Shown here piece by piece: positions 1 through 64,000 of a stretch of DNA of 64,000 bases. The translations under genes were made by a program, and so were the position numbers. The first letter of the stretch is position 1; every line of letters begins with the position of its first letter. A model generated the notes under the pieces. The model saw nothing but the letters and a program-made list of their open reading frames with translations, was not told where the DNA came from and made no database searches. The stretch comes from Pseudomonas moorei (lineage in GTDB: Bacteria > Pseudomonadota > Gammaproteobacteria > Pseudomonadales > Pseudomonadaceae). The stretch is taken from assembly GCF_008801475.1 (NCBI RefSeq), contig NZ_VZPP01000004.1, forward strand, positions 186,001 to 250,000. Direction: 5' to 3'.

Positions 1-1
1 C

Positions 2-583
2 ATGCGTCACTTCAGTGGCGGTACGGTCGAGCCCGAATTGCTGCGGCGGTTGCTCGAAGCCGCGCACCAGGCGCCGAGTGTCGGCTTGATGCAGCCCTGG
101 CGGTTTATCCGCATCAGCGACCGAACCTTGCGCGGCCAGATCCAGGAACTGGTGGAGCAAGAACGCATTCGCACCGCCGAAGCCCTCGGCGAACGCACCG
201 ACGAATTCATGCAGCTCAAGGTCGAAGGCATCAATGATTGCGCCGAGGTGTTGGTGGCGGCGCTGATGGATGATCGTGAGCGGCATATTTTCGGTCGTCG
301 CACCTTGCCGGAAATGGACATGGCGTCGTTGTCCTGCGCGATCCAGAACCTGTGGCTGGCGGCCCGGGCCGAAGGTTTGGGCATGGGCTGGGTTTCGCTG
401 TTCGAACCGCAAGCCCTGGCCGATTTGCTCGGCTTGCCCTCCGGGGCCAAGCCACTGGCCGTTTTGTGCCTGGGACCGGTCAAGGAATTCTACCCGGCGC
501 CGATGCTGGTTCTTGAAGGGTGGGCGCAGGCGCGTCCGCTAAGTGAACTGTTGTATGAAAATTATTGGGGAGTGCGCCAATGA
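2..583 (+). CDS. bluB: 5,6-dimethylbenzimidazole synthase, 5'-truncated by window edge
   Basis: The product is the nitroreductase-fold enzyme that cleaves reduced FMN with oxygen to make 5,6-dimethylbenzimidazole, the lower ligand of cobalamin. The visible 193 residues begin at [20 protein letters not shown] and contain the family segments [15 protein letters not shown] and LGMGWVSLF. The methionine at the left edge is probably internal: family members have about 20 more residues ending in a charged stretch before RHF, so the true start lies outside the window. The stop codon overlaps the cbiB start (ATGA), so the two are translationally coupled in the cobalamin operon. Confidence 0.93.
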
Positions 584-1488
584 GTGTGGCGTTGTTGAGT
601 GTCGCCGCTGTGGCGCTGGATGCGCTGCTGGGTGAACCCAAGCGCTGGCATCCGCTGGTGGCGTTCGGCCGGTTTGCCGAGCGTATCGAGCAACGTTTCA
701 ACGGTGGTGGTCGCGGCTGGCGCAGTCACGGGGTCACCGCGTGGGTGATTGCGGTGTTGCCGCTGACCTTGTTGGCCACGGCATTTTCCTGGGCGCCTTA
801 TGTGGGCTGGATGGTCGAGATTCTCGCGCTGTATTGCGCCCTTGGCATGCGCAGCCTGGGCGAACACGTCGAGCCGGTGGCCAAGGCCTTGCGCAGCGAT
901 GATCTGGACGAGGCGCGTACGCGCGTCAGTTACCTGGTCAGCCGCAAGACCAGCGAACTGGATAAAACCGAAGTGGCCCGTGCCGCCACCGAATCGGTGC
1001 TGGAAAACGGCAGTGACGCGGTGTTTGCCGCACTGTTCTGGTTTGCCGTGGCCGGCGCGCCAGGCGTGGTGCTCTACCGTTTGAGCAACACCCTGGACGC
1101 CATGTGGGGTTATCGCAACGAGCGCTTCGAGCGTTTCGGCTGGGCGGCAGCCAGGATCGATGATGTGCTCAATTACATTCCTGCGCGTCTGGTGGCGTTG
1201 ACCTACGCCTTGCTGGGCAAAACCCGACTGGCCCTCAAATGCTGGCGGACCCAGGGTCCGACCTGGGACAGCCCGAACGCCGGTCCGGTAATGGCCGCAG
1301 GGGCCGGTGCGCTGGGTGTCGAGTTGGGTGGGGCGGCGATCTATCACGGTGAATTGCATCAACGTCCGCAACTGGGCGAAGGCCTGCCGGCGGATGCCGA
1401 CTCCATCGATCGTGGCTGGCAATTGGTCCAGCGCGGGGTATGGTTATGGCTGCTGATTCTCTGCCTGGGGGCTGAATTTTATGCTTGA
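580..1488 (+). CDS. cbiB: Adenosylcobinamide-phosphate synthase CbiB/CobD
   Basis: This integral membrane enzyme attaches the (R)-1-amino-2-propanol phosphate arm to adenosylcobyric acid. The 302-residue product starts [30 protein letters not shown], the typical CbiB N-terminus with the DxLLGEP-RWHP motif, followed by several hydrophobic segments and [29 protein letters not shown], a highly conserved block. ATG at 580 was chosen because it overlaps the bluB stop; an upstream TTG at 565 has no such support. The 3' end overlaps the next gene by 8 bases. In Pseudomonas cob nomenclature this gene is called cobD. Confidence 0.95.
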
Positions 1489-2473
1489 GCACGGTGGACG
1501 GTTGCGCAAGGCGGCGCTCGAATACGGCATCGAGGAAGCCGATTGGCTTGACCTGTCCAGCGGCCTTGCGCCCTGGCCGTTTCCCATTCCGGATATCCCC
1601 CTGCGGGCATGGGCGCGCTTGCCGGAAACCGATGACGGGCTGGAACAGGCCGCCTGCGACTACTACGGCACTCTGCAGGTGTTGCCGGTGGCCGGTTCGC
1701 AAATGGCCATCCAGTTGCTGCCGCGCCTGCGCCGGGCCGGCAAGGTCGGCGTGCTGTCTCCCTGTTACGCCGAGCACGCCGAAGCCTGGCGGCGTAACGG
1801 CTACATCGTGCGTGAAGTGCTCGAGCAGGAAGTCGACTTTTTTGTCGACAGCCTCGATGTGCTGGTGGTGGTCAACCCGAACAATCCGACCGGTCTGAGC
1901 CTGACACCCAATCGCTTGCTCGACTGGCACTCGCGGCTGGCCCAACGCGGTGGCTGGCTGGTGGTGGACGAAGCGTTCATGGACAACACACCGCAGCTGA
2001 GCCTGGCGCCATTTTCCCATCAGGTCGGCTTGATCGTGCTGCGTTCGTTCGGCAAGTTTTTCGGTCTGGCCGGGGTACGGCTGGGGTTCGTCCTGGCCGA
2101 GCGCAAGTTGCTCAAGTTGCTCGCCGAGCAAGTGGGACCATGGGCTGTCAGCGGTCCGACCCGGGTAGTGGGCGAGGCCTGCCTGCGCGACACCGAAGGG
2201 CATGCGCTGCAGCGCAGACGGGCTGAAGAGGCCAGCGAACGTCTGGCGGCGTTACTGGAGCAACACGGTTTCAAACCTCAGGGTGGCTGTGCGTTGTTCC
2301 AGTGGCTGATCACCGAGCGCGCCGAAGAACTGCACGAGTTCATGGCCGGTCGGGGCATTTTGCTGCGCTTGTTCGCGCAAAACAGCAGCCTGCGTTTCGG
2401 TTTGCCTGGCGATGAGGCTGACTGGTCGCGTCTTGCCACGGCGTTCGAAGCTTTTGCCAGGGAATGCCAATGA
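1481..2473 (+). CDS. cobD: Threonine-phosphate decarboxylase (Pseudomonas CobC, Salmonella CobD)
   Basis: This PLP-dependent class I/II aminotransferase-fold enzyme decarboxylates L-threonine O-3-phosphate to aminopropanol phosphate, the substrate used with CbiB next door. The 330-residue protein has the N-terminal [15 protein letters not shown], the substrate segment [10 protein letters not shown] and the PLP lysine in [15 protein letters not shown]. It sits inside the operon, overlapping cbiB by 8 bases upstream and cobQ by an ATGA downstream. The name is confusing across organisms, so the reaction should be trusted over the symbol. Confidence 0.94.
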
Positions 2474-3921
2474 CAACGCTGATGGTGCAGGGCACCACAT
2501 CCGACGCCGGTAAAAGCACGCTGGTGACGGCGCTGTGCCGCTGGGTCACGCGTCAGGGCGTTAGCGTGGTGCCGTTCAAACCACAGAACATGGCGCTCAA
2601 CAGTGCCGTGACGGGCGACGGTGGCGAAATCGGTCGCGCGCAGGCGGTGCAAGCGCAGGCCGCCTTTCTCGAGCCGCACACCGACATGAACCCGGTGCTG
2701 CTCAAGCCCAACAGCGATACCGGCGCCCAGGTGATTATCCATGGTCGCGCGGTCACCACCATGAATGCCGTCGCTTATCACGATTACAAAGCCATCGCCA
2801 TGCAAGCGGTGCTGGCGTCCCATGCACGCTTGAGTGAGGCCTATCCGCTGGTGATGGTCGAAGGTGCGGGGTCGCCGGCCGAGATCAATCTGCGTGCTGG
2901 CGATATCGCCAACATGGGCTTTGCAGAAGCGGTGGATTGCCCGGTGCTGCTGATCGCCGACATCAATCGTGGCGGTGTGTTCGCGCATCTGGTGGGCACG
3001 CTGGAGCTGCTGTCGCCCACTGAACAGGCGCGGGTCAAGGGCTTCATCATCAATCGCTTTCGCGGCGATATCGCCTTGCTGCAACCCGGTCTCGACTGGC
3101 TGGAACAGCGCACCGGCAAACCGGTGATCGGTGTGCTGCCCTACGTGCTGGACCTGCACCTGGAGGCCGAGGACGGCATTGACCAGCGTCAGACTGACAA
3201 GGTCGATCAGGTACTGAAAGTGGTGGTGCCGGTGCTGCCGCGCATCAGCAACCACACCGATTTCGACCCGCTGCGCTTGCACCCGCAAGTGGACTTGCAA
3301 TTCATCGGTCCCGGCCAGGCGATTCCGCCAGCTGATTTGATCATCCTTCCCGGCTCGAAAAGTGTGCGCAGCGACCTGGCATATCTGCGCGCCAACGGTT
3401 GGGAACAGGCCATTTCCCGACACTTGCGCTACGGCGGCAAAGTGCTGGGCATCTGCGGCGGCTTGCAGATGCTCGGCGAGCAGGTGCACGACCCGTTGGG
3501 CCTGGAAGGCGTTCCGGGGTCCAGTGCCGGGCTGGGGTTGCTGGCGTTTGAAACCCGACTCGAAGAACACAAGCAGTTGCGTAATGTGCGCGGGCGTCTG
3601 GCGCTGGAGAATGCGGAAGTCAGCGGCTATGAAATCCATGCCGGCGTAACCACCGGCCCGGCGCTGGAAAACGCCGCCGTACAACTCGACGACGGACGCT
3701 GCGACGGCGCACAAAGTGTCGATGGGCAGATTCTCGGCACCTACCTGCATGGTCTGTTCGAATCCCCGGCGGCCTGCAGCGCACTGTTACGTTGGGCAGG
3801 TTTGCAGGCTGTGCAGGACGTGGATTACCACGGTTTGCGCGAGCGCGATATCGAGCGGCTGGCGGATCTGGTGGAGAAGCATCTGGATACCTCGCTGTTG
3901 CGTGAACTCTGTGGGATTTGA
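2470..3921 (+). CDS. cobQ: Cobyric acid synthase (glutamine-hydrolysing)
   Basis: CobQ amidates four side-chain carboxylates (b, d, e, g) of adenosylcobyrinic acid a,c-diamide using glutamine and ATP. The 483-residue protein has the N-terminal P-loop variant [10 protein letters not shown], the segments [13 protein letters not shown] and [11 protein letters not shown], and a C-terminal class-I-like amidotransferase domain with the nucleophile cysteine in [11 protein letters not shown] and a late histidine in GTYLHGLFE. The start is the ATG at 2470: it overlaps the cobD stop and has AGGGA at 2458-2462, while the ATG at 2464 is too close to that site. Confidence 0.96.
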
Positions 3922-3938
3922 AGTGACTGCACAGGCCC

Positions 3939-4032
3939 CATCGCGGCCAAGCCCGCTCCCACAAGGATCGGGGCTGTCTACCGATTTTCGGTCTGCACAC
4001 AGAACCTGTGGGAGCGGGCTTGCCCGCGATGA
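3939..4032 (+). repeat. REP pair (BIME) between cobQ and cobU
   Basis: Two inverted REP units of the GCGGGC-TTG-CCCGC core type face each other, with CTCCCACA and TGTGGGAG tails toward the centre. This is the only sizeable gap inside the cobalamin operon, so it may modulate read-through or mRNA stability between cobQ and cobU. Confidence 0.85.
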
Positions 4033-4069
4033 GGCCTGTCGCTACACCGCCAAATGAAAGGTTAAGAAT

Positions 4070-4591
4070 ATGCTCCAACTGATCCTCGGCGGCGCCCGCT
4101 CCGGCAAGAGTCGTCTGGCCGAAAAACTCGCATTGGACAGTCAGCTGCAAGTGACCTACATAGCCACCAGCCAACCGCTGGACGGTGAAATGAGCGACCG
4201 GGTCGCCCATCACCGCGCCCGTCGTCCGGTCGAATGGGCCTTGATCGAAGAGCCGCTGGAGCTCGCTCGTGTCCTGCAGAAAACCGCCAGTGCCGATCGC
4301 TGCCTGTTGGTGGATTGCCTGACGCTGTGGCTGACCAATCTGCTGATGCTCGACGATGCGCAACGCCTGGGCGCCGAGCGCGATGCCCTGCTGGAGTGCC
4401 TGGCGTCGTTGCCGGGTGAAATCATTTTTGTCAGCAACGAGACCGGAATGGGTGTCGTGCCGCTGGGCGAATTGACTCGCCGCTATGTCGATGAAGCCGG
4501 TTGGCTGCATCAAGCTCTGGCCGAGCGTTGTCAGCGAGTCATCCTGACCGTCGCCGGCCTGCCCCTGACTTTGAAAGGAACTGCGTTATGA
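4070..4591 (+). CDS. cobU: Bifunctional adenosylcobinamide kinase / cobinamide-phosphate guanylyltransferase
   Basis: CobU (CobP in Pseudomonas naming) phosphorylates adenosylcobinamide and then transfers GMP to give AdoCbi-GDP. The 173-residue protein opens with the P-loop [16 protein letters not shown], then has [24 protein letters not shown] with the guanylylated histidine region, [13 protein letters not shown] as Walker-B-like segment and [11 protein letters not shown] near the end. All these are diagnostic. Its stop overlaps the cobT start by ATGA. Confidence 0.95.
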
Positions 4592-5643
4592 CCCAATCCT
4601 GGTGGCTGAACCCGTGCAAACCGATCGACGTCGACGTGGTCGAGCAGGCGCAGGCCCGTCAACAACAACTGACCAAGCCGGCCGGCTCTCTCGGTCAGCT
4701 CGAAGCGGTGGCGGTGCAATTGGCGGGATTGCAAGGGCAGATCAAGCCAAGCCTGGATCAGCTGTGGATCGCGATTTTTGCCGGTGACCATGGTGTGGTG
4801 GCTGAAGGCGTATCGGCATTTCCCCAGGAGGTTACCGGGCAGATGCTGCATAACTTCGTCACCGGCGGTGCAGCGATCAGCGTGCTGGCGCGGCAGTTGG
4901 GGGCTTCCCTCGAAGTGGTGGACCTGGGCACGGTGACGCCGGCATTGAACCTGTCGGGTGTGCGTCATCTGAACATCGGTCCGGGGACGGCGAATTTTGT
5001 GCAGGGTCCGGCGATGACCCAGGCTCAAGGTGAGCGAGCTCTCCAGGCCGGTCGCGACAGCGTGCAGCGCGCACTCGCGTCAGGCGCCCAGCTGTTCATC
5101 GGTGGTGAGATGGGCATCGGCAACACCACGGCGGCCAGTGCCCTGGCGTGCGCATTGCTGGAGTGTCCGGTGGTGCATCTGACCGGGCCGGGCACCGGGT
5201 TGAATGCGGCAGGCGTCAGCCATAAAGCTCAGGTGATCGAGCGCGCATTGGCCCTGCACGGCGCTCAGCGTGGCGATGCGTTGCAGACCCTGTTGAACCT
5301 TGGCGGTTTTGAAATCGCGGCCTTGGTGGGCGCTTACCTGGCCTGCGCCCAGGAAGGCATTGCGGTGCTGGTGGACGGTTTCATTTGCAGCGTCGCGGCG
5401 CTGGTCGCGGTGCGCTTGAATCCCGAGTGCCGACAGTGGCTGCTGTTCGGCCATCGCGGCGCCGAGCCGGGACATCGCCATGTCCTGGAAACCTTGAGCG
5501 CCGACCCCTTGCTCGACCTCGGCCTGCGTCTGGGTGAGGGCAGTGGTGCTGCGCTGGCCGTGCCATTGCTGCGCCTGGCCTGCGACCTGCACGGGCAGAT
5601 GGCGACGTTCGCCGAGGCGGCGGTGGCGGATCGTCCGGCATGA
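4588..5643 (+). CDS. cobT: Nicotinate-nucleotide--dimethylbenzimidazole phosphoribosyltransferase
   Basis: CobT makes alpha-ribazole phosphate from nicotinate mononucleotide and dimethylbenzimidazole, the product of bluB at the start of the same operon. The 351-residue protein carries [10 protein letters not shown] near the N-terminus, [34 protein letters not shown] and a glutamate-rich C-terminal [12 protein letters not shown] containing the likely catalytic glutamate. ATG 4588 overlaps the cobU stop; a longer in-frame start at 4501 would lie deep inside cobU and is rejected. The Pseudomonas name is cobU, a source of naming confusion. Confidence 0.95.
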
Positions 5644-6215
5644 CGTTGCGTCTGGATTTGCTGCGCCATGGCGAAACCGAACTCGGTGGCGGCCTGCGCG
5701 GCAGCCTCGACGATGCGCTGACCGAAAAAGGCTGGCAGCAAATGCGCGAGGCGGTATTGGCGCAAGGGCCTTGGGATCGTCTGGTCAGTTCGCCCCTGCA
5801 GCGTTGTGCGCGGTTCGCTGAAGAACTGGCAGGGCGATTGGGCTTGCCGGTCGAGTTGCAGGCAGACCTGCAAGAACTGCATTTCGGCGCCTGGGAGGGG
5901 CAGAGCGCTGCGGCGCTGATGGAAACCGATGCCGATTCCCTGGGTTTGTTCTGGGCCGATCCCTACGCATTCACACCACCGCAAGGTGAGCCGGTGGCGG
6001 CGTTCGCCGCGCGGGTGCTGGCGGCGGTAGCGCGTTTGCATGCCACCTACGCGGGCGAGCGGGTATTGCTCGTCAGCCATGGCGGCGTCATGCGTTTGCT
6101 GCTGGCGCAGGCGCGCGGCTTGCCGCGGGAGCAGTTGCTCAACGTTGAAGTCGGTCATGGCGCACTGTTCTCGCTGTCGGTCGAATCCGGCGGATTGCTA
6201 AGGGAAGTGCACTGA
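5640..6215 (+). CDS. cobC: Alpha-ribazole phosphatase (histidine phosphatase family)
   Basis: This phosphoglycerate-mutase-fold phosphatase removes the 5'-phosphate from alpha-ribazole phosphate or from adenosylcobalamin 5'-phosphate. The 191-residue protein shows the phosphohistidine motif [12 protein letters not shown] at the N-terminus and the second catalytic histidine in [13 protein letters not shown]. The ATG overlaps the cobT stop and the stop lies two bases before cobS, so the gene is part of the loop-assembly operon. Confidence 0.93.
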
Positions 6216-6217
6216 CC

Positions 6218-6949
6218 ATGCTGCCGTTCTGGATCGCCTTGCAGTTTCTCAGCAGCCTGCCGATTCGTCTGCCGGGCATGCCGGCACCGCAGGAGCTGGG
6301 GCGGTCGCTGCTGTTTTATCCGCTGGTGGGCTTGTTATTCGGCGGGATTCTATGGGTGCTCAACTGGCTCATGCTCGGCACACCGCTGCTGCTGCACGCG
6401 GCACTCCTGCTGACGGTCTGGGTGCTGCTCAGCGGCGCATTGCACCTGGATGGGCTCGCCGATAGCGCCGATGCGTGGCTGGGTGGCTTCGGCGACCGAG
6501 AACGCACGTTGACCATCATGAAAGACCCGCGCAGCGGCCCGATTGCGGTGGTCACCCTGGTATTGGTGCTACTGCTGAAATTTGCCGCGCTGCTGGCCTT
6601 GATCGAACAGCAGCAGGCCATGGCGCTGATCATCGTGCCGTTGCTCGGGCGCAGCGCGTTGCTGGGGTTGTTCCTGACCACGCCTTATGTTCGAGCCGGT
6701 GGTTTGGGCCAGGCGCTGGCTGATCATCTGCCGCGCTCGGCGGGCAAGCAGGTGTTGGCGGTCGGTGGGTTGGTTTGCGTGCTGATTGCTGGCCTGAGTG
6801 GTTTTTTTACGGTGATGCTGGCTGTGGTGCTGTTTGTCTGGCTGCGACAGGTGATGCTGCGACGGTTGGGCGGGACGACGGGCGATACGGCCGGGGCGTT
6901 GCTGGAATTACTGGAAGTTGCGATGCTGGTCGGGCTGGCCTTGATGTAA
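6218..6949 (+). CDS. cobS: Adenosylcobinamide-GDP ribazoletransferase (cobalamin synthase)
   Basis: CobS (CobV in Pseudomonas naming) is the membrane enzyme joining AdoCbi-GDP and alpha-ribazole. The 243 residues are mostly hydrophobic helices and include the metal-binding family signature HLDGLADSADAWLGG followed by IMKDPRSGPIAVV. It is the last gene of the cobalamin block; a partial REP-like sequence follows the stop and no strong terminator is visible before the next regulator. Confidence 0.95.
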   Translation: MLPFWIALQFLSSLPIRLPGMPAPQELGRSLLFYPLVGLLFGGILWVLNWLMLGTPLLLHAALLLTVWVLLSGALHLDGLADSADAWLGGFGDRERTLTIMKDPRSGPIAVVTLVLVLLLKFAALLALIEQQQAMALIIVPLLGRSALLGLFLTTPYVRAGGLGQALADHLPRSAGKQVLAVGGLVCVLIAGLSGFFTVMLAVVLFVWLRQVMLRRLGGTTGDTAGALLELLEVAMLVGLALM

Positions 6950-6952
6950 CGC

Positions 6953-6982
6953 ACTCGCGAGCGGGCTTGCTCTGTGAGTTGC
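6953..6982 (+). repeat. Partial REP remnant after cobS
   Basis: The sequence CGAGCGGGCTTGCTCTGTGAG resembles one degenerate REP unit with a truncated tail. No partner unit is present. Confidence 0.4.
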
Positions 6983-6996
6983 CTGTAACAAAAAAA

Positions 6997-7026
6997 TTGC
7001 TTTCATTTAACCACGGGTATATACAC
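6997..7026 (+). promoter_or_regulatory. marR promoter with overlapping half-operator
   Basis: TTGCTT at 6997-7002 and TATACA at 7020-7025 are separated by 17 bases and form a good sigma-70 promoter. The -10 lies inside GGGTATATACAC (7015-7026), a slightly degenerate copy of the palindrome upstream of the MFS gene at 7489. Binding there would block the promoter, which fits autorepression. The predicted start site falls at or next to the ATG at 7032. Confidence 0.6.
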
Positions 7027-7031
7027 GCACC

Positions 7032-7436
7032 ATGCTCGAATCCCAATGCTTATGCATCAACCTGCGTCGCGCCGCCCGTGGCGTCAGCAGGCATTACGAC
7101 GGCGCTCTCGACGGTTTCGGGATCAACGTTGCGCAGTATTCTTTGCTGTGCAATCTGCAACGCCTGGATCAACCGAGTATTTCCACCCTGGCCGAGGCCA
7201 TGGGGCTGGACCGCAGCACCCTGGGGCGTAATTTGCGGGTTCTGGAAGGCGAGGGCCTGGTGATGCTGGTCGAGGGCGAAGACATGCGCAATCGCATCGT
7301 CCGGCTGACGGATGCCGGGGCCGAGCGTTTGCAAGCGGCCTTGCCGGCCTGGGAAGCGGCGCAACAGCGATTGATCGATCGCCTGGGCGCCGAGAAGCGT
7401 GAAACCTTGTTGAAGCTGCTGGACGAACTGGCTTGA
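7032..7436 (+). CDS. MarR family transcriptional regulator
   Basis: The 134-residue protein has a central winged helix with PSISTLAEAMGLDRSTLGRNLRVLEGEGLV as helix-turn-helix and EDMRNRIVRLTDAGAERLQAALPAWEAAQ as wing and dimer helix. MarR proteins usually repress an adjacent transporter or enzyme and are released by small aromatic or oxidant ligands. The gene is immediately upstream of, and co-oriented with, an MFS transporter, and similar GGGTATATAC sequences precede both. No Shine-Dalgarno sequence precedes the ATG, so a leaderless mRNA is possible. Confidence 0.88.
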   Translation: MLESQCLCINLRRAARGVSRHYDGALDGFGINVAQYSLLCNLQRLDQPSISTLAEAMGLDRSTLGRNLRVLEGEGLVMLVEGEDMRNRIVRLTDAGAERLQAALPAWEAAQQRLIDRLGAEKRETLLKLLDELA

Positions 7437-7459
7437 TGCCGGTTTTTCCGACCTTAAGT

Positions 7460-7471
7460 GGGTATATACCC
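7460..7471. promoter_or_regulatory. Perfect palindrome GGGTATATACCC, probable MarR operator
   Basis: GGGTATATACCC is a perfect 12-bp palindrome located 18 bases before the MFS start codon and upstream of its ribosome binding site (GGAGA at 7478-7482). A near copy overlaps the marR promoter at 7015-7026. The shared motif and the gene pair make it the likely MarR binding site. Confidence 0.65.
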
Positions 7472-7488
7472 GCGATTGGAGAATAAGA

Positions 7489-8697
7489 ATGACATCGATG
7501 TGGCGTACCTGTGGTTGGGTGTTATTGGGGAGTGCGCTGATCCTTGCATTGTCTCTTGGCGTGCGACACGGCTTTGGCCTGTTTCTGGCGCCGATGAGTG
7601 CGGAATTTGGTTGGGGGCGGGAAGTCTTTGCCTTCGCCATCGCCCTGCAGAATCTCATCTGGGGGCTGGCGCAACCCTTTACCGGGGCGCTGGCTGACCG
7701 TTTCGGCGCGGCGAAAGTGGTGCTGATCGGTGGCGTTCTGTACGCCCTTGGCCTGGTGTGCATGGGCTTGTCGGATTCGGCAGTCACCCTGTCCTTGAGC
7801 GCTGGCCTGTTGATCGGTATCGGGCTGTCCGGTACTTCGTTTTCGGTGATCCTCGGCGTGGTCGGGCGCGTGGTACCGCCGGAGAAACGCAGCATGGGCA
7901 TGGGCATTGCCAGCGCCGCCGGTTCATTCGGCCAGTTCGCCATGTTGCCCGGTACGCTGGGGTTGATCGGCTGGCTCGGCTGGTCCGCGGCGCTGCTGGC
8001 CCTGGGCTGTCTGGTGGCCTTGATCGTGCCGCTGGTAAGCATGCTCAAGGACAAGCCCTTGCCAGTGCTGGGTCATGAGCAGACCTTGTCCGAGGCACTG
8101 CGCGAAGCCTGTTCCCATTCGGGTTTCTGGCTGCTGGCGTTCGGTTTTTTTGTCTGCGGTTTTCAGGTGGTCTTCATTGGCGTCCACCTGCCGGCCTACC
8201 TGGTGGATCAACACCTGCCGGCGACGGTCGGTACCACGGTGCTGGCGCTGATCGGCTTGTTCAATATCTTCGGCACGTACACCGCAGGCTGGCTCGGCGG
8301 GCGCATGTCCAAGCCACGTTTGCTCACGGGACTTTACCTGTTGCGCGCGGTGGTGATCGCGCTGTTCCTGTGGGCGCCGGTAACAACGACTACCGCCTAT
8401 CTGTTCGGTATGGCCATGGGTTTCCTGTGGCTGTCGACGGTGCCGTTGACCAATGGCACGGTAGCGACCTTGTTCGGTGTACGAAATCTGTCCATGCTGG
8501 GTGGGATAGTTTTCCTGTTTCACCAGCTCGGTTCGTTCCTCGGTGGCTGGTTGGGCGGGGTGGTGTACGACCGGACCGGGAGCTACGACTTGATCTGGCA
8601 GGTAGCGATTCTGTTAAGCCTGATGGCCGCCGCCTTGAACTGGCCTGTGCGTGAAACACCGGTGGCGCGCCTGCAACCGCAAATGAGTGCAACATGA
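7489..8697 (+). CDS. MFS transporter, MarR-linked
   Basis: A 402-residue major facilitator with about 12 membrane helices. The N-half has LGVRHGFGLFLAPMSAEFGWGREVFAFAIALQNLIWGLAQPFTGALADRFGAAKVVLIGG, with the GxLADRFG motif-A equivalent between helices 2 and 3. The C-half ends with WPVRETP. The sequence resembles the monocarboxylate/oxalate-formate branch of MFS rather than classical drug pumps, but the substrate cannot be assigned. GGAGA at 7478-7482 is well placed before ATG 7489. The MarR gene and the shared palindrome suggest ligand-induced expression. Confidence 0.85.
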   Translation: MTSMWRTCGWVLLGSALILALSLGVRHGFGLFLAPMSAEFGWGREVFAFAIALQNLIWGLAQPFTGALADRFGAAKVVLIGGVLYALGLVCMGLSDSAVTLSLSAGLLIGIGLSGTSFSVILGVVGRVVPPEKRSMGMGIASAAGSFGQFAMLPGTLGLIGWLGWSAALLALGCLVALIVPLVSMLKDKPLPVLGHEQTLSEALREACSHSGFWLLAFGFFVCGFQVVFIGVHLPAYLVDQHLPATVGTTVLALIGLFNIFGTYTAGWLGGRMSKPRLLTGLYLLRAVVIALFLWAPVTTTTAYLFGMAMGFLWLSTVPLTNGTVATLFGVRNLSMLGGIVFLFHQLGSFLGGWLGGVVYDRTGSYDLIWQVAILLSLMAAALNWPVRETPVARLQPQMSAT

Positions 8698-8816
8698 ACC
8701 ATCTCTGGCCGCGAATCACTGTTCTTACTGTCTGTGCCTTGCTGCTTGCCCTGGCATGGTGGGGCTGGCATCAGGGCGGCCTGGCCCTGATGCAATTGGG
8801 GATGGGCGCTTGCTAG
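8694..8816 (+). CDS. Small 40-residue membrane-type protein coupled to MFS gene
   Basis: A 40-codon ORF starts with an ATG overlapping the MFS stop (ATGA). The product starts [20 protein letters not shown] and continues with a Trp- and Gly-rich segment to GMGAC. One hydrophobic helix (about residues 8-24) is clear. The coupled start and the single transmembrane segment suggest a small accessory protein of the transporter. I do not recognise a family, and chance cannot be excluded at this length. Confidence 0.55.
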
Positions 8817-8871
8817 CGGGATGCGCGGGCGAGTAACTTCGAAGTCTGACGACTTACAAGGAAGCCCTGAC

Positions 8872-9438
8872 ATGTTGATGCGCTGGCTGGCAGTACCTGC
8901 ATTATTGGTCGCGTTTACCGGGTTGGCTCAAGCGGCGCAATGCCCGACGTTGTTGGAAGGTTCGCTGCCCAGACTACGGGCTAAGGAGTCCATCGACCTG
9001 TGCCAGCGATTCGCCGGCAAACCCTTGGTGGTGGTCAATACCGCCAGTTTCTGTGGCTTCGCCCCGCAGTTCAAAAGCCTTGAAGCGCTCAACCAGCGTT
9101 TCAAGGATCAGGGGTTGGAGGTGATCGGTGTGCCGTCCAATGACTTCAAGCAGGAGTCCAAAGATGGCGCGGAAACCGCCAAGGTCTGCTACGTGAACTA
9201 CGGCGTGACCTTCACCATGACCGAACCGCAGAAGGTGCGTGGCGACGATGCGACACACCTGTTCCGGGTGCTCGCCGAGCAGTCCAGCGCACCGAAGTGG
9301 AATTTCTACAAATACGTGGTCAATCGCCAGGGCAAGGTGATCGCCAGTTTCTCCAGTCTGACCAAGCCTGATGATCCGGACTTCATCGCGGCAGTGGAGA
9401 AGGCGCTGGCTTCACCGCCTCTAGCTTCAACACCCTGA
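8872..9438 (+). CDS. Glutathione peroxidase, probably periplasmic
   Basis: The 188-residue protein has a signal peptide ([22 protein letters not shown]) followed by the thioredoxin-fold GPx domain. The active-site cysteine is in [14 protein letters not shown] and the conserved tryptophan in [15 protein letters not shown]. The usual NQFGxQEP block reads NDFKQESK, a divergent form. It probably reduces hydroperoxides with thioredoxin-like or glutathione donors. AAGGAA at 8858-8863 sets the start at 8872; an upstream in-frame ATG at 8821 would hide the signal peptide. A shared terminator follows. Confidence 0.87.
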
Positions 9439-9450
9439 TCGATGCCCAAT

Positions 9451-9489
9451 AAAAAGCCCCGCCTCTGTGCAAGAGTGCGGGGCTTTTTT
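9451..9489. terminator. Bidirectional intrinsic terminator
   Basis: AAAAAGCCCCGC and GCGGGGCTTTTTT form a strong stem with A and T tracts on both sides. It lies between the convergent glutathione peroxidase (+) and FadL-like (-) genes and can serve both. Confidence 0.92.
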
Positions 9490-9527
9490 GATTCAGGTGG
9501 CGAGGGATTCAGGCTCGCCGTGAATCA

Positions 9528-10811
9528 TCAGAAGCGGTAGGTAGCGCCGACACCGAAACCGTTTGCACTGTTTTCATACTTGGCGTTGTAGGACTGACCC
9601 AAGGCGTTAGCGCGATTGACAGTGACAGACTCTTCCTTGAGGTAGGAGTAGGCCACATCGATGGTCCAGTCGTCGGTTGGGCTAAAGCCTGCACCGATGC
9701 TGAAGATAGTCCGGTCGCCGGTAGGAATGCGTGGCGAACGATCAGTGTTGTTGGTAGGCGACTGGTCAAAAGTGAGACCGGTACGCAGTACCCACTGCTT
9801 GTTCAACTGGTAGGAAGTACCCACGGCGTAGGCCCAGGTATCATGCCAGTTTTGTTCTTCCGTGATGGTGCCAAGGATTTGTGGAGCGAGGGCACCACCG
9901 CTTTGTGCGGTTACGCCGTCGTTGTTGACGGTGATGTCTTTCAGGCGGCTCCAGCGAGTCCAGGTCGCACCGGCATAGAGCTTCCAGGCATCATTCATGT
10001 CCTGAGTCACGGAAAGGTCGTAGGACTCAGGTGTTTCGATCTTCAGCGAGGCATCGTAACGGTTGGATCGGAGTACCTGAGGTGGCACGCCAGCGCTGGC
10101 AGTCACATCGGTGTGGCCGTCGAGCTTGTAGTTCACTTTCGAGTGATAGGTCAGGCCCACGCGAGTGGTATCGGTGGCTTGCACCAGGATGCCGGCGTTG
10201 AAGCCCAGGGCCGTATCGTCGCCCTTGATCTCCACATTGTTGTCGCCAGTCGTCCTGGGGATGGCAATGTCCGATTCCAGGGTGCCGGAAATCCGGTTGA
10301 TGGTAGGGCCAAAACCGATCGACACTTTATCGTTGAACGCGTAGCTGACGGTTGGCTGCAGAGTGACGACCTTGACTTCGCTCTTGCTGCCGAAAGCGCG
10401 GCCCTGAAAGCCGTTTTCGTAGTTGGTGATCAGCCCGAACGGAGCGTAGACACCAAGGCCAAAAGCCCATTCATCGTTGATTTTGTTTGTGTAGAAACCC
10501 ATCGGTACTGTGGTGAACGGAACCATATCGCCTTTGTTGGTTCCGCTTGAACGGCCACCGGTATCGCTGATGTCGGTCGAGGCGTCGATCGATGCGATAC
10601 CGCCAGTGATTTGCTGGCCTTTGAGGCGGGCCATACCGGCAGGGTTACCAAAAACTGTGCTTGCATCATCGGCAGAAGAAGATCGCCCGGCAAAACCAGT
10701 CCCCATCCCGCTGATGCTTTGTTCGTTGAGGGCAAAGCCACTTGCGAAGATCTGGGTGGATGCCATGGCAACGGCGAGGCTAATGGTGGTTTTGAGCATT
10801 ACTTTTTTCAT
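9528..10811 (-). CDS. OmpP1/FadL/TodX family outer membrane transporter
   Basis: A 427-residue FadL-type beta-barrel for uptake of long-chain fatty acids or other hydrophobic compounds. The signal peptide (MKKVMLKTTISLAVAMASTQIFASG) is followed by FALNEQSISGMGTGFAGRSSSADDASTVFGNPAGMARL, the hatch-domain signature including the NPAG motif. The C-terminus GFGVGATYRF ends in phenylalanine as expected for outer membrane insertion. AGGAG is well placed upstream of the ATG. It is convergent with the peroxidase gene. The specific substrate is not evident. Confidence 0.92.
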   Translation of the reverse strand: MKKVMLKTTISLAVAMASTQIFASGFALNEQSISGMGTGFAGRSSSADDASTVFGNPAGMARLKGQQITGGIASIDASTDISDTGGRSSGTNKGDMVPFTTVPMGFYTNKINDEWAFGLGVYAPFGLITNYENGFQGRAFGSKSEVKVVTLQPTVSYAFNDKVSIGFGPTINRISGTLESDIAIPRTTGDNNVEIKGDDTALGFNAGILVQATDTTRVGLTYHSKVNYKLDGHTDVTASAGVPPQVLRSNRYDASLKIETPESYDLSVTQDMNDAWKLYAGATWTRWSRLKDITVNNDGVTAQSGGALAPQILGTITEEQNWHDTWAYAVGTSYQLNKQWVLRTGLTFDQSPTNNTDRSPRIPTGDRTIFSIGAGFSPTDDWTIDVAYSYLKEESVTVNRANALGQSYNAKYENSANGFGVGATYRF

Positions 10812-10958
10812 TATTAGAACTCCTGGTGATCACCGGGGCGAAAATTACCAACATTTTCGTCCCGGCGCTATAGGCTGTATCGCTTGATTTAGAGCGGTTT
10901 TGTAGGACAATCCGACCAGATTCGCAGCTCGATGTGCGAACTTTGGATCCAGAGGTGA

Positions 10959-11441
10959 TCAGCAGGCTACCTGATTCAGCGGTGAAACACAGGTTTGCCA
11001 GGCGTGGGTGAAGTCTCGCAGGCGTCCCTGGGGCTGGAAGGTCTGACGCCAGATTCGCGCCATTCCCAGCAGGTCGTCCGCTTCGGGCAGGGGAGTGTTT
11101 TGTTCTTCGACCAGCAGCCAGGCAATGGCGGTGGCGTAACGCAGGTTAACGGTCAATTCGAGGTGCGGACCGCTGAGGAAAGCATGTTGACTGGCCAGGC
11201 CGCGTACCAGGCTGGCGCGTTCGGGGTCGAGTGCGAGGTAGTGGTCCCAGAGCGCCTGATGGCGTGGTTCGGCGATCCGGTAGAGACCATGGCCTCGGCG
11301 GTCGTGAAGGGCGGTGCCGAGGGCTGACTGGCTGGCGGCGATGCCCACCAGCAGGGATTCGGCAGTTGCGCTGTGGCGTCCAAGATAGAGGAGTGTCGGA
11401 CGGATCACATAGCGGCACAGTTCGCTGGCAGCGATACCCAT
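10959..11441 (-). CDS. Conserved hypothetical protein (160 aa)
   Basis: A soluble, mostly helical 160-residue protein that begins MGIAASELCRYVIRPTLLYLG and ends CVSPLNQVAC. No signal peptide or recognised catalytic motif is visible. GAGGG stands just upstream of the ATG. It follows the FadL-like gene in the same order as I recall from P. aeruginosa, which supports a real gene. Function unknown. Confidence 0.75.
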   Translation of the reverse strand: MGIAASELCRYVIRPTLLYLGRHSATAESLLVGIAASQSALGTALHDRRGHGLYRIAEPRHQALWDHYLALDPERASLVRGLASQHAFLSGPHLELTVNLRYATAIAWLLVEEQNTPLPEADDLLGMARIWRQTFQPQGRLRDFTHAWQTCVSPLNQVAC

Positions 11442-11660
11442 AAAACCCTCGAAACACTCAATGGGGCGGCGATACCTGAATGGGCCTTGGCAGCAGTGGA
11501 TCGACTCAGGCTCGCCGGAAGCGGAACAAGCCGCTTGAGTTGAAGTGTAGTGTCATATTCACGACGTAAAGGTCTGTTTTTAAAATATTTCCGGCGTCGA
11601 GTTATAACCGTTATACCGGTTAGTGCTTAGTCGGCACGCCTGGATTGTGAAATTCCGGGC

Positions 11661-11690
11661 AACAAAAAGCCCCGCTTTCTAGGCGGGGCT
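11661..11690 (-). terminator. Intrinsic terminator of the 11717 gene
   Basis: AGCCCCGC (11668-11675) and GCGGGGCT (11683-11690) form an 8-bp stem followed on the minus strand by TTTTTG. It stands just after the stop codon of the 76-residue minus-strand gene. Confidence 0.88.
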
Positions 11691-11716
11691 CTTGGTGTTA
11701 CAGCCTTGCTGGCGTA

Positions 11717-11947
11717 TCAGGCAACCAGTGCCTGACGGGTACGCTCGATCACGGCCTGCAGCGGTTCGGCGCTGGAGTATTGATCGGGGTACAGGCGTTC
11801 GCTGTGACGAGCGATGCCGTGTTCGTTGACCAGCGTGAAGCTGAAACAGCCTTTGCGAGCAGCCATGATCAGGCAGTTCATTGGTGCAAAAGCGTTGGTT
11901 AGGGTGCGGATGGCATCCTGGGTATGGATTTGAGTAGACATAGTCAT
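11717..11947 (-). CDS. Small conserved-type protein, possibly DUF3509-like
   Basis: The 76-residue product starts MTMSTQIHTQDAIRTLTNAF and has the central segment CLIMAARKGCFSFTLVNEHG and a C-terminal helix with ERTRQALVA. The layout (DAFAP-type start, two strands, terminal helix with a paired arginine region) resembles small Pseudomonas DUF3509 proteins, but this is a weak match made by eye. TAGGAA precedes ATG 11947; the open frame runs upstream to 12406 without a start or ribosome site of comparable quality. A terminator follows the stop. Confidence 0.65.
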   Translation of the reverse strand: MTMSTQIHTQDAIRTLTNAFAPMNCLIMAARKGCFSFTLVNEHGIARHSERLYPDQYSSAEPLQAVIERTRQALVA

Positions 11948-12942
11948 TGGTGTTCCTACAAGCGACACGGATAAGAACCGTGCAAAATTAAAACGTTCCA
12001 GTGACGACGACCACCATTGGTCGAACGAAGAACCTGACTGGAACAAAGCAGCCAGTTTGAAGCGCTGATAAAGTTGGCGCGCTTGGGCTGGCAGGTAGGT
12101 ACTTAGGAGGGCAGGCAACACATCGAGGGCAAAGGTTCTGGGCCCGGGGTGAAGATCCTGATCAATTTGCAGGTTGGTTCGGTCAGAGTAAGTGAGCCTG
12201 GCAACACCCTTTGCTTTCGATTCAAAGGCTGTGTTGGCGCAAGATTTACCTGGAAACCATCGAGGTGGTCGATCCCGCTTGTTCGGTGGAGGCTTCGTTT
12301 GGGAAGGCTGTCCGGGGGGATTTGTTCGACCAGAATTGACTTTCAGCTTGGTACTAACGCCGCGGATACTAACCGATTGAATTGGAGAAGGGAAGTGTGA
12401 TAGCAAAAAAGATCACTGACGCAGCATTCAATTCCATCGCCCCAGGGCGGTTGATCGCAACTGCTGCTTTCCCGATACGCCCTGAAATAGCCCTTCATCC
12501 GACCAGTGGCGGTGGAGATCCAACCAGTCAGAACCCGCTTTGGTCATGGGTTTGTCACAGTTTATCCCCAAGCGTGTTGCCAAAATGCGCCGAAAAAGCG
12601 CATCGATATAACCCTCGAGAAGGTACTTGTGCACATAAGTTGCGCAGTCTGTCACCCCACTGTCATCCAGCCTTCAACCGCAGTGGGTGCCTGTAACCAA
12701 AATTTAAGTCAATGAAAAACATCGCTTTTTTTTACTGGTGAAAAAATCGTCAGTTTGACTGCAGGCCCCATTCCACAGGGCTTTGCGAGAGTTCAGGGGC
12801 GGTTGTCCACTGAGTTATCCACAGCTTCTGTGGATTGTCCCTAGCGCTTGCTCTAGGACGGGCGTGCAGCGTTTTTTTTGACTTTACCTGTAAGAAAAAA
12901 AGAGTAGAGTGGCGCGCCTTCCGAAATGCCCCACAGTGCTTT
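11948..12942. other. About 1 kb without a convincing gene
   Basis: No ORF on either strand here has both a good start and plausible composition. The best is a 75-codon minus-strand frame at 12428-12655, judged doubtful. Visible signals are a DnaA-box-containing inverted repeat at 12815-12837, T-rich runs near 12725 and 12872, and a probable promoter start TTGACT at 12878. In P. aeruginosa the genes on either side are, as I recall, not adjacent, so this may be a rearrangement boundary. Confidence 0.5.
12815..12837. promoter_or_regulatory. DnaA box within an inverted repeat
   Basis: A consensus DnaA box TTATCCACA (12815-12823) is followed by TGTGGATTG (12829-12837), an inverted copy with two mismatches. 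TCCACAG and CTGTGGA (12818-12824 and 12828-12834) form a perfect 7-bp inverted repeat. It lies about 105 bases upstream of the Sel1 gene at 12943. Confidence 0.5.
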
Positions 12943-13266
12943 ATGAAGTTTCGTTCACAATTTCTTTCCAGCCCTGCCAAACCTTCCGCTGTTGTCCCGC
13001 CCAAGCGCTTTTCGATGCGTGTGGCCGAGTGGCTTCTGGATAGTCCGCACCTGGGCGCAAACCCGAATGTGAAACACATCGCCGGGCGTTTGCTCAAGCA
13101 ACCGGCCCGTGATGGGGTCGTGGCTGCGCAAAGCCGACTCGGCCAACTGATGTGCCGGGAATGTGGCAACGCCCGGGATCGGCGGATTGGCCATGACCTT
13201 CTGCGCCAGGCCGCGCGTGCAGGCGATCTGCGCGCGCAAAAGGAACTGGGCCTGATCGAAGACTGA
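12943..13266 (+). CDS. Sel1-like repeat protein (107 aa)
   Basis: A basic 107-residue protein. The C-terminal half, AAQSRLGQLMCRECGNARDR then RIGHDLLRQAARAGDLRAQK, matches a single Sel1/TPR-like helical pair plus part of another, with the usual A-x-x-LG and A-x-G-x-x-x-A-x-x-x-LG spacing. Such repeats mediate protein contacts. The N-terminal 50 residues are not recognised. No strong ribosome site precedes the ATG. The gene stands 61 bases before rmuC and is co-oriented with it. Confidence 0.7.
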   Translation: MKFRSQFLSSPAKPSAVVPPKRFSMRVAEWLLDSPHLGANPNVKHIAGRLLKQPARDGVVAAQSRLGQLMCRECGNARDRRIGHDLLRQAARAGDLRAQKELGLIED

Positions 13267-13327
13267 GCTGTCCAAGACCTGACGGCTTGGTTAACCTTCA
13301 AGCTTTATTTCAATGGCAGGAATGGCT

Positions 13328-14806
13328 ATGGCTATGGACGTGACCAGCGCATTGCTCGGTCTGGCGGGTGCTGCACTGCCGCTACTGGTGTTGGCCTGGC
13401 AACTGCAACGCCGGGCAAGCAATGCGCAGGCGCAGGTGGCGTTGCTCGAAGAGCGCCTGGCCACGGCGCATCTGGCTCAAGATGGATTGACTGCCCAGCT
13501 TGAAGCCTGTCGCGATGAAATCGCCGATTTAAGCCAGGCCAATTCCGCCCGGCAAGCCGACCTTGCCGCCGTGCGCCGCGAAGTCGAACTGCTGCAGATC
13601 GAACGGGACGATGCGCGCGACGCCGCCCACGCCTGGAATATCGAGCGTGCCGGCAAGGACGCCGAACTGCGTCGCCTGGACGCCCAGGCCGCCGCTCTCA
13701 GCGCGGAGTTGCGCGAACAACAGGAAAGCCATCAGCAGCGCCTTGATGACTTGCAAGGCTCGCGCGACGAGCTGCGAGCGCAGTTCGCCGAGTTGGCGGG
13801 GAGGATCTTCGATGAGCGTGAGCAGCGTTTTGCCGAAACCAGTCAGCAGCGCCTCGGCCAGTTGCTCGACCCGCTGAAGGAGCGCATCCAGTCCTTTGAA
13901 AAACGCGTGGAGGAAAGTTACCAGGCTGAGGCCCGGGAGCGTTTCTCGCTGGCCAAGGAGCTGGAGCGCCTGCAACAACTCAATCTGCGCCTGAGCGATG
14001 AAGCCACCAACCTGACCCGTGCCTTGAAAGGGCAGAAAACCCAGGGTAACTGGGGCGAACTGATTCTTGAGCGAGTGCTTGAGCATGCCGGTCTGGAGAA
14101 GGGGCGCGAATATCAGACCCAGGTCAATCTCAAAGGGCCGGATGGCGAGCGGTTTCAACCGGATGTGATCATTTACCTGCCGGGCGACAAGCAGGTGGTG
14201 GTCGACTCCAAAGTCAGTCTCACGGCGTATCAGCAGTACGTGGCCGCAGAAGACGAAGCCATCGGCCAGATCGCCATCAAGCAGCATGTGCTGTCCCTGC
14301 GCAACCACGTCAAGGGCTTGGCGGGCAAAGATTACAAGCGTCTGGACGGCCTGCACAGCCTGGATTTCGTCTTGTTGTTCGTGCCGATCGAAGCCGCATT
14401 TTCCGCCGCGCTGCAGGCTGAACCGACGCTGTTCCAGGAGGCGTTCGACCGCAACATCGTGATCGTCAGCCCGACCACGTTGCTGGCGACGCTGCGTGTC
14501 ATCGACAGCCTGTGGAAACAGGAACGCCAAAGTCAGAATGCGCGGGAGATCGCCGAGCGGGCCGGGTGGCTGTACGACAAATTCGTGCTGTTTATTCAGG
14601 ATCTGGATGAGGTCGGCAATCGCCTGCAGCAGCTGGACAAGGCCTACAGTTCGGCGCGCAACAAGCTGACAGAGGGCCGTGGCAACCTGGTCAGTCGCAG
14701 TGAACAACTCAAGTTGCTGGGGGCGAGGGCAAGCAAAAGCCTGCCAGCCGATTTGCTTGAGCGTGCGATGACGGATGTGGACGGGCTGGTCGAGTTGCCG
14801 GAGTAG
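13328..14806 (+). CDS. rmuC: DNA recombination protein RmuC
   Basis: RmuC is a membrane-anchored coiled-coil protein with a nuclease-like domain, implicated in limiting inversion between short repeats. The 492-residue protein has an N-terminal transmembrane helix (SALLGLAGAALPLLVLAWQL), a long coiled coil to about residue 230, and the RmuC domain with GNWGELILERVLEHAGLEKG, FQPDVIIYLPGDKQVVVDSKVSL and LLATLRVIDSLWKQE. AGGAA at 13318-13322 fits ATG 13328; ATGs at 13313, 13322 and 13334 are alternatives. Confidence 0.93.
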   Translation: MAMDVTSALLGLAGAALPLLVLAWQLQRRASNAQAQVALLEERLATAHLAQDGLTAQLEACRDEIADLSQANSARQADLAAVRREVELLQIERDDARDAAHAWNIERAGKDAELRRLDAQAAALSAELREQQESHQQRLDDLQGSRDELRAQFAELAGRIFDEREQRFAETSQQRLGQLLDPLKERIQSFEKRVEESYQAEARERFSLAKELERLQQLNLRLSDEATNLTRALKGQKTQGNWGELILERVLEHAGLEKGREYQTQVNLKGPDGERFQPDVIIYLPGDKQVVVDSKVSLTAYQQYVAAEDEAIGQIAIKQHVLSLRNHVKGLAGKDYKRLDGLHSLDFVLLFVPIEAAFSAALQAEPTLFQEAFDRNIVIVSPTTLLATLRVIDSLWKQERQSQNAREIAERAGWLYDKFVLFIQDLDEVGNRLQQLDKAYSSARNKLTEGRGNLVSRSEQLKLLGARASKSLPADLLERAMTDVDGLVELPE

Positions 14807-14814
14807 CGAAACCG

Positions 14815-14880
14815 CATCGCGAACAGGCTTGCTCTCACAGGGGAATGCGGCGAATGTGGGAGCGAGTCTGCTCGCGATGG
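14815..14880 (+). repeat. REP pair between rmuC and the sensor kinase
   Basis: One unit reads CATCGCGAACAGGCTTGCTC and the opposite unit GAGCGAGTCTGCTCGCGATG. The core is of the GCGAGC-GCTCGC type. It separates convergent genes. Confidence 0.8.
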
Positions 14881-14910
14881 CGGTAGTCGCACCACCGCGG
14901 CAGCCAGGCA

Positions 14911-17900
14911 CTACAACGGCAAATACCGACTCAACAACGCCCGCAACGCCGCCGGTTTCACCGGTTTGGCCAGGTAATCCAGTCCGGCTGCGTGCACCTG
15001 TGCCATGGTCTCGGGGCGTGCGTCGGCGCTGATCACCACGCCCGGCACCGGCTCACCCAAGCGGGTGCGCAGCCAGGCCATCAGCTCCGTGCCGGTTTCG
15101 CCGTGGTCGAGATGGAAGTCCACCAACGCCAATTGCGGCCGCACCCCCTCATCGAACAATGCCACGCACTCATCGCGATTGCGTGCAGTCCAGACCTGGC
15201 AACCCCAGCGAGTCAGCAAGCTGTTCATGCCGATCAGGATGCTGTCCTCGTTGTCGATGCACAGCACCTGCGCACCACTGAGTAATTTGCCATTGAGTTC
15301 GGCAGCCTTGACCGGCTGTGCGGTTTGCGCCCTGGCCAGCGGGACGCTGACGCTGAACACGCTGCCGCGCCCCGGCCACGAGCGAACGCGCAAGGAATGC
15401 CCGAGTACGCGGCACAAACCGTCGGCAATCGCCAGGCCCAGCCCCAGGCCTTTCTCGGCACGGGTCTGATGGCTGTCGAGACGTTTGAACTCTTCGAAAA
15501 TCACTTGCTGCTTATCTTCCGGAATACCGGGGCCACGGTCCCAGACCTCCAGGCACAACTCGCCCTTTTGCCGGCGAACACCCAGCAGCACCGGGCCTTT
15601 GGCATAGCGGAAAGCGTTGGTCAGGAAGTTTTGCAGGATCCGACGCAACAACTTGATATCGCTGTCGATGCGCAGCGTGCTGCTCCTCACACGAAATTCC
15701 AGTCCCTGTTCACGCGCCAATGCCTTGAACTCGGCCCCGAGCGTGTCGAACAACTCGCTAAGCGCGAACGGCTTGGGATGGGGATTGATCTTGCCGTTTT
15801 CGAGGCGGGAAATATCCAGCAAGTCGCTGATCAGGTCTTCGGCTGAACGTAGCGAGCTGTCCAGGTGCTGGACCAGTTTCTGTGCCTCTCCGGACAGTCC
15901 CTCGTCCTGATGGGACAGGGCGGCGGAGAAGAGTCGCGCGGCATTCAAGGGTTGCATCAAGTCATGGCTGACGGCCGCCAGGAAACGGGTTTTCGACTGG
16001 TTGGCGGCCTCGGCGGTGCCCTTGGCTTCAGTCAGGGCAATGTTGAGCTGAGACAGCTCGTGGGTACGTTCGGTGACCCGTTGTTCCAGGCCTTCATTGG
16101 CTTCGGTCAATGCCTGTTCGGCTTCGCGGAACGCGGTGATGTCGGTGAAGCTCATGACGAAACCGCCGCCCGGCATCGGATTGCCGATCAGCTCGATTAC
16201 CCGGCCATTGGGAAACAAACGCTCGGAGGTATGTGCACGGCCCTGGCGCATCCAGTGTAGGCGGCGGGCGACGTGCACTTCGGCTTCACCGGGACCGCAC
16301 AGGCCGCGCTCGGCGTTGTGGCGAATGATGTCGGCAATCGGTCGGCCGACGCTGATCAGGCCATCCGGGTAGTCGAACAGTTCCAGGTAGCGCCGGTTCC
16401 AGGCCACCAGTTTCAGCGACTGGTCGACCACGCTGATGCCCTGGGTGATGTTCTCGATCGCCCCCTGTAGCAGCGCGCGATTGAATTGCAGTACCTCCGA
16501 GGCTTCGTCAGCGATGCGCACGACGTCCTCCAGTTGCATCTCCCGACCTTCGATGGCGGCTTTTACTACCGCACGCGTTGAAGAGGCGCCGAGCACGCCG
16601 GCCAGCAAGCGTTCAGTGTGGGCGATCCATTCGCCGTCGGCGTTCTGGTTCGGGTTGAAGCCTTTGCCCTGGCGGTAGGCAAAGCGGATGAAACTCTGGC
16701 GCGCACGTTCCTCGCCTACAAAGCGTGCCGCCAATTGCAGCAAGTCGTCGATCTGTACCGCCAGCATCGAGCGTGCGCTGGGGCGGGCACTGATTTCCTG
16801 GCCGATGAAGCGACCGGCCTGCCAATGTTCCGAAACCCGCGTGCGAGACAGTACCGAGACCCAGGCGAACAGGGTGAAGTTGCCGGCGAGGGACAGCACC
16901 ACACCCTGGGTCAGCGGTGTGATCGGCAGATGCAGCGGGTTACTGTGCAGCCACGCCAGGCCGGGGAAGCTGCTCAGCGACCAGCCCAGGCTAAGGGCGG
17001 TAATCGGCAGGATCAGGGTGTAGAACCACAGGAACGTACCGGCGGCGAGGCCGGCGAACACGCCACGGCGATTGGCCTGTTTCCAGTACAGCGCGCCAAG
17101 CATGGCCGGAGCCAGTTGGGTCACCGCCGCAAAGGCGATCTGGCCGATGGTCGCCAGGCTTGCGGTCGAGCCCAGCAAGCGATAGCTGACGTAGGCCAGC
17201 AGCAAAATGACCACGATGCTCACCCGACGTACCGAGAGCATCCACTGGCGAAATACTTCGAACGGGCGCTCGGCGTTATTGCGGCGTAGCAACCATGGCA
17301 ACAGCATGTCGTTGGAGACCATGGTCGACAACGCCACGCTGGCCACGATCACCATGCCGGTCGCCGCCGATGCGCCGCCGATAAACGCCAGCAGGGCCAA
17401 GGCCGGATGCGCCTGGGCCAGTGGTAGGCTGATGACGAAGGAGTCCGGCAGCACCGAACTCGGGAGCAGCATCTGACCCGCCAGCGCGATGGGCACGACG
17501 AACATCGCCGCCAACGCCAGGTAGGCCGGGAAGACCCATTTGGCCAGGCGCAAGTCCTGCGGATCGATGTTTTCCACCACTGTCACATGGAACTGCCGTG
17601 GCAGGCAGATGATCGCCATCATCGCCACACCGGTCTGTACCACCATCGATGGCCAGTTGACCGTTTCCTTCCAGTATTCCTCGAGTCGCGGGGCGAGCAT
17701 GGCCTGGTTAAACAGGTCGTCGAAACCGTCATAGAGGCCGTAGGTCACATACGCACCGACTGCCAGAAAGGCGAACAGCTTCACCAGCGATTCGAACGCA
17801 ATGGCCAGCACCATCCCGCGGTGGTGCTCCGTGGCATCGAGGTTGCGAGTGCCGAAAACGATGGTGAACAGCGCCAGCACCAGCGACACGATCAATGCGG

Positions 17901-18381
17901 TATCCTGCGCACGTACGCCCATGGCGTCGGCGCCGGCACCGATCAGCAGGTTCACCCCGAGCACGATGCCCTTGAGCTGCAGGGCGATGTAGGGCAATAC
18001 GCCGACCAGGCAGATCAAAGCGACCACCACCGCCAGCGATTGGGATTTGCCGTAGCGGGCGGCGATGAAGTCGGCGATGGAGGTGATGTTCTCCTGCTTG
18101 CTGATCATCACCATTTTTTGCAGCACCCACGGTGCACCGACCAGCAGCAGGATCGGCCCCAGGTAGATCGGCACGAATGACCAAAGCTGTTCCGCGGCCT
18201 GGCCCACCGCGCCAAAGAAGGTCCAGCTGGTGCAATAGACCGCGAGCGAAAGGCTGTACACCCAGGCACGCACCCGCGGCGGCAGCGGCGCACTGCGTCG
18301 GTCACCGTAAAAGGCGATGGTGAACATGATGGCCATATAGGCCAGGGCGACGGCGGCAATCAGCCCGCTGGACAGCGACAT
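14911..18381 (-). CDS. Hybrid sensor histidine kinase with SLC5-type transporter domain (CrbS/MxtR-like)
   Basis: The 1156-residue protein has an N-terminal sodium/solute symporter-like domain of about 13 helices (residues 1-500), a cytosolic linker with a PAS domain (about 640-760, ending in MPGGGFVMSFTDITAFREAE), a coiled coil, a HisKA domain with the phospho-histidine in AVSHDLMQPLNAARLF (about H806), an ATPase domain (NAFRYA, DRGPGIP, GLGLGLAI) and a C-terminal receiver with the aspartate in LALVDFHLDH (about D1088). This architecture matches CrbS/MxtR, which controls acetate use through a LuxR-type partner; no partner is in the window. GGGAG supports ATG 18381. Confidence 0.85.
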   Translation of the reverse strand: MSLSSGLIAAVALAYMAIMFTIAFYGDRRSAPLPPRVRAWVYSLSLAVYCTSWTFFGAVGQAAEQLWSFVPIYLGPILLLVGAPWVLQKMVMISKQENITSIADFIAARYGKSQSLAVVVALICLVGVLPYIALQLKGIVLGVNLLIGAGADAMGVRAQDTALIVSLVLALFTIVFGTRNLDATEHHRGMVLAIAFESLVKLFAFLAVGAYVTYGLYDGFDDLFNQAMLAPRLEEYWKETVNWPSMVVQTGVAMMAIICLPRQFHVTVVENIDPQDLRLAKWVFPAYLALAAMFVVPIALAGQMLLPSSVLPDSFVISLPLAQAHPALALLAFIGGASAATGMVIVASVALSTMVSNDMLLPWLLRRNNAERPFEVFRQWMLSVRRVSIVVILLLAYVSYRLLGSTASLATIGQIAFAAVTQLAPAMLGALYWKQANRRGVFAGLAAGTFLWFYTLILPITALSLGWSLSSFPGLAWLHSNPLHLPITPLTQGVVLSLAGNFTLFAWVSVLSRTRVSEHWQAGRFIGQEISARPSARSMLAVQIDDLLQLAARFVGEERARQSFIRFAYRQGKGFNPNQNADGEWIAHTERLLAGVLGASSTRAVVKAAIEGREMQLEDVVRIADEASEVLQFNRALLQGAIENITQGISVVDQSLKLVAWNRRYLELFDYPDGLISVGRPIADIIRHNAERGLCGPGEAEVHVARRLHWMRQGRAHTSERLFPNGRVIELIGNPMPGGGFVMSFTDITAFREAEQALTEANEGLEQRVTERTHELSQLNIALTEAKGTAEAANQSKTRFLAAVSHDLMQPLNAARLFSAALSHQDEGLSGEAQKLVQHLDSSLRSAEDLISDLLDISRLENGKINPHPKPFALSELFDTLGAEFKALAREQGLEFRVRSSTLRIDSDIKLLRRILQNFLTNAFRYAKGPVLLGVRRQKGELCLEVWDRGPGIPEDKQQVIFEEFKRLDSHQTRAEKGLGLGLAIADGLCRVLGHSLRVRSWPGRGSVFSVSVPLARAQTAQPVKAAELNGKLLSGAQVLCIDNEDSILIGMNSLLTRWGCQVWTARNRDECVALFDEGVRPQLALVDFHLDHGETGTELMAWLRTRLGEPVPGVVISADARPETMAQVHAAGLDYLAKPVKPAALRALLSRYLPL

Positions 18382-18533
18382 GGGAACTCCCGGCAACCAA
18401 AGACACCCGGGCCTCCCGCCCGGACAGACAGTCTCGCACGACCGCCCCGGTTAGTCAGTGTCGACCAAGGTCGTGGCGTGGCGGGGTGTCGCAGCGGGGC
18501 GGGCAGCTGGTTTTTTGCGGTTTGTGCCGGCCG

Positions 18534-18555
18534 CATCGCGAGCTGGCTCGCGATG
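18534..18555. repeat. Compact palindrome, REP-like, downstream of TetR gene
   Basis: CATCGCGAGC and GCTCGCGATG form a perfect 10-bp inverted repeat with a 2-base centre. It is the REP core of the GCGAGC class without a GTGGGAG tail and lies just after the minus-strand TetR stop. Confidence 0.7.
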
Positions 18556-18561
18556 GTGGCC

Positions 18562-19098
18562 TTACTGACTCAACGCAATTTCGATCAGCTGATGCAGTTC
18601 CTCGACTTGCAACGGTGCCTCGGAGAACAGAATGCGAAACACGATGGGCGCAGCCACCAGGTTGATCAGGCGGTCGACGCTGGGGCGGGGCTGATCCGGA
18701 TAGCGATCCAGAATCGCCTGTAACTGTCCGCCAATGATTGTCGCGCAATAGCTCGGCTTGAGGCTTGATTGCACGTCGCGCAGCATGTGGCGGCCGGGGG
18801 CGGAGCTCATTTCGTCGAGGTACTGTTCCGCCCAGGCACACACGTCGCCGCGCAGGCTGCCGGTATTGGCCGACTCGGTTTCCGGTTGCATGCGGGCGAG
18901 GACTACATCCGCCAGCAGCGCCGACAGATCACCCCAGCGCCGATAAATGGTCGAGGGCGTGACGCCCGCGCGAGCGGCGATTTGCGGCACGGTCACGCTG
19001 GCCCGATCCTGCTCTTCGAGCAGTTCGCGCACGGCCTTGTGTATGGATTCCTGCACCCGGGCACTGCGGCCGCCGGGACGTAAAGTCGGAGCTGTCAT
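18562..19098 (-). CDS. TetR/AcrR family transcriptional regulator
   Basis: The 178-residue protein has the N-terminal TetR helix-turn-helix, SVTVPQIAARAGVTPSTIYRRWGDLSALLADVV, followed by an all-helical ligand domain of the TetR_C type ending in VEELHQLIEIALSQ. It is divergent from the MFS gene at 19253 and probably represses it; the strong inverted repeat at 19212-19246 is a candidate operator. AGGAAAAG is upstream of ATG 19098; a GTG at 19101 is the alternative. Confidence 0.88.
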   Translation of the reverse strand: MTAPTLRPGGRSARVQESIHKAVRELLEEQDRASVTVPQIAARAGVTPSTIYRRWGDLSALLADVVLARMQPETESANTGSLRGDVCAWAEQYLDEMSSAPGRHMLRDVQSSLKPSYCATIIGGQLQAILDRYPDQPRPSVDRLINLVAAPIVFRILFSEAPLQVEELHQLIEIALSQ

Positions 19099-19211
19099 CA
19101 CACTTTTCCTGTCTCGCGTCGAAGCCTGCCAGCCAGCAATTGCCTCGATCCTGAAAACGCTGTATCGGACCTTAACACAAAGAATTTGCTTTAAGCGCCA
19201 GGCGGTAGCAC

Positions 19212-19246
19212 ACTCCGCAAAAGCAAAATATTAGCTTTTGCGGAGT
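19212..19246. promoter_or_regulatory. 13-bp perfect inverted repeat over the MFS ribosome binding site
   Basis: ACTCCGCAAAAGC (19212-19224) and GCTTTTGCGGAGT (19234-19246) are exact inverted copies separated by AAAATATTA. The right arm contains GGAG, the Shine-Dalgarno sequence for ATG 19253. It can act as the TetR operator, or as an RNA hairpin that hides the ribosome site if transcription begins upstream of the left arm. Confidence 0.6.
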
Positions 19247-19252
19247 ATGCCC

Positions 19253-20449
19253 ATGTCCAATACCCATTCAAACCGCGCAAGTCTGTGGTTCCTGGCCATC
19301 ACCTTGCTCAGTTTTCTCGCCGCCTCCACGGCACCCACGCCGTTGTATCACCTGTACCAGGAACAGCTGCAGTTTTCAGCCGCCATCCTGACGCTGATTT
19401 TCGCGGTGTACGCCCTCAGCCTGCTGGTCGCGCTACTGACGGTCGGCTCGCTGTCGGATCACCTTGGACGCAAGCCGGTGATTTTCACGGCGGTGCTGCT
19501 GAACATTGTCGCGATGCTGCTGTTTATCCAGGCTGACAGCGTCGCCTGGCTGATCAGTGCCCGGGTGCTGCAAGGCTTTGCCACCGGCATGGCGACGGCG
19601 GTATTGAGCGCTACGCAGCTCGATACCGATCGCCAGCAGGGGGCGCTGATCAACAGCGTCGCCCCCTTGATCGGCATGGCGCTGGGTGGGATGGGGTGCG
19701 GTTTGTTGGCCGAATTTGCCCCGGCTCCGTTGCACTTGACCTATTGGCTACTGCTCGTGTTGTTCGTGATGCAGGGGTTGTACGTCTGGCGTTTGCCGGA
19801 AAGTGTCTCGCGTCAGCCGGGAGCGTGGGCTTCATTGCGACCCACCCTGCATGTGCCGGTTCAGGCGCGTTCGACCTTGTGGCGGGTACTGCCGCTCAAT
19901 ACCGCAACCTGGGCGCTTGGCGGGTTTTACGCGTCTCTGGCGCCTTCGTTGGTGCGCACGGCGACGGGGTCAACCTCGAACCTGATTGGCGGCGCGACCG
20001 TCGCCGTGCTGACGTTGACCGGTGCCTCGATGATTTTCATCCTGCGCAATCGGCCTGCCGGCAACGCGCTACAGTTGGGGGCCGGTTGCCTGGCGACGGG
20101 CGTTGCCCTGATTCTCCTGGGGGCGCATGACGCCAGTTTGCCGCTGTTTTTCCTTGGCACGCTGGTCGCCGGTTGTGGTTTTGGTGCCGGTTTTCTTGGG
20201 GCTTTGCGCAGCGTAGTACCGTTGGCCTTGCCCCATGAGCGCGCCGGTTTGATGTCGGCGTACTACGTGCTCAGTTACCTGGCCTTTTGCCTGCCGTCAC
20301 TGCTGGCCGGTAACCTGACGCGCACCTTTGGGCTGGTGATGACCACCGATGGTTATGGTGTCGTGCTGATCATCCTGGCCCTGGGGGCTTGGCTGGCGCA
20401 CCGTCTTCGGCGCTCTTCCAGGGTTTGCAGCGCTACCGGGCAGTCGTGA
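19253..20449 (+). CDS. MFS transporter, TetR-linked efflux type
   Basis: A 398-residue 12-helix MFS protein. The segment VGSLSDHLGRKPVIFTAVLLN is a clear motif A (GxLaDrxGrkxxl) and the region STAPTPLYHLYQEQLQFS is typical of the drug-proton antiporter-like clade. It probably exports a small toxic compound. The ATG at 19253 has GGAG at 19242-19245; an ATG at 19247 is too close. It is divergent from the TetR gene. Confidence 0.86.
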   Translation: MSNTHSNRASLWFLAITLLSFLAASTAPTPLYHLYQEQLQFSAAILTLIFAVYALSLLVALLTVGSLSDHLGRKPVIFTAVLLNIVAMLLFIQADSVAWLISARVLQGFATGMATAVLSATQLDTDRQQGALINSVAPLIGMALGGMGCGLLAEFAPAPLHLTYWLLLVLFVMQGLYVWRLPESVSRQPGAWASLRPTLHVPVQARSTLWRVLPLNTATWALGGFYASLAPSLVRTATGSTSNLIGGATVAVLTLTGASMIFILRNRPAGNALQLGAGCLATGVALILLGAHDASLPLFFLGTLVAGCGFGAGFLGALRSVVPLALPHERAGLMSAYYVLSYLAFCLPSLLAGNLTRTFGLVMTTDGYGVVLIILALGAWLAHRLRRSSRVCSATGQS

Positions 20450-20460
20450 AAAAACGCACC

Positions 20461-20489
20461 CGAGCCGCCAGTTCACTGAGGGCGGCTCG
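20461..20489. terminator. Hairpin after the MFS gene, possible terminator
   Basis: CGAGCCGCC and GGCGGCTCG form a 9-bp stem with an 11-base loop 11 bases after the stop codon. No T tract follows, so termination efficiency is uncertain. Confidence 0.4.
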
Positions 20490-20527
20490 AATTATGGTGA
20501 TCCAGGCGGAAGGCAATGTCTGATTGC

Positions 20528-20576
20528 TTATCTATAAACTAGATAACTCTTAGAGAAATTACCCGTTATATAGATA
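20528..20576. promoter_or_regulatory. Inverted repeat with a third phased half-site before TDT gene
   Basis: TTATCTATAAACTAGATAA (20528-20546) has perfect 7-bp arms around a 5-base centre and contains ATC-N9-GAT, the LysR-type T-N11-A form. A further TAGATA stands at 20571-20576, 31 bases after the second TAGATA (about three helical turns). No regulator gene is adjacent. Confidence 0.4.
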
Positions 20577-20629
20577 TTCGATCCGGATCTATGATGGATT
20601 CCACCTCACTTGAGGACAGGAGTTCAGAC

Positions 20630-21781
20630 ATGACATGCCCCAACACGATCAAGCCCGGTATCAAGCCGTTCAGCCACCTTCAGCACCCCCGCGAAGTCAT
20701 TCGCCAGTTCACTCCAAACTGGTTTGCCGCCACCATGGGCACCGGAGTGCTGGCGTTGGCGCTGGCACAATTGCCCGTCGTCACTCCCGGTTTGCGCGCT
20801 ATCGCCGAAGCGCTCTGGCTGTTTAACATCTTTCTGTTCGTGTTGTTCACCGCCCTGTACGCGGCGCGGTGGGTGCTGTTTTTCAATGAGGCCCGGCGGA
20901 TTTTTGGTCACTCCACGGTTTCGATGTTTTTCGGCACGATCCCCATGGGCCTGGCGACCATCATCAACGGTTTTCTGGTGTTTGGCCTGCCGCGCTTTGG
21001 CGAAGGCGTGATCCACGTGGCCGAAGTGTTGTGGTGGCTGGATGTGGCGATGTCGCTGGCGTGCGGCGTACTGATTCCCTACATGATGTTCACTCGCCAG
21101 GAACACAGCATCGACCAGATGACCGCGGTTTGGCTGTTGCCGGTGGTGGCGGCGGAAGTGGCGGCCGCCAGTGGTGGCCTGCTGGCGCCACACCTGGTCG
21201 ATGCTCACTCGCAATTGGTGGTGCTGGTGACCAGCTACGTGCTTTGGGCTTTTTCCCTGCCCGTGGCGTTCAGCATTCTGACGATTCTGTTGCTGCGCAT
21301 GGCGCTGCATAAACTGCCTCACGAAAACATGGCCGCTTCGAGTTGGCTGGCGCTCGGGCCGATTGGTACGGGGGCACTGGGCATGTTGCTGTTGGGTGCC
21401 GATGCGCCGGCCATCTTCGCCGCCAATGGGCTGCCGGGTATCGGTGAAATCGCTGCCGGGCTGGGGCTGGTCGCCGGGATCACGCTGTGGGGCTTTGGCC
21501 TGTGGTGGATGCTGATGGCCGTGCTGATCACTCTGCGTTATCTGCGCGGCGGCATTCCCTTCAATCTCGGCTGGTGGGGCTTCACCTTTCCGTTGGGCGT
21601 CTATTCCCTGGCAACGCTGAAACTGGCCAGCACCTTGCACCTGACGTTTTTCAGTGTCTTCGGTTGTGTGCTGGTGAGTTTGCTGGCCGTGATGTGGCTG
21701 ATCGTCGCCAAACGCACCGTGCAGGGTGCCTGGCGCGGTGAACTTTTTGTCTCGCCGTGCATTGCCGGATTGAAGAAATAA
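20630..21781 (+). CDS. TDT family exporter (TehA/SLAC1/Ssu1-like)
   Basis: A 383-residue membrane protein of the tellurite-resistance/dicarboxylate transporter family, whose members move anions such as sulfite, malate or chloride. Family features are FTPNWFAATMGTGVLALALAQLP at the N-terminus, ten hydrophobic helices with FGTIPMGLATIINGFLVFG, and FNLGWWGFTFPLGVYSLATLKLA near the C-terminus. AGGAG at 20618-20622 selects ATG 20630; an ATG at 20591 would add a hydrophilic, poorly placed leader. The bacterial relatives of this length are often sulfite exporters, but the substrate here is inferred only. Confidence 0.85.
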   Translation: MTCPNTIKPGIKPFSHLQHPREVIRQFTPNWFAATMGTGVLALALAQLPVVTPGLRAIAEALWLFNIFLFVLFTALYAARWVLFFNEARRIFGHSTVSMFFGTIPMGLATIINGFLVFGLPRFGEGVIHVAEVLWWLDVAMSLACGVLIPYMMFTRQEHSIDQMTAVWLLPVVAAEVAAASGGLLAPHLVDAHSQLVVLVTSYVLWAFSLPVAFSILTILLLRMALHKLPHENMAASSWLALGPIGTGALGMLLLGADAPAIFAANGLPGIGEIAAGLGLVAGITLWGFGLWWMLMAVLITLRYLRGGIPFNLGWWGFTFPLGVYSLATLKLASTLHLTFFSVFGCVLVSLLAVMWLIVAKRTVQGAWRGELFVSPCIAGLKK

Positions 21782-21875
21782 CCGGCAAAGATTAGGTAAT
21801 GTGTGGCCTGGATCGCCGTGCGACATTCCAATAAATGTATCCACGCCACTCACACCTGAATCAGGGACACGGAAG

Positions 21876-23750
21876 ATGAGTCACCCCTCACAGTTCACCT
21901 TGCTGCGCACCCGACGTTTCCTGCCTTTTTTCGTGACACAGTCCCTCGGGGCATTCAACGACAACGTCTTCAAGCAGTCGTTGATCCTCGCCATCCTGTA
22001 CAAGTTGACCATCGACGGTGATCGTTCGATCTGGGTCAACCTGTGCGCGCTGTTGTTCATCCTGCCGTTCTTTCTATTTTCGGCCCTGGCCGGGCAGTTC
22101 GGCGAGAAGTTCGCCAAGGACGCGCTGATCCGCCTGATCAAACTCGGCGAAATCGTCATCATGGCGATCGGCGCGGTGGGTTTCCTGTTCGATCATTTGT
22201 CGCTGATGCTGGTAGCACTATTTGCCATGGGTACGCATTCGGCGCTGTTCGGACCAGTGAAATACTCGATCCTGCCCCAGGCGCTGCATGAAGATGAACT
22301 GGTGGGTGGCAACGGTCTGGTGGAAATGGGCACTTTCCTGGCGATCCTGGCCGGGACCATCGGTGCCGGAATCATGATGTCGTCCAGTCACTATGCGCCC
22401 ATCGTTTCCACGGCCATCGTCGGGATTGCCGTGCTGGGCTACCTGGCCAGCCGCGGCATTCCACGGGCCGCCGCGGCGTCGCCGCAGATGCGCCTGAACT
22501 GGAACATTTTCAGTCAGTCCTGGGCCACCTTGAAACTCGGCCTGGGGCAAACCCCGGCGGTGTCGCGCTCGATTGTCGGCAACTCGTGGTTCTGGTTTGT
22601 CGGGGCGATCTATCTGACGCAAATCCCGGCCTATGCCAAGGAATGGATGCACGGCGACGAGACCGTGGTGACCTTGATTCTGACGGTGTTCTCGGTGGGT
22701 ATCGCACTGGGCTCGATGCTGTGTGAGAAATTGTCCGGACGCAAAGTCGAAATCGGCCTGGTGCCATTCGGTTCTTTCGGGTTGACCGTATTCGGCTTGT
22801 TGCTGTGGTGGCATTCTGGCGGGATTCCGGACAGCGTCGAAGGCCATGGCTGGGTCGAGATTCTCGGCTTTGGCCACACCTGGCTGGTCTTGATCGACAT
22901 CCTCGGCCTGGGTGTTTTCGGCGGTTTCTACATCGTCCCGCTGTACGCACTGATCCAGTCGCGCACCGCCGAAAACGAGCGGGCGCGGGTCATTGCCGCC
23001 AACAACATTCTCAATGCGCTGTTCATGGTGGTGTCGGCGATTGTCTCGATCATCCTGCTGAGCATGGTCAAACTGTCGATCCCGCAACTGTTCCTGGTGG
23101 TGTCGCTGCTGAACATCGGCGTCAATGCCTACATTTTCAAAATCGTCCCCGAATTCACCATGCGTTTCATGATCTGGCTGCTCAGCCATTCCATGTACCG
23201 TGTGGAGCATCGCAATCTGGATTTGATCCCTGACGAAGGCGCGGCGCTGCTGGTATGCAACCACGTGTCGTTCGTCGATGCGCTGCTGATTGGCGGTGCG
23301 GTGCGTCGGCCGATTCGCTTCGTGATGTATTACAAAATCTACAACCTGCCGGTGTTGAACTTTATCTTTCGCACGGCCGGGACGATTCCGATAGCGGGGC
23401 GCCAGGAAGACATCCAGATCTACGAAAAGGCCTTCACGCGCATTGCGCAGTATCTGAAGGATGGTGAGCTGGTATGCATCTTCCCCGAGGGTAAATTGAC
23501 CGCCGATGGCGAGATCAACGAGTTCAAGGGGGGACTGAAACGGATTCTCGAAGAGACGCCGGTGCCAGTGATTCCATTGGCGCTGCAAGGGTTGTGGGGA
23601 AGTTTCTTCAGTCGCGATCCGAATAAAGGGTTGTTTCGTCGATTGTGGTCGCGGGTGACGTTGGTGGCCGGGCCGGCGGTGGCGGTCGAGGTGGCTGAGC
23701 CAGCCAGATTGCAGGCGTTGGTCGGGGAGTTGCGCGGGGCCGTTAGATAA
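21876..23750 (+). CDS. MFS transporter fused to PlsC acyltransferase (LplT-Aas-like)
   Basis: A 624-residue two-domain protein. Residues 1 to about 420 form a LplT-like MFS domain (FFVTQSLGAFNDNVFKQSL at the start, family signature). Residues about 430-624 form a PlsC domain with the catalytic NHVSFVDALL (HX4D) and FPEGKLTADGEINEF. LplT imports lysophospholipids and the acyltransferase re-acylates them. The acyl-ACP synthetase domain found in many fusions of this family is absent. AGGGA supports ATG 21876. The function is probably remodelling of inner membrane phospholipids. Confidence 0.9.
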   Translation: MSHPSQFTLLRTRRFLPFFVTQSLGAFNDNVFKQSLILAILYKLTIDGDRSIWVNLCALLFILPFFLFSALAGQFGEKFAKDALIRLIKLGEIVIMAIGAVGFLFDHLSLMLVALFAMGTHSALFGPVKYSILPQALHEDELVGGNGLVEMGTFLAILAGTIGAGIMMSSSHYAPIVSTAIVGIAVLGYLASRGIPRAAAASPQMRLNWNIFSQSWATLKLGLGQTPAVSRSIVGNSWFWFVGAIYLTQIPAYAKEWMHGDETVVTLILTVFSVGIALGSMLCEKLSGRKVEIGLVPFGSFGLTVFGLLLWWHSGGIPDSVEGHGWVEILGFGHTWLVLIDILGLGVFGGFYIVPLYALIQSRTAENERARVIAANNILNALFMVVSAIVSIILLSMVKLSIPQLFLVVSLLNIGVNAYIFKIVPEFTMRFMIWLLSHSMYRVEHRNLDLIPDEGAALLVCNHVSFVDALLIGGAVRRPIRFVMYYKIYNLPVLNFIFRTAGTIPIAGRQEDIQIYEKAFTRIAQYLKDGELVCIFPEGKLTADGEINEFKGGLKRILEETPVPVIPLALQGLWGSFFSRDPNKGLFRRLWSRVTLVAGPAVAVEVAEPARLQALVGELRGAVR

Positions 23751-23769
23751 AAGTTGTTCGTGCGTGCCT

Positions 23770-23863
23770 CATCGCGGGCAAGCCCGCTCCCACAAGGATT
23801 GGTGATGTGCCTGCTATGTTTGGCACAAAACAAACCCTGTGGGAGCAGGCTTTCCCGCGATGG
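23770..23863. repeat. REP pair between the acyltransferase and sugE
   Basis: Inverted units CATCGCGGGCAAGCCCGCTC and GAGCAGGCTTTCCCGCGATG face each other with CCCACA/TGTGGG tails. Convergent gene ends flank it. Confidence 0.85.
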
Positions 23864-23873
23864 TGTTAGAGAC

Positions 23874-24188
23874 TTATGCGCTGACCTTGAGCCCAACCAG
23901 TCCGGTGATGATCAACGCCACACTGGCCAGCCTCACCAGCGCCATGGACTCGCCAAACAGAATGATCCCGGCGATCACCGTGCCGACGGCACCGACACCG
24001 GTCCAGATCGCATAGGCCGTGCCCAGCGGCAGTTCCTTCATGGCAAGGCCCAACAGGCCAAGACTGACGCCCATGGCTGCAACGGTCAGTGCGGTGGGGA
24101 GAGGGCGACTGAAGCCGTCGGTGTATTTCAGGCCGACAGCCCAGCCGACTTCGAACAGGCCGGCGAAAAACAGAATGATCCAGGACAT
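23874..24188 (-). CDS. sugE: Guanidinium exporter (SMR family, Gdx/SugE)
   Basis: A 104-residue four-helix small multidrug resistance protein. It starts [29 protein letters not shown]; the glutamate in [12 protein letters not shown] (E13) is the proton/substrate site, and the GWAVGLK pattern is typical of the Gdx subtype that exports guanidinium rather than of EmrE. The identity is strengthened by the guanidine-II riboswitch in its leader. GGAGG at 24195-24199 is its ribosome site. It works as an antiparallel dimer in the inner membrane. Confidence 0.93.
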
Positions 24189-24194
24189 CGAAGA

Positions 24195-24260
24195 CCTCCA
24201 TCGATTGACGGGGTCGTCCCCAGATTAATGACTCGATTGAGCCGCGAGGTCGTCCTCGCG
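24195..24260 (-). promoter_or_regulatory. Guanidine-II (mini-ykkC) riboswitch
   Basis: On the minus strand two hairpins with ACGA tetraloops precede the start codon: CGCGAGG-ACGA-CCTCGCG (24243-24260) and GGGG-ACGA-CCCC (24210-24221), joined by a linker of about 21 bases, with the Shine-Dalgarno GGAGG at 24195-24199 just after the second. Paired ACGR-capped stems upstream of an SMR gene are the defining form of the guanidine-II class. Guanidine binding pairs the two loops and frees the ribosome site. Confidence 0.92.
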
Positions 24261-24307
24261 ATGCGCAATATAGTGCCCAGCATTAACCCGGGGATCAAGT
24301 TTGCGGA

Positions 24308-25273
24308 TTAATCGGTGACTTGCCGAGCCGCCATTTCCCGATCTTGCTTCTCGCTCATGCGACGGAAATACGTCGAGAGCAACGCCCCGGAAATATTGTG
24401 CCAGACGCTGAACAGCGCACTGGGCACCGCCGCCAGGGGCGAGAAATGCGCGCTGGCCAGGGCTGCGCCCAATCCCGAGTTCTGCATGCCGACCTCCAGC
24501 GCCAGGGATTTGCGCTGAGCCAAGGGCAGTTTGAACAAACGCCCGGTGAAGTAGCCCAGCAGGTAGCCGAAGCTGTTGTGCAACATGACCACGGCCATGA
24601 TCAACAGGCCGGACTCGGCAATCTTCGCCTGGCTGGCGGCCACCACCGCCGTGACAATGATCACGATGCTGACCACCGACACCAGTGGCAGCACCTCGAC
24701 CGCGTGACGAACCCGATTGCCGAGCAGGCGCTGGGCTACGACGCCGAGCACGATCGGCAGTAGCACCACTTGGAGGATCGACCAGAACAGCTCCATGAAC
24801 GACACCGGCAACCAGGCCGAGGCCAGTAACCAGATCAGGGCCGGAGTCAGCAGCGGGGCGAGGAGGGTGGTGACGGCGGCAATGGCCACCGACAGCGCCA
24901 GATCGCCGCGTGCCAGCCAGGTCATCACGTTCGACGAGGTGCCGCTTGGGCAGCAGCCGACGAGGATCACGCCGACGGCGATTTCGGGCGGCAGGTGAAA
25001 CGCCTGGCAGAGCAACCACGCCACACCGGGCATGATCACGAAATGTGCAACCACGCCCAGGGCCACGCGCCATGGATGGCGAGCCACTTCGGCGAAGTCT
25101 TCGAGCTTGAGGGTCAGGCCCATGCCGAACATCACCAGCCCCAGCAGCGGCACGATGGCGCCCTTGAGGCCGATGAACCACGTCGGTTGGAGAAACGCCA
25201 CGACGGCGAAAATCAGTACCCAGTAAGCGAAGGTGTTGCCGACAAAACGACTTAAAGCAGCCAGTGCGCGCAT
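24308..25273 (-). CDS. Bile acid:sodium symporter (BASS) family transporter
   Basis: A 321-residue membrane protein with about ten helices. LGLVMFGMGLTLKLEDF and GVILVGCCPSGTSSNVMTWLARGDLALSVAIAAVTTLL (containing the sodium-site GxxPxGTxSN-like motif) identify the BASS/SBF family, as does NSFGYLLGYFTGRLFKLPLAQRKSLALEVGMQNSGLG. Bacterial members import organic acids with sodium, for example precursors such as ketopantoate; the substrate here is unknown. AAGGA supports ATG 25273. Confidence 0.88.
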   Translation of the reverse strand: MRALAALSRFVGNTFAYWVLIFAVVAFLQPTWFIGLKGAIVPLLGLVMFGMGLTLKLEDFAEVARHPWRVALGVVAHFVIMPGVAWLLCQAFHLPPEIAVGVILVGCCPSGTSSNVMTWLARGDLALSVAIAAVTTLLAPLLTPALIWLLASAWLPVSFMELFWSILQVVLLPIVLGVVAQRLLGNRVRHAVEVLPLVSVVSIVIIVTAVVAASQAKIAESGLLIMAVVMLHNSFGYLLGYFTGRLFKLPLAQRKSLALEVGMQNSGLGAALASAHFSPLAAVPSALFSVWHNISGALLSTYFRRMSEKQDREMAARQVTD

Positions 25274-25310
25274 GGCCTGATCCTTTTTATTAAGTAGCAG
25301 CACAAGACCC

Positions 25311-25391
25311 CTGTAGGAGCGAGCCTGCTCGCGATGGAGTGTCAGACAAAAAGGGAGGCTGACACTCCATCGCATGCAAGCTTGCTCCTGC
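25311..25391. repeat. REP pair with a 15-bp inner inverted repeat
   Basis: REP units flank a perfect 15-bp stem GCGATGGAGTGTCAG (25331-25345) / CTGACACTCCATCGC (25359-25373) with a 13-base loop. It lies between the minus-strand rdgC stop and the BASS start and probably forms a very stable transcript hairpin. Confidence 0.85.
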
Positions 25392-25409
25392 ATTAGAGAT
25401 CACAAGGCT

Positions 25410-26330
25410 TCAGATCCCCTGCGGAGTCTCTTCTCCGCCCAATGCCTCGACCAGCGCCGGCAGGAAGTCGCCAAAGGTGAGCATCATCAGGGTAAAGCTG
25501 GCATCCAGTTGGCCGAGGGCTTCGTCGCCACCGTCCTGTTCCGCCTGGTCTTGCAGCAGATCCTCGAACTTCAGGCGCTTGACCACCATCTTGTCGTCGA
25601 GGACGAAGGACAGTTTGTCCTGCCAGGCCAGCGACAACTGAGTGACTACTTTGCCGGTGCTCAAGTGCAGCTGGATTTCTTCGCTGGTCAGGTCCTGACG
25701 CTTGCAACGCACGATGCCGCCGTCTTCGTGGGTGTCGCGCAGTTCGCACTCGTCCAGCACAAAGAAATCGTCCGCGGCTTTCTGGGTGGTGACCCACTCG
25801 GTCATGGTCGCGGTCGGAGACATTTTTACCGTCAGCGGGCGCACCGGCAGGGTACCGATCACTTCACGCAGGGTGGACAGCAGGTCCTCGGCGCGTTTCG
25901 GGCTGGCCGAGTTCACCAGGATCAGGCCTTGCTTCGGCGCGATGGCGGCGAAGGTCGACGAGCGACGGATGAAGGCGCGCGGCAGGAACGCCTGGATGAT
26001 TTCATCCTTGATCTGATCGCGCTCCTTCTTATAGACCTTGCGCATTTGCTCGGCTTCGATCTCTTCGACCTTTTCCTTGACTGCGTCACGCACGACGCTG
26101 CCAGGCAGAATGCGTTCTTCCTTGCGGGCGCTGATCAGCAGGAAGTCACCACTGACGTGCACCAGCGGTGCATCTTCGCCCTTGCCGAACGGCGCGACGA
26201 AACCGTAGGTGGTCAACTCCTGGCTTGCACATGGACGCGCCAGTTTGGTGGCCAGTGCAGTTTCCAACGCCTCGGCATCAACAGGCAGATCTTGGGTCAG
26301 GCGATAGATAAGCAGGTTCTTGAACCACAT
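25410..26330 (-). CDS. rdgC: Recombination-associated protein RdgC
   Basis: A 306-residue ring-forming DNA-binding protein that modulates RecA activity. It starts [26 protein letters not shown], the family N-terminus, and contains [36 protein letters not shown] and [16 protein letters not shown], all characteristic. The start at 26330 matches the family; an upstream in-frame ATG at 26354 would add MYKGETHP only. Full length compared with the family (about 300-310). Confidence 0.96.
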
Positions 26331-26440
26331 GGGGTGAGTCTCTCCTTTATACAAAGGGGGGCATTATTGACTTCGCGGTGCCATAGGCCAACCCTTCTCT
26401 AAGCCTTTGGAAGGCATGAAAAAATTAATTAAAAAAGTGC

Positions 26441-26469
26441 TTGCCAGAGGTGGGGTCGCTCCGTAGAAT
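26441..26469 (+). promoter_or_regulatory. Promoter of the first tRNA unit
   Basis: TTGCCA (26441-26446) and TAGAAT (26464-26469) have a 17-base spacer and lie 21 bases before the first tRNA. Confidence 0.7.
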
Positions 26470-26490
26470 GCGCGCCACACCGAACGTGAA

Positions 26491-26566
26491 GGGTGATTAG
26501 CTCAGCTGGGAGAGCGTCTGCCTTACAAGCAGAATGTCGGCGGTTCGATCCCGTCATCACCCACCA
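26491..26566 (+). tRNA. tRNA-Val (anticodon TAC), copy 1
   Basis: A 76-base cloverleaf starting GGGTGATTAGCTCAG with acceptor pairs GGGTGAT/ATCACCC, anticodon loop CTTACAA (TAC), T-loop GGTTCGATCC and an encoded CCA end. Confidence 0.98.
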
Positions 26567-26585
26567 TTCGCATTCAGTGTTACGC

Positions 26586-26662
26586 GCAGCGGTAGTTCAG
26601 TCGGTTAGAATACCGGCCTGTCACGCCGGGGGTCGCGGGTTCGAGTCCCGTCCGCTGCGCCA
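26586..26662 (+). tRNA. tRNA-Asp (anticodon GTC), copy 1
   Basis: A 77-base cloverleaf with acceptor GCAGCGG/CCGCTGC, discriminator G, anticodon loop CTGTCAC (GTC), T-loop GGTTCGAGTCC and encoded CCA. The base after position 8 and the D-arm GTTCAGTCGGTTAGAAT are normal. Confidence 0.97.
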
Positions 26663-26702
26663 TATTCGGTAACCTGGAACACTGAACGCCAGGTCGCCAC
26701 GG

Positions 26703-26728
26703 AAAAGCCCGCTGAAGCGGGCTTTTTT
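26703..26728 (+). terminator. Intrinsic terminator after tRNA unit 1
   Basis: AAAAGCCCGC and GCGGGCTTTTTT form a strong stem with a T tract, ending the first Val-Asp transcript. Confidence 0.9.
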
Positions 26729-26810
26729 CTGCCCCAAGTTTGTATGTTGTTCCTGCGGATTGCATCGTTTCACCGGTTTTAGATTTTTTTGAAAAAAAAC
26801 TTCAATTAAA

Positions 26811-26840
26811 TCAACACTTTATAAAAACCTGTGGCATAAT
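26811..26840 (+). promoter_or_regulatory. Promoter of the second tRNA unit
   Basis: TCAACA (26811-26816) and CATAAT (26835-26840) have an 18-base spacer. The -35 is weaker than that of copy 1; an A/T-rich upstream stretch (26780-26810) may act as an UP element. Confidence 0.5.
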
Positions 26841-26861
26841 GTGTCCCGCAACGAAGGTAAA

Positions 26862-26937
26862 GGGTGATTAGCTCAGCTGGGAGAGCGTCTGCCTTACAAG
26901 CAGAATGTCGGCGGTTCGATCCCGTCATCACCCACCA
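26862..26937 (+). tRNA. tRNA-Val (anticodon TAC), copy 2
   Basis: The sequence is identical to the copy at 26491-26566. Confidence 0.98.
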
Positions 26938-26952
26938 CTTTCAACGCTACGC

Positions 26953-27029
26953 GCAGCGGTAGTTCAGTCGGTTAGAATACCGGCCTGTCACGCCGGGGGT
27001 CGCGGGTTCGAGTCCCGTCCGCTGCGCCA
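26953..27029 (+). tRNA. tRNA-Asp (anticodon GTC), copy 2
   Basis: The sequence is identical to the copy at 26586-26662, including the encoded CCA and about 30 following bases. Confidence 0.97.
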
Positions 27030-27068
27030 TATTCGGTAACCTGGAACACTGAACGCCAGGTCACCACA

Positions 27069-27095
27069 GAAAGCCCGCTCAATGCGGGCTTTTTG
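27069..27095 (+). terminator. Intrinsic terminator after tRNA unit 2
   Basis: AAAGCCCGC, loop TCAAT and GCGGGCTTTTT form the stem; its position relative to the tRNA-Asp end matches copy 1 with a changed loop. Confidence 0.9.
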
Positions 27096-27249
27096 CTGTC
27101 TGGAATTTGGCTATTCCTGCAGCGAGTCGGTCCTTCCATGGTAAGAGCGAACGTGCTCCGGGCGCCGTTCCGACGATGGTCGTCAAGGATAGCGCTGCAA
27201 ATCCGCCCCTCCGTGGTGTTCTCGGTTTTTTTCGCGAGCTGGCTCGCTC

Positions 27250-28386
27250 CTACTGTTCGGCGTTGCGGGCGTGTCGGTAATCGCTGACGGCTTCGTAAAC
27301 GGCTTTGCGCAACCGGTTGATGCCGCCGATAGGGCGATGAGCCTCGAGTCCAAACCACGGGTTGAACGACTGGTTATCGCATTGCAGGTTCAGCGCAGGC
27401 GTATCGAAGTCCTGGGCGGGCACCTTGATTCGTGCCACGGTCTGGAAGGGCGCATCGTTCTCGCTCCACTCAATGCTGGTGTCTTCGATCGGCATGTACT
27501 TGTTGGCGTCCTGGCGCTGGATCTGCAAGACGAAACACGCAGGTACCCGATCAGTCGACAGCTGCTGATTCAGCGCATTGCGCAGGAAGTTCGGCAATTT
27601 CCGGTTTTGCGCAGGCAAGCTGTAGGGCGGGCAGCTTTGCGGGTCGGGCATCACACGAAACTTGGCGTTGGCTTCACCGAATTTGTAGGGCGAAACTGAA
27701 AAGTAGGTGGTCTGGGTCGGACTGGGCGGCGCGGGCGACAAGGTCGCCAATGCAATGAACAGGTGACGAACCTGCCAGGTGCGCGGATCCCAGCCCGGAA
27801 AAAAGGCCATGATTTTTTTGCCATCTGCCTGCGCGGCAACGTTCTGACGATACTCGGCGACATTACTGACGAAAAAGTTCGGGTGGCTGAACATCACGAA
27901 GTCTTGTTCGCTTCGCTGCGTCTGATCGCTCAGCAGTTGTTTGCCCGGTACGTCGAGTAGCTTGATCGCCATGCCCCGGGCATCGTGGATGCTGTCGAAC
28001 TGTGGATAGGCATTGCCGTTGGACAGGCGCATCGTCGCTTGCCAGGTTTTGCCAGGCTCGTTGAACACGCCCTGACGCAAGTCGTTCGCCAGGTCTGGCA
28101 GCACCTGGACTTCAGCCTGTACGCAACCGTGGGCCTTGGCATGGGCGTCGCGCAGATAGCGGGTGCTTTCACGGTGTTGGTCGACGATGCGCACGGCCGT
28201 CTGAATGATGTCCTGAGTCATCGCTGCTTCAACGTCCGGAATCTGCTCTTGCGCCGATACCGGACCGCCGTGTTGCCAGGCGAACCACGCCGAGGCCAAG
28301 GCCCAGGCAAGCAACCCAAGACCCAATAGCCAGAGCAGAGTCTTGCCGAGAAAAGCGGCCAGGCGCAGCCAGAGGGTCATGAGCAT
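27250..28386 (-). CDS. Membrane-anchored catalase-like heme protein
   Basis: A 378-residue member of the catalase superfamily of the small, catalase-related peroxidase type. An N-terminal helix (LLWLLGLGLLAWALASAWFAW, about residues 16-36) should anchor it facing the periplasm. Superfamily traits are GNAYPQFDSIHDARGMAIKLLDVPG and FVMFSHPNFFVSNVAEYRQNV, with a distal asparagine region in HPNFF. It is shorter than true catalases (about 480). It is followed, 28 bases upstream in coordinate terms, by the cytochrome gene that is transcribed first. AGGAA precedes ATG 28386; the stop lies in a partial REP. Confidence 0.82.
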   Translation of the reverse strand: MLMTLWLRLAAFLGKTLLWLLGLGLLAWALASAWFAWQHGGPVSAQEQIPDVEAAMTQDIIQTAVRIVDQHRESTRYLRDAHAKAHGCVQAEVQVLPDLANDLRQGVFNEPGKTWQATMRLSNGNAYPQFDSIHDARGMAIKLLDVPGKQLLSDQTQRSEQDFVMFSHPNFFVSNVAEYRQNVAAQADGKKIMAFFPGWDPRTWQVRHLFIALATLSPAPPSPTQTTYFSVSPYKFGEANAKFRVMPDPQSCPPYSLPAQNRKLPNFLRNALNQQLSTDRVPACFVLQIQRQDANKYMPIEDTSIEWSENDAPFQTVARIKVPAQDFDTPALNLQCDNQSFNPWFGLEAHRPIGGINRLRKAVYEAVSDYRHARNAEQ

Positions 28387-28414
28387 GGGGAATTCCTTTT
28401 GTAATGGGCGAGGG

Positions 28415-30226
28415 TCATGGCAATTGCGACTCCAGCGGGCCGCCCAACACCTTCAGATACTCCAGCAGCGCCCAGCGCTCCTGTGGTTGCAGCAGACGTC
28501 CGATCACGCCGTTGCCCAGTTTGCCGGCACGGAACTCGTGACCGCTGTTGTGGTTGCCGGTGATGCGCGTGTCGAACAGAAAGGCATTGGTAAAGGCTTC
28601 GGTGCGATAGCCCAGGTGCTTCGGGTCGTACTCGAACGTGCCTTTGTAGAAGGTGGTTGAGCGTTCATCCTGAGGCGAGAGCAATTGATAAAGGCTTGGC
28701 ACCGAGCCGTTGTGCAGGAACGGCGGTGTCGCCCACACGCCCGCCAACGGACGGGCCTTGTAGGCGCGTAACTCGCGGACACCGATCGGCAAGCCGAACC
28801 CGTCCATTTCAGGCCGTTCGGCGAGTGTGATGCCCGCCTCGCGATAGGCCCGGTTTGCCACAAACGCCGTGACATAGGCCAGCCCTTTGGCCACGGACAT
28901 CTGGCTCAGATCAAGGGGGTGCGTGGGTTTGGGTTCGACATCCAGTTGACCGAGCTCCGCCGGATTCCATTGCAGTGCCGTCAAGTCGTAGCGGTGATCG
29001 GCGATGTTGTTGGCCGCGCCGGGGTCGGTGCCGATGTATACCACGGGGAGCATTTTCAGGTGTTGCACGTTTCGTCCTTCGCCTTGGGTCGTCCGCGGTA
29101 CGTGACAGCCTGCGCAATTTTCGCTGAACAGTGCGCGACCCTTTGCTGCCAAGGGTTTGTCGATGGGCCCCAGCAGTTCTTCGGGCCAGGCAGGCGGAGC
29201 GAGCCGTTGCAGGGTTGCTTCGATCAGATGGAGATCGCGCACCCGGACGCTGGAGGGGTAACGATCGTCGCCCTTGAAGGGCTGACCATCGCGGTCGAAG
29301 AAATTCAGTGTGGCGCCGACACCCAGGGCTTCACCGATATTGCGCGCCATCGGCTGCTGCGCCGAGCCGTTCCACTGCACCCAGTCGAAGGTCCACATGT
29401 CCCACAACTGCGGGTAGTCCACCGGGGCATTGGCCACGCGATAATTGTCGGGAGAAATGGCATCGCCGAAGCTGGCGTTGGCGATACGACCGAAGGCATC
29501 GGTACGCCCGGGCCCTTCCTCAGTCGGGTAGAGCCCGCGATGGGTATCGTTCCAGGCCACTTTCAGAAAGGTATCGAGCGAAGCCTTGAATTCGTTGCGC
29601 AGTTGCTGGCGCCGGGAGTCGTAATCCCCGGCCAGTACCTGGCGTGCGAAACGTTCGAATTTCCAGGGGTTGTAATAAGTCGCGGCCAGGCTCGCTACCA
29701 AGGCTTGTCCGAAACTGCCACCTCGCAGTGTAGGAACGCTGGAGGGCAACACATGCTGTGCCGAACCGCCATCGATGCGCACGGCTTGACCGTTGAAACG
29801 CAGTTCTCCGGTATGGCAGGCGGCACAGGTAATATCCAGAAACGTATCCGCACTCCCGGGATTTTGGTGCCGGGCAAAGCCCACCGGAAGATTTCCAGGG
29901 TTGTTCGGGGTGGGTTTCTGGCTGGGGTCGATCAGAAAGCCGAAGCGTGCGAGGTACTCAGGGGAGGCGAATCGTTGTTGCGAAAAGGGCAATTCAAGGG
30001 CCGTGAACCAGTCGTAGTGCAGGCCCTTGACCTGCGTACCTTGAGGCGTGAAGTAGTATGTCTGGCGGTCGGCATCGTCCCATTGGTCGAGATAATGCAC
30101 CTGTTGTGCGGGTGACCAGAGCGGTAGCTTAGGGTTGGCAACGTAGTACAGAACCACGGCCAGAGCCACTCCCAGCAGGATTGCGATCGCCATGAGCGAG
30201 CGGAATAAGAGGCGCAAGATGAACAT
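28415..30226 (-). CDS. Di-heme cytochrome c peroxidase-like protein (RoxA-like)
   Basis: A 603-residue protein with an N-terminal membrane anchor or uncleaved signal (LLFRSLMAIAILLGVALAVVLYYVA) and two c-type heme motifs, CAACH (about 134-138) and CAGCH (about 371-375), more than 230 residues apart. Length and heme spacing resemble di-heme peroxidase-like proteins related to RoxA rubber oxygenase rather than the 330-residue bacterial CcpA/MauG. It is probably periplasmic, cotranscribed with the catalase-like gene 28 bases downstream. The substrate is unknown; oxidation using peroxide or oxygen is inferred. Confidence 0.8.
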   Translation of the reverse strand: MFILRLLFRSLMAIAILLGVALAVVLYYVANPKLPLWSPAQQVHYLDQWDDADRQTYYFTPQGTQVKGLHYDWFTALELPFSQQRFASPEYLARFGFLIDPSQKPTPNNPGNLPVGFARHQNPGSADTFLDITCAACHTGELRFNGQAVRIDGGSAQHVLPSSVPTLRGGSFGQALVASLAATYYNPWKFERFARQVLAGDYDSRRQQLRNEFKASLDTFLKVAWNDTHRGLYPTEEGPGRTDAFGRIANASFGDAISPDNYRVANAPVDYPQLWDMWTFDWVQWNGSAQQPMARNIGEALGVGATLNFFDRDGQPFKGDDRYPSSVRVRDLHLIEATLQRLAPPAWPEELLGPIDKPLAAKGRALFSENCAGCHVPRTTQGEGRNVQHLKMLPVVYIGTDPGAANNIADHRYDLTALQWNPAELGQLDVEPKPTHPLDLSQMSVAKGLAYVTAFVANRAYREAGITLAERPEMDGFGLPIGVRELRAYKARPLAGVWATPPFLHNGSVPSLYQLLSPQDERSTTFYKGTFEYDPKHLGYRTEAFTNAFLFDTRITGNHNSGHEFRAGKLGNGVIGRLLQPQERWALLEYLKVLGGPLESQLP

Positions 30227-30485
30227 CCCTGTCGATTAATATTTTGTTATGCCTTAGCCTCAGATCAGCGGCAAGTGGCCATTACGCCAGACATTGTGGG
30301 ATACGGGATCTGTCTCGATATGAGTCGGATGACAGATGTTTCATCATCTACACTGCGAAAAGCGTTTAAACAGCTGAACTTATCCGAAATTTCCGGCTCT
30401 CATGCCGGTAGCCATTGGTCGTGGCCGCCTGATAAGCTCGCGGCTTTACTCGATTGCCCTTTAGGCGCATGAACAAGGAAATAGC
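30227..30485. other. Divergent intergenic region without recognised element
   Basis: This separates the minus-strand cytochrome gene from the FKBP lipoprotein gene. A 65-codon open frame at 30275-30472 has no ribosome site. AAGGAAAT stands before the FKBP ATG. Confidence 0.4.
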
Positions 30486-31199
30486 ATGAAACAGCATCGG
30501 TTGGCGGCGGCGGTGGCCCTGGTTAGCCTGGTACTTGCGGGTTGCGACTCGCAGACCAGCGTAGAGCTGAAAACCCCGGCGCAAAAAGCTTCCTACGGAA
30601 TTGGCCTGAACATGGGCAAAAGTCTGGCTCAGGAAGGCATGGATGACCTGGACTCCAAAGCCGTAGCCCAGGGCATCGAAGATGCCGTCGGCAAGAAAGA
30701 ACAGAAACTGAAAGATGAAGAGCTGGTTGAAGCCTTCGCCGCGCTGCAAAAGCGTGCCGAAGAGCGTATGGCCAAGATGAGCGAAGAGTCGGCAGCCGCT
30801 GGCAAGAAATTCCTCGAAGAAAACGCCAAGAAAGCTGGCGTAGTGACCACCGCTTCGGGCTTGCAGTACGAAGTGATCAAGAAAGCCGATGGCGCTCAGC
30901 CAAAGCCGACTGATGTAGTGACCGTCCACTACACCGGCAAGCTGACCAATGGCACCGTTTTCGACAGCTCCGTCGAGCGTGGCAGCCCGATCGATCTGCC
31001 GGTTAGCGGTGTGATTCCGGGTTGGGTCGAAGGCCTGCAACTGATGCACGTAGGCGAGAAGTACAAGTTGTACATTCCTAGCGAACTGGCTTACGGCGCG
31101 CAAAGCCCAAGCCCGGCGATCCCGGCCAACTCGGTGCTGGTGTTCGACCTGGAGCTGCTGGCGATCAAGGATCCGGCAAAAGAAGACGCTGCCAAGTAA
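30486..31199 (+). CDS. FKBP-type peptidyl-prolyl isomerase lipoprotein (Mip/FkpA-like)
   Basis: A 237-residue periplasmic prolyl isomerase. The signal MKQHRLAAAVALVSLVLAGC has a lipobox LAGC (lipidated C20). Residues 30-110 form the helical dimerisation domain (KASYGIGLNMGKSLAQEGMDDLDSKAVAQGIEDA), and residues 120-230 the FKBP domain with VTVHYTGKLTNGTVFDSSVERG and LPVSGVIPGWVEGLQLMHVGEKYKLYIPSELAYG. It should assist folding of envelope proteins. A hairpin terminator follows. Confidence 0.93.
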   Translation: MKQHRLAAAVALVSLVLAGCDSQTSVELKTPAQKASYGIGLNMGKSLAQEGMDDLDSKAVAQGIEDAVGKKEQKLKDEELVEAFAALQKRAEERMAKMSEESAAAGKKFLEENAKKAGVVTTASGLQYEVIKKADGAQPKPTDVVTVHYTGKLTNGTVFDSSVERGSPIDLPVSGVIPGWVEGLQLMHVGEKYKLYIPSELAYGAQSPSPAIPANSVLVFDLELLAIKDPAKEDAAK

Positions 31200-31216
31200 T
31201 CAGCGTCTGCTCTTAG

Positions 31217-31246
31217 AACAACGCCTCGCTTTTGCGGGGCGTTGTT
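31217..31246 (+). terminator. Terminator hairpin after the FKBP gene
   Basis: AACAACGCCTCGC (31217-31229) pairs with GCGGGGCGTTGTT (31234-31246) with one G-U type mismatch and a TTTT loop. The downstream T tract is short. Confidence 0.7.
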
Positions 31247-31448
31247 GCATCTGGTGTCTGGTGCGGGTAAACAAAGCGAACAGATGCGGCAGGCTGGAGT
31301 CATAGCCATTGTAGGTGTGGTGCTAACCGCGCCAGAGCGCCAAGTCAATGAAATCTTGGGTTTTTTTAGATGGGCAAAAAACGCCCGATCTGAGTTCGGC
31401 CCTTGTGCAGCGGGGCTTTCAGCCTTGAAAAGTCGCTCTGTTCACAAG

Positions 31449-31473
31449 GTTATCCACAATTTGTGTGGATAAC
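31449..31473. promoter_or_regulatory. Perfect inverted pair of consensus DnaA boxes
   Basis: GTTATCCACA (31449-31458) and TGTGGATAAC (31464-31473) are exact inverted 10-mers around ATTTG. Each contains the consensus box TTATCCACA. The pair ends 18 bases before the ATG of the DUF1232 gene and so probably lies in its promoter or leader. Confidence 0.7.
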
Positions 31474-31491
31474 ATTTACATGGGAGGAATG

Positions 31492-31947
31492 ATGAAAACG
31501 CCCTGGAATTTTGCTCGTTTCCTGCCTCTGGCTGGACGACTGCTCGCTCGTGGACGTTTGCCTACCCTGTTGTTCGCAGTGGCCAGCAAAGGTGCCAGCC
31601 AAGGCAATCGCCTGGGCAAGTTCAAGGATGATCTGCGCCTGTTGCAGGCACTTTGCCTGGCCTACTGGCGCGGTGAGTATCGGGCCATCAGCCCCAAAGC
31701 GCTGGTCTCGGTCGTAGCGGGCCTGATGTATTTCCTCAGTCCGGTGGATGCGATTCCGGATTTCATTCCGGTATTCGGCATGCTGGACGACATTGCGGTC
31801 CTGGCCTGGTTGATGAAAGTCTTCGATGACGAACTCAACGCGTTTCGCGTCTGGCGCCAACGCCAGATGCCAGAGAAGCTCGCAGTGGTCGAGCGCCTGC
31901 CCGATACCCTTGAGCAACTCCAGCTTCAGGGACCGAAAAAAACCTGA
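31492..31947 (+). CDS. DUF1232 (YkvA-like) small membrane-associated protein
   Basis: The 151-residue product contains the DUF1232 core LVSVVAGLMYFLSPVDAIPDFIPVFGMLDDIAVLAWLMK, with the hallmark YFLSPxDxIPDFIPxxGxxDD. The function of the family is unknown; members are membrane-associated. GGGAGGA at 31482-31488 best fits ATG 31492, with ATG 31489 as a tighter alternative. The upstream region holds two inverted DnaA boxes. Confidence 0.87.
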   Translation: MKTPWNFARFLPLAGRLLARGRLPTLLFAVASKGASQGNRLGKFKDDLRLLQALCLAYWRGEYRAISPKALVSVVAGLMYFLSPVDAIPDFIPVFGMLDDIAVLAWLMKVFDDELNAFRVWRQRQMPEKLAVVERLPDTLEQLQLQGPKKT

Positions 31948-32061
31948 TCGGTTCCCATCTTGCCCGCAGATAGATGCCCCCCGCGACCTTAGCCGCTGTT
32001 AGGATTACACTTCTAGGGAAAAGTGCCGATTCGCTAAGTGTTTTTGTCCTACGGGGTAGTC

Positions 32062-32403
32062 ATGGATATTCAGATAATTACACGCGAAGGCGAGCCCGAA
32101 TATGCGGTTCTGCCATGGGCTCAGTATCAGGCTCTACTGAAAGCAGCAGGCATCAACGAAGCACCGTCGCGTCCGGCCGCAGCGCCGCTTGCGACACCCC
32201 AGGACCCGATTCTTCCAGGTCTTGATCAACTACGCAGTTTGCGCGAAGGGAAGGGCATCGCCATCGAGGCGCTGGCCCGCACGGTAGGCATCAGCCCGTC
32301 TTATCTGGCCATGATCGAAAGTGGTGAACGTCTGCCCGACGCTGCCATTCGCCGAAGCCTGGCCTGGGAATTGACGGTGCCAGGGTGGAGGGATGAATCG
32401 TGA
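32062..32403 (+). CDS. Helix-turn-helix XRE-type regulator
   Basis: A 113-residue protein. Residues about 58-108 form a Cro/C1-type HTH: LDQLRSLREGKGIAIEALARTVGISPSYLAMIESGERLPD. The N-terminal MDIQIITREGEPEYAVLPWAQYQALLKAA resembles the N-terminal strand-helix of Phd/YefM-type antitoxins and may be a dimerisation or partner-binding part. It overlaps the next gene by GTGA, so both are coupled. No toxin fold is recognised in the partner, so a toxin-antitoxin role is only a possibility. Confidence 0.8.
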   Translation: MDIQIITREGEPEYAVLPWAQYQALLKAAGINEAPSRPAAAPLATPQDPILPGLDQLRSLREGKGIAIEALARTVGISPSYLAMIESGERLPDAAIRRSLAWELTVPGWRDES

Positions 32404-32771
32404 GCGTACGCATCAGTCGTCAACATTGGGACGGGTTGCTGGGCGAGCTGGATCAGGCTCGCCGTCAGCGTCATCTACTGACTTATCGGGCACTGCTGGA
32501 GCGTTTACAGCTTCCCACGCCCGCCATGCAAACCTTGACTGCCGCGCTTGAGCATTTGGCGGCGCTGGACGCCAAAGCTGAACAGCCGCTGCGCAGTTCG
32601 CTGGTGATCAGCCAGGGCGCCAGCCGTCTGCCACGCACCGGCTTCTTTGAATGTGTCGAGCGCCTCGGGCGATTCTCCGGGCCATCCGATGGCGTCGCCG
32701 CCGCATCCTGGCACGCCTCGGAAGTGGTGCGCGTATTTGAGTACGAGTACCCCGAGTCGGCGGAGGCCTGA
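32400..32771 (+). CDS. Hypothetical protein in XRE-Sel1 operon
   Basis: A 123-residue cytosolic protein starting from GTG 32400, which overlaps the HTH gene stop. The N-terminal half is helical (ISRQHWDGLLGELDQARRQRHLLTYRALLERL, AMQTLTAALEHLAALDAK) and the C-terminal half has strands (PLRSSLVISQGASRLPRTGFFECVERLGRF, VVRVFEYEYPE). I do not recognise the family. The pattern is compatible with a DNA- or partner-binding helix bundle plus a small sheet. Confidence 0.75.
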   Translation: MSVRISRQHWDGLLGELDQARRQRHLLTYRALLERLQLPTPAMQTLTAALEHLAALDAKAEQPLRSSLVISQGASRLPRTGFFECVERLGRFSGPSDGVAAASWHASEVVRVFEYEYPESAEA

Positions 32772-33179
32772 GTGTTTTTTCGACTCAAGGCGCAGGTCAG
32801 TTACTGGCTGGCACGCAGGCTTTTTCACTGGCAATGGTTCGTGCGACAGCCGCGTGGCTGGAGCTGGCTTGAAGGCCAGTTCGCCCGTATGGCTAACTTG
32901 GGCGATGTCGACGCTCAGAGCTTCTATGGCCACATCCTGACCTTTCGCGGTGTCGGTCTGGGCGCTCGCGAAGAGGGCCTTCGCCTGCTGCGCCTGGCGG
33001 CATTGGCCGGCGATGGCAAAGCGGCCTATCAGGTCGGGGTGATCAGCCTCGCCGGGACGCCGGGCAAGGCGCCGGATCCGACTGAAGCGGCACGCTTCTG
33101 GAGCATTGCAGCGAAGGCCGGGCATCCGTTGGCCGAGCTCAAGCTAAAAGAGCTGGCGGCTCGAGATGATGGGCTATAG
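32772..33179 (+). CDS. Sel1-repeat protein
   Basis: A 135-residue protein starting with GTG 32772, directly abutting the preceding stop (TGA at 32769-32771). It shows two to three Sel1-type helical repeats: ANLGDVDAQSFYGHILTFRG, REEGLRLLRLAALAGDGKAAYQVGVISLAG, PDPTEAARFWSIAAKAGHPLAELKLKEL. An N-terminal amphipathic aromatic stretch (RLKAQVSYWLARRLFHWQWF) may bind membrane. It probably acts as a scaffold with the two genes upstream. Confidence 0.82.
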   Translation: MFFRLKAQVSYWLARRLFHWQWFVRQPRGWSWLEGQFARMANLGDVDAQSFYGHILTFRGVGLGAREEGLRLLRLAALAGDGKAAYQVGVISLAGTPGKAPDPTEAARFWSIAAKAGHPLAELKLKELAARDDGL

Positions 33180-33207
33180 CCCAGAATTGTGTTGTTCCGG
33201 CGGGTGC

Positions 33208-33232
33208 CATCGCGAGCAGGCTCGCTCCCACA
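33208..33232 (+). repeat. Single REP unit
   Basis: CATCGCGAGCAGGCTCGCTC plus a CCACA tail; no partner unit is close by. It separates convergent genes. Confidence 0.75.
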
Positions 33233-33303
33233 ATGGATCTGTTGAAGACGCACAATTCGTGTGACTCAGCATTCCCCTTTGGGACGCGATGGCGTCAGAC
33301 CAT

Positions 33304-35094
33304 TCATCGATGCCCGGCCAGCAGCACATCCTCTTTCTCCGGCGCCTCCAGACTATCGATCACATGCACGCTGTATCCCTGCACATTCTTCGCATGGTGT
33401 TTGGCCTGGGACGCCATTTCGGCCAATTGACTGGCGTCGAGTTGATCACAGGCCTGTGGATGCAAATGCACCACGCCGATGGACAGGGACAGCAACGGAA
33501 ACTCCTGGCGCACGCCCTGGCGATTGGGCGCGATGAAACAGCCGGCTTCGAGGTGTTCGCTGCGGTAGAAGCGTCGGCACTGGCTCTGGAAGTCATCCAG
33601 TAACTGGTTCAAACGTTTGCGCCAGTCTTCCGGGCCGAGCACCAGCAGGAAATCATCGCCGCCGATATGGCCGACGAAGTCGCGGGATGGGTCGACGCGG
33701 TCGTTCAGACATTGTGCCAGGCAGAGCAGGACTTCATCGCCACGGCCGTAGCCATAGATGTCGTTGAAGGGTTTGAAGCTGTCGATGTCGACGTAGCAGA
33801 TCACCGATTCCCGTTGCTGTTGCAGCAGCCGTGTCAGGCATTGCTGGATCGGCACGTTGCCTGGCAGCAGGGTCAGGGGATTGGCGTAGCGCGCTTGCTG
33901 GATCTTCAGTTCGGTAATCAGCTTGAGCACATCGATGACCCGACCCAGGCCCAGATAGCTGCCGTTGAGGGTGATGATGAAGTCTTCTTCGATACGTTGG
34001 CGGGCGCGGCTGGTGATCAGGCGGCTGACCTGTTGCAGCGACTGACTCATTTCGACGGCCAGGAAGTCATCGTTCATCAAGCGGCTGATGGGTTTGCGGG
34101 CGAACAGGTCGGTGGCAAACGGCTTGAGCAGGGCATCGGAAAGCGAGTGCCTGTGGACGATGCCACACGGCTGGCCGTGCTCATCCAGCACCGCCAGCGA
34201 ATTCAGATTGGCCTGGCGGCGGAAGGCTTCCAGTACCGTGGCAGTCGGCGTGTCACGCGCTACCGCCGGTTGCTCGTTGAGCAGAGCGCTGAGGTCGCTG
34301 CCTTCATCATTGAGCACTACAACGGCATTGTCCTGACGCGGCATCAGGGAGCGGGCATCCCGGGGCGGATGTTCTTGCGGTCGGCAGAGCAAATAGCCCT
34401 GGATCAGATCGACCCCCATTTCCGTCAGCACCGCGAGTTCTTCCGGCAATTCGATGCCTTCGGCGATCACCTGTGCCCGCGAGGCCTTGGCGATCTGCAG
34501 GATCGAGCCGACGAATTCGCGCTTGAGGGCATCCTGGTGTATGCCATCGATAAAGTGCCGGTCGATCTTCACATAGTCCGGTCGCAACTCGGACCACAGA
34601 CGCAAACTTGAATAGCCTGCCCCCAAGTCATCCAGGGCAATGGAAAACCCCATCGCCCGATAGTGATGCAGGGCGGTTTGCAACAACTGGAAGTCGTCGG
34701 TTGGTGTCTGCTCGGTGAGTTCGATCACCACCTGGCTCGGCGGGATGCCGAAATCCTCCAGCAGTTGCAGGGTTCGGCCGGGTTGGTGTGCGGCTTCGAG
34801 CAGGGATTCCGGGGACACGTTGAGGAACAGCTTGCCGGGCAGTTGCTGTTCATTGAAGCGTCGACAGGCGCTTTCACGGCAAGCGATTTCGAGTTCGCTC
34901 AAGCGCCCGGCCTGGCGGGCGACGGCAAACAATGCAATAGGGGAGTGCAGCGGGCTGTTGGAGGGGCCGCGACTGAGTGCTTCGTAGCCGAGAATCCGTC
35001 GTTCAGAAAGACAAATGATCGGTTGGAACAGGCTGTGCAAACCGCCTTGAGTCAGGATTGAACTCAACGCACTCAGCTGTTCTGTCGTGGTCAT
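33304..35094 (-). CDS. EAL-CBS-GGDEF cyclic-di-GMP protein
   Basis: A 596-residue cytosolic protein with the unusual order EAL (about 15-255), CBS pair (about 265-400) and GGDEF (about 410-575). The EAL domain keeps YEALSRG (E38-L40), VIELTE, ALDDLGAGYSSL and IAEGIE, so a phosphodiesterase is likely. The GGDEF site reads GGDDF (478-482) and the residues at the inhibitory-site position (PSRD) do not match RxxD. No transmembrane segment is visible. Ligand sensing may be through the CBS pair. A terminator stands upstream. Confidence 0.9.
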   Translation of the reverse strand: MTTTEQLSALSSILTQGGLHSLFQPIICLSERRILGYEALSRGPSNSPLHSPIALFAVARQAGRLSELEIACRESACRRFNEQQLPGKLFLNVSPESLLEAAHQPGRTLQLLEDFGIPPSQVVIELTEQTPTDDFQLLQTALHHYRAMGFSIALDDLGAGYSSLRLWSELRPDYVKIDRHFIDGIHQDALKREFVGSILQIAKASRAQVIAEGIELPEELAVLTEMGVDLIQGYLLCRPQEHPPRDARSLMPRQDNAVVVLNDEGSDLSALLNEQPAVARDTPTATVLEAFRRQANLNSLAVLDEHGQPCGIVHRHSLSDALLKPFATDLFARKPISRLMNDDFLAVEMSQSLQQVSRLITSRARQRIEEDFIITLNGSYLGLGRVIDVLKLITELKIQQARYANPLTLLPGNVPIQQCLTRLLQQQRESVICYVDIDSFKPFNDIYGYGRGDEVLLCLAQCLNDRVDPSRDFVGHIGGDDFLLVLGPEDWRKRLNQLLDDFQSQCRRFYRSEHLEAGCFIAPNRQGVRQEFPLLSLSIGVVHLHPQACDQLDASQLAEMASQAKHHAKNVQGYSVHVIDSLEAPEKEDVLLAGHR

Positions 35095-35110
35095 GGCGAT
35101 CTCTGGCGAT

Positions 35111-35156
35111 AAAAAAAGGACCGGGCGTGCTCTTGGTAAGGGAGCACGCCCAGTCC
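35111..35156 (-). terminator. Strong intrinsic terminator of prc
   Basis: On the minus strand GGACTGGGCGTGCTC pairs with GAGCACGCCCGGTCC, followed by TTTTTTT. It stands between the prc stop and the start of the EAL-GGDEF gene. Confidence 0.93.
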
Positions 35157-35226
35157 TCTATTTCACGACAGAATGATGACTGTTTGATGACGCTCCGGGG
35201 AGCGTCAGCATTAAATTGCCATCATC

Positions 35227-37308
35227 TTAGTGCTTGGCTACCGCGGTATTGAGCTTGAGGTAGTCCAGCAGAATGCGCCCGGTTTCGCTCAGGTAGGCGT
35301 CGTCTTCTGGCTTGGTCTTGTCCGGCTCGGCCGCGATGGCGTCTTCGTCTTCTTTCTTCAGCTCTTTGAGTGGCTCTTCGCCCTTGGCCTTGCGACGAAT
35401 GTTCTCCATGGCCAGTTGCTTGGCTTCGATATCGGCGTGTTGCGCACGACGGTCGGCTTCATTGAGGCTGACGGTTTTTTCTGCCATCAGTTTCTGCGCC
35501 AGGGCCAGCTTGTCGCGAATGAACACGAACTCCGCGTCCTTGGCCGTACGCACGTCATGCTCGGATTTGAGCTGGCTGATGTACGGTTTGAACGGGTCGA
35601 CCGCAGGCTTGATGGCCGCCTTGATGGTGTCCCACGGCATGGCTTCCGGCAGGGCGCTCTCGCCGATTTCCTTGGTGTCGATGATCGACGGGTAATCGAT
35701 GTCCGGCAGTACGCCCTGATGCTGGGTGCTCTGGCCGGAAACCCGGTAGAACTTGGCCAGGGTCAGCTTCAGTTCGCCATGGTTCAGCGGCTGGATGGTC
35801 TGCACGGTGCCTTTACCGAAGGTCTGGCCGCCGATGATCAACGCGCGGTGGTAGTCCTGCATGGCACCGGCAAAAATCTCCGAGGCCGAGGCGGACAGGC
35901 GGTTGACCAGCAACGCCATCGGGCCCTTGTAGAACGCACCCGGATTTTCATCTTCCAGTACATCGACACGTCCGTCGGCGTTGCGCACCAGCACGGTCGG
36001 ACCTTTGTCGATGAACAGGCTGGTCAGCTCAGTGGCTTCCTGAAGGGAGCCGCCGCCGTTGTTGCGCAGGTCGATGACCACGCCGTCGACCTTGTCTTTC
36101 TGCAACTCGGTCAGCAGTTTCTTGACGTCGCGGGTGGTGCTCTTGTAATCCGGATCGCCGGCACGGAATGCCTTGAAGTCCAGGTAGAACGCCGGGATCT
36201 CGATGACACCGAGCTTGTAGTCCTTGCCATCCTGTTTCAGGTTGAGGACCGATTTTTTCACCGCCTGATCTTCAAGCTTCACCGCTTCGCGAGTGATCGG
36301 CACGATCTTGCTGGTCTGGTCGTTCGGCGCATTGCTGGCTGGAATCACTTCCAGGCGCACCACGGTGCCTTTCGGGCCGCGGATCAGCTTGACCACTTCG
36401 TCCAGGCGCCAGCCGACCACGTCGACCATTTCTTTGTTGCCCTGGGCAACGCCGATGATCTTGTCGGCCGGTGCAACCTGCTTGGTCTTGTCCGCCGGAC
36501 CTGCCGGCACCAGGCGCACGACTTTCACTTGATCGTTATCGCTCTGCAACACGGCGCCGATGCCCTCCAGCGACAGGCTCATGTTGATGTCGAAGTTTTC
36601 CGCGTTATCCGGCGACAGATAGTTGGTGTGCGGGTCGTAGGACATGGCAAAGGTGTTGATGTACGCCTGGAAGATGTCTTCCGCGCGGGTCTGGTCCAGG
36701 CGCGCCAATTGGTTCTTGTAGCGCTTGGTCAGGGTTTCCTGGATCTGTTTGGAGTCCTTGCCGGCGATCTTCTGCCGCAACACTTCGTCCTTGACGCGCT
36801 TGCGCCACAGGTCGTCGAGTTCAGCGGTGGATTTGAGCCAAGGGGCGTCCTTGCGATCGACCAGCAAGGTTTCCTTGGTGCTGAAGTCCATCTTGTCGAC
36901 GCCCTTGTCCAACTCTGCAAGGGCGAAGTCCAGACGCGACTTGACGCGGTCCAGATAGCGCTTGTAGATGGTGAACCCGGCGTTGAGGTCGCCGCTTTTG
37001 AGGAAGTCGTCGAACTGGGTCTTCCACTTGTCGAATTCGGCGATGTCGCTGGCCATGAAGTAGCTGCGCGACGGATCCAGCAGCTTGAGGTAGCTGTCGT
37101 AGATGATCACCGAGCGCGCGTCATCGAGCGGCGGCTTGCTGTAATGATGACGCTTGAGCAACTCCACGACGTTCAGACTGGCGATGACTTCGTCACGGTC
37201 AGGTTGAAGGTTGTCCCAGCTGTTGGCTGCGAAAGAACTGCTCGACATCGGCAACAGGCCGATACCGATGAATAGGGCGAGGGCGGTGCTGGGGAACAAA
37301 CGCTTCAT
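35227..37308 (-). CDS. prc: Carboxy-terminal processing protease Prc/Tsp (AlgO)
   Basis: A 693-residue periplasmic serine protease that degrades proteins with nonpolar C-termini. It has a signal peptide (MKRLFPSTALALFIGIGLLPMSSSSFAA), an N-terminal helical domain, a PDZ domain (SLEGIGAVLQSDNDQVKVVRLVPAGPADKT), and the protease core with VIDLRNNGGGSLQEA, the catalytic serine in NRLSASASEIFAGAMQDY and the lysine in GQTFGKGTVQ. The P. aeruginosa homologue AlgO acts in the alginate cascade. ATG 37308 gives the signal peptide; ATG 37341 is in frame but would add a basic leader. No good ribosome site is visible for either. Confidence 0.94.
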   Translation of the reverse strand: MKRLFPSTALALFIGIGLLPMSSSSFAANSWDNLQPDRDEVIASLNVVELLKRHHYSKPPLDDARSVIIYDSYLKLLDPSRSYFMASDIAEFDKWKTQFDDFLKSGDLNAGFTIYKRYLDRVKSRLDFALAELDKGVDKMDFSTKETLLVDRKDAPWLKSTAELDDLWRKRVKDEVLRQKIAGKDSKQIQETLTKRYKNQLARLDQTRAEDIFQAYINTFAMSYDPHTNYLSPDNAENFDINMSLSLEGIGAVLQSDNDQVKVVRLVPAGPADKTKQVAPADKIIGVAQGNKEMVDVVGWRLDEVVKLIRGPKGTVVRLEVIPASNAPNDQTSKIVPITREAVKLEDQAVKKSVLNLKQDGKDYKLGVIEIPAFYLDFKAFRAGDPDYKSTTRDVKKLLTELQKDKVDGVVIDLRNNGGGSLQEATELTSLFIDKGPTVLVRNADGRVDVLEDENPGAFYKGPMALLVNRLSASASEIFAGAMQDYHRALIIGGQTFGKGTVQTIQPLNHGELKLTLAKFYRVSGQSTQHQGVLPDIDYPSIIDTKEIGESALPEAMPWDTIKAAIKPAVDPFKPYISQLKSEHDVRTAKDAEFVFIRDKLALAQKLMAEKTVSLNEADRRAQHADIEAKQLAMENIRRKAKGEEPLKELKKEDEDAIAAEPDKTKPEDDAYLSETGRILLDYLKLNTAVAKH

Positions 37309-37396
37309 GTTGATTCGACGCGGGGACAATTGATAACGCATATTAGGCCGTCTTTGAAGTCGCCGGTTCCACAAGGGCCGGTCGCATGATGCAAAA

Positions 37397-37420
37397 AGCC
37401 CGGCGCTACAGCTTCGGGCT
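37397..37420 (-). terminator. Terminator-like hairpin in the prc leader
   Basis: On the minus strand AGCCCG...CGGGCT is followed by TTTTTGC. It lies about 90 bases before the prc start codon, in the divergent prc/quinone-reductase region, where a terminator is not expected. It may attenuate prc or block antisense transcription. Confidence 0.45.
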
Positions 37421-37446
37421 CAGTCCAGACTCACTATGGAGGCACT

Positions 37447-38409
37447 GTGAAAGCATTGCAAGGCGTTGACGGTCAAGTGGAGTGGGTTGAAGAGCCAAGT
37501 CCGGCATGTGATGTCGGCCAAGTTCGGATCCGAGTGGCGGCAGCAGGTCTCAATCGTGCCGATTTGTTGCAGAAAGCAGGTTTGTATCCGCCGCCGCCGG
37601 GGGCCAGCCAGGTGCTTGGTCTAGAGTGTTCGGGGGTGATCAGCGAGGTCGGGCCGGGCTCGTCCTGGCAATTGGGGGATCGGGTCTGCGCCTTGCTGGC
37701 CGGGGGCGGGATGGCCGAAGAGGTGGTTGTCGACGGACGGCATGTGTTGCCGGTTCCCGACGGAATGTCATTGGTCGAAGCCGCCGCGTTGCCGGAAGTG
37801 TATGCGACCGTTTGGTTGAACTTGTTTCAACTCGCAGCGCTCAAGCCTGGTGAAAAAGTTCTGCTGCACGCCGGCGCCAGTGGAATTGGTTCAGCTGCCA
37901 TTCAGTTGTGCAAGGCGTTTGGTAACCCGTGCTGGGTCAGCGTGGGGTCTGCCGAGCGTCTGGCGTATTGCGAAGCGCTCGGAGCCCAGGGTGGCGTGGT
38001 GCGCACAACCGATCTGGAGAGCTTGAGCGACCTGGGACCGTTCAATGTCATCCTCGACCCGGTGGGCGGTAATTATTCGGCGTTGAACCTCAAGCTGCTG
38101 GAGCAGGACGGACGCTGGGTGCTGATTGGCCTGATGGGTGGCCGCGAGGCGAAGCTGGACCTGGCTCAGGTACTGGCCAAGCGCGTGCAGTTGCTGGGGT
38201 CGACCCTGCGCAGCCGCGACGAGCAGTTCAAGGCCGATCTGTTCAGCGATCTGAGCCAGCAGGTATGGCCGTTGTTTGCCGAAGGGCGTTTGAGCCCGCA
38301 GTTGGCCAGGACCTTTGCGATCAAGGACGCCGAAGCGGCGTTCGCGGAGCTGGCGAGCAACAAGGTGGCGGGGAAGGTGGTGTTGGTGATCGACGAAAGC
38401 TTGAGCTGA
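37447..38409 (+). CDS. NAD(P)H quinone oxidoreductase (PIG3/QOR-like)
   Basis: A 320-residue medium-chain dehydrogenase/reductase without zinc ligands. Visible are VRIRVAAAGLNRADLLQKAGLYPPPPGASQVLGLECSG at the N-terminus (PIG3 signature), the nucleotide-binding VLLHAGASGIGSAAIQLCKAFG and AFAELASNKVAGKVVLVI at the end. It reduces quinones by NADPH. GTG at 37447 has GGAGG at 37438-37442 and is the only start with such support. Confidence 0.9.
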   Translation: MKALQGVDGQVEWVEEPSPACDVGQVRIRVAAAGLNRADLLQKAGLYPPPPGASQVLGLECSGVISEVGPGSSWQLGDRVCALLAGGGMAEEVVVDGRHVLPVPDGMSLVEAAALPEVYATVWLNLFQLAALKPGEKVLLHAGASGIGSAAIQLCKAFGNPCWVSVGSAERLAYCEALGAQGGVVRTTDLESLSDLGPFNVILDPVGGNYSALNLKLLEQDGRWVLIGLMGGREAKLDLAQVLAKRVQLLGSTLRSRDEQFKADLFSDLSQQVWPLFAEGRLSPQLARTFAIKDAEAAFAELASNKVAGKVVLVIDESLS

Positions 38410-38412
38410 ATC

Positions 38413-38501
38413 CTGTGGGAGCGTGGCTTGCCCGCGATGAACGATGACGCGGTTTGACAGCTAAACCGCGTCGCCTGAATCGCGAGCAAGCTCCCACAGG
38501 G
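38413..38501. repeat. Mixed REP pair
   Basis: The left unit has the core GGCTTGCCCGC and the right unit CGCGAGCAAGC, so the two units come from different REP classes. An inner inverted repeat GACGCGGTTT/AAACCGCGTC is also present (38449-38472). Confidence 0.75.
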
Positions 38502-38509
38502 GATCGTTG

Positions 38510-39163
38510 TTATTTCCAGAGGTGGATCGGCCAGCCCGCTTTCTCGGCGTGCTCAAGGAGCACGGGATCCGGATTGACCACATGCGGGAAATCCACCTTC
38601 AACAGCAACGGCAAATCGTTGCGTGAGTCTGAATAGAAACTCGCCCCTTCCAGGTTTTCCTCTTCCGCATCCAGCCACTCCAGCAGCCGGGTGATCTTGC
38701 CTTCGCGGTAGGTCAGAGTGCCCACGGTTTGGCCGGTATAGACCCCGTGAGCCACTTCCAGCTCGATGCCGAGAATCTCGTCGATGCCCAGGCGTTCGGC
38801 AATCGGTCGCACCAGGTGCGTGCCCGAGGCGGAGATCACCAGAATGCGATCGCCGAGCTTGCGGTGCTCGGCAATAGCGCGGGTGGCGCCGCTGAAGATG
38901 ATCGGTTCGATGATCTCCTCCACCCATGGACTGACCAAGTGCTCGATCTCTTCCGGCGTGCGCCCGATCAACGGTTCGAGACTGAAGGCCATGTAGTCTT
39001 CCATGGCCAGGTGGCCCCGGCCGTAGGCGTCCATCAATTCCCTGTCGCGGCGCAGGAAGGATTCGCCGTCGACCCAGTTGAGACGGGCCATTTGCTCGCT
39101 CCACAGCGAGGCACAATCGCCGTGGATCAGGGTTTCGTCCAGATCAAAAATTGCCAGGGCCAT
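38510..39163 (-). CDS. HAD-IB family phosphatase (SerB-like)
   Basis: A 217-residue haloacid-dehalogenase hydrolase. Motif I is ALAIFDLDETLIHGD (nucleophile D7, general acid D9), motif II VISASGTHLV, motif III lysine around YREGKITRLLEW and motif IV SFYSDSRNDLPLL. The subfamily IB includes phosphoserine and other phosphomonoester phosphatases. It is 34 bases downstream of the ABC ATPase stop on the same strand, so it may process the imported phosphorylated compound. Confidence 0.88.
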   Translation of the reverse strand: MALAIFDLDETLIHGDCASLWSEQMARLNWVDGESFLRRDRELMDAYGRGHLAMEDYMAFSLEPLIGRTPEEIEHLVSPWVEEIIEPIIFSGATRAIAEHRKLGDRILVISASGTHLVRPIAERLGIDEILGIELEVAHGVYTGQTVGTLTYREGKITRLLEWLDAEEENLEGASFYSDSRNDLPLLLKVDFPHVVNPDPVLLEHAEKAGWPIHLWK

Positions 39164-39197
39164 CAGTGCAGTTCTCTCTTCAACATCAACAAGGGCA

Positions 39198-40187
39198 TCA
39201 GGCTACCTCACACAGCGCCGTCGGATCGATGGAAAGCGCGAGGCGCTGACCATCGGGGTGCAGATCGGACGTCGAGCGGTTGAGCACATCCACCACCAAC
39301 TCCACGCCGCGGGCTTCGATGCGATAACGGATCACGTTGCCCAACAGGCTGTGGCTGCGCACCTGCGCGTCCAGCTCGCCGTCGAGACTCAGTTCGATGG
39401 CCTCCGGGCGAATGGCGATGCGATGGCTGATCGGCCGCTGCAGCAGCTTCGAGGCGGCGTCGGCGTCCAGCAGATTGTAGTTGCCGATGAAACCGGCGGC
39501 GAACACATCCACTGGCGCCGTGTACAGGGTTTCGGCGTCACCGCTTTGTACGATTTTTCCCTGATTCATCAGGAAAATGCGGTCAGACATGGTCAGCGCT
39601 TCTTCCTGATCGTGGGTGACGAAGATCGTGGTCAGGCCCAGTTCGCGCTGGATCTGACGGATCTGTTCGCGCAAGTGTTTACGAATTCGCGCGTCAAGCG
39701 CCGACAGCGGTTCATCCAGCAGCAACAGGCGTGGTCGCGTGACGAGCGAGCGGGCGAGAGCCACGCGCTGGCATTGGCCGCCAGACAGTTGATGCGGATA
39801 GCGCGAGGCAAAGTCGTTCAACTCGACCAGTTTCAGCACTTCGGCAACACGCTTGTGGCTGTCGTCGGCGTTGACCTTTTGCATGCGCAGACCGAAGGCG
39901 ACGTTCTGCTCCACGGTCATGTTGGGGAACAGTGCGTAGCTCTGGAACACCATGCCGATTCCGCGTTTCTGCGGGCTCAATGGGACGATATCAACACCAT
40001 CGAGCAGGATCTTGCCACCATCTACCGAGGTCAGGCCGGCGATGCAGCGCAGTAGCGTCGACTTGCCGCAACCGGACGGGCCGAGCAGGGTGACGAACTC
40101 GCCTTTCTGGATTTCGCAGTTGATGTCGCTGAACACCGTGGTGCCCGCGTAATTCTTTTGAAGATGTTGGACGCTGACATAGCTCAT
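39198..40187 (-). CDS. ABC transporter ATP-binding protein (2-aminoethylphosphonate/Fe-type)
   Basis: A 329-residue importer ATPase. Walker A is LLGPSGCGKSTLL, the Q-loop follows RGIGMVFQSYALFP, the signature is LSGGQCQRVALARS and Walker B LLLLDEPLSALD; the C-terminal 90 residues form a TOBE-like regulatory domain (RPISHRIAIRPEAIELSL). It overlaps the stop region of the upstream permease by ATGA (40184-40187). The class (PotA/PhnT-like) transports polyamines, iron or phosphonates; context favours a phosphorus compound. Confidence 0.9.
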   Translation of the reverse strand: MSYVSVQHLQKNYAGTTVFSDINCEIQKGEFVTLLGPSGCGKSTLLRCIAGLTSVDGGKILLDGVDIVPLSPQKRGIGMVFQSYALFPNMTVEQNVAFGLRMQKVNADDSHKRVAEVLKLVELNDFASRYPHQLSGGQCQRVALARSLVTRPRLLLLDEPLSALDARIRKHLREQIRQIQRELGLTTIFVTHDQEEALTMSDRIFLMNQGKIVQSGDAETLYTAPVDVFAAGFIGNYNLLDADAASKLLQRPISHRIAIRPEAIELSLDGELDAQVRSHSLLGNVIRYRIEARGVELVVDVLNRSTSDLHPDGQRLALSIDPTALCEVA

Positions 40188-40984
40188 TCGCTTTTGTCCT
40201 TGTTCAAGATATTGGCCGCCCAGGTCAGAACCAGCACAAAGAAGAAGTAGGAAATCACCAGCGCACTGGTGAAGTGGCCGCTGCTGTTTCGCATGTTGTT
40301 GAGGTAGACCTGCAGGGTTTCGTAACGGGTGCCGACGAGGATGTTGGCGAACACGAACTCACCGAACAGGAACGAGAACGACAGCAGCAACGCCACCATC
40401 AAGCCCTTGCGCAGGTTCGGCAGCACCACCAGGAACGCTGCTTGAAAGGTGCTGGCACCGAGCAGTTGCGCGGCGTCCATCAGGTCGCGCAGGTTGATCG
40501 CTTGCAGGTTGTTGGTGATCGCCCGATACATGAATGGCAACGCGACGGTGAAGTAGCAACCGATCAGAATCCAGGGCGTGCCGACCATCGCAAACGGTCC
40601 GGAACCGTAGAGCTGCAGCAGGCCCACCGAGGACACCACGGGCGGCACGGCGAACGGCAGCAGGATCAGGATGTTCATCAGCGCGTCGAGTTTCGGGAAG
40701 TGGTAATGCACCACGAACAGCAGCGGCAGAATCAGCACCACCGAGAGAATCAGCGCGCCGATGCAGACCAGCAGCGATTGGCCGAAGGCACTGAGAAACC
40801 GTGGATCGCTCCACAGCTGCGCATACCATTTGATACTGAAACCGCTGGGCAGAATCGTGGCCGACCAACTGCTGGAAATCGAATAGATAAACGTACCGAG
40901 CAACGGCAACAACAGGATCGCAAACAGCAGGTACACCACTACCCGATGGTAAATGCCCACGGGGCCCAATTCAGCGCGAGACAT
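40184..40984 (-). CDS. ABC transporter permease, second subunit
   Basis: A 266-residue inner membrane permease with six helices and the cytosolic EAA-like loop MDAAQLLGASTFQAAFLVVLPNLRKGL. It overlaps the first permease gene by 14 bases and the ATPase gene by 4 bases, consistent with a polycistronic importer. Confidence 0.9.
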   Translation of the reverse strand: MSRAELGPVGIYHRVVVYLLFAILLLPLLGTFIYSISSSWSATILPSGFSIKWYAQLWSDPRFLSAFGQSLLVCIGALILSVVLILPLLFVVHYHFPKLDALMNILILLPFAVPPVVSSVGLLQLYGSGPFAMVGTPWILIGCYFTVALPFMYRAITNNLQAINLRDLMDAAQLLGASTFQAAFLVVLPNLRKGLMVALLLSFSFLFGEFVFANILVGTRYETLQVYLNNMRNSSGHFTSALVISYFFFVLVLTWAANILNKDKSE

Positions 40985-41807
40985 GGTAGCTCCTCTTCAA
41001 CAGCAGCTGATGCACGATGGTCACCAGGGTCATCAAGGCCACCAGCACCACGGCCAGGGCACTGGCCAGGTTCGGATCGAGGGAGATATCCCCCGAGACC
41101 ATCGCCGCGATACGGATCGGCAGCACGTTGAAGTTGCCGGTGGTCAGGGCGTACACCGTGGCGTAGGCGCCGAGGGCGTTGGCCAGCAGGATCACGAAGG
41201 TGCCGAGCAGTGCCGGTGTCAGTACCGGTAGACCGATGTGGCGCCAGAATTGCCAGCCGTTCGCCCCGAGCAGTTCCGCGGACTCGCGCCAGTCTTCGCG
41301 CAGGGCATCGAAGGCGGGGTAGAGCAGCAGCACGCCAAGGGGAATCTGGAAGTAGGTGTAGAGAATGATCAGCCCGGTTTTCGAGTACAGGTTGAAATCC
41401 TGAATGATCCCCGCCTGCTTGAGCATGATGGTGAAGCTGCCGTTGAAGCCCAGCAGGATGATGAACGCAAAGGCCAGGGGCACGCCGGCAAAGTTGCTGG
41501 TCATGTTGGCGAACGCGTTGACGAAGTTGCGCAGTTTCGAGTCGACCCGCCGCAGCGAATACGCGCCGAGCACGGCGATGATGATCCCGAATACGCTGGA
41601 CCAGAAACTGATCTCGAGGCTGTACTGGATCGCCTGCAGGTAGAACTTCGAGTTGAAGATTTTGCTGAAGTTGGCCAGGCCCCAGCCGAACTCTTCCGAT
41701 TCCAGGCTGTTGATCATCACCCATGCCAGCGGGGCGATTTCGAACACGATAAAGAACAGTGCGAAAGGCACCAGGCACAAGGCTGCCAGCCATTTGCCGC
41801 GAGTCAT
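40971..41807 (-). CDS. ABC transporter permease, first subunit
   Basis: A 278-residue permease (MTRGKWLAALCLVPFALFF start) with six helices and the EAA-like loop ESAELLGANGWQFWRHIGLPVLTPALLG. The ATG at 41807 follows the upstream hydrolase stop by 5 bases. An in-frame GTG/TTG extension to 41834 would overlap that gene without added support. Confidence 0.9.
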   Translation of the reverse strand: MTRGKWLAALCLVPFALFFIVFEIAPLAWVMINSLESEEFGWGLANFSKIFNSKFYLQAIQYSLEISFWSSVFGIIIAVLGAYSLRRVDSKLRNFVNAFANMTSNFAGVPLAFAFIILLGFNGSFTIMLKQAGIIQDFNLYSKTGLIILYTYFQIPLGVLLLYPAFDALREDWRESAELLGANGWQFWRHIGLPVLTPALLGTFVILLANALGAYATVYALTTGNFNVLPIRIAAMVSGDISLDPNLASALAVVLVALMTLVTIVHQLLLKRSYHVSR

Positions 41808-41812
41808 GGCAT

Positions 41813-42619
41813 TCACTTGAGCAGCTCCCGGCACACGGGTTTGTCATGGGGCACGCCCAGCAGCTCGCAGACCGTGCCGCAAATATCCGTCTGTTTCGGT
41901 GCCGCGTCGGCATTGAAACTGAAGGCATCGCCGAGCACGAACAGCGGTACTTCGCGTTCTTCTGGCAACAGGCCGTTATGGGAACGGTCGTTGTTCATGC
42001 CGTGATCCGCCGTCACCAGTACCTGGTAACCGGCGTCGAGCCAGCCTTGCAGGTAGTCGGCGATGATGATGTCGGCCGAACGGGCGCTGTTGCGGTACTG
42101 CGGGGTGTCGAGACCGTGCTTGTGCCCGGCATCGTCGATGTTCATGGGGTGGATCAACAGAAAATTCGGCGCATGGCGCAAGCGCAGGTTTTCCGCGTCG
42201 GCGAACAGGTGCGAGTCGGGGTAGTGATCGTTCCAGTAGAAGTGGCCGTACTGGATCGGCAGATCCGGGTCGTCGGTATGGCGATCCCGGGCAGGCACGA
42301 ACGGTGAACGGTTGTACAGCTCGCTGACCCAGTGATAGGCCGCCGCGGCGGTCTTCAGGCCGGCATCCCTGGCATAGTGGTAGATGCTGCGCTGGCTGGA
42401 CAGGCGCGAGACGTTGTTGTGCACGATGCCGCTGTCGATCGGCGCGACACCGGTCAGGATGCATTCGTAGAGCGGTCGGGACAGGGCCGGTAGCTCGCAC
42501 TCCAATTTGTAGAGCGCTGCGCGTCCTGCGCCGACATAAGCCTGCAGGTGCCCCATGGCGTGCCGGGCAACCTCGTAGCTGAGGCCGTCGAGCACGACAA
42601 GGATGACGTTGTGCTTCAT
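41813..42619 (-). CDS. Alkaline phosphatase superfamily hydrolase (phosphodiesterase/phosphonate type)
   Basis: A 268-residue metal-dependent hydrolase. The N-terminal metal aspartate is in ILVVLDGLSYE (D11); LPALSRPLYECILTGVAP gives the probable serine or threonine nucleophile (S47) in the nucleotide-pyrophosphatase-like position; metal ligands continue in HPMNIDDAGHKHGLD and VLVTADHGMNND. No signal peptide is present, so it works in the cytosol on an imported substrate. It is embedded between substrate-binding protein and permease genes. Relatives include phosphonoacetate hydrolase PhnA, but the substrate cannot be read from the sequence. Confidence 0.85.
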   Translation of the reverse strand: MKHNVILVVLDGLSYEVARHAMGHLQAYVGAGRAALYKLECELPALSRPLYECILTGVAPIDSGIVHNNVSRLSSQRSIYHYARDAGLKTAAAAYHWVSELYNRSPFVPARDRHTDDPDLPIQYGHFYWNDHYPDSHLFADAENLRLRHAPNFLLIHPMNIDDAGHKHGLDTPQYRNSARSADIIIADYLQGWLDAGYQVLVTADHGMNNDRSHNGLLPEEREVPLFVLGDAFSFNADAAPKQTDICGTVCELLGVPHDKPVCRELLK

Positions 42620-42667
42620 AGGGGCAATGACTCCGTGAAACGGGAATTCGGAACTCACTCGGTCCAC

Positions 42668-42759
42668 TGTGGGAGCGAGCCTGATCGCGAAGGCGCCCTG
42701 CCAGTCAACAAGTGTGTTGAATGCAAGTGCGCTATCGCGAGCAGGCTCGCTCCTACAGG
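42668..42759. repeat. REP pair between substrate-binding protein and hydrolase genes
   Basis: TGTGGGAGCGAGCCTGATCGCGA and TCGCGAGCAGGCTCGCTCCTACA face each other. Located inside the importer operon, it probably makes the binding-protein mRNA more abundant than the downstream genes, as REP elements do elsewhere. Confidence 0.8.
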
Positions 42760-42795
42760 GATTTCCATTGGCCCGTCAACTGGCGGGCTACAGCA

Positions 42796-43860
42796 TCACT
42801 TCATTTCGACAATGACTTCTTCGTTCCACTTCTGCGGCAGTGCCTTGGAAGTCTTCTCCCACGCATCCGCGTCCTTGATCGGCGTGACGTTTTTGTACTG
42901 CTCGTTAGGCAGCAGCTTGGCCTTCACGTCATCCGGCAGTTTCACGTGTTCGGCGCGGATCGGACGGGCGTTGCCGCGCGCCAGGTTGGTTTGGCCGGCA
43001 TCGCTGAAGATGTACTCGCGGGTCAGCTTGGCGGCGTTCGGGTTCTTGGCGTATTTGTTGATGATGGTGGTGTAGCCGGAAATCACCGAGCCATCGGACG
43101 GGATCAGCACCACGTAGTCATCCGGATTGGCCATCTTGGCTTTGTAGCTCAGGCCGTTGAAATCCCAGACCACGCCGACTTCGATCTCGCCTTTTTCCAT
43201 GGTGGCGATGGTCGGGTTAGCCATCGACAGGCGGCCCTGTTTGGCGATATCGGCAAACATCAGCAGGGCAGGTTGCAGGTTTTTCTCGTCACCACCATTG
43301 GCCAGTGCGGCGGCCAGAACGCCGTTGGCGGCCTGGGCGGCGGTGCTCACGTCACCGATGGAAACCTTGTATTTGCCGTCCTTGAGGTCGGACCACTTGG
43401 TTGGCACATCGGAGCCGTGCAGCAGCTTCTTGTTGACGATAAAGGCGATGGAACCGGTGTAGGCCAGTGCCCAGTTGCCGTCCTTGTCCTTGGCCCAGTC
43501 AGGCACTTGGTCCCAGGTCGAAGGTTTGTACGGTTGCACCACGCCTTGCTTGACCGCGATCGGGCCGAAGGCGGCACCGACGTCGCCGATGTCGGCGCTG
43601 GCGTTGTCTTTTTCAGCGGCGAACTTGGCGATTTCCTGCGCCGAGCTCATGTCGGTGTCGATGTGTTTCAGGCCGTAGGTCTTGGCCAGGTCGTCCCAGG
43701 TGCCTTTCCAGTTGGCCCAGTCATCGGGCATACCGACACTGTTGACTGCGCCTTCCGCTTTCGCAGCGGCTTCCAGGGTTTTCAAATCATCAGCCGCCAT
43801 GGCGGCGGTGCACATGGCAATGGTCGAGCCTAACAGTGATGCCAGGAAAAGCTGTTTCAT
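42796..43860 (-). CDS. ABC transporter periplasmic substrate-binding protein
   Basis: A 354-residue periplasmic protein with signal peptide MKQLFLASLLGSTIAMCTAAMAA. The mature part has the Fe/phosphonate-type solute-binding fold: EGAVNSVGMPDDWANWKGTWDDL, VVQPYKPSTWDQVPDWAKDKDGNW, GEIEVGVVWDFNGLSYKAKM and NARPIRAEHVKLPDDVK. It is the first gene of the importer operon and divergent from the GntR/UTRA regulator. The substrate is probably a phosphonate or phosphate ester. Confidence 0.88.
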   Translation of the reverse strand: MKQLFLASLLGSTIAMCTAAMAADDLKTLEAAAKAEGAVNSVGMPDDWANWKGTWDDLAKTYGLKHIDTDMSSAQEIAKFAAEKDNASADIGDVGAAFGPIAVKQGVVQPYKPSTWDQVPDWAKDKDGNWALAYTGSIAFIVNKKLLHGSDVPTKWSDLKDGKYKVSIGDVSTAAQAANGVLAAALANGGDEKNLQPALLMFADIAKQGRLSMANPTIATMEKGEIEVGVVWDFNGLSYKAKMANPDDYVVLIPSDGSVISGYTTIINKYAKNPNAAKLTREYIFSDAGQTNLARGNARPIRAEHVKLPDDVKAKLLPNEQYKNVTPIKDADAWEKTSKALPQKWNEEVIVEMK

Positions 43861-43905
43861 TCCGAAGCTCCTATGGGCGTTTTCAACGCTGCGATTGCGG
43901 TTGTG

Positions 43906-43919
43906 TTGGTCTAGGTCAG
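43906..43919. promoter_or_regulatory. TGGTCTAG operator, importer side
   Basis: TTGGTCTAGGTCAG contains TGGTCTAG and an imperfect right arm. It lies 46 bases before the start codon of the binding-protein gene and shares its core with the site at 44206. Confidence 0.55.
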
Positions 43920-44205
43920 CAATACCTGAGCCAATTTAAGGGGGCTCGATGACACTTTGATGTCGTTCGTCGCCCGACAAGACTTTTATGTGGCCGATAT
44001 TGGAGGGTGCCCGGTAAGCGTAGACCATGGGCAAAGGCCCGCTGGACAGGGGACTTGGCCGGTGAATTGCAGGTTTCCAATCGACCCTTGGATAACGTTC
44101 GGAATGACCGTTCGGTAGGTTGTCATCTCTCAGTCATCTGCACTGCCTACGCTTGCAGAACGTTGATCGAGCCGATTTGTCGTGCGGTTCCGCCCCGAAA
44201 CAGTG
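43920..44205. other. Remainder of the divergent regulatory region
   Basis: Between the two TGGTCTAG sites there is no supported ORF. Plus- and minus-strand promoters for the regulator and the importer must lie here or overlap the sites, but no single -35/-10 pair stands out. Confidence 0.4.
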
Positions 44206-44219
44206 CTGGTCTAGTCCAG
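44206..44219. promoter_or_regulatory. TGGTCTAG operator, regulator side
   Basis: CTGGTCTAGTCCAG is a 14-bp palindrome with one mismatched pair, located 13 bases before the regulator ATG. HutC/UTRA-type GntR regulators typically bind GGTCTAGACC-like palindromes. Confidence 0.6.
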
Positions 44220-44232
44220 ATAGGTAACATTG

Positions 44233-44946
44233 ATGCGCGATGAGGCAGTAAAAGCGGTGACAGCCATTGGCCAGGTGCTTCAGGAGCAGCTCGACCATGG
44301 GCTGTTGGCTCCCGGCAGCAAGTTGCCGGCCGAGCGCAAGCTCAGTGAGCTGTTCGGCACCACGCGGATCACCGTGCGTGAGGCTTTGTTGCAACTGGAA
44401 GCCCAGGGGCAGATCTATCGCGAGGAGCGTCGTGGCTGGTTCGTCTCGCCGCCGCGCCTGGCCTACAACCTGATGCAGCGCAGTCACTTTCACGCGATGG
44501 TCAGCGCCCAGGGGCGGGTGCCGTCTACCGAGGTGATTTCGGCGCGATTGCAACCGGCGTCAGCGGCGGTCTGTGCCTGGTTGCAGCTGCCGGCATTGTC
44601 GAGCGTGATTCAGATTTGTCGCTCGCGGCGTATCGATGGGCGGTTGGTGCTGTACGTGGAGCACTACCTCAACCCGCAGTATTTTCCGGGGATTCTGGGG
44701 TTCGATCTGAATCAGTCGATCACTGAGTTGTACGCGCGACACTACGATTTGCACTACGGCCGGGTGCGCTTCGAGATTGTGCCCACCGCATTGTCGGCCG
44801 ATGCGGCGGCGGCTTTGCGCGTTTCGGTGGGTAGCCCGGGCTTGCGTATCGCGCGGGTCAATTACGATCAGCATGAACGCCTGATCGACTGCGATCTGGA
44901 GTTCTGGCGACATGATGCGATTCATGTCGGTGTGGATGTGGTCTGA
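44233..44946 (+). CDS. GntR family regulator with UTRA domain
   Basis: The 237-residue protein has an N-terminal GntR winged helix (LAPGSKLPAERKLSELFGTTRITVREALLQLEAQGQIYREERRGWFVSPPRL) and a C-terminal UTRA ligand domain (EVISARLQPASAAVCAWLQLP, LYVEHYLNPQYFPGI, LRIARVNYDQHERLIDCDLEFWRHDAIHV). HutC/PhnF-type regulators sense the nutrient and repress its transport genes. It is divergent from the importer, with a shared operator core in the intergenic region, so control of that operon is likely. Confidence 0.9.
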   Translation: MRDEAVKAVTAIGQVLQEQLDHGLLAPGSKLPAERKLSELFGTTRITVREALLQLEAQGQIYREERRGWFVSPPRLAYNLMQRSHFHAMVSAQGRVPSTEVISARLQPASAAVCAWLQLPALSSVIQICRSRRIDGRLVLYVEHYLNPQYFPGILGFDLNQSITELYARHYDLHYGRVRFEIVPTALSADAAAALRVSVGSPGLRIARVNYDQHERLIDCDLEFWRHDAIHVGVDVV

Positions 44947-44957
44947 GACGTTGGGGG

Positions 44958-47114
44958 CTATTCCTTCTGCGGGCCGCCGCCAGCAGTGATGACTTGCACG
45001 CTCATTCGCGGTGTCGCCAGGTCCATGCCCGCTTCATCCAGATGGCGTTTGAGTGACAGGTTGAAGGCACGCGAAACCTCCCACTGCTTGATCGGCGCGG
45101 TCTTGAACCGGGCGCGCAGAATCGCGTTGCCGGACTCGAAACTCTCCACGCCCTGAATTTCCAGTGGCGACCAGATGTTGCGCCGTTGCAGCGGATCGGT
45201 GCGCATTTTCTGCCCGACGTCGCGCATCAGTTTGATCGCGTTGTCGATGTCCATGCTGGCAGGCACCGCGACCCGGAAGATCGCGTAGCCGAATTCCCGG
45301 GAATAGTTCTTGATGCTTTTGATTTCGCTGAACGGAATGGTGTGGACGATGCCATCGATATCCCGCAGGCGCACGGTTCGAATGGTCAGGCCTTCGACGG
45401 TACCCAGGTGACCGCCGACGTCAACGTAGTCATCGATGGCCAGGGAGTCTTCGATGATGATGAACAGCCCGGTGATCAGGTCGGCCACCAGCGACTGGGC
45501 GCCGAAACCGATCGCCAGGCCGATCACACCGGCACCGGCCAGCAGCGGCGTGACGTTCATGCCCATGTTCGCCAGGGCGACGATCAGCGCAATGATGAAA
45601 ATCGCCACGAACAACACGTTGCGGATCAGCGGCATCATCGTCTGTGCACGGGCATTGGCCAGCCCTTTGCGCGAGCGGGTGAGGGCGTGATGCACGGCGG
45701 TATCGCTGAGAATCCAAATCAGCCAGGCAAAGATCAGGGTGCCGCCGAGGCTGAACAGTTTGACGCTGACCTCATGCCCGTCGCCTTCGGTGAAGCGGAT
45801 CAGCGACATGCCCCAGACCCGCAGACCCAGTTCGATGAACGCCAGCCACACCAGCAGGTGGGCGAGGGTATAGCAGAAGCTTTTCAAGCGTTCCGAGTAC
45901 AGTGCGTGACGCTTGCCCCCGCGTTGCGGCTTGAGGGCATGGCGGCGCACCAGCCCGTTGATGACCATGCACAACACCAGCAGCACGGTACAGATCAGCG
46001 ACTGTCGCAGCGCGGTGCTGGTATCGCCGGCCGAGACGAAGGTGGCGAACAGGGAAATCCCCACCAGCACCAGCGCCGGCACGTACCAGAAGGTGCCAAG
46101 GATATCGATGGTATCGCTGAGGGCACGGCGGGTCAGGCGCCGGGACAGTGGCTGATTGCGGATCAAGTGGGCAATCGGCCGGCGGAAACGCAGGATGAAC
46201 AACCCGGTGGACAGCGCCGCCAATACGTTGGCCACGGTCGCGGCGGTATGCGCCAGGTGTACGCCAAGGCCGTCGATCAGGCGTGGGTCGTTCAACGCCT
46301 CGCCAAACGCGGCGAAGCTGCCAATCAGCCATAACGGCCGAAAGGCCTGATGCCGGAGGATGTACAAGGCGCGGTGGCGGTGGGGACCGTCGAGCAAGGA
46401 AAAAGCGATCACGCAGATCGCCGAAAAACAGGTGCCGACCACCAGCGCATACGCCAGCACCATGGCCAGGCTCTTGCCCAACGACGAAGGCAGCGCGTAG
46501 CTCATGTACACCGTGATGACCAGGGCTATCAGCCACGGCCCCAGTTTGCGCAGGGCGAAACGCAACATGTCCAGGGCCTTGGGGTGTTGCGGCAGTTCTT
46601 CGGTCAGGCCGAAGCGCATGCGCACCCGATGGCTGACCCAGATCAGCGCCGCCGCCAACAGGCTCCAGACCATCAGGATCATGGCGAAGGCGAAGACCAT
46701 CGGCAGCCACTCACTGGCCGGCAGCACCAGTGCAGTCAGTTCGTCCTTGGCCAGGTCGAACTCGTCGGACCAGCGAGTGATCGGGCTGTCGACGCCGGAA
46801 AACTGTTTTTCGAAACTGGCCAGGGTCCCGCCAATCAGCCCCAGCACGCCTTCTTCCGCGGTGGGTTGTGCCTTTTTCGTGGCATCGCGCAGCTTCTTCA
46901 GGTCTGCCAGCAACTGGGTGCGCTGTTGATCGTTCTCCAGTGACTTGATCACTTCGTCCAGGGATTGCCCCAAGGGCACTTGCGCCTCGGGCTGGGTCTT
47001 CCCCGAGCTGTTGAGCAGGCCCGGCAAACCGACCGCCTGGGCAGGCGCCATCGGCAGCAGCGTCATGAGGCAGACAAGAAACAGGCACGGTAGGGCGAAC
47101 AGGCGAGCGAACAC
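44958..47114 (-). CDS. MscS family mechanosensitive channel (YbiO-like)
   Basis: A 718-residue inner membrane channel that releases solutes on osmotic downshock. A signal peptide (MFARLFALPCLFLVCLMTLLPMAPAQA) precedes a periplasmic region, then about ten or more helices and the MscS core: GAGVIGLAIGFGAQSLVADLITGLFIIIED (pore helix) and the beta domain DYVDVGGHLGTVEGLTIRTVRLRDIDGIVHTIPFSEI. The C-terminus ends QVITAGGGPQKE. It is larger than MscS (286) and matches the YbiO/YnaI type. A GTG start at 47114 gives the signal peptide. Confidence 0.9.
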   Translation of the reverse strand: MFARLFALPCLFLVCLMTLLPMAPAQAVGLPGLLNSSGKTQPEAQVPLGQSLDEVIKSLENDQQRTQLLADLKKLRDATKKAQPTAEEGVLGLIGGTLASFEKQFSGVDSPITRWSDEFDLAKDELTALVLPASEWLPMVFAFAMILMVWSLLAAALIWVSHRVRMRFGLTEELPQHPKALDMLRFALRKLGPWLIALVITVYMSYALPSSLGKSLAMVLAYALVVGTCFSAICVIAFSLLDGPHRHRALYILRHQAFRPLWLIGSFAAFGEALNDPRLIDGLGVHLAHTAATVANVLAALSTGLFILRFRRPIAHLIRNQPLSRRLTRRALSDTIDILGTFWYVPALVLVGISLFATFVSAGDTSTALRQSLICTVLLVLCMVINGLVRRHALKPQRGGKRHALYSERLKSFCYTLAHLLVWLAFIELGLRVWGMSLIRFTEGDGHEVSVKLFSLGGTLIFAWLIWILSDTAVHHALTRSRKGLANARAQTMMPLIRNVLFVAIFIIALIVALANMGMNVTPLLAGAGVIGLAIGFGAQSLVADLITGLFIIIEDSLAIDDYVDVGGHLGTVEGLTIRTVRLRDIDGIVHTIPFSEIKSIKNYSREFGYAIFRVAVPASMDIDNAIKLMRDVGQKMRTDPLQRRNIWSPLEIQGVESFESGNAILRARFKTAPIKQWEVSRAFNLSLKRHLDEAGMDLATPRMSVQVITAGGGPQKE

Positions 47115-47191
47115 TAGGCGGTCAACCTCGGGATGAGCGGGTCGATCGAGTGTACGAGCCCGTGAAATTCAATGCGAGTCGGGGTGAGGAT

Positions 47192-47368
47192 TTATTCGTT
47201 GAGTTTGGCGAGGATCTTGAACACCACGGTGGCGAGGATGGTGAGCATGCCGATCCACATGGCGAACACGCCGAGATTCTTGTCGCGAAAATTGAAACCG
47301 ATGGCCAGCAGGATCATTCCGACCAGAATCGGGACCAGCATGGCGTGGAACGAGGAGAGCGAGATCAT
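47192..47368 (-). CDS. Small membrane protein with two helices (58 aa)
   Basis: A 58-codon ORF. The product begins MISLSSFHAMLVPILVGMIL, continues with LAIGFNFRDKNLG and a second hydrophobic part VFAMWIGMLTILATVVFKIL, ending KLNE. Two transmembrane helices around a charged turn (FRDKN) are evident, an unlikely chance pattern. CAAGG lies upstream of the ATG. It is 77 bases upstream of, and co-oriented with, the MscS-type channel, suggesting a partner or regulator of it. No family recognised. Confidence 0.65.
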   Translation of the reverse strand: MISLSSFHAMLVPILVGMILLAIGFNFRDKNLGVFAMWIGMLTILATVVFKILAKLNE

Positions 47369-47485
47369 GGCGACTGCCTTGTCGAAAGGGATGGTTAAAG
47401 TTTAGGCGGCTTTTGATGGGGCGCAGTGAGGTGTATCAGAAATGGATCACTGCAATCATGAACTTTGCGCTGAATTGGCTGATGT

Positions 47486-47551
47486 GATTGCGGGCAAGCC
47501 CGCTCCCACAGGTTAATGCGAATTCCTGTGGGCGCGGGCTTGTTCGAGATG
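47486..47551. repeat. REP pair downstream of apeB
   Basis: GATTGCGGGCAAGCCCGCTC and GGCGCGGGCTTGTTCGAGATG are inverted GCGGGC-type units; the right one is degenerate. It separates apeB from the small membrane protein gene. Confidence 0.75.
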
Positions 47552-47562
47552 TTTTTCAAGGG

Positions 47563-48852
47563 TTACGGCAGCTCGCGACTGGCGTAGAACGCGCTCAGCA
47601 CCTTGACCAGATGCGCCAGGTCATGGCTGCCGCACAGCTCACGGATCGAGTGCATGGCGAAGGTCGGCAGGCCGATGTCCACGGTGCGTACGCCCAGATG
47701 ACTGGCGGTGATCGGACCGATGGTCGAGCCGCAGCCCATGTCGCTGCGCACCACAAAGCTTTGCACCGGCACTTCTTCTGCCATGCACAGGTGACGGAAG
47801 AACCCGGCGGTTTCGCTGTTGGTGGCGTAACGCTGGTTGCTGTTGACCTTGATCACCGGGCCGGCATTGAGTTTCGGGCCGTGGTTGGCGTCGTGCTTGT
47901 CGGCGTAGTTGGGGTGCACGCCATGAGCGTTGTCGGCCGAAACCAGCAGGGATTTCTGAATGGTCCGTACGAATTCATCACCTTCGGGCAACAGGCGGCG
48001 CAGCGTCTGCTCCAGCATCGGGCCATCGGCGCCGCAGGCCGAACAGGAACCGACTTCTTCGTGATCGTTGCAGACCAATACGCAGGTTTCTTCGGTGTCG
48101 GCGTTCAGCAGCGCTTGCAGGCCTGCGTAGCACGACAGCAGGTTGTCCAGGCGCGCGCCGGCGATGAAGTCGCCATGCAGGCCGATCACGGCAGCACTTT
48201 GGGTGTCGTAGAAGCTCAACTCGTAATCGAGCACGACGTCGGCGTTCAGCCCGTGTTCGCGGGCGAGTTGGTCGGTGAGCACGGCGCGGAAATCCACGCG
48301 TTCGTCGCCGGCAAATTGCGCAAGCACAGGTGGCAGCTCGGTCTGGGCATTGATCGCCCAGCCCATGTTGGCTTCGCGATTGAGATGAATGGCCAGGTTC
48401 GGGATGATCGCAATCGGTGCCTTGAAGTCGATCAACTGGCTTTCGACCTTGCCGTCGCGGCGGAACGTCACGCGGCCAGCCAGGGACAGGTCGCGGTCGA
48501 ACCAGGGCGCCAGCAGCGCGCCGCCATAGACTTCGACACCCAGCTGCCAGAAACCCTGGCGCTGCAGTTCCGGCTGCGGCTTGACCCGCAGGCACGGGCT
48601 GTCCGTGTGGGCGCCAACCAGGCGGATACCACCGTGCAGTGGCGAATGACGGCCCATTTTGACCGCGACGATCGAGGAGTCGTTACGGGTGACGTAGTAG
48701 CGGCCATTGGCCTCGGTGTTCCACGGCTCGCGCTCGTCGAGACGTTGATAGCCCGCCGCTTCCAGACGCTGAACCAGGCTGGCAGTGGCATGAAACGGGG
48801 TGGGGGAGGCCTTGAGGAAGTCGATCAGGCCTTGGTTCAACTCTTCGCGCAT
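47563..48852 (-). CDS. apeB: M18 family aminopeptidase ApeB
   Basis: A 429-residue zinc aminopeptidase with preference for acidic N-terminal residues in the family. Metal and catalytic motifs are [18 protein letters not shown] (first metal histidine), [32 protein letters not shown] (catalytic glutamates), [29 protein letters not shown] and [14 protein letters not shown] (last histidine). It is a large homo-oligomer in related organisms. Its neighbour is rluA, matching the known Pseudomonas order. Confidence 0.95.
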
Positions 48853-48957
48853 GTGTTAACTCCAGACAGCAATGGCGCCAGTTTAACGTATTGGCCTGGT
48901 AAATGGCGTCGCACTGATGGTTGAGGCGGGCGCAGATATTGAATCTGGAGGAGAACC

Positions 48958-49043
48958 CTGTGGGAGCTTGCTCGCGATGATGGAGTGTCAGCCAGCATCC
49001 CGCTGGATGTGCCGGCCTCATCGCGAGCAAGCTCGCCCACAGG
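48958..49043. repeat. REP pair between rluA and apeB
   Basis: CTGTGGGAGCTTGCTCGCGATG and CATCGCGAGCAAGCTCGCCCACAG face each other with a 40-base centre; it lies between co-oriented genes. Confidence 0.82.
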
Positions 49044-49058
49044 TTTTGCGCCTGTGGA

Positions 49059-49694
49059 TTAGAACGGTGCCGGGCACTCGAAGCGCAGGCGTTCGCCCGT
49101 TTGGGGATGGGTGAAACTGAGCATGCTGGCATGCAGGCACAGTCGCGGCCAGGCGGCGAGTGCCTGTTCGTGGGCGTAGAGCCCGTCGCCCAGCAGCGGA
49201 TGTCCGATGGACAGCATGTGCACGCGCAGTTGATGCGAGCGACCGGTGATCGGCGTCAGTTCGACGCGGCACCAGTCACCGCAACGTTCCAGCACGCGCC
49301 AGAACGTCAAGGCATGTTTGCCGAATTCATGGTCGACCACATGGCGTGGCTTGGTCGGCGGGTCGTAGCGCAGCGGCAAGTCAATGCTGCCGCTGTCGAG
49401 TTCCGGCTGACCCCAGCACAGTGCGGTGTAGGCTTTTTCGGTCTCGCGGTCGTGAAACTGCCGAGACAATTCGCGATGCGTGTCCGGGTCGCGGGCCAAC
49501 AGAATGATGCCGGACGTTTCCCAATCCAGTCGGTGGACGATTCGCGCTTCCGGGTAGCCATTTTCTTGCAGGCGGGTGATCAGGCAGTCCTTGTTGTCGT
49601 CGGCCCGGCCGGGGACGGAAAGCAACAGGGTCGGTTTGTTCACCACCAGCACGGCGGCGTCCTGATGAATGATATGGATATTGGACAGCGGCAT
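49059..49694 (-). CDS. rluA: Pseudouridine synthase RluA family
   Basis: A 211-residue synthase for tRNA U32 and 23S rRNA U746. The catalytic aspartate lies in ARIVHRLDWETSGIILLARD; the segment PITGRSHQLRVHMLSIGHPLLGDGLYA is the conserved C-terminal part. The length fits RluA rather than RluC/D, which carry an S4 domain. It lies upstream of apeB and downstream of the min operon on the same strand. Confidence 0.92.
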   Translation of the reverse strand: MPLSNIHIIHQDAAVLVVNKPTLLLSVPGRADDNKDCLITRLQENGYPEARIVHRLDWETSGIILLARDPDTHRELSRQFHDRETEKAYTALCWGQPELDSGSIDLPLRYDPPTKPRHVVDHEFGKHALTFWRVLERCGDWCRVELTPITGRSHQLRVHMLSIGHPLLGDGLYAHEQALAAWPRLCLHASMLSFTHPQTGERLRFECPAPF

Positions 49695-49748
49695 TAAACA
49701 GCCTCGTTACAAACGCCAACGGCGGTTCGATCATTCATACGCCCCTCT

Positions 49749-49839
49749 CTGTGGGAGCTGGCTTGCTGGCGATGCAGGCAACGCGGTCTGACTGTCACAA
49801 CGCGTTGATGCTATCGCTGGCAAGCCAGCTCCCACAGGG
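49749..49839. repeat. REP pair between minE and rluA
   Basis: CTGTGGGAGCTGGCTTGCTGGCGAT and ATCGCTGGCAAGCCAGCTCCCACAG: both units have the GCTGGC-GCCAGC core, a different class from the GCGAGC units nearby. Confidence 0.83.
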
Positions 49840-49885
49840 AAGGCGTTTCGAATGATCGAGCCGCCGTGGCTCCTGCCGGATCGAC

Positions 49886-50140
49886 TCAGCGATCGGGCAG
49901 GGTGATGTTGAGTTCCAGAATCGAGCAGCTGCCCTGGCTTTCCAGTGCGACGTGCACGTCATCGGACCCGATATTGACGTACTTGCGGATCACCTCGACC
50001 AGTTCCTTCTGCAAGGCCGGCAGGTAGTCCGGGGTGCTGCGTTGGCCGCGTTCGTGCGCCACGATGATCTGTAGACGCTCTTTCGCTACCGACGCGGTGC
50101 TTTGCTTTTTGTTGGCACGAAAGAAGTCAAAAAGGTTCAT
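49886..50140 (-). CDS. minE: Cell division topological specificity factor MinE
   Basis: An 84-residue activator of the MinD ATPase that drives pole-to-pole oscillation. The N-terminal [32 protein letters not shown] holds the membrane and MinD-binding helix, and the C-terminal half [35 protein letters not shown] the topological domain. The start is 3 bases from the minD stop. Confidence 0.97.
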
Positions 50141-50143
50141 TGC

Positions 50144-50956
50144 TTAGTTGCCTCCAAACAGGCGCTCGAAGAATCCCTTCTTCTTTTCATCGAGGAAACG
50201 ATGTTCCACGGTCTTGCCCAACAGGCGGTCAACGGTATCGCTGTAGGCCTGGCCGGCATCGCTCTGGTCGTCGAGAATGACCGGAATACCCTGGTTGGAT
50301 GCCTTGAGCACCGCCTGGGATTCCGGGATCACGCCGAGCAGGGTCACCGAGAGGATTTCCTTGACGTCTTCTACGCCGAGCATTTCGCCTTTGCTGACAC
50401 GCTCCGGGTGGTAACGGGTAATCAGCAGGTGTTCCTTGATCGGATCCTGGCCCTGTTCGGCACGACGGGACTTGCTGGCCAGCAGGCCGAGCATGCGGTC
50501 GGAGTCACGAACCGAGGACACTTCCGGGTTGGTCACGACAATCGCTTCGTCAGCGAAGTACATGGCCAGGTGGGCACCTTTTTCAATGCCGGCCGGGGAG
50601 TCGCAGACCACGAACTCAAAGTCTTCCTTGAGTTGCATCAGGACTTTTTCCACGCCTTCAACGGTCAGCGCGTCTTTGTCGCGGGTCTGGCTGGCGGCCA
50701 GCACGTAGAGGTTTTCCAGGCGCTTGTCTTTGATCAGGGCCTGTTGCAGGTTGGCTTCGCCGTTGACGACGTTGACGAAGTCATACACCACGCGGCGCTC
50801 GCAACCCATGATCAAGTCGAGGTTACGCAAGCCGACGTCGAAGTCGACGATAACTGTTTTGTGACCGCGCAAAGCGAGGCCGGTACCGATAGCGGCGCTG
50901 GTGGTGGTCTTACCCACACCACCCTTGCCGGATGTAACCACGAGAATCTTGGCCAA
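50144..50956 (-). CDS. minD: Septum site-determining ATPase MinD
   Basis: A 270-residue ParA-like ATPase that recruits MinC to the membrane. The deviant Walker A is VTSGKGGVGKTTTSAAIGTGL, switch regions VDFDVGLRNLDLIMG and VVCDSPAGIEKGAHLAM, and the C-terminal amphipathic membrane helix HRFLDEKKKGFFERLFGGN. It follows minC on the same strand after a 200-base gap. Confidence 0.98.
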   Translation of the reverse strand: MAKILVVTSGKGGVGKTTTSAAIGTGLALRGHKTVIVDFDVGLRNLDLIMGCERRVVYDFVNVVNGEANLQQALIKDKRLENLYVLAASQTRDKDALTVEGVEKVLMQLKEDFEFVVCDSPAGIEKGAHLAMYFADEAIVVTNPEVSSVRDSDRMLGLLASKSRRAEQGQDPIKEHLLITRYHPERVSKGEMLGVEDVKEILSVTLLGVIPESQAVLKASNQGIPVILDDQSDAGQAYSDTVDRLLGKTVEHRFLDEKKKGFFERLFGGN

Positions 50957-51058
50957 GGTGTTTCACCCCTAAGGAAAAAGGACTTTTAGCCCCTGAAAAA
51001 CATCTCTTGAAAACTACTGCAGTCGGACAGCCTTGGCTGGAACCCGGTCCCTGGCGGC

Positions 51059-51075
51059 GTTTACCCCCGGTAAAC
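51059..51075. promoter_or_regulatory. Inverted repeat in the minC-minD gap
   Basis: GTTTACC and GGTAAAC are perfect 7-bp arms around CCC. It is 103 bases upstream of minD and 82 bases after the minC stop, in an otherwise short operon gap. Confidence 0.4.
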
Positions 51076-51156
51076 ACTGCTTTCGACCTTTTCCCTACTT
51101 CGTTTGAGCCGTTTTCGCTACGTTTTAGAGATGCTTGGAAAATGCGGCAGTATCCG

Positions 51157-51894
51157 TTAAAGCCGAATGATGTTCAACACATCGCCCGACAGGCTCACCT
51201 GTACGCCCGAACCCCATAGAGGATCGCGACGCAGGTCTTCGGAAACCTTGTAATGACCGGCGATGGAAACCAGTTCAGCGCTCATTTGCTGACAGAAAAT
51301 CCTGGCTTTCGTGTCGCCTTTGACCCCGGCCAGCACACGGCCACGCATCGGGCCGTATACATGGATGTTGCCATCGGCGAGAAGTTCCGCCCCCGGGCTG
51401 ACCGACGAGATCACCACCAGGTCGCTGCCCTGGGCATAGATCTGCTGACCGCCGCGCACCGGTGAGGTGATGATTTTCGTCGGCTTGATGGTCGGCTCCG
51501 GTGGTTTTTCCGGTTTTTTCGCTACCACCCCTTCGTTCAGGTCCAGCGGACGCTCGCGGGCGCCGGAGGGCGGCAACACCGGCAGATCGACGGCAATCGC
51601 GGCCGCGATGTCTTCGATGCGGCTGGCGCGGATCGCCAGGGTGCGCAAACCATGTTGGCGGCAAACGCGCATCAGGCCGGGCAGGTCGACCGCGCCTTCG
51701 GTGGCCGGCAGTTTGTCCAGGGCCAGTACCAGCGGCGCATTGCTGAAGAAGTTCGGCGCCTGGGCGACCTTGGCGGCCAGTTGCCGGTCAAGGCTTTCGA
51801 GGTCGTTACGGGCCAGTTCCATCACCGTAATGGCGAGCATGCTGCCCTTTAGCTGGAACACGGGATCTTGGTCTAGCGGTTCGGTTTGGCTCAT
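51157..51894 (-). CDS. minC: Septum site-determining protein MinC
   Basis: A 245-residue FtsZ polymerisation inhibitor. The N-terminal domain [31 protein letters not shown] and the C-terminal beta-helix with [42 protein letters not shown] (RGRxxAG motif used for MinD binding) are clear, joined by a proline-rich linker. ATG 51894 (MSQTEP) is chosen; ATG 51903 adds three residues and cannot be excluded. Confidence 0.96.
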
Positions 51895-52012
51895 GGTTGG
51901 CATACAGCGACTTGTCACTAAAAGTGCCGAGACTTATAACGAGAACGCCCGCAGGCCGCAAGCCGGGTCGAACGATGTAGAATGCGCGGCCATTGTCATT
52001 TCGGAACCTTTA

Positions 52013-52945
52013 ATGGATCGCCCGCGTTTTCGAACAACCTTTCTTTCTCCACGCTTCTGGCCGCTGTGGTGCGGCCTGGGGCTGTTGTGGCTGATTGTGC
52101 AGTTGCCATATCCGGCATTGCTGTGGATCGGTCGTGCGCTGGGTGCCTTGATGTATCGCGTGGCCGGCGACCGACGGCGCATCGCCAAGCGCAATCTGGA
52201 ACTGTGTTTCCCCGAAAAAACCGCTGCCGAGCGCAAGCGCCTGCTCAAGGAAAACTTCGCCTCCACCGGTATCGCCTTTTTCGAAATGGCCATGAGCTGG
52301 TGGTGGTCGCGCAAGCGCCTGGCGAAACTGGCCCACGTCGAAGGGCTGGAGCATTTGAAGCAGGCCCAGCGCGAGGGCAAGGGCGTGATCCTGATGGCGC
52401 TGCATTTCACCACGCTGGAAATCGGCGCGGCGCTGCTCGGCCAGCAACACACCATCGACGGCATGTACCGCGAACACAAAAACCCGTTGTTCGATTACGT
52501 CCAGCGCCGTGGCCGCGAGCGGCACAACCTCGATTCGCTGGCGGTCGAGCGCGAGGACGTGCGCGGCATGCTCAAATTGCTGCGCTCAGGCCGGGCGATC
52601 TGGTATGCGCCGGATCAGGACTACGGCGCCAAGCAAAGTATCTTTGTGCCGTTGTTCGGCATCCAGGCGGCCACGGTCACCGCCACCAGCAAGTTCGCAC
52701 GACTGGGCAAGGCATGGGTGGTGCCGTTTACTCAAGAGCGCCTGGCGGACGGCAGCGGTTATCGCCTGGTGATTCACGCGCCGCTTGAAGGCTTTCCCGG
52801 CGAAACCGAAGAGGCCGACTGCCTGCGTATCAACCAGTGGATCGAAGGCGTTTTGCGCGAACACCCTGAGCAATACCTCTGGGCCCATCGCCGCTTCAAG
52901 AGCCGTCCACCCGGTGAGCCCAAGCTGTACGCCAAACGCGGTTGA
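52013..52945 (+). CDS. lpxL: Lipid A biosynthesis lauroyl acyltransferase (LpxL/HtrB)
   Basis: A 310-residue inner membrane acyltransferase of the LPLAT superfamily. Features are an N-terminal helix (FWPLWCGLGLLWLIVQLPYPALLW), the catalytic HX4E-type MALHFTTLEIGAALLG, GMYREHKNPLFDYVQRRGR, APDQDYGAKQSIFVPLFG and LWAHRRFKSRPPGEP at the end. It adds a secondary acyl chain to Kdo-lipid A. The gene is divergent from minC; TAGAAT at 51978-51983 is a possible -10. Confidence 0.92.
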   Translation: MDRPRFRTTFLSPRFWPLWCGLGLLWLIVQLPYPALLWIGRALGALMYRVAGDRRRIAKRNLELCFPEKTAAERKRLLKENFASTGIAFFEMAMSWWWSRKRLAKLAHVEGLEHLKQAQREGKGVILMALHFTTLEIGAALLGQQHTIDGMYREHKNPLFDYVQRRGRERHNLDSLAVEREDVRGMLKLLRSGRAIWYAPDQDYGAKQSIFVPLFGIQAATVTATSKFARLGKAWVVPFTQERLADGSGYRLVIHAPLEGFPGETEEADCLRINQWIEGVLREHPEQYLWAHRRFKSRPPGEPKLYAKRG

Positions 52946-52955
52946 GCCACGATCC

Positions 52956-53072
52956 CCTGTAGGAACGAGCCTGCTCGCAAAAAAGCTGAGAGCGCTGTGG
53001 GGTGTCAGACGCCCGGCGTTACCGTTGACGACCTTCGTCGGAACGCCGCCCGGAGCCGGCTCGCTCCTACAG
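52956..53072. repeat. Degenerate REP pair
   Basis: CCTGTAGGAACGAGCCTGCTCGC and GAGCCGGCTCGCTCCTACAG flank a centre of about 70 bases containing GACGCCCGGCGTT. The GTAGGAGC tail is a variant of GTGGGAGC. Confidence 0.7.
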
Positions 53073-53105
53073 TGACATCCCATCAAGCACCATGGAGCGT
53101 TGTGC

Positions 53106-54257
53106 ATGAGTCCAAAGGAACCGGTTACAGGGTTGATTCTTTCCGGCGGCGGGGCGCGGGCGGCTTATCAGGTCGGCGTCCTGGCGGCGATTGCCGAGCT
53201 GTTGCCGTTGGGCGCGGACAATCCGTTTCCGGTGATTGTCGGCACTTCCGCCGGGGCAATCAACGCCGTCAGCCTGGCCAGTGGAGCGACGGATTTTCGC
53301 GCGGCCATCGAGCGCCTGACCGCGTTCTGGCAGGGTTTTCGCAGCCACCTGGTGTTGCGCAGCGATTGGCCGGGGGTGATCCACCAGGCCAGCCGCTTTG
53401 TCAGCCACAGCTTGCTCGGACTGGGCGCCCGGGTCCCGGTGGCGCTGGTCAATAGCTCGCCGTTGCGCAGGCTGCTCAACAACAAATTGCAGATGAACGG
53501 CATTGCCGAAGCCATCGCGCAAAAGCAGTTGCATGCGGTAGCCGTCACCGCGTTCGGATATGAGTCGGGTCAGGCCGTCACCTTCTATCAAGGGGGCGGC
53601 ACGATTGACGCCTGGCTGCGTCATCGGAGAATCGGCATTCCAACCCAATTGTCCGTTGAACATTTGCTCGCCAGTTCGGCCATTCCGCTGCTGTTCGCCC
53701 CGGTGAAAATCGGCGACGAGTATTTCGGCGATGGTGCGGTGCGCCAATCGGCACCGATCAGCCCGGCGCTGCACCTGGGGGCCAGTCGAGTGCTGGTGGT
53801 GGGGGTCAGCGGCAACCCGCGGGGTTTCGACCCGGAGCAGCCACTGCAACGCGCCTACACCGGTCAGCAACCGTCCCTGGCGCAAATCGGCGGGCATCTG
53901 CTCAACAGTACGTTCATTGATAGCCTGGAAGGTGACATCGAGCTGCTGCAGCGTCTGAACCAGTTCAGCCACCTGTTGCCCGACGGTACGCCAACCCGGG
54001 CTTTGGGCGTGGCGCCGGTGGAAGTGCTGGTGATTTCACCCAGTCAGCCCATCGATGAAATTGCCGCACGCCATCGCCAGGAGCTGCCGGCGGCACTGCG
54101 TCTGTTCCTGCGCGGGCCGGGCGCGACCAAGACCAGCGGGGCGGGGGTGCTGAGTTATCTGTTGTTCGAGGCGGGGTATTGCAGCGAATTGATCGAATTG
54201 GGGCGGCGGGACGCGCTGGCCAAGAAGGAAGAGCTGTGCCGGTTCCTGGGGTTGTAG
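53106..54257 (+). CDS. Patatin-like phospholipase
   Basis: A 383-residue protein with the patatin Ser-Asp dyad. The oxyanion loop LILSGGGARAAYQVGVL, the nucleophile elbow VGTSAGAINAVSLA (serine about residue 45) and FGDGAVRQSAPISPALHLGA (aspartate in DGA) are all present. No signal peptide is visible, so it is probably a cytosolic or inner-face phospholipase or esterase. GGAG at 53094-53097 supports ATG 53106. It follows the LpxL gene across a REP pair. Confidence 0.9.
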   Translation: MSPKEPVTGLILSGGGARAAYQVGVLAAIAELLPLGADNPFPVIVGTSAGAINAVSLASGATDFRAAIERLTAFWQGFRSHLVLRSDWPGVIHQASRFVSHSLLGLGARVPVALVNSSPLRRLLNNKLQMNGIAEAIAQKQLHAVAVTAFGYESGQAVTFYQGGGTIDAWLRHRRIGIPTQLSVEHLLASSAIPLLFAPVKIGDEYFGDGAVRQSAPISPALHLGASRVLVVGVSGNPRGFDPEQPLQRAYTGQQPSLAQIGGHLLNSTFIDSLEGDIELLQRLNQFSHLLPDGTPTRALGVAPVEVLVISPSQPIDEIAARHRQELPAALRLFLRGPGATKTSGAGVLSYLLFEAGYCSELIELGRRDALAKKEELCRFLGL

Positions 54258-54349
54258 GCGCGAGCCTGCTCGCGATGGACGTTAACGATGACGCTGGGAG
54301 CCTGACACCCCGTGGCGCTCTCTGATCCATCGCGAGCAGGCTCGCGCCT
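54254..54349. repeat. REP pair overlapping the patatin stop codon
   Basis: The left unit GTAGGCGCGAGCCTGCTCGCGATGG includes the TAG stop of the patatin gene; the right unit is CCATCGCGAGCAGGCTCGCGCCTGC. It separates convergent genes. Confidence 0.82.
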
Positions 54350-54355
54350 GCAAGA

Positions 54356-55141
54356 TCAGAAGTGGAATTTCACCAGCAGGCTGGTCGCGCTCTGATCGGT
54401 CTTGAAGGACTCGCTGTCTTCAATCCCGTACTTGTTTTTCCAGTAATCGTACTCGACGCCCACGTATAGCTGCTTCGCACCGATATTCAGCGCTTTGCCC
54501 AGGTCATACTTGATCTGCGGATTGAAGTGCAGGTTGGCGTGGTAGGTGCCCTTGGCATTGGTGTCGTTGTCGACCACCCAGTCCATGAAGCCGTCGATCA
54601 GGATGCTCGAATCGCCCACGGGAATGGTGTAGGACCAGACAGGCGTGATCTGCCAGATGTTGTCGCCCGGACGGCTGCCTTCGGTGTGGCGGTTGTAGAA
54701 GTTCAACTGGAAGTAGTCGAAGCCGGGGATCGCCAGGTCGAAACCAGGACCGATCAGATAGGACTCGGTATCGTTTTCACCGAACTCGTAAGTCATGGCG
54801 AGCAATACGTCCTTGACCGGCCCGAACTCGAGCTTCTTGTCGAAGATTTTACCGAACGACAGTCGTGGGCTGATTTCACCGTAGTAGGTGTTCGAGCCGG
54901 CGTAGGCGTCGTCCTTGCCGTTGTAGAAAATCTTGTCGACGAACATGAAGTTGTCGCCGTATTTCCAGCCGTCGGCGTGTTCAAAGGTCACCGTCTGCTG
55001 AATGGTCGGGTTGACCTGGAAGTCCTTGCCATACAGATAAGTCAGGCTGTTGTTCTGCCATTGCAGCAAGTCGCCGGCCATGGCCTGGCCCCCCGCCAAC
55101 ATCATCCCCGCCAGCATCAGGCTAGTGCACGTACGTTTCAT
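54356..55141 (-). CDS. Tsx-like outer membrane porin, copy 1
   Basis: A 261-residue protein with signal peptide MKRTCTSLMLAGMMLAGGQAMA and a Tsx-like barrel: GDLLQWQNNSLTYLYGKDFQVNPTIQQTVTFEHADGWKYGDNFMFVDK, GFDLAIPGFDYFQLNFYNR, KYDLGKALNIGAKQLYVGVEYDYWKNKYGI and a terminal phenylalanine (LVKFHF). Tsx proteins import nucleosides. It is a tandem paralogue of the gene at 55517 and sits at the end of a purine gene cluster, supporting nucleoside or purine uptake. Confidence 0.85.
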   Translation of the reverse strand: MKRTCTSLMLAGMMLAGGQAMAGDLLQWQNNSLTYLYGKDFQVNPTIQQTVTFEHADGWKYGDNFMFVDKIFYNGKDDAYAGSNTYYGEISPRLSFGKIFDKKLEFGPVKDVLLAMTYEFGENDTESYLIGPGFDLAIPGFDYFQLNFYNRHTEGSRPGDNIWQITPVWSYTIPVGDSSILIDGFMDWVVDNDTNAKGTYHANLHFNPQIKYDLGKALNIGAKQLYVGVEYDYWKNKYGIEDSESFKTDQSATSLLVKFHF

Positions 55142-55516
55142 TCGGTTGCTCCCAAAAAGTAGGTGGTTCCACGTCATTTTTTAAGGTCGGCGCTCTGGTG
55201 TGGCGCCTTTTTCTGTTGCGATAAAAAATCATCCATTCGGTCAGCTTTAGTGCTGTTAGCAAGAGCTGCGCCAAGGCATTCGAAAAGCAAAAAAACTCCC
55301 GCTCGGCTGCTCAAGAACAGTCGATTGAGAGGGGGTTGGGGATGCCTTGGTACCGTCCAGAGCCGGGATAAGTTGGCTTTCTGGTCAGGAATTAAATCCG
55401 GGCTTTTTTTTAAAGCGGATTCAGGCGGCCGCGGAGAATACTGACTCCTCGGCCAGGTCTCAAGTGCCCCGCAACAGCGCACCGACGACAGGTTTGGGGC
55501 ACGGTTGCGGGTCATC
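55142..55516. other. Gap between the two Tsx-like genes
   Basis: No ORF is supported. An A/T-rich inverted repeat AATCCG...CGGATT (55395-55421) encloses a long T/A run; it may end the 55517 transcript or carry the promoter of the 54356 gene. AGGTGG-type signals upstream of 55141 are weak. Confidence 0.4.
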
Positions 55517-56302
55517 TTAGAAATGCACCTTCACCAGCAGGCTGGTGGTGTTTTCATGGGTGTCGAGATTGGCGTTGTTTTCGATGCCGTATTTGTCTTT
55601 CCAGTAGCTGTACTCGACGCCGACATACACCTGCTTTTCGCGCCAACCCAGGGCTTTGCCCAGGTCGTACTTGATCTGCGGGTTGAAGTGCAGGTTGGCG
55701 TGATAGGTGCCGTGTGAGTTCTGGTCGTTGTCCACCACCCAGTCGATGTAGCCATCGATCAACAGGCTCGAACGACCCAGTGGAAGGGTGTAGGACCACG
55801 CCGGCGTGATTTGCCAGACGTCATCTCCGGGACGCGAGCCTTCGGTGTGGCGGTTGTAGAAGTTCAGAGTGAAAAAATTGAAGCCCGGTACCGCGAGATC
55901 GAAACCAGGGCCGATCAGATAGGCCTCGGTGTCGTCTTCGCCATTCTCGTAGGTCATGGCCAGCAGCACGTCTTTGATCGGGCCGAATTCGAAACGACGA
56001 TCGAGAATCTTGCCGAAAGAGAGGCGGGGACTGAACTCGCCGTAATAGGCATGAGCGCCTTTGTTTCGATCTCCCTTGCCGTTGTAGTAGGTACTGTCGA
56101 CAAACAGGAAGTTGTCACCGTACTTCCAGCGGTCGGCGTGCTCGAAGGTCACCGTCTGCTGGATCGGCGGATTGACCGCGAAATCCTTGCCGTACAGATA
56201 GCTCAGGCTGTTGGTTTGCCACAGCAGTAAATCGCCAGCCATGGCTTGAGTGGCAGCCATCAGACCGCCTCCCAACAACAGGTTTGCGTGTGTGCGGATC
56301 AT
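55517..56302 (-). CDS. Tsx-like outer membrane porin, copy 2
   Basis: A 261-residue paralogue of the 54356 gene with the same length and barrel pattern: GDLLLWQTNSLSYLYGKDFAVNPPIQQTVTFEHADRWKYGDNF, RHTEGSRPGDDVWQITPAWSYTLPLG and LLVKVHF at the C-terminus. The signal is MIRTHANLLLGGGLMAATQAMA. The two copies are well diverged in the signal and the C-terminal loop (IENNANLDTHENT), so the duplication is not recent and the substrates may differ. Confidence 0.85.
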   Translation of the reverse strand: MIRTHANLLLGGGLMAATQAMAGDLLLWQTNSLSYLYGKDFAVNPPIQQTVTFEHADRWKYGDNFLFVDSTYYNGKGDRNKGAHAYYGEFSPRLSFGKILDRRFEFGPIKDVLLAMTYENGEDDTEAYLIGPGFDLAVPGFNFFTLNFYNRHTEGSRPGDDVWQITPAWSYTLPLGRSSLLIDGYIDWVVDNDQNSHGTYHANLHFNPQIKYDLGKALGWREKQVYVGVEYSYWKDKYGIENNANLDTHENTTSLLVKVHF

Positions 56303-56350
56303 CTGTTGCTCCTTCTTGTTCTTATTGTTTAAGGCGCAGGCAACCCCTGC

Positions 56351-56453
56351 CCTGTAGGAGCGAGCCTGCTCGCGATGGTCGTCAACGATTACGCGTGTTA
56401 CCTGGATAAACGCGGTGTCTCGAGTCCATCGCGAGCGGGCTCGCTCCTACAGG
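56351..56453. repeat. REP pair between the NCS2 permease and Tsx-like genes
   Basis: CCTGTAGGAGCGAGCCTGCTCGCGATGG and CCATCGCGAGCGGGCTCGCTCCTACAGG are long inverted units with GTAGGAGC tails. Confidence 0.85.
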
Positions 56454-56468
56454 GGGGATGGTTACCTG

Positions 56469-57821
56469 TCAGTGAGCGTGGCAGTCGTTAATGGCTGCGC
56501 GTTCGGCGCCGCCGAGGATGTTGAACAGCAGGTTCAAGGTCAGCGCGCTGAGCGTGGCCATGGCGATACCGCTGTGGGTGATCGGGCTCATCCACACCGG
56601 CAGGTGGGCAAAAAACTCCGGACGCACCACCGGGATCAGGCCCATGCCGATGCTGACCGCCACCAGCAACTGGTTGCGCCGGTCGCCGATATCGGCTTCC
56701 TGGAGAATCTTGATGCCGGTCGCGGCGACCATGCCGAACATGGCAATGGCGGCACCGCCGAGCACCGCTGGCGGAATCGAGGCCACCAGGAAGGCGGCTT
56801 TCGGCAACAGGCTGAGGACGATCAGCAAGCCGCCGGCCACGATGGTCACCGAGCGGCAGCGCACACCGGTCATCTGCACCAGGCCAATGTTCTGGGCGAA
56901 GGAGGAGTGGGTGAAGGTGTTGAAGAATCCGGCGACAAACGAGGCGCCGGCGTCGCACAACAAGCCGCGACGCAGCATGCGCGGGCAGACTTCCTGGCCG
57001 GTGATCTTGCCCAGGGCCAGGAACATCCCGGTGGACTCGACGAAGATGATCACCACCACCAGGCACATCGACAGGATCGGCGCGAGTTCGAATTTCGGCA
57101 GGCCGAAATGCAGGGGGGTGACGAACTGCAGCCACGGCGCCTGGGCCATGCCACTGAGGTCGACCATGCCGAGCAGGCCGCAGAGCACATAGCCCAGGCA
57201 CATGCCGATCAGCACGGAAATATTGACCCAGAAGCCGCGCATGAAGCGATGCACCAGCAAAATGGTGCCCAGCACCAGTGCGGCGATGGTCAGGTAAATC
57301 GGCGAGCCGAATTGACTGGCGGCAGCACCGCCACCGGCCCAGTTCACGGCCACGGGGAACAGCGATAAACCGATCGAGGTGATGACCGTGCCGGTCACCA
57401 GGGGCGGGAAGAAGCGTACGACCTTGGACATGAACGGGGCGATGATCATGCCGAAGAACCCGGCGGCGATGGTGGCGCCGAAGATTCCTTGCAAACCGAT
57501 ACCGGGCATGCCGGCCATGGCGACCATGCTGCCGACGGCGGCGAAACTGGCGCCCATCATCACGGGCATGCGAATGCCCACGGGGCCGATGCCGAGTGAC
57601 TGAACGATGGTGGCAATGCCAGCCACCAGCAGGTCGGCGTTAATCAGAAAGGCGATTTCTTCACGACTCAGGCCAGCGGCCTGTCCGATGATCAGCGGCA
57701 CCGCGATGGCACCACCGTACATCAGCAGAACATGTTGCAGACCGACCAGGATCAGTTGCAAAAGGGGCAAACGCTGAATGGCGGGTGCGTCGGGGATGCG
57801 CGCTTTGGAGAGCTCGGACAT
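56469..57821 (-). CDS. NCS2 family purine permease (xanthine/urate type)
   Basis: A 450-residue membrane protein with about 14 helices. NCS2 signatures are LQHVLLMYGGAIAVPLIIGQAAGL, MMGASFAAVGSMVAM, IFVESTGMFLALGKITGQ and NTFTHSSFAQNIGLVQMTGVRCRSVTIVAGG (the QNIGLxxxTGV motif with the substrate-site residues). The 450-residue size and the nearby puuD and uraH make a urate or xanthine:proton symporter (UacT/XanP-like) the best guess. AGGTGTTGC lies before the ATG. Confidence 0.9.
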   Translation of the reverse strand: MSELSKARIPDAPAIQRLPLLQLILVGLQHVLLMYGGAIAVPLIIGQAAGLSREEIAFLINADLLVAGIATIVQSLGIGPVGIRMPVMMGASFAAVGSMVAMAGMPGIGLQGIFGATIAAGFFGMIIAPFMSKVVRFFPPLVTGTVITSIGLSLFPVAVNWAGGGAAASQFGSPIYLTIAALVLGTILLVHRFMRGFWVNISVLIGMCLGYVLCGLLGMVDLSGMAQAPWLQFVTPLHFGLPKFELAPILSMCLVVVIIFVESTGMFLALGKITGQEVCPRMLRRGLLCDAGASFVAGFFNTFTHSSFAQNIGLVQMTGVRCRSVTIVAGGLLIVLSLLPKAAFLVASIPPAVLGGAAIAMFGMVAATGIKILQEADIGDRRNQLLVAVSIGMGLIPVVRPEFFAHLPVWMSPITHSGIAMATLSALTLNLLFNILGGAERAAINDCHAH

Positions 57822-57913
57822 GCAACACCTCGGATCTTTTTTATTCTTGTGATTGAACAGCTGCCGGGTTGCTCACAGCTGTTTCTTTGCATCAGGTAAA
57901 CCGCGTTGCGGCC

Positions 57914-57980
57914 AATCGCTGGCAAGCCAGCTCCCACACAGGCAGTGCAAAACCCTGTGGGAGCTGGCTTGCCAGCGATG
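57914..57980. repeat. REP pair between puuD and the permease gene
   Basis: AATCGCTGGCAAGCCAGCTC and GAGCTGGCTTGCCAGCGATG, both of the GCTGGC class. Confidence 0.83.
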
Positions 57981-57990
57981 CTTTTAACGA

Positions 57991-59292
57991 TTAATTGGTC
58001 TGGGCTCCCTGAACAATCCAGGCGCCGATCAGGTCACGTTCCTGCTGGGTCATCTTGGTGATGTTGCCCAGGGGCATGATCTGGCTGGCTACGGCCTGAG
58101 CCTGAATCCGCGCAGCGTTCTGGCGGATCTGCTCGGGGGTGTCGAACATCACACCGGCCGGGGCCGCGCTGAACAGCGGGCTGGTCGGTTTGGCCGAGTG
58201 GCAAACCGCGCAACGTTCCTGAATCACGCTGTGCACCTTGTCGAAGCCAGGACCTGCATTCGATGCTTGTGCCGGAGCGGCAGCAGGCGTCTCGGCGGGT
58301 TTTGCTTCAGCGGGTTTCAAACCACCACCCAATGCCGTTTCCGGCAGCGGTTGGTATTCGATCTTCGCAGGTGCCTTGGCCACGTCCGGGCTGGTCGTCG
58401 GCGCAGGGCCGGTGACGTAGGCCAGGCTGATCATGCCGACCGCTGCCACTGGCAAGGTCCAGGCAAACTTGTGGCTGTCGTGACGGGTGTTGAAGTAGTG
58501 ACGAACCAACACTGCCAGTACCGCGATCCCGGCCAGGATCAGCCAGTTGTATTGGCTGCCGTATGTGCTCGGGAAGTGGTTGCTGATCATGATGAACAGC
58601 ACCGGCAAGGTGAAATAGTTGTTGTGACGCGAACGCAGCAAGCCTTTGGCTGGCAGCGCCGGATCCGGCGTGCGGTTCTCGGCAATCGCCGCCACCAGTG
58701 CCCGCTGCGCCGGCATGATGATGCGGAACACGTTACCGACCATGATGGTGCCGATGACTGCGCCGACGTGCAGGTACGCACCACGACCGCTGAACACCTT
58801 GCTGAAGCCGTAAGCGGCGCCAATGATCAACACGAACAGGATGAAGCCGAGCAGGGCAGGGCGTTTGCCCAGGGCCGAGTCGCACAGGAAGGAGTAGACG
58901 AACCAGCCGATGAACAGCGAGCCGATACCGATGGCGACGCCTTCAGGACCGCTCAGGGTGCTGCCGGGAGCCAGCAGGTAGAGCGTCGGGTTGGAGTAGA
59001 ACACCACGCACAGCAGCGCGATCCCCGACATCCAGGTGAAGTAGGCTTCCCATTTGAACCAGTGCAGGTTGTCCGGCATGGTCGGTGGGGCCAGTTTGTA
59101 TTTTTCCAGGTGGTAGATACCGCCGCCGTGGATCGCCCACAAATCACCGGCCAGGCCACTTTTCGGGTTGACCCGATTGAGGTTGTTTTCCAGCCAGACG
59201 AAGTAGAACGATGCGCCGATCCAGGCCACACCAGTAATCATATGAACCCAGCGCACGCTCAGGTTCAGCCATTCCAACAGATGTGCTTCCAC
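57991..59292 (-). CDS. puuD: Urate hydroxylase PuuD (membrane, cytochrome c domain)
   Basis: A 433-residue integral membrane urate oxidase that passes electrons to its cytochrome c domain instead of making peroxide. It has about eight helices with MITGVAWIGASFYFVWLENNLN and HGGGIYHLEKYKLAPPTMPDNLHWFKWEAYFTWMSG, a proline/alanine-rich linker, and a C-terminal domain with the heme motif CAVCH (about 361-365). The product 5-hydroxyisourate goes to UraH. It is co-oriented with allA and the permease. Confidence 0.95.
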   Translation of the reverse strand: MEAHLLEWLNLSVRWVHMITGVAWIGASFYFVWLENNLNRVNPKSGLAGDLWAIHGGGIYHLEKYKLAPPTMPDNLHWFKWEAYFTWMSGIALLCVVFYSNPTLYLLAPGSTLSGPEGVAIGIGSLFIGWFVYSFLCDSALGKRPALLGFILFVLIIGAAYGFSKVFSGRGAYLHVGAVIGTIMVGNVFRIIMPAQRALVAAIAENRTPDPALPAKGLLRSRHNNYFTLPVLFIMISNHFPSTYGSQYNWLILAGIAVLAVLVRHYFNTRHDSHKFAWTLPVAAVGMISLAYVTGPAPTTSPDVAKAPAKIEYQPLPETALGGGLKPAEAKPAETPAAAPAQASNAGPGFDKVHSVIQERCAVCHSAKPTSPLFSAAPAGVMFDTPEQIRQNAARIQAQAVASQIMPLGNITKMTQQERDLIGAWIVQGAQTN

Positions 59293-59342
59293 AGTCTTTA
59301 CCTCTCGCCTGTCACTCTTTTGTCGAGTGATCAGACCTTCTC

Positions 59343-59846
59343 TTATTGGTGGGGGGCGAGGATCAAACGCTCATCCTCTTTGAAAAAATGCTCATCGCAG
59401 TTATTGCCTGTGCCACTGCGATCAACCACCAGGAAGTCATCCCGCTTTTCGATCGTCAGCACCGGGTGGTGCCAGACGCCGCGATGGTAATTGATGCCCT
59501 GCCTGCCGTTGGTAACGAAGGCGCGGACCAAGCCTGATACAGGCACATCGCCAAGTGGCGCGACCACGATCAGAAAGGGGTTGCCGAGCAGCGGAATGAA
59601 AGCCTGGCTGCCCAGCGGATGGCGCTCCAGCATGCTGACGGTCAGCGGCATGTCCTGCGCGTCGGCGCGGAAGATGCTGATGATCGCCTTGTCCTCTGGC
59701 GTGGCGGTTTCCACCGTCGCCAGTTTGTGAAAGCGCATGGTCGAACCGTTGTTGATCATGAAGTGATCACTGCCGTCGGTTTCGATAACGTCACCGAAAG
59801 GGGCGAAGGCTTCTTTGGTCAAAGGTTCAATCGTCAGTGTGCGCAT
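59343..59846 (-). CDS. allA: Ureidoglycolate lyase
   Basis: A 167-residue cupin-fold enzyme releasing glyoxylate and urea from ureidoglycolate. Features: LTIEPLTKEAFAPFGDVIETDG, HPLGSQAFIPL, NYHRGVWHHPVLTI (metal or substrate histidines). ATG 59846 gives the family start MRTLTIEPL; the upstream frame has no good start. It is the last step of the pathway encoded here. Confidence 0.93.
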   Translation of the reverse strand: MRTLTIEPLTKEAFAPFGDVIETDGSDHFMINNGSTMRFHKLATVETATPEDKAIISIFRADAQDMPLTVSMLERHPLGSQAFIPLLGNPFLIVVAPLGDVPVSGLVRAFVTNGRQGINYHRGVWHHPVLTIEKRDDFLVVDRSGTGNNCDEHFFKEDERLILAPHQ

Positions 59847-59885
59847 GCTGTTCTTATCCGAATTCTGTGTTGTTGGTTCTATCGT

Positions 59886-59958
59886 CATCGCTGGCAAGCC
59901 AGTCCCACAGGTTGTGTGTACACCACAATTCCTTGTGGGAGCGGGCTTGCCCGCGATT
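59886..59958. repeat. Mixed REP pair between alc and allA
   Basis: The left unit is CATCGCTGGCAAGCCAGTCCCACAG (GCTGGC class) and the right CTTGTGGGAGCGGGCTTGCCCGCGAT (GCGGGC class). Confidence 0.8.
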
Positions 59959-59969
59959 AGGGGCGACGC

Positions 59970-60965
59970 TTATTTCGCGACCTTGCCCAGAACACGCAGG
60001 CGGCTCACACCACCATCCGGGAATACGTTCAGGCGGATGTGGGTGATCGGGCCCAGTGCCTTGATCTGCTCGGCGAAGGTGTGCTCGGCGTGCATTTCCA
60101 GCTTCTGGCTTGGCAGCAGTTCGCGCCAGAACAGCGATTGGGTTTCGATCTGGCTGTCGGTACCGCCCTTGACGAAGGCGCCCTGGATCGAGCAGCTGTC
60201 CGGGTAGTTGCCCTTGAAGTGCAGGGTATCGACGATGATTTTCTCGATTTCGCCCGGGTGGCCCAGTGCGACGATCACCCAGTCATTGCCCGGTGTACGG
60301 CGACGCGCGGTTTCCCAGCCGTCGCCCATGTTGATGCCACGGCCCGGGTTGAGGATGTTGCTCATGCGGCCGAAGTGTTCGTCAGAGCAGGCGAGGGCGC
60401 GGCCACCGTTGAGGGCTGCAGCCAGGTCGACTTGCTCGTTGTCGCCCACAGCGGACCAGTCGCGGAACGGAATGCCGTACACGCGCAGACGGGCAACGCC
60501 GCCGTCCGGGTAGATGTTGAAGCGCAGGTGGCTGAAGGCCTGGTCGTTGTTGATTTCGTGGTAGTGGTGACTGTTGCCTTGCAGCTCCACGGCGGACAGC
60601 ACTTCAGTCCACTGGGTGTTTTCGTTCGGCTCGCCTTCGGCCAGGAAGCAGGCTTCCAGGGAGGCCGACGGCGGGAAGTTACCGGTGAAGAATGAAGTGT
60701 CGATGTCGACGCCTTTGATCGAGCCAGGCACGCCCAGGCGGATCACTGCGCTGTCGTAGCCTTCGAAGCGCTTGCGGCGCGATTCCCAGCCGTCCATCCA
60801 CTTGCCGTTGTCATCGAACACGCCCTCCTTCCAGACGGCCGGAGTCGGTTGGAACAGACGATTGGCGTCTGCGAACCAGTCATCGGTGACCGAGATGATT
60901 TTGGTGCCCAGGCGGGCGTCGGCCAGGTTGACGAACTTCTCGAAAGGTACGGCGTAAGCTTTCAT
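59970..60965 (-). CDS. alc: Allantoicase
   Basis: A 331-residue enzyme splitting allantoate into ureidoglycolate and urea. It consists of two similar halves: [40 protein letters not shown] and [37 protein letters not shown], each followed by a conserved block ending in [19 protein letters not shown] and [19 protein letters not shown]. The internal duplication is typical of the family. Confidence 0.96.
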
Positions 60966-61053
60966 TCTTCTTGTCTGCCTTTAATAAGTTGGCTTGGGAT
61001 GCTCTCAGGGCCCTGGGCGATTTGTGCGTTCAGTTACGCTCGGGCCAAGGTCG

Positions 61054-61569
61054 CTATAGGGTCAGTAAACGGAACAGGGCGATCTTGTTGATCTCCGCCA
61101 GCGCGCACTTGAATTCGGTGTCGACCGAGTTGTGAATGCGCGTTTCGAACGCCGCGAGGATCTGATGCCGGTTGCTGCCTTTTACCGCCATGATGAAGGG
61201 AAACTTGAACTTGGCTTTGTAGGCGTCGTTCAGCTCGGTGAAGCGCTGGAACTCTTCGGCCGTGCATTGGTGAATACCGGCGCCAGCCTGTTCATTAGTG
61301 CTGGCTTCGGTCAACTCGCCCTGGACGGCGGCTTTGCCGGCCAGGTCCGGGTGAGCATTGATCAGGGCCAGTTGGCTTTGCTGATCAGCACTCAACAGGA
61401 TGTCGCTCATGCGCTGGTGCAGGGTTTCGATCTCGTCGATCGAAGCGTCCTGGCCCAGCTCGAAGGCTTTTTCGGCCACCCATGGCGAATGTTCGTAGAT
61501 ATCGGCGAACGCGCTGACGAAAGCGTCGCGGCTCAGGGTCGATGGCTTGATGGATTGAAAGGTGCTCAT
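61054..61569 (-). CDS. uraD: OHCU decarboxylase
   Basis: A 171-residue helical enzyme that decarboxylates 2-oxo-4-hydroxy-4-carboxy-5-ureidoimidazoline to S-allantoin. Conserved parts are LINAHPDLAGKAA (catalytic histidine) and FKFPFIMAVKGSNRHQILAAFETRIHN. Its ATG overlaps the puuE stop by ATGA, so both are translationally coupled. Confidence 0.95.
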   Translation of the reverse strand: MSTFQSIKPSTLSRDAFVSAFADIYEHSPWVAEKAFELGQDASIDEIETLHQRMSDILLSADQQSQLALINAHPDLAGKAAVQGELTEASTNEQAGAGIHQCTAEEFQRFTELNDAYKAKFKFPFIMAVKGSNRHQILAAFETRIHNSVDTEFKCALAEINKIALFRLLTL

Positions 61570-62492
61570 TTGGCAGCCCCTTGGTACGGGTGGGTTGCTT
61601 GCCAGTGGCGTGCAATGTCGACGCGACGGCTGAACCACACCTGTTCATGACTTTTAGCGTATTCGATAAAGCGCTTGAGCGAGGCCAGACGCGCCGGACG
61701 GCCAATCAGACGGCAGTGCAAGCCAATCGACAGCATCTTCGGTGCTTCGGCGCCTTCGGCGTACAGGACGTCGAACGCGTCTTTGAGGTATTCGAAGAAA
61801 TCGTCGCCCTTGTTGAAACCCTGGACCTGGGTAAAGCGCATGTCGTTGGTGTCCAGGGTGTACGGGATCACCAGGTGCGGCTTGCCGGTCGGGTTGTTCG
61901 GTTCCCAGTAGGGCAGGTCGTCGTCGTAGGTGTCGCAGTCGTAGAGGAAACCGCCTTCTTCCATCACCAGGCGACGGGTGTTCGGGCCGGTGCGGCCGGT
62001 GTACCAGCCCAATGGGCGTTCGCCGGTGATTTCGGTGAGGATGCGGATCGCTTCGAGCATGTGCTCGCGTTCCTGGGTTTCATCCATGTACTGGTAGTCG
62101 ATCCAGCGGTAGCCGTGGCTGCAGATCTCGTGGCCGGCTTCGACCATGGCGCGGATCACGTCCGGGTGACGCTGGGCGGCCATGGCGACGGCGAAGATGG
62201 TCAGCGGAATGTCGAATTCCTTGAACAGTTTCAGAATCCGCCAGACACCGGCACGGCTGCCATACTCGTAAAGCGATTCCATGCTCATGTTGCGCGCGCC
62301 TTGCAGCGGCTGCGCCGAGACCATTTCAGACAGGAAGGCTTCGGATTCCTTGTCGCCGTGCAGGATGTTGCGCTCGCCGCCTTCTTCGTAATTGAGTACG
62401 AACGACAGGGCGATGCGGGCATTGCCCGGCCAGTGTGGGTGAGGAGGGTTACTGCCGTAACCGACCAGGTCGCGTGGGTAGTCAGCGCTCAC
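61566..62492 (-). CDS. puuE: Allantoinase PuuE (polysaccharide deacetylase fold)
   Basis: A 308-residue allantoinase unrelated to the amidohydrolase type. It shows YPRDLVGYGSNPPHPHWPGNARIALSFVLNYEEGGE, EYGSRAGVWRILKLF, GHEICSHGYRWIDYQ and GWYTGRTGPNTRRLV, the PuuE signatures. GTG at 62492 has AAGGAAG six bases upstream. It is the first gene of the minus-strand purine operon. Confidence 0.95.
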   Translation of the reverse strand: MSADYPRDLVGYGSNPPHPHWPGNARIALSFVLNYEEGGERNILHGDKESEAFLSEMVSAQPLQGARNMSMESLYEYGSRAGVWRILKLFKEFDIPLTIFAVAMAAQRHPDVIRAMVEAGHEICSHGYRWIDYQYMDETQEREHMLEAIRILTEITGERPLGWYTGRTGPNTRRLVMEEGGFLYDCDTYDDDLPYWEPNNPTGKPHLVIPYTLDTNDMRFTQVQGFNKGDDFFEYLKDAFDVLYAEGAEAPKMLSIGLHCRLIGRPARLASLKRFIEYAKSHEQVWFSRRVDIARHWQATHPYQGAAK

Positions 62493-62579
62493 TGCAGGCT
62501 TCCTTCTTATTCGATGATGACGGTTGGTGCGACGCAGCTGAAAACTCGATGGCAGGCTGGCGTCACAGCGATGGGCTGA

Positions 62580-62589
62580 TTGTATACAA
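62580..62589. promoter_or_regulatory. TTGTATACAA palindrome, puuE side
   Basis: A perfect 10-bp palindrome, in the form bound by FCD-type (FadR/VanR) GntR regulators. It lies 88 bases upstream of the puuE start. Confidence 0.6.
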
Positions 62590-62785
62590 CTTTATATTCA
62601 ATTTGTAAGCCTGATTTTTTGCATTTTTCTTTAACGGTCATCTTTTCGTGTGCTTGACCCGGTCCTGCAAGAAACCTGCCTGATAGGTCAGCTAATGGCT
62701 GGAGGGTTCAACAAGTCCGCGGTTCAGCCGTTAATCGCCGGGAAATCCATGGATGGCGCTGGTCGCGGTAAAAATGTCGTTTTTA

Positions 62786-62795
62786 TTGTGTACAA
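62786..62795. promoter_or_regulatory. TTGTGTACAA palindrome, uraH side
   Basis: A one-mismatch relative of the 62580 site; with one flanking base each side it reads ATTGTGTACAAT. It is 131 bases upstream of the uraH start. The regulator itself is not in the window. Confidence 0.55.
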
Positions 62796-62925
62796 TTTTT
62801 TTGAAAAGTGTCTTAATTAGTCGCTCGCCGCAGCTTTTCGTGCTCCGAAACGGTGCGGTCTCCTTTTAACTGACTTCGGGAGGCGCGAGGTCTGACTGCT
62901 TCATGCAGGCAGGCGCGCAGAATCA

Positions 62926-63279
62926 ATGGGACGTTTGACTACACATGTTTTGGACGCTGCACATGGCTGCCCGGGCAGCTCGATCAAGGTCGAGTTGTAC
63001 CGTGTTGAAGGTTCGCAGCTGGAATTGGTCGCCAGCGCGATAACCAACAGCGATGGCCGTGTCGATGCACCGTTGTTGCAAGGTGATGACTACCGTACCG
63101 GGGTCTATCAGGTTCAGTTTCATGCGGGCGATTACTACCGCGCCCGTGGCGTTCAACTGCCGGAACCGGCGTTCCTGGATGTAGTGGTGCTGCGTTTTGG
63201 CATTTCTGCGGAGCAGGACCACTATCACGTGCCCTTGCTGATTTCGCCGTACAGCTACTCCACGTATCGCGGCAGCTGA
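62926..63279 (+). CDS. uraH: 5-hydroxyisourate hydrolase (transthyretin-related)
   Basis: A 117-residue enzyme hydrolysing 5-hydroxyisourate to OHCU. It begins GRLTTHVLDAAHGCPGSSIKVELYRV (catalytic histidine near the N-terminus) and ends in YHVPLLISPYSYSTYRGS, the C-terminal YRGS signature that separates it from transthyretin. It is divergent from the rest of the pathway. Confidence 0.97.
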   Translation: MGRLTTHVLDAAHGCPGSSIKVELYRVEGSQLELVASAITNSDGRVDAPLLQGDDYRTGVYQVQFHAGDYYRARGVQLPEPAFLDVVVLRFGISAEQDHYHVPLLISPYSYSTYRGS

Positions 63280-63338
63280 TCCCCCAAGCAGCTGCCTCAA
63301 CCTGGAAGCGACTGCGCATATAGCTTCTTTGGTCTTTC

Positions 63339-63364
63339 GCCCGCTCACACTGCGGGCTTTTTTT
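63339..63364 (+). terminator. Intrinsic terminator of uraH
   Basis: GCCCGC and GCGGGC form the stem around TCACACT, followed by TTTTTTT. Confidence 0.92.
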
Positions 63365-63395
63365 CGCCTGGAGAAAAGTGGTGCCTGTGCTGGCG

Positions 63396-63463
63396 CTTTC
63401 GCCGGCAAGCCGGCTCCTACAAGGTGATTCGCACGACCTGTGGGAGCTGGCTTGCCAGCGAAG
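63396..63463. repeat. Mixed REP pair
   Basis: The left unit has the core GCCGGCAAGCCGGC and a CTCCTACA tail; the right is TGTGGGAGCTGGCTTGCCAGCGA. It separates convergent uraH and the LysE-type gene. Confidence 0.78.
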
Positions 63464-63466
63464 CTG

Positions 63467-64000
63467 TTAACGGCTGAGCAGGGACGCTGCCCCGGCTCCA
63501 CTGAACAACCCGGCACTGATCCGGTTGAACCAGCTCTGCCCCTTGCCACTGCGCAGATACCGCGCCGCACCATGGGCACCCAGCCCGTAAGCCAATTTGC
63601 ACAGCAGGTCCAGCACGGTCCAGGTGGCAATCATCACCAGCAACTGCGGGAGGAATGGCTGTTCGGCGCTCAGGAACTGCGGGAGGAAGGCGGCGAAGAA
63701 CAGAATGTCTTTCGGGTTGCTCGCACCCAGCATGAAGGCGCGCCCGAACAGGGCACGAAAGCGTGGCGCCGGGGCCGCTTGAGGCACTTCGGCGCCATGG
63801 GCCGGTTGACGCGATTGCTGCCAGCTCTGCCAGGCGAGGTAGAACAGGTACAGCGCACCGACGATCTTCAATGCGCTGAACAATTGCTCCGACGCCAGCA
63901 GCAGCGCGCCCAGACCCAGCGCCGAAGCGCTCAGCAGGCAAATCGAGGCAGTCACGCCACCGAGAAAGGCCGGGTAGGAACGCACCAGACCGTAATTCAA
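63467..64000 (-). CDS. LysE family amino acid exporter, 5'-truncated by window edge
   Basis: The visible 177 residues are the C-terminal part of a LysE/RhtB-type exporter: SYPAFLGGVTASICLLSASALGLGALLLASEQLFSALKIVGALYLFYLAWQSWQ, then FMLGASNPKDILFFAAFLPQFL and a final helix pair. About 28 N-terminal residues with the helix-1 GPNN-type motif lie beyond the right edge. The substrate cannot be assigned. Confidence 0.88.
   Translation of the reverse strand: MNYGLVRSYPAFLGGVTASICLLSASALGLGALLLASEQLFSALKIVGALYLFYLAWQSWQQSRQPAHGAEVPQAAPAPRFRALFGRAFMLGASNPKDILFFAAFLPQFLSAEQPFLPQLLVMIATWTVLDLLCKLAYGLGAHGAARYLRSGKGQSWFNRISAGLFSGAGAASLLSR

What the first reader, a model, noticed from the sequence alone, without database searches (positions are those of the whole stretch)
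27250..30226. Catalase-like protein paired with a RoxA-like di-heme cytochrome c, both membrane-anchored
Two heme proteins, 28 bases apart on one strand, each have an N-terminal helix that should put them in the periplasm. The cytochrome has two CxxCH motifs more than 230 residues apart and 603 residues, unlike ordinary peroxidases, and the catalase-like partner is much shorter than a true catalase. The pair could consume an organic peroxide or perform an oxidation with shared electrons. I know no described pathway for it.
Basis: partly seen in the sequence, partly recalled or inferred. Interest (0 to 1): 0.62.

Follow-up and report, generated by a model that had tools for sequence, protein, structure and literature searches.

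The report
Lipid-dioxygenase-like cytochrome with catalase-like partner
Many Pseudomonas carry, side by side, an envelope cytochrome related to the enzymes that oxidise fatty acids in P. aeruginosa and a shortened catalase-like protein that may handle the peroxide it makes; in some other bacteria a cytochrome P450 sits in that place, which hints at little-explored bacterial lipid-oxidation pathways.

Summary
In detail: a 603-aa di-heme cytochrome (CYT, 28415-30226, -) is followed after 28 bases by a 378-aa catalase-like protein (CAT, 27250-28386, -), each with an N-terminal hydrophobic helix. CYT belongs to NCBIfam NF040606, as do orthologues of P. aeruginosa PA2077/PA2078 (oleate 10S-dioxygenase, diol synthase). 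In 119 Pseudomonas genomes a CAT orthologue occurs in 79, with CYT adjacent in all 79; 39 lack both. Of 47 CYT loci read outside the genus, 11 have CAT next door, 10 a cytochrome P450 (2 more loosely placed), 24 neither, none both. On the CYT tree well-supported branches force at least four changes of the CAT label and six of the P450 label. CAT keeps the distal His and proximal Arg/Tyr but lacks the catalytic catalase Asn in 24 of 24 paired copies examined. Best reading (inferred, 0.45): an oxylipin-type pathway in which CYT makes an organic, probably lipid, hydroperoxide and CAT converts it; P450s may take that step elsewhere. Against it: half of the outside CYTs have neither neighbour, the P450s look cytosolic and canonical, and substrate and chemistry are untested. 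New variant of a known kind; I found the partner swap described nowhere in the searches made.

The parts
28415..30226 (-). di-heme c-type cytochrome (CYT), 603 aa, NF040606 / RoxA-like; N-terminal membrane anchor or signal
29813..29827 (-). first heme site CAACH, residues 134-138 (aligned with H130 of the 10S-DOX orthologue)
29102..29116 (-). second heme site CAGCH, residues 371-375 (aligned with H375 of the 10S-DOX orthologue)
28697..28723 (-). MauG-type motif PFLHNGSVP, H505 (aligned with H553 of the 10S-DOX orthologue)
   Evidence: motif named in PMC4496055 passages
28538..28558 (-). GNHNSGH, H563, aligned with RoxA H641 and with H612 of the 10S-DOX orthologue
27250..28386 (-). catalase-like protein (CAT), 378 aa, N-terminal membrane anchor or signal
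28141..28152 (-). distal heme residues R79-D-A-H82
27889..27891 (-). F166, where the host's true catalases carry the catalytic distal Asn
27295..27309 (-). proximal heme residues R360-xxx-Y364
28387..28414 (-). 28-base gap between the genes (-7 to 29 bases in the 80 named Pseudomonas loci, counted to a window-like start)
30227..30485 (.). intergenic region towards the divergent gene 30486-31199 (FKBP-type isomerase, recalled from its sequence); conserved blocks in 81 aligned upstream regions

Best explanation
The two genes encode consecutive envelope steps of an oxylipin-type pathway. CYT, a distant relative of PA2077 (oleate 10S-dioxygenase), PA2078 (diol synthase) and RoxA, binds O2 at its N-terminal heme and oxygenates an unsaturated hydrophobic substrate (most likely a fatty acid or an envelope lipid) to a hydroperoxide. 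CAT, a catalase-fold protein that keeps the heme site and the distal His but has lost the catalytic catalase Asn, converts that hydroperoxide (isomerase, dehydratase or lyase, or reduction to the alcohol) and so also protects the cell. In other lineages a P450 of one subfamily stands in CAT's place. Shown: the pair, its conservation, the family relationships, the residues, the exchange of neighbours. Inferred: substrate, O2 chemistry, order of steps, catalase fold of CAT (from sequence profiles only), and that CAT acts on CYT's product.
For: PA2077/PA2078 orthologues (identified by size, heme positions and published primers) belong to the same NCBIfam family as CYT; CYT is 33% identical to the dioxygenase and 31% to the diol synthase. 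H138, H375, H505, H563 align with its heme, MauG-motif and ligand positions. L231, a CYT with a CAT neighbour, groups with the dioxygenase/diol synthase rows at 100/96. Pair co-conserved in 79 of 119 genomes. Neighbours of 47 loci outside the genus: CAT 11, P450 10 plus 2 looser, never both; both kinds occur inside and outside a 32-row branch of support 100/100. Patatin, SGL, CYT, CAT in a row in L247. CAT: 24 of 24 paired copies keep R79, H82, R120, R360, Y364. Precedent: overexpressed PA2077 was lethal in a PA2078 mutant, whereas the whole operon was not toxic (PMC4496055 section 21). Catalase-fold enzymes acting on fatty-acid hydroperoxides are known in corals (PMC5617202 passages).
Against: 24 of 47 loci have neither neighbour; of 21 such genomes searched, 1 has the P450 and 5 a CAT elsewhere, so CYT often lacks both. 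None of 12 P450s shows a signal peptide and all keep the I-helix Glu-Thr of oxygen-activating P450s, so they are not shown to be hydroperoxide enzymes and would sit in another compartment. CAT has neither the Asn nor the Thr of the coral enzyme. Overexpressed PA2077 was toxic even with PA2078 present in the genome. A PA2077-PA2078 deletion left PAO1 deficient in 10-HOME (PMC5155153 passages): if PAO1 has the pair (not checked; its relative G806 has it), the pair does not make up for that product. CYT lies on another branch than the dioxygenase, and its loop has GS where DOX/DS have GF. No usable structure model.
Confidence: 0.45

Rival explanations
1. Envelope peroxide defence: CYT is a cytochrome c peroxidase or MauG-like oxidase that uses H2O2 or alkyl hydroperoxides with electrons from the respiratory chain, and CAT is a low-rate peroxidase/catalase that removes the same peroxides. 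No dedicated lipid product is made.
For: NCBIfam names the family di-heme-cytochrome C peroxidase; MauG-type motif present; relatives of CAT are fused to LodA/GoxA-type oxidases, whose product is H2O2 by recall (L305, L306, L349), or lie beside a DyP-like protein.
Against: CAT lacks the catalytic catalase Asn in 24 of 24 paired copies, and the host genome has two full catalases at 644 and 603 bits. The relatives with published biochemistry, PA2077 and RoxA, are oxygenases (PMC4496055, PMC10837239 passages). A P450 as alternative neighbour is odd for a detoxification pair.
Confidence: 0.27
2. CAT is purely protective: CYT makes hydroperoxides as in the best reading, and CAT only reduces or breaks them down, with no defined product.
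For: PA2077 was toxic when overexpressed and the complete operon was not; fused relatives of CAT sit with presumed peroxide-makers.
Against: Where P450s stand in CAT's place they keep oxygen-activating motifs, more in line with product formation; many CYTs have no such partner.
Confidence: 0.15
3. Neighbours by history only: the pair is an old, vertically inherited cluster and the proteins act in separate processes.
For: In Pseudomonas the locus is syntenic, so 79 of 79 adjacency is not independent evidence.
Against: Well-supported branches force at least four changes of the CAT label and six of the P450 label, though some may be losses; CAT comes first in L243 and L256 and second elsewhere.
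Confidence: 0.08

Closest known systems
PA2077/PA2078 oleate diol synthase of P. aeruginosa (FadCcp; PMC4496055)
   Same: Orthologues score over the cut-off of the same family NF040606; two CxxCH, MauG-type motif and C-terminal ligand His at aligned places; activity in the periplasm (PMC5155153 passage); a hydroperoxide-forming enzyme with a second heme enzyme next door
   Different: The second enzyme there is another di-heme cytochrome, here a catalase-like protein; 31-33% identity; separate branch; GS in the loop where DOX/DS have GF
RoxA/RoxB/RoxC rubber oxygenases (PDB 4b2n; PMC10837239 passages)
   Same: Profile match to RoxA 4.6e-27 in four pieces that include the two CxxCH, the MauG-type motif and the last His
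   Different: RoxA/B/C NCBIfam scores 48-57 bits against cut-offs of 900-1000
Catalase-related allene oxide synthase / hydroperoxide lyase of corals (PDB 1u5u; PMC5617202 passages)
   Same: Profile match 8.7e-10; distal Arg and His and proximal Tyr kept; coupled to an oxygenase
   Different: T66 and N137 positions are A81 and F166; the neighbour is a di-heme cytochrome, not a lipoxygenase, and not fused
MAP-2744c short catalase-like protein (PDB 3e4w; name recalled)
   Same: Best PDB match of the CAT profile (1e-14), 320 aa
   Different: Aligned only from profile position 113, so the distal His is not covered; partner not examined
Fungal dioxygenase-P450 fusions (PMC13049297; start of abstract seen in a listing only)
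   Same: A heme dioxygenase coupled to a P450, the logic proposed for the CYT-P450 loci
   Different: Fused in one polypeptide; protein families said there to be others

Membership tests
NF040606 di-heme-cytochrome C peroxidase (NCBIfam subfamily) | score over curated cut-off 150 bits over the full model | tested here: met
   592.6 bits, model 1-523 of 524
FadCcp (PA2077/PA2078) | two CxxCH, MauG-type His motif, C-terminal ligand His | tested here: met
   H138, H375, H505, H563 align with H130, H375, H553, H612 of the DOX orthologue (the paper numbers the last one 611)
FadCcp (PA2077/PA2078) | falls in the PA2077/PA2078 branch | tested here: not met
   window CYT lies in a CAT-paired branch; DOX/DS lie with L174-L176 and L231
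FadCcp (PA2077/PA2078) | oxygenates long-chain fatty acids with O2 | not testable with these tools
   needs an enzyme assay
FadCcp (PA2077/PA2078) and RoxA | equivalents of RoxA F317 and W302 | tested here: inconclusive
   the published positions 251/269 do not fall on W/F in the orthologue used here; the nearest loop is GF in DOX/DS and GS (S288) in the window
RoxA/RoxB/RoxC rubber oxygenases | NCBIfam cut-offs | tested here: not met
   47.9, 53.9, 56.7 bits against 1000, 900, 900
True catalase | Pfam PF00199 gathering score | tested here: not met
   23.9 against 25 bits for the window copy; three relatives tested pass with 36-47 bits
True catalase | distal His, distal Asn, proximal Arg/Tyr | tested here: not met
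   His and Arg/Tyr present, Asn absent (F166) when aligned with the host's own two catalases
Catalase-related allene oxide synthase | R64, T66, H67, N137, Y353 | tested here: not met
   R79, H82, Y364 present; T66 and N137 positions are A81 and F166
Catalase-related allene oxide synthase | lipoxygenase partner | tested here: inconclusive
   no PF00305 match in the host genome, but nothing rang in the controls

The most novel reading that the evidence does not exclude
Proteobacteria hold a modular set of oxylipin-type cascades in which a heme oxygenase (the NF040606 cytochrome, perhaps also a DyP-like protein) is coupled to a second heme enzyme taken from one of two unrelated folds, a catalase-like protein or a P450, that fills the same step. 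This would repeat in bacteria the convergence known in eukaryotes, where allene oxide synthases are catalase-fold in corals and P450 in plants and fungi (PMC5617202 passage). The same two alternatives turn up in a second, DyP-like neighbourhood: CAT relatives in L350, L346, L011, L348, a P450 in L352, and a broken copy of the cytochrome itself in L233.
Probability: 0.3. Interest if true: 0.8.

Novelty: new variant of a known kind. Interest (0 to 1): 0.6.

Why it matters
Bacterial oxylipins made by PA2077/PA2078 affect motility, biofilm and virulence in P. aeruginosa (PMC5155153 passages and abstract start; PMC6377657 abstract start), and 10S-DOX activity is also ascribed to Pseudoalteromonas and Shewanella (PMC8704379 passage). 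A relative of those enzymes with a catalase-like partner in 79 of 119 sampled Pseudomonas, among them plant-associated species such as P. syringae and P. viridiflava (names), would make lipid-hydroperoxide metabolism a common trait of the genus, and the CAT/P450 exchange names concrete gene pairs on which the chemistry can be tested.

Tried and rejected
Structure models: AlphaFold2 on alignments of the window with named Pseudomonas loci gave mean pLDDT 54 (CAT) and 35 (CYT); not used, and no fold search was run. A PsrA-type box (consensus recalled) was sought in 81 upstream regions and none matched; the conserved blocks remain unassigned. Reading CAT as an ordinary catalase: set aside because of the missing Asn and the two full catalases in the genome. 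Reading the P450s as peroxide-only enzymes from a missing I-helix acid/Thr: not supported, the motif is canonical. The G745 tandem (L290) taken for PA2077/PA2078: rejected, its heme sites are 214 and 217 residues apart; the orthologues are in G806. A PDB relative of CAT by single sequence: none, found only with a profile. The third PF00199 match of the host (L355, 103 bits) could not be aligned, my script found no frame for it.

Rows dropped before counts: distant paralogues L177-L180 and L290 are not among the 47 loci; L174-L176 belong to the genus. Broken L173, L233 and L309 were left out of the trees and, further distant and near-identical rows. Not among the 47 either, because chosen later: eight main-family loci from the family sample (L291-L298; CAT next door in 6, neither in L291 and L293) and L330-L332 (CAT in 3 of 3). 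Two of the 24 loci with neither neighbour (L236, L245) are in genomes that have another CYT with a CAT or P450 neighbour. The genes at 30486-31199 and 25410-26354 are named FKBP-type isomerase and RdgC from memory; catalase residue numbers H75, V74 and Y358 are recalled, Asn148 appears in a reference title seen.
Full report
OBSERVATION. CYT has CAACH 134-138 and CAGCH 371-375; both proteins have a hydrophobic N-terminal helix. CYT matches NF040606 at 592.6 bits and PF21419 (RoxA-like) at 59.5; CAT matches PF00199 only weakly, 23.9 against a cut-off of 25. The only strong PDB relative of CYT is RoxA 4b2n (2.2e-8; profile 4.6e-27). CAT finds its superfamily only as a profile: 3e4w (1e-14), catalases, coral allene oxide synthase 1u5u (8.7e-10).

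CONSERVATION IN PSEUDOMONAS. The 80 loci kept by the named-genome scan (best 80 of 148 confirmed) are all Pseudomonas and have CYT directly before CAT. In a sample of 119 genomes of the genus, 79 have a CAT orthologue (60% identity or more), all 79 with CYT adjacent on the same strand; 39 have neither orthologue; one (G202) has only a different CYT paralogue, 31% identical. Seven of the 40 genomes without the CAT orthologue have only a distant CAT relative, 30-33% identical. The matched stretches lie 33-170 bases apart except in G248 (1,640), where CYT is interrupted. Because the locus is syntenic this shows joint retention and loss, not independent association.

OUTSIDE THE GENUS. From class, phylum and order samples (185, 398 and 56 genomes) I read the surroundings of 47 main-family CYT loci outside the genus. 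Eleven have CAT next door on the same strand (L009, L223, L224, L225, L231, L232, L234, L241, L243, L247, L256); CAT comes first in L243 and in L256, where a second cytochrome lies between. Ten have a cytochrome P450 next door (L171, L172, L173, L221, L235, L250, L251, L252, L257, L259), with a convergent (L168) and a 1.4-kb-distant (L226) case besides; all 12 pass the Pfam P450 cut-off. Twenty-four have neither, none has both. L247 reads patatin, SGL, CYT, CAT; L009 reads SGL, CYT, CAT.

TREES. On a 58-row CYT tree the CAT label needs 5 changes (4 forced by well-supported branches; shuffled mean 17.4) and the P450 label 9 (6 forced; shuffled mean 8.5, so P450 is not clustered); a 70-row tree gives 6 and 9, again with 4 and 6 forced. 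L168 and L226 count as 'none' there. Inside a 32-row branch with support 100/100 there are 18 CAT and 4 P450 rows, outside it 3 and 5. Some changes may be losses rather than gains. On a CAT tree paired and unpaired copies need 2 changes.

RELATION TO KNOWN ENZYMES. PMC4496055 (abstract, passages, section 21) describes PA2077 and PA2078, RoxA-like di-heme proteins of the oleate diol synthase pathway; overexpressed PA2077 was lethal in a PA2078 mutant and toxic also in a PA2077 mutant, while the whole operon was not toxic. I found their locus in G806: tandem ORFs of 624 and 634 aa with heme sites at 130/365 and 130/375 as in the paper's Table 1, between the two published primer sites, one exact and one with two mismatches. 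Some letters inside the motifs differ from the table. They score 488.2 and 528.7 bits with NF040606. The window CYT is 33% identical to the dioxygenase and 31% to the diol synthase (533 positions aligned to the dioxygenase). G806 also holds the CYT-CAT pair (L330). L231, a CYT with CAT neighbour, groups with the dioxygenase/diol synthase rows at 100/96.

ACTIVE SITES. Across the 24 paired CATs aligned, the distal Arg and His, the RxS motif and the proximal Arg-xxx-Tyr are kept in 24; the position of the catalytic catalase Asn is Phe, Ile, Thr or Gly and never Asn (aligned with the host's two catalases). The next residue is Asn in 20 of 24, so a shifted role cannot be excluded. [quoted passage not shown] In unpaired relatives the distal His is Phe (L305, L306) or Asn (L346, L011) in four of ten. 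In CYT, H138, H375, H505 and H563 align with the functional histidines of the dioxygenase. The P450s keep the Glu-Thr of the I-helix and the Cys loop. A hydrophobic N-terminal stretch passes my threshold in 0 of 12 P450s, 21 of 24 paired CATs, 0 of 4 unpaired CATs in that set and 59 of 73 CYT rows; several rows below it have lipoboxes or doubtful starts.

TESTS THAT WENT THE OTHER WAY. Of 21 genomes whose CYT has neither neighbour, the P450 occurs elsewhere in 1 and CAT in 5; of 20 genomes without CYT, in 1 and 1. So CYT often stands without these partners. A PA2077-PA2078 deletion left PAO1 deficient in 10-HOME (PMC5155153 passages), so a CYT-CAT pair, if PAO1 has one, does not make up for it.

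A SECOND NEIGHBOURHOOD. Relatives of CAT lie beside a DyP-like protein and one or two proteins without Pfam match in L350, L346, L011 and L348; in L352 a distant relative of the P450s (264 bits) lies there instead, and in L233 the CYT itself, broken by a stop. Of the three DyP-like proteins tested, only that of L350 passes the family cut-offs. Other relatives of CAT are fused to LodA/GoxA-type oxidases (L305, L306, L349). This links the families again and is why the novel case is kept bold.

LITERATURE. Searches for the pair, its annotation names or its relatives listed no title or abstract start that describes a CYT-CAT or CYT-P450 pair; most listed papers were not opened and the library is open-access only, so this is limited. 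RoxC proteins, relatives of RoxA, have been suggested to oxidise unsaturated fatty acids of the cell wall (PMC10837239 passages), which agrees with the reading here.

VERDICT. The pair is real and conserved; 'no described pathway' should become 'a variant of the PA2077/PA2078 type with a catalase-like partner'. Lipid dioxygenase plus hydroperoxide-converting partner, 0.45; peroxide defence, 0.27; protective scavenging only, 0.15; coincidence, 0.08.

Noticed in passing
L350, L346, L011, L348, L352, L233: A DyP-like protein with one or two proteins of no Pfam family stands beside a CAT relative (four loci), a P450 (L352) or the di-heme cytochrome (L233, broken by a stop).
   Followed up: partly
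L305:5985-8084, L306:4296-7313, L349:4352-7309: A catalase-like N-terminal part is joined in one ORF to a LodA/GoxA-type oxidase, in two Pseudomonas and one genome of the same order; the distal His is Phe in L305 and L306.
   Followed up: partly
L256:7931-9775, L250:2514-4352, L231:3734-5551, L179:5995-7821: A second, distant di-heme cytochrome paralogue stands with CYT and CAT in L256, with CYT and P450 in L250, and on the opposite strand beside CYT and CAT in L231.
   Followed up: partly
window 26491-27029: Four tRNA genes Val-Asp-Val-Asp (a tandem duplication by appearance) end 220 bases before the 3' end of CAT.
   Followed up: no
L309; L351:6065-9580: CYT in G248 is interrupted by roughly 1 kb; the P450 of G715 is split by an insert with two ORFs that look like an IS21-type transposase pair (recalled).
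   Followed up: no
window 30227-30485: Strongly conserved blocks upstream of CYT in 81 aligned Pseudomonas regions; the one regulator box tried did not match.
   Followed up: partly
L180:5995-11479: Another RoxA-like cytochrome with an extra N-terminal part lies next to a GMC oxidoreductase/hydrolase protein; similar distant matches occur in about 25 of 119 Pseudomonas genomes, not examined further.
   Followed up: no
window 28919-30115 (+): A 398-aa open frame runs antisense to CYT; long ones occur in high-GC relatives too. Probably a codon-usage artefact.
   Followed up: no
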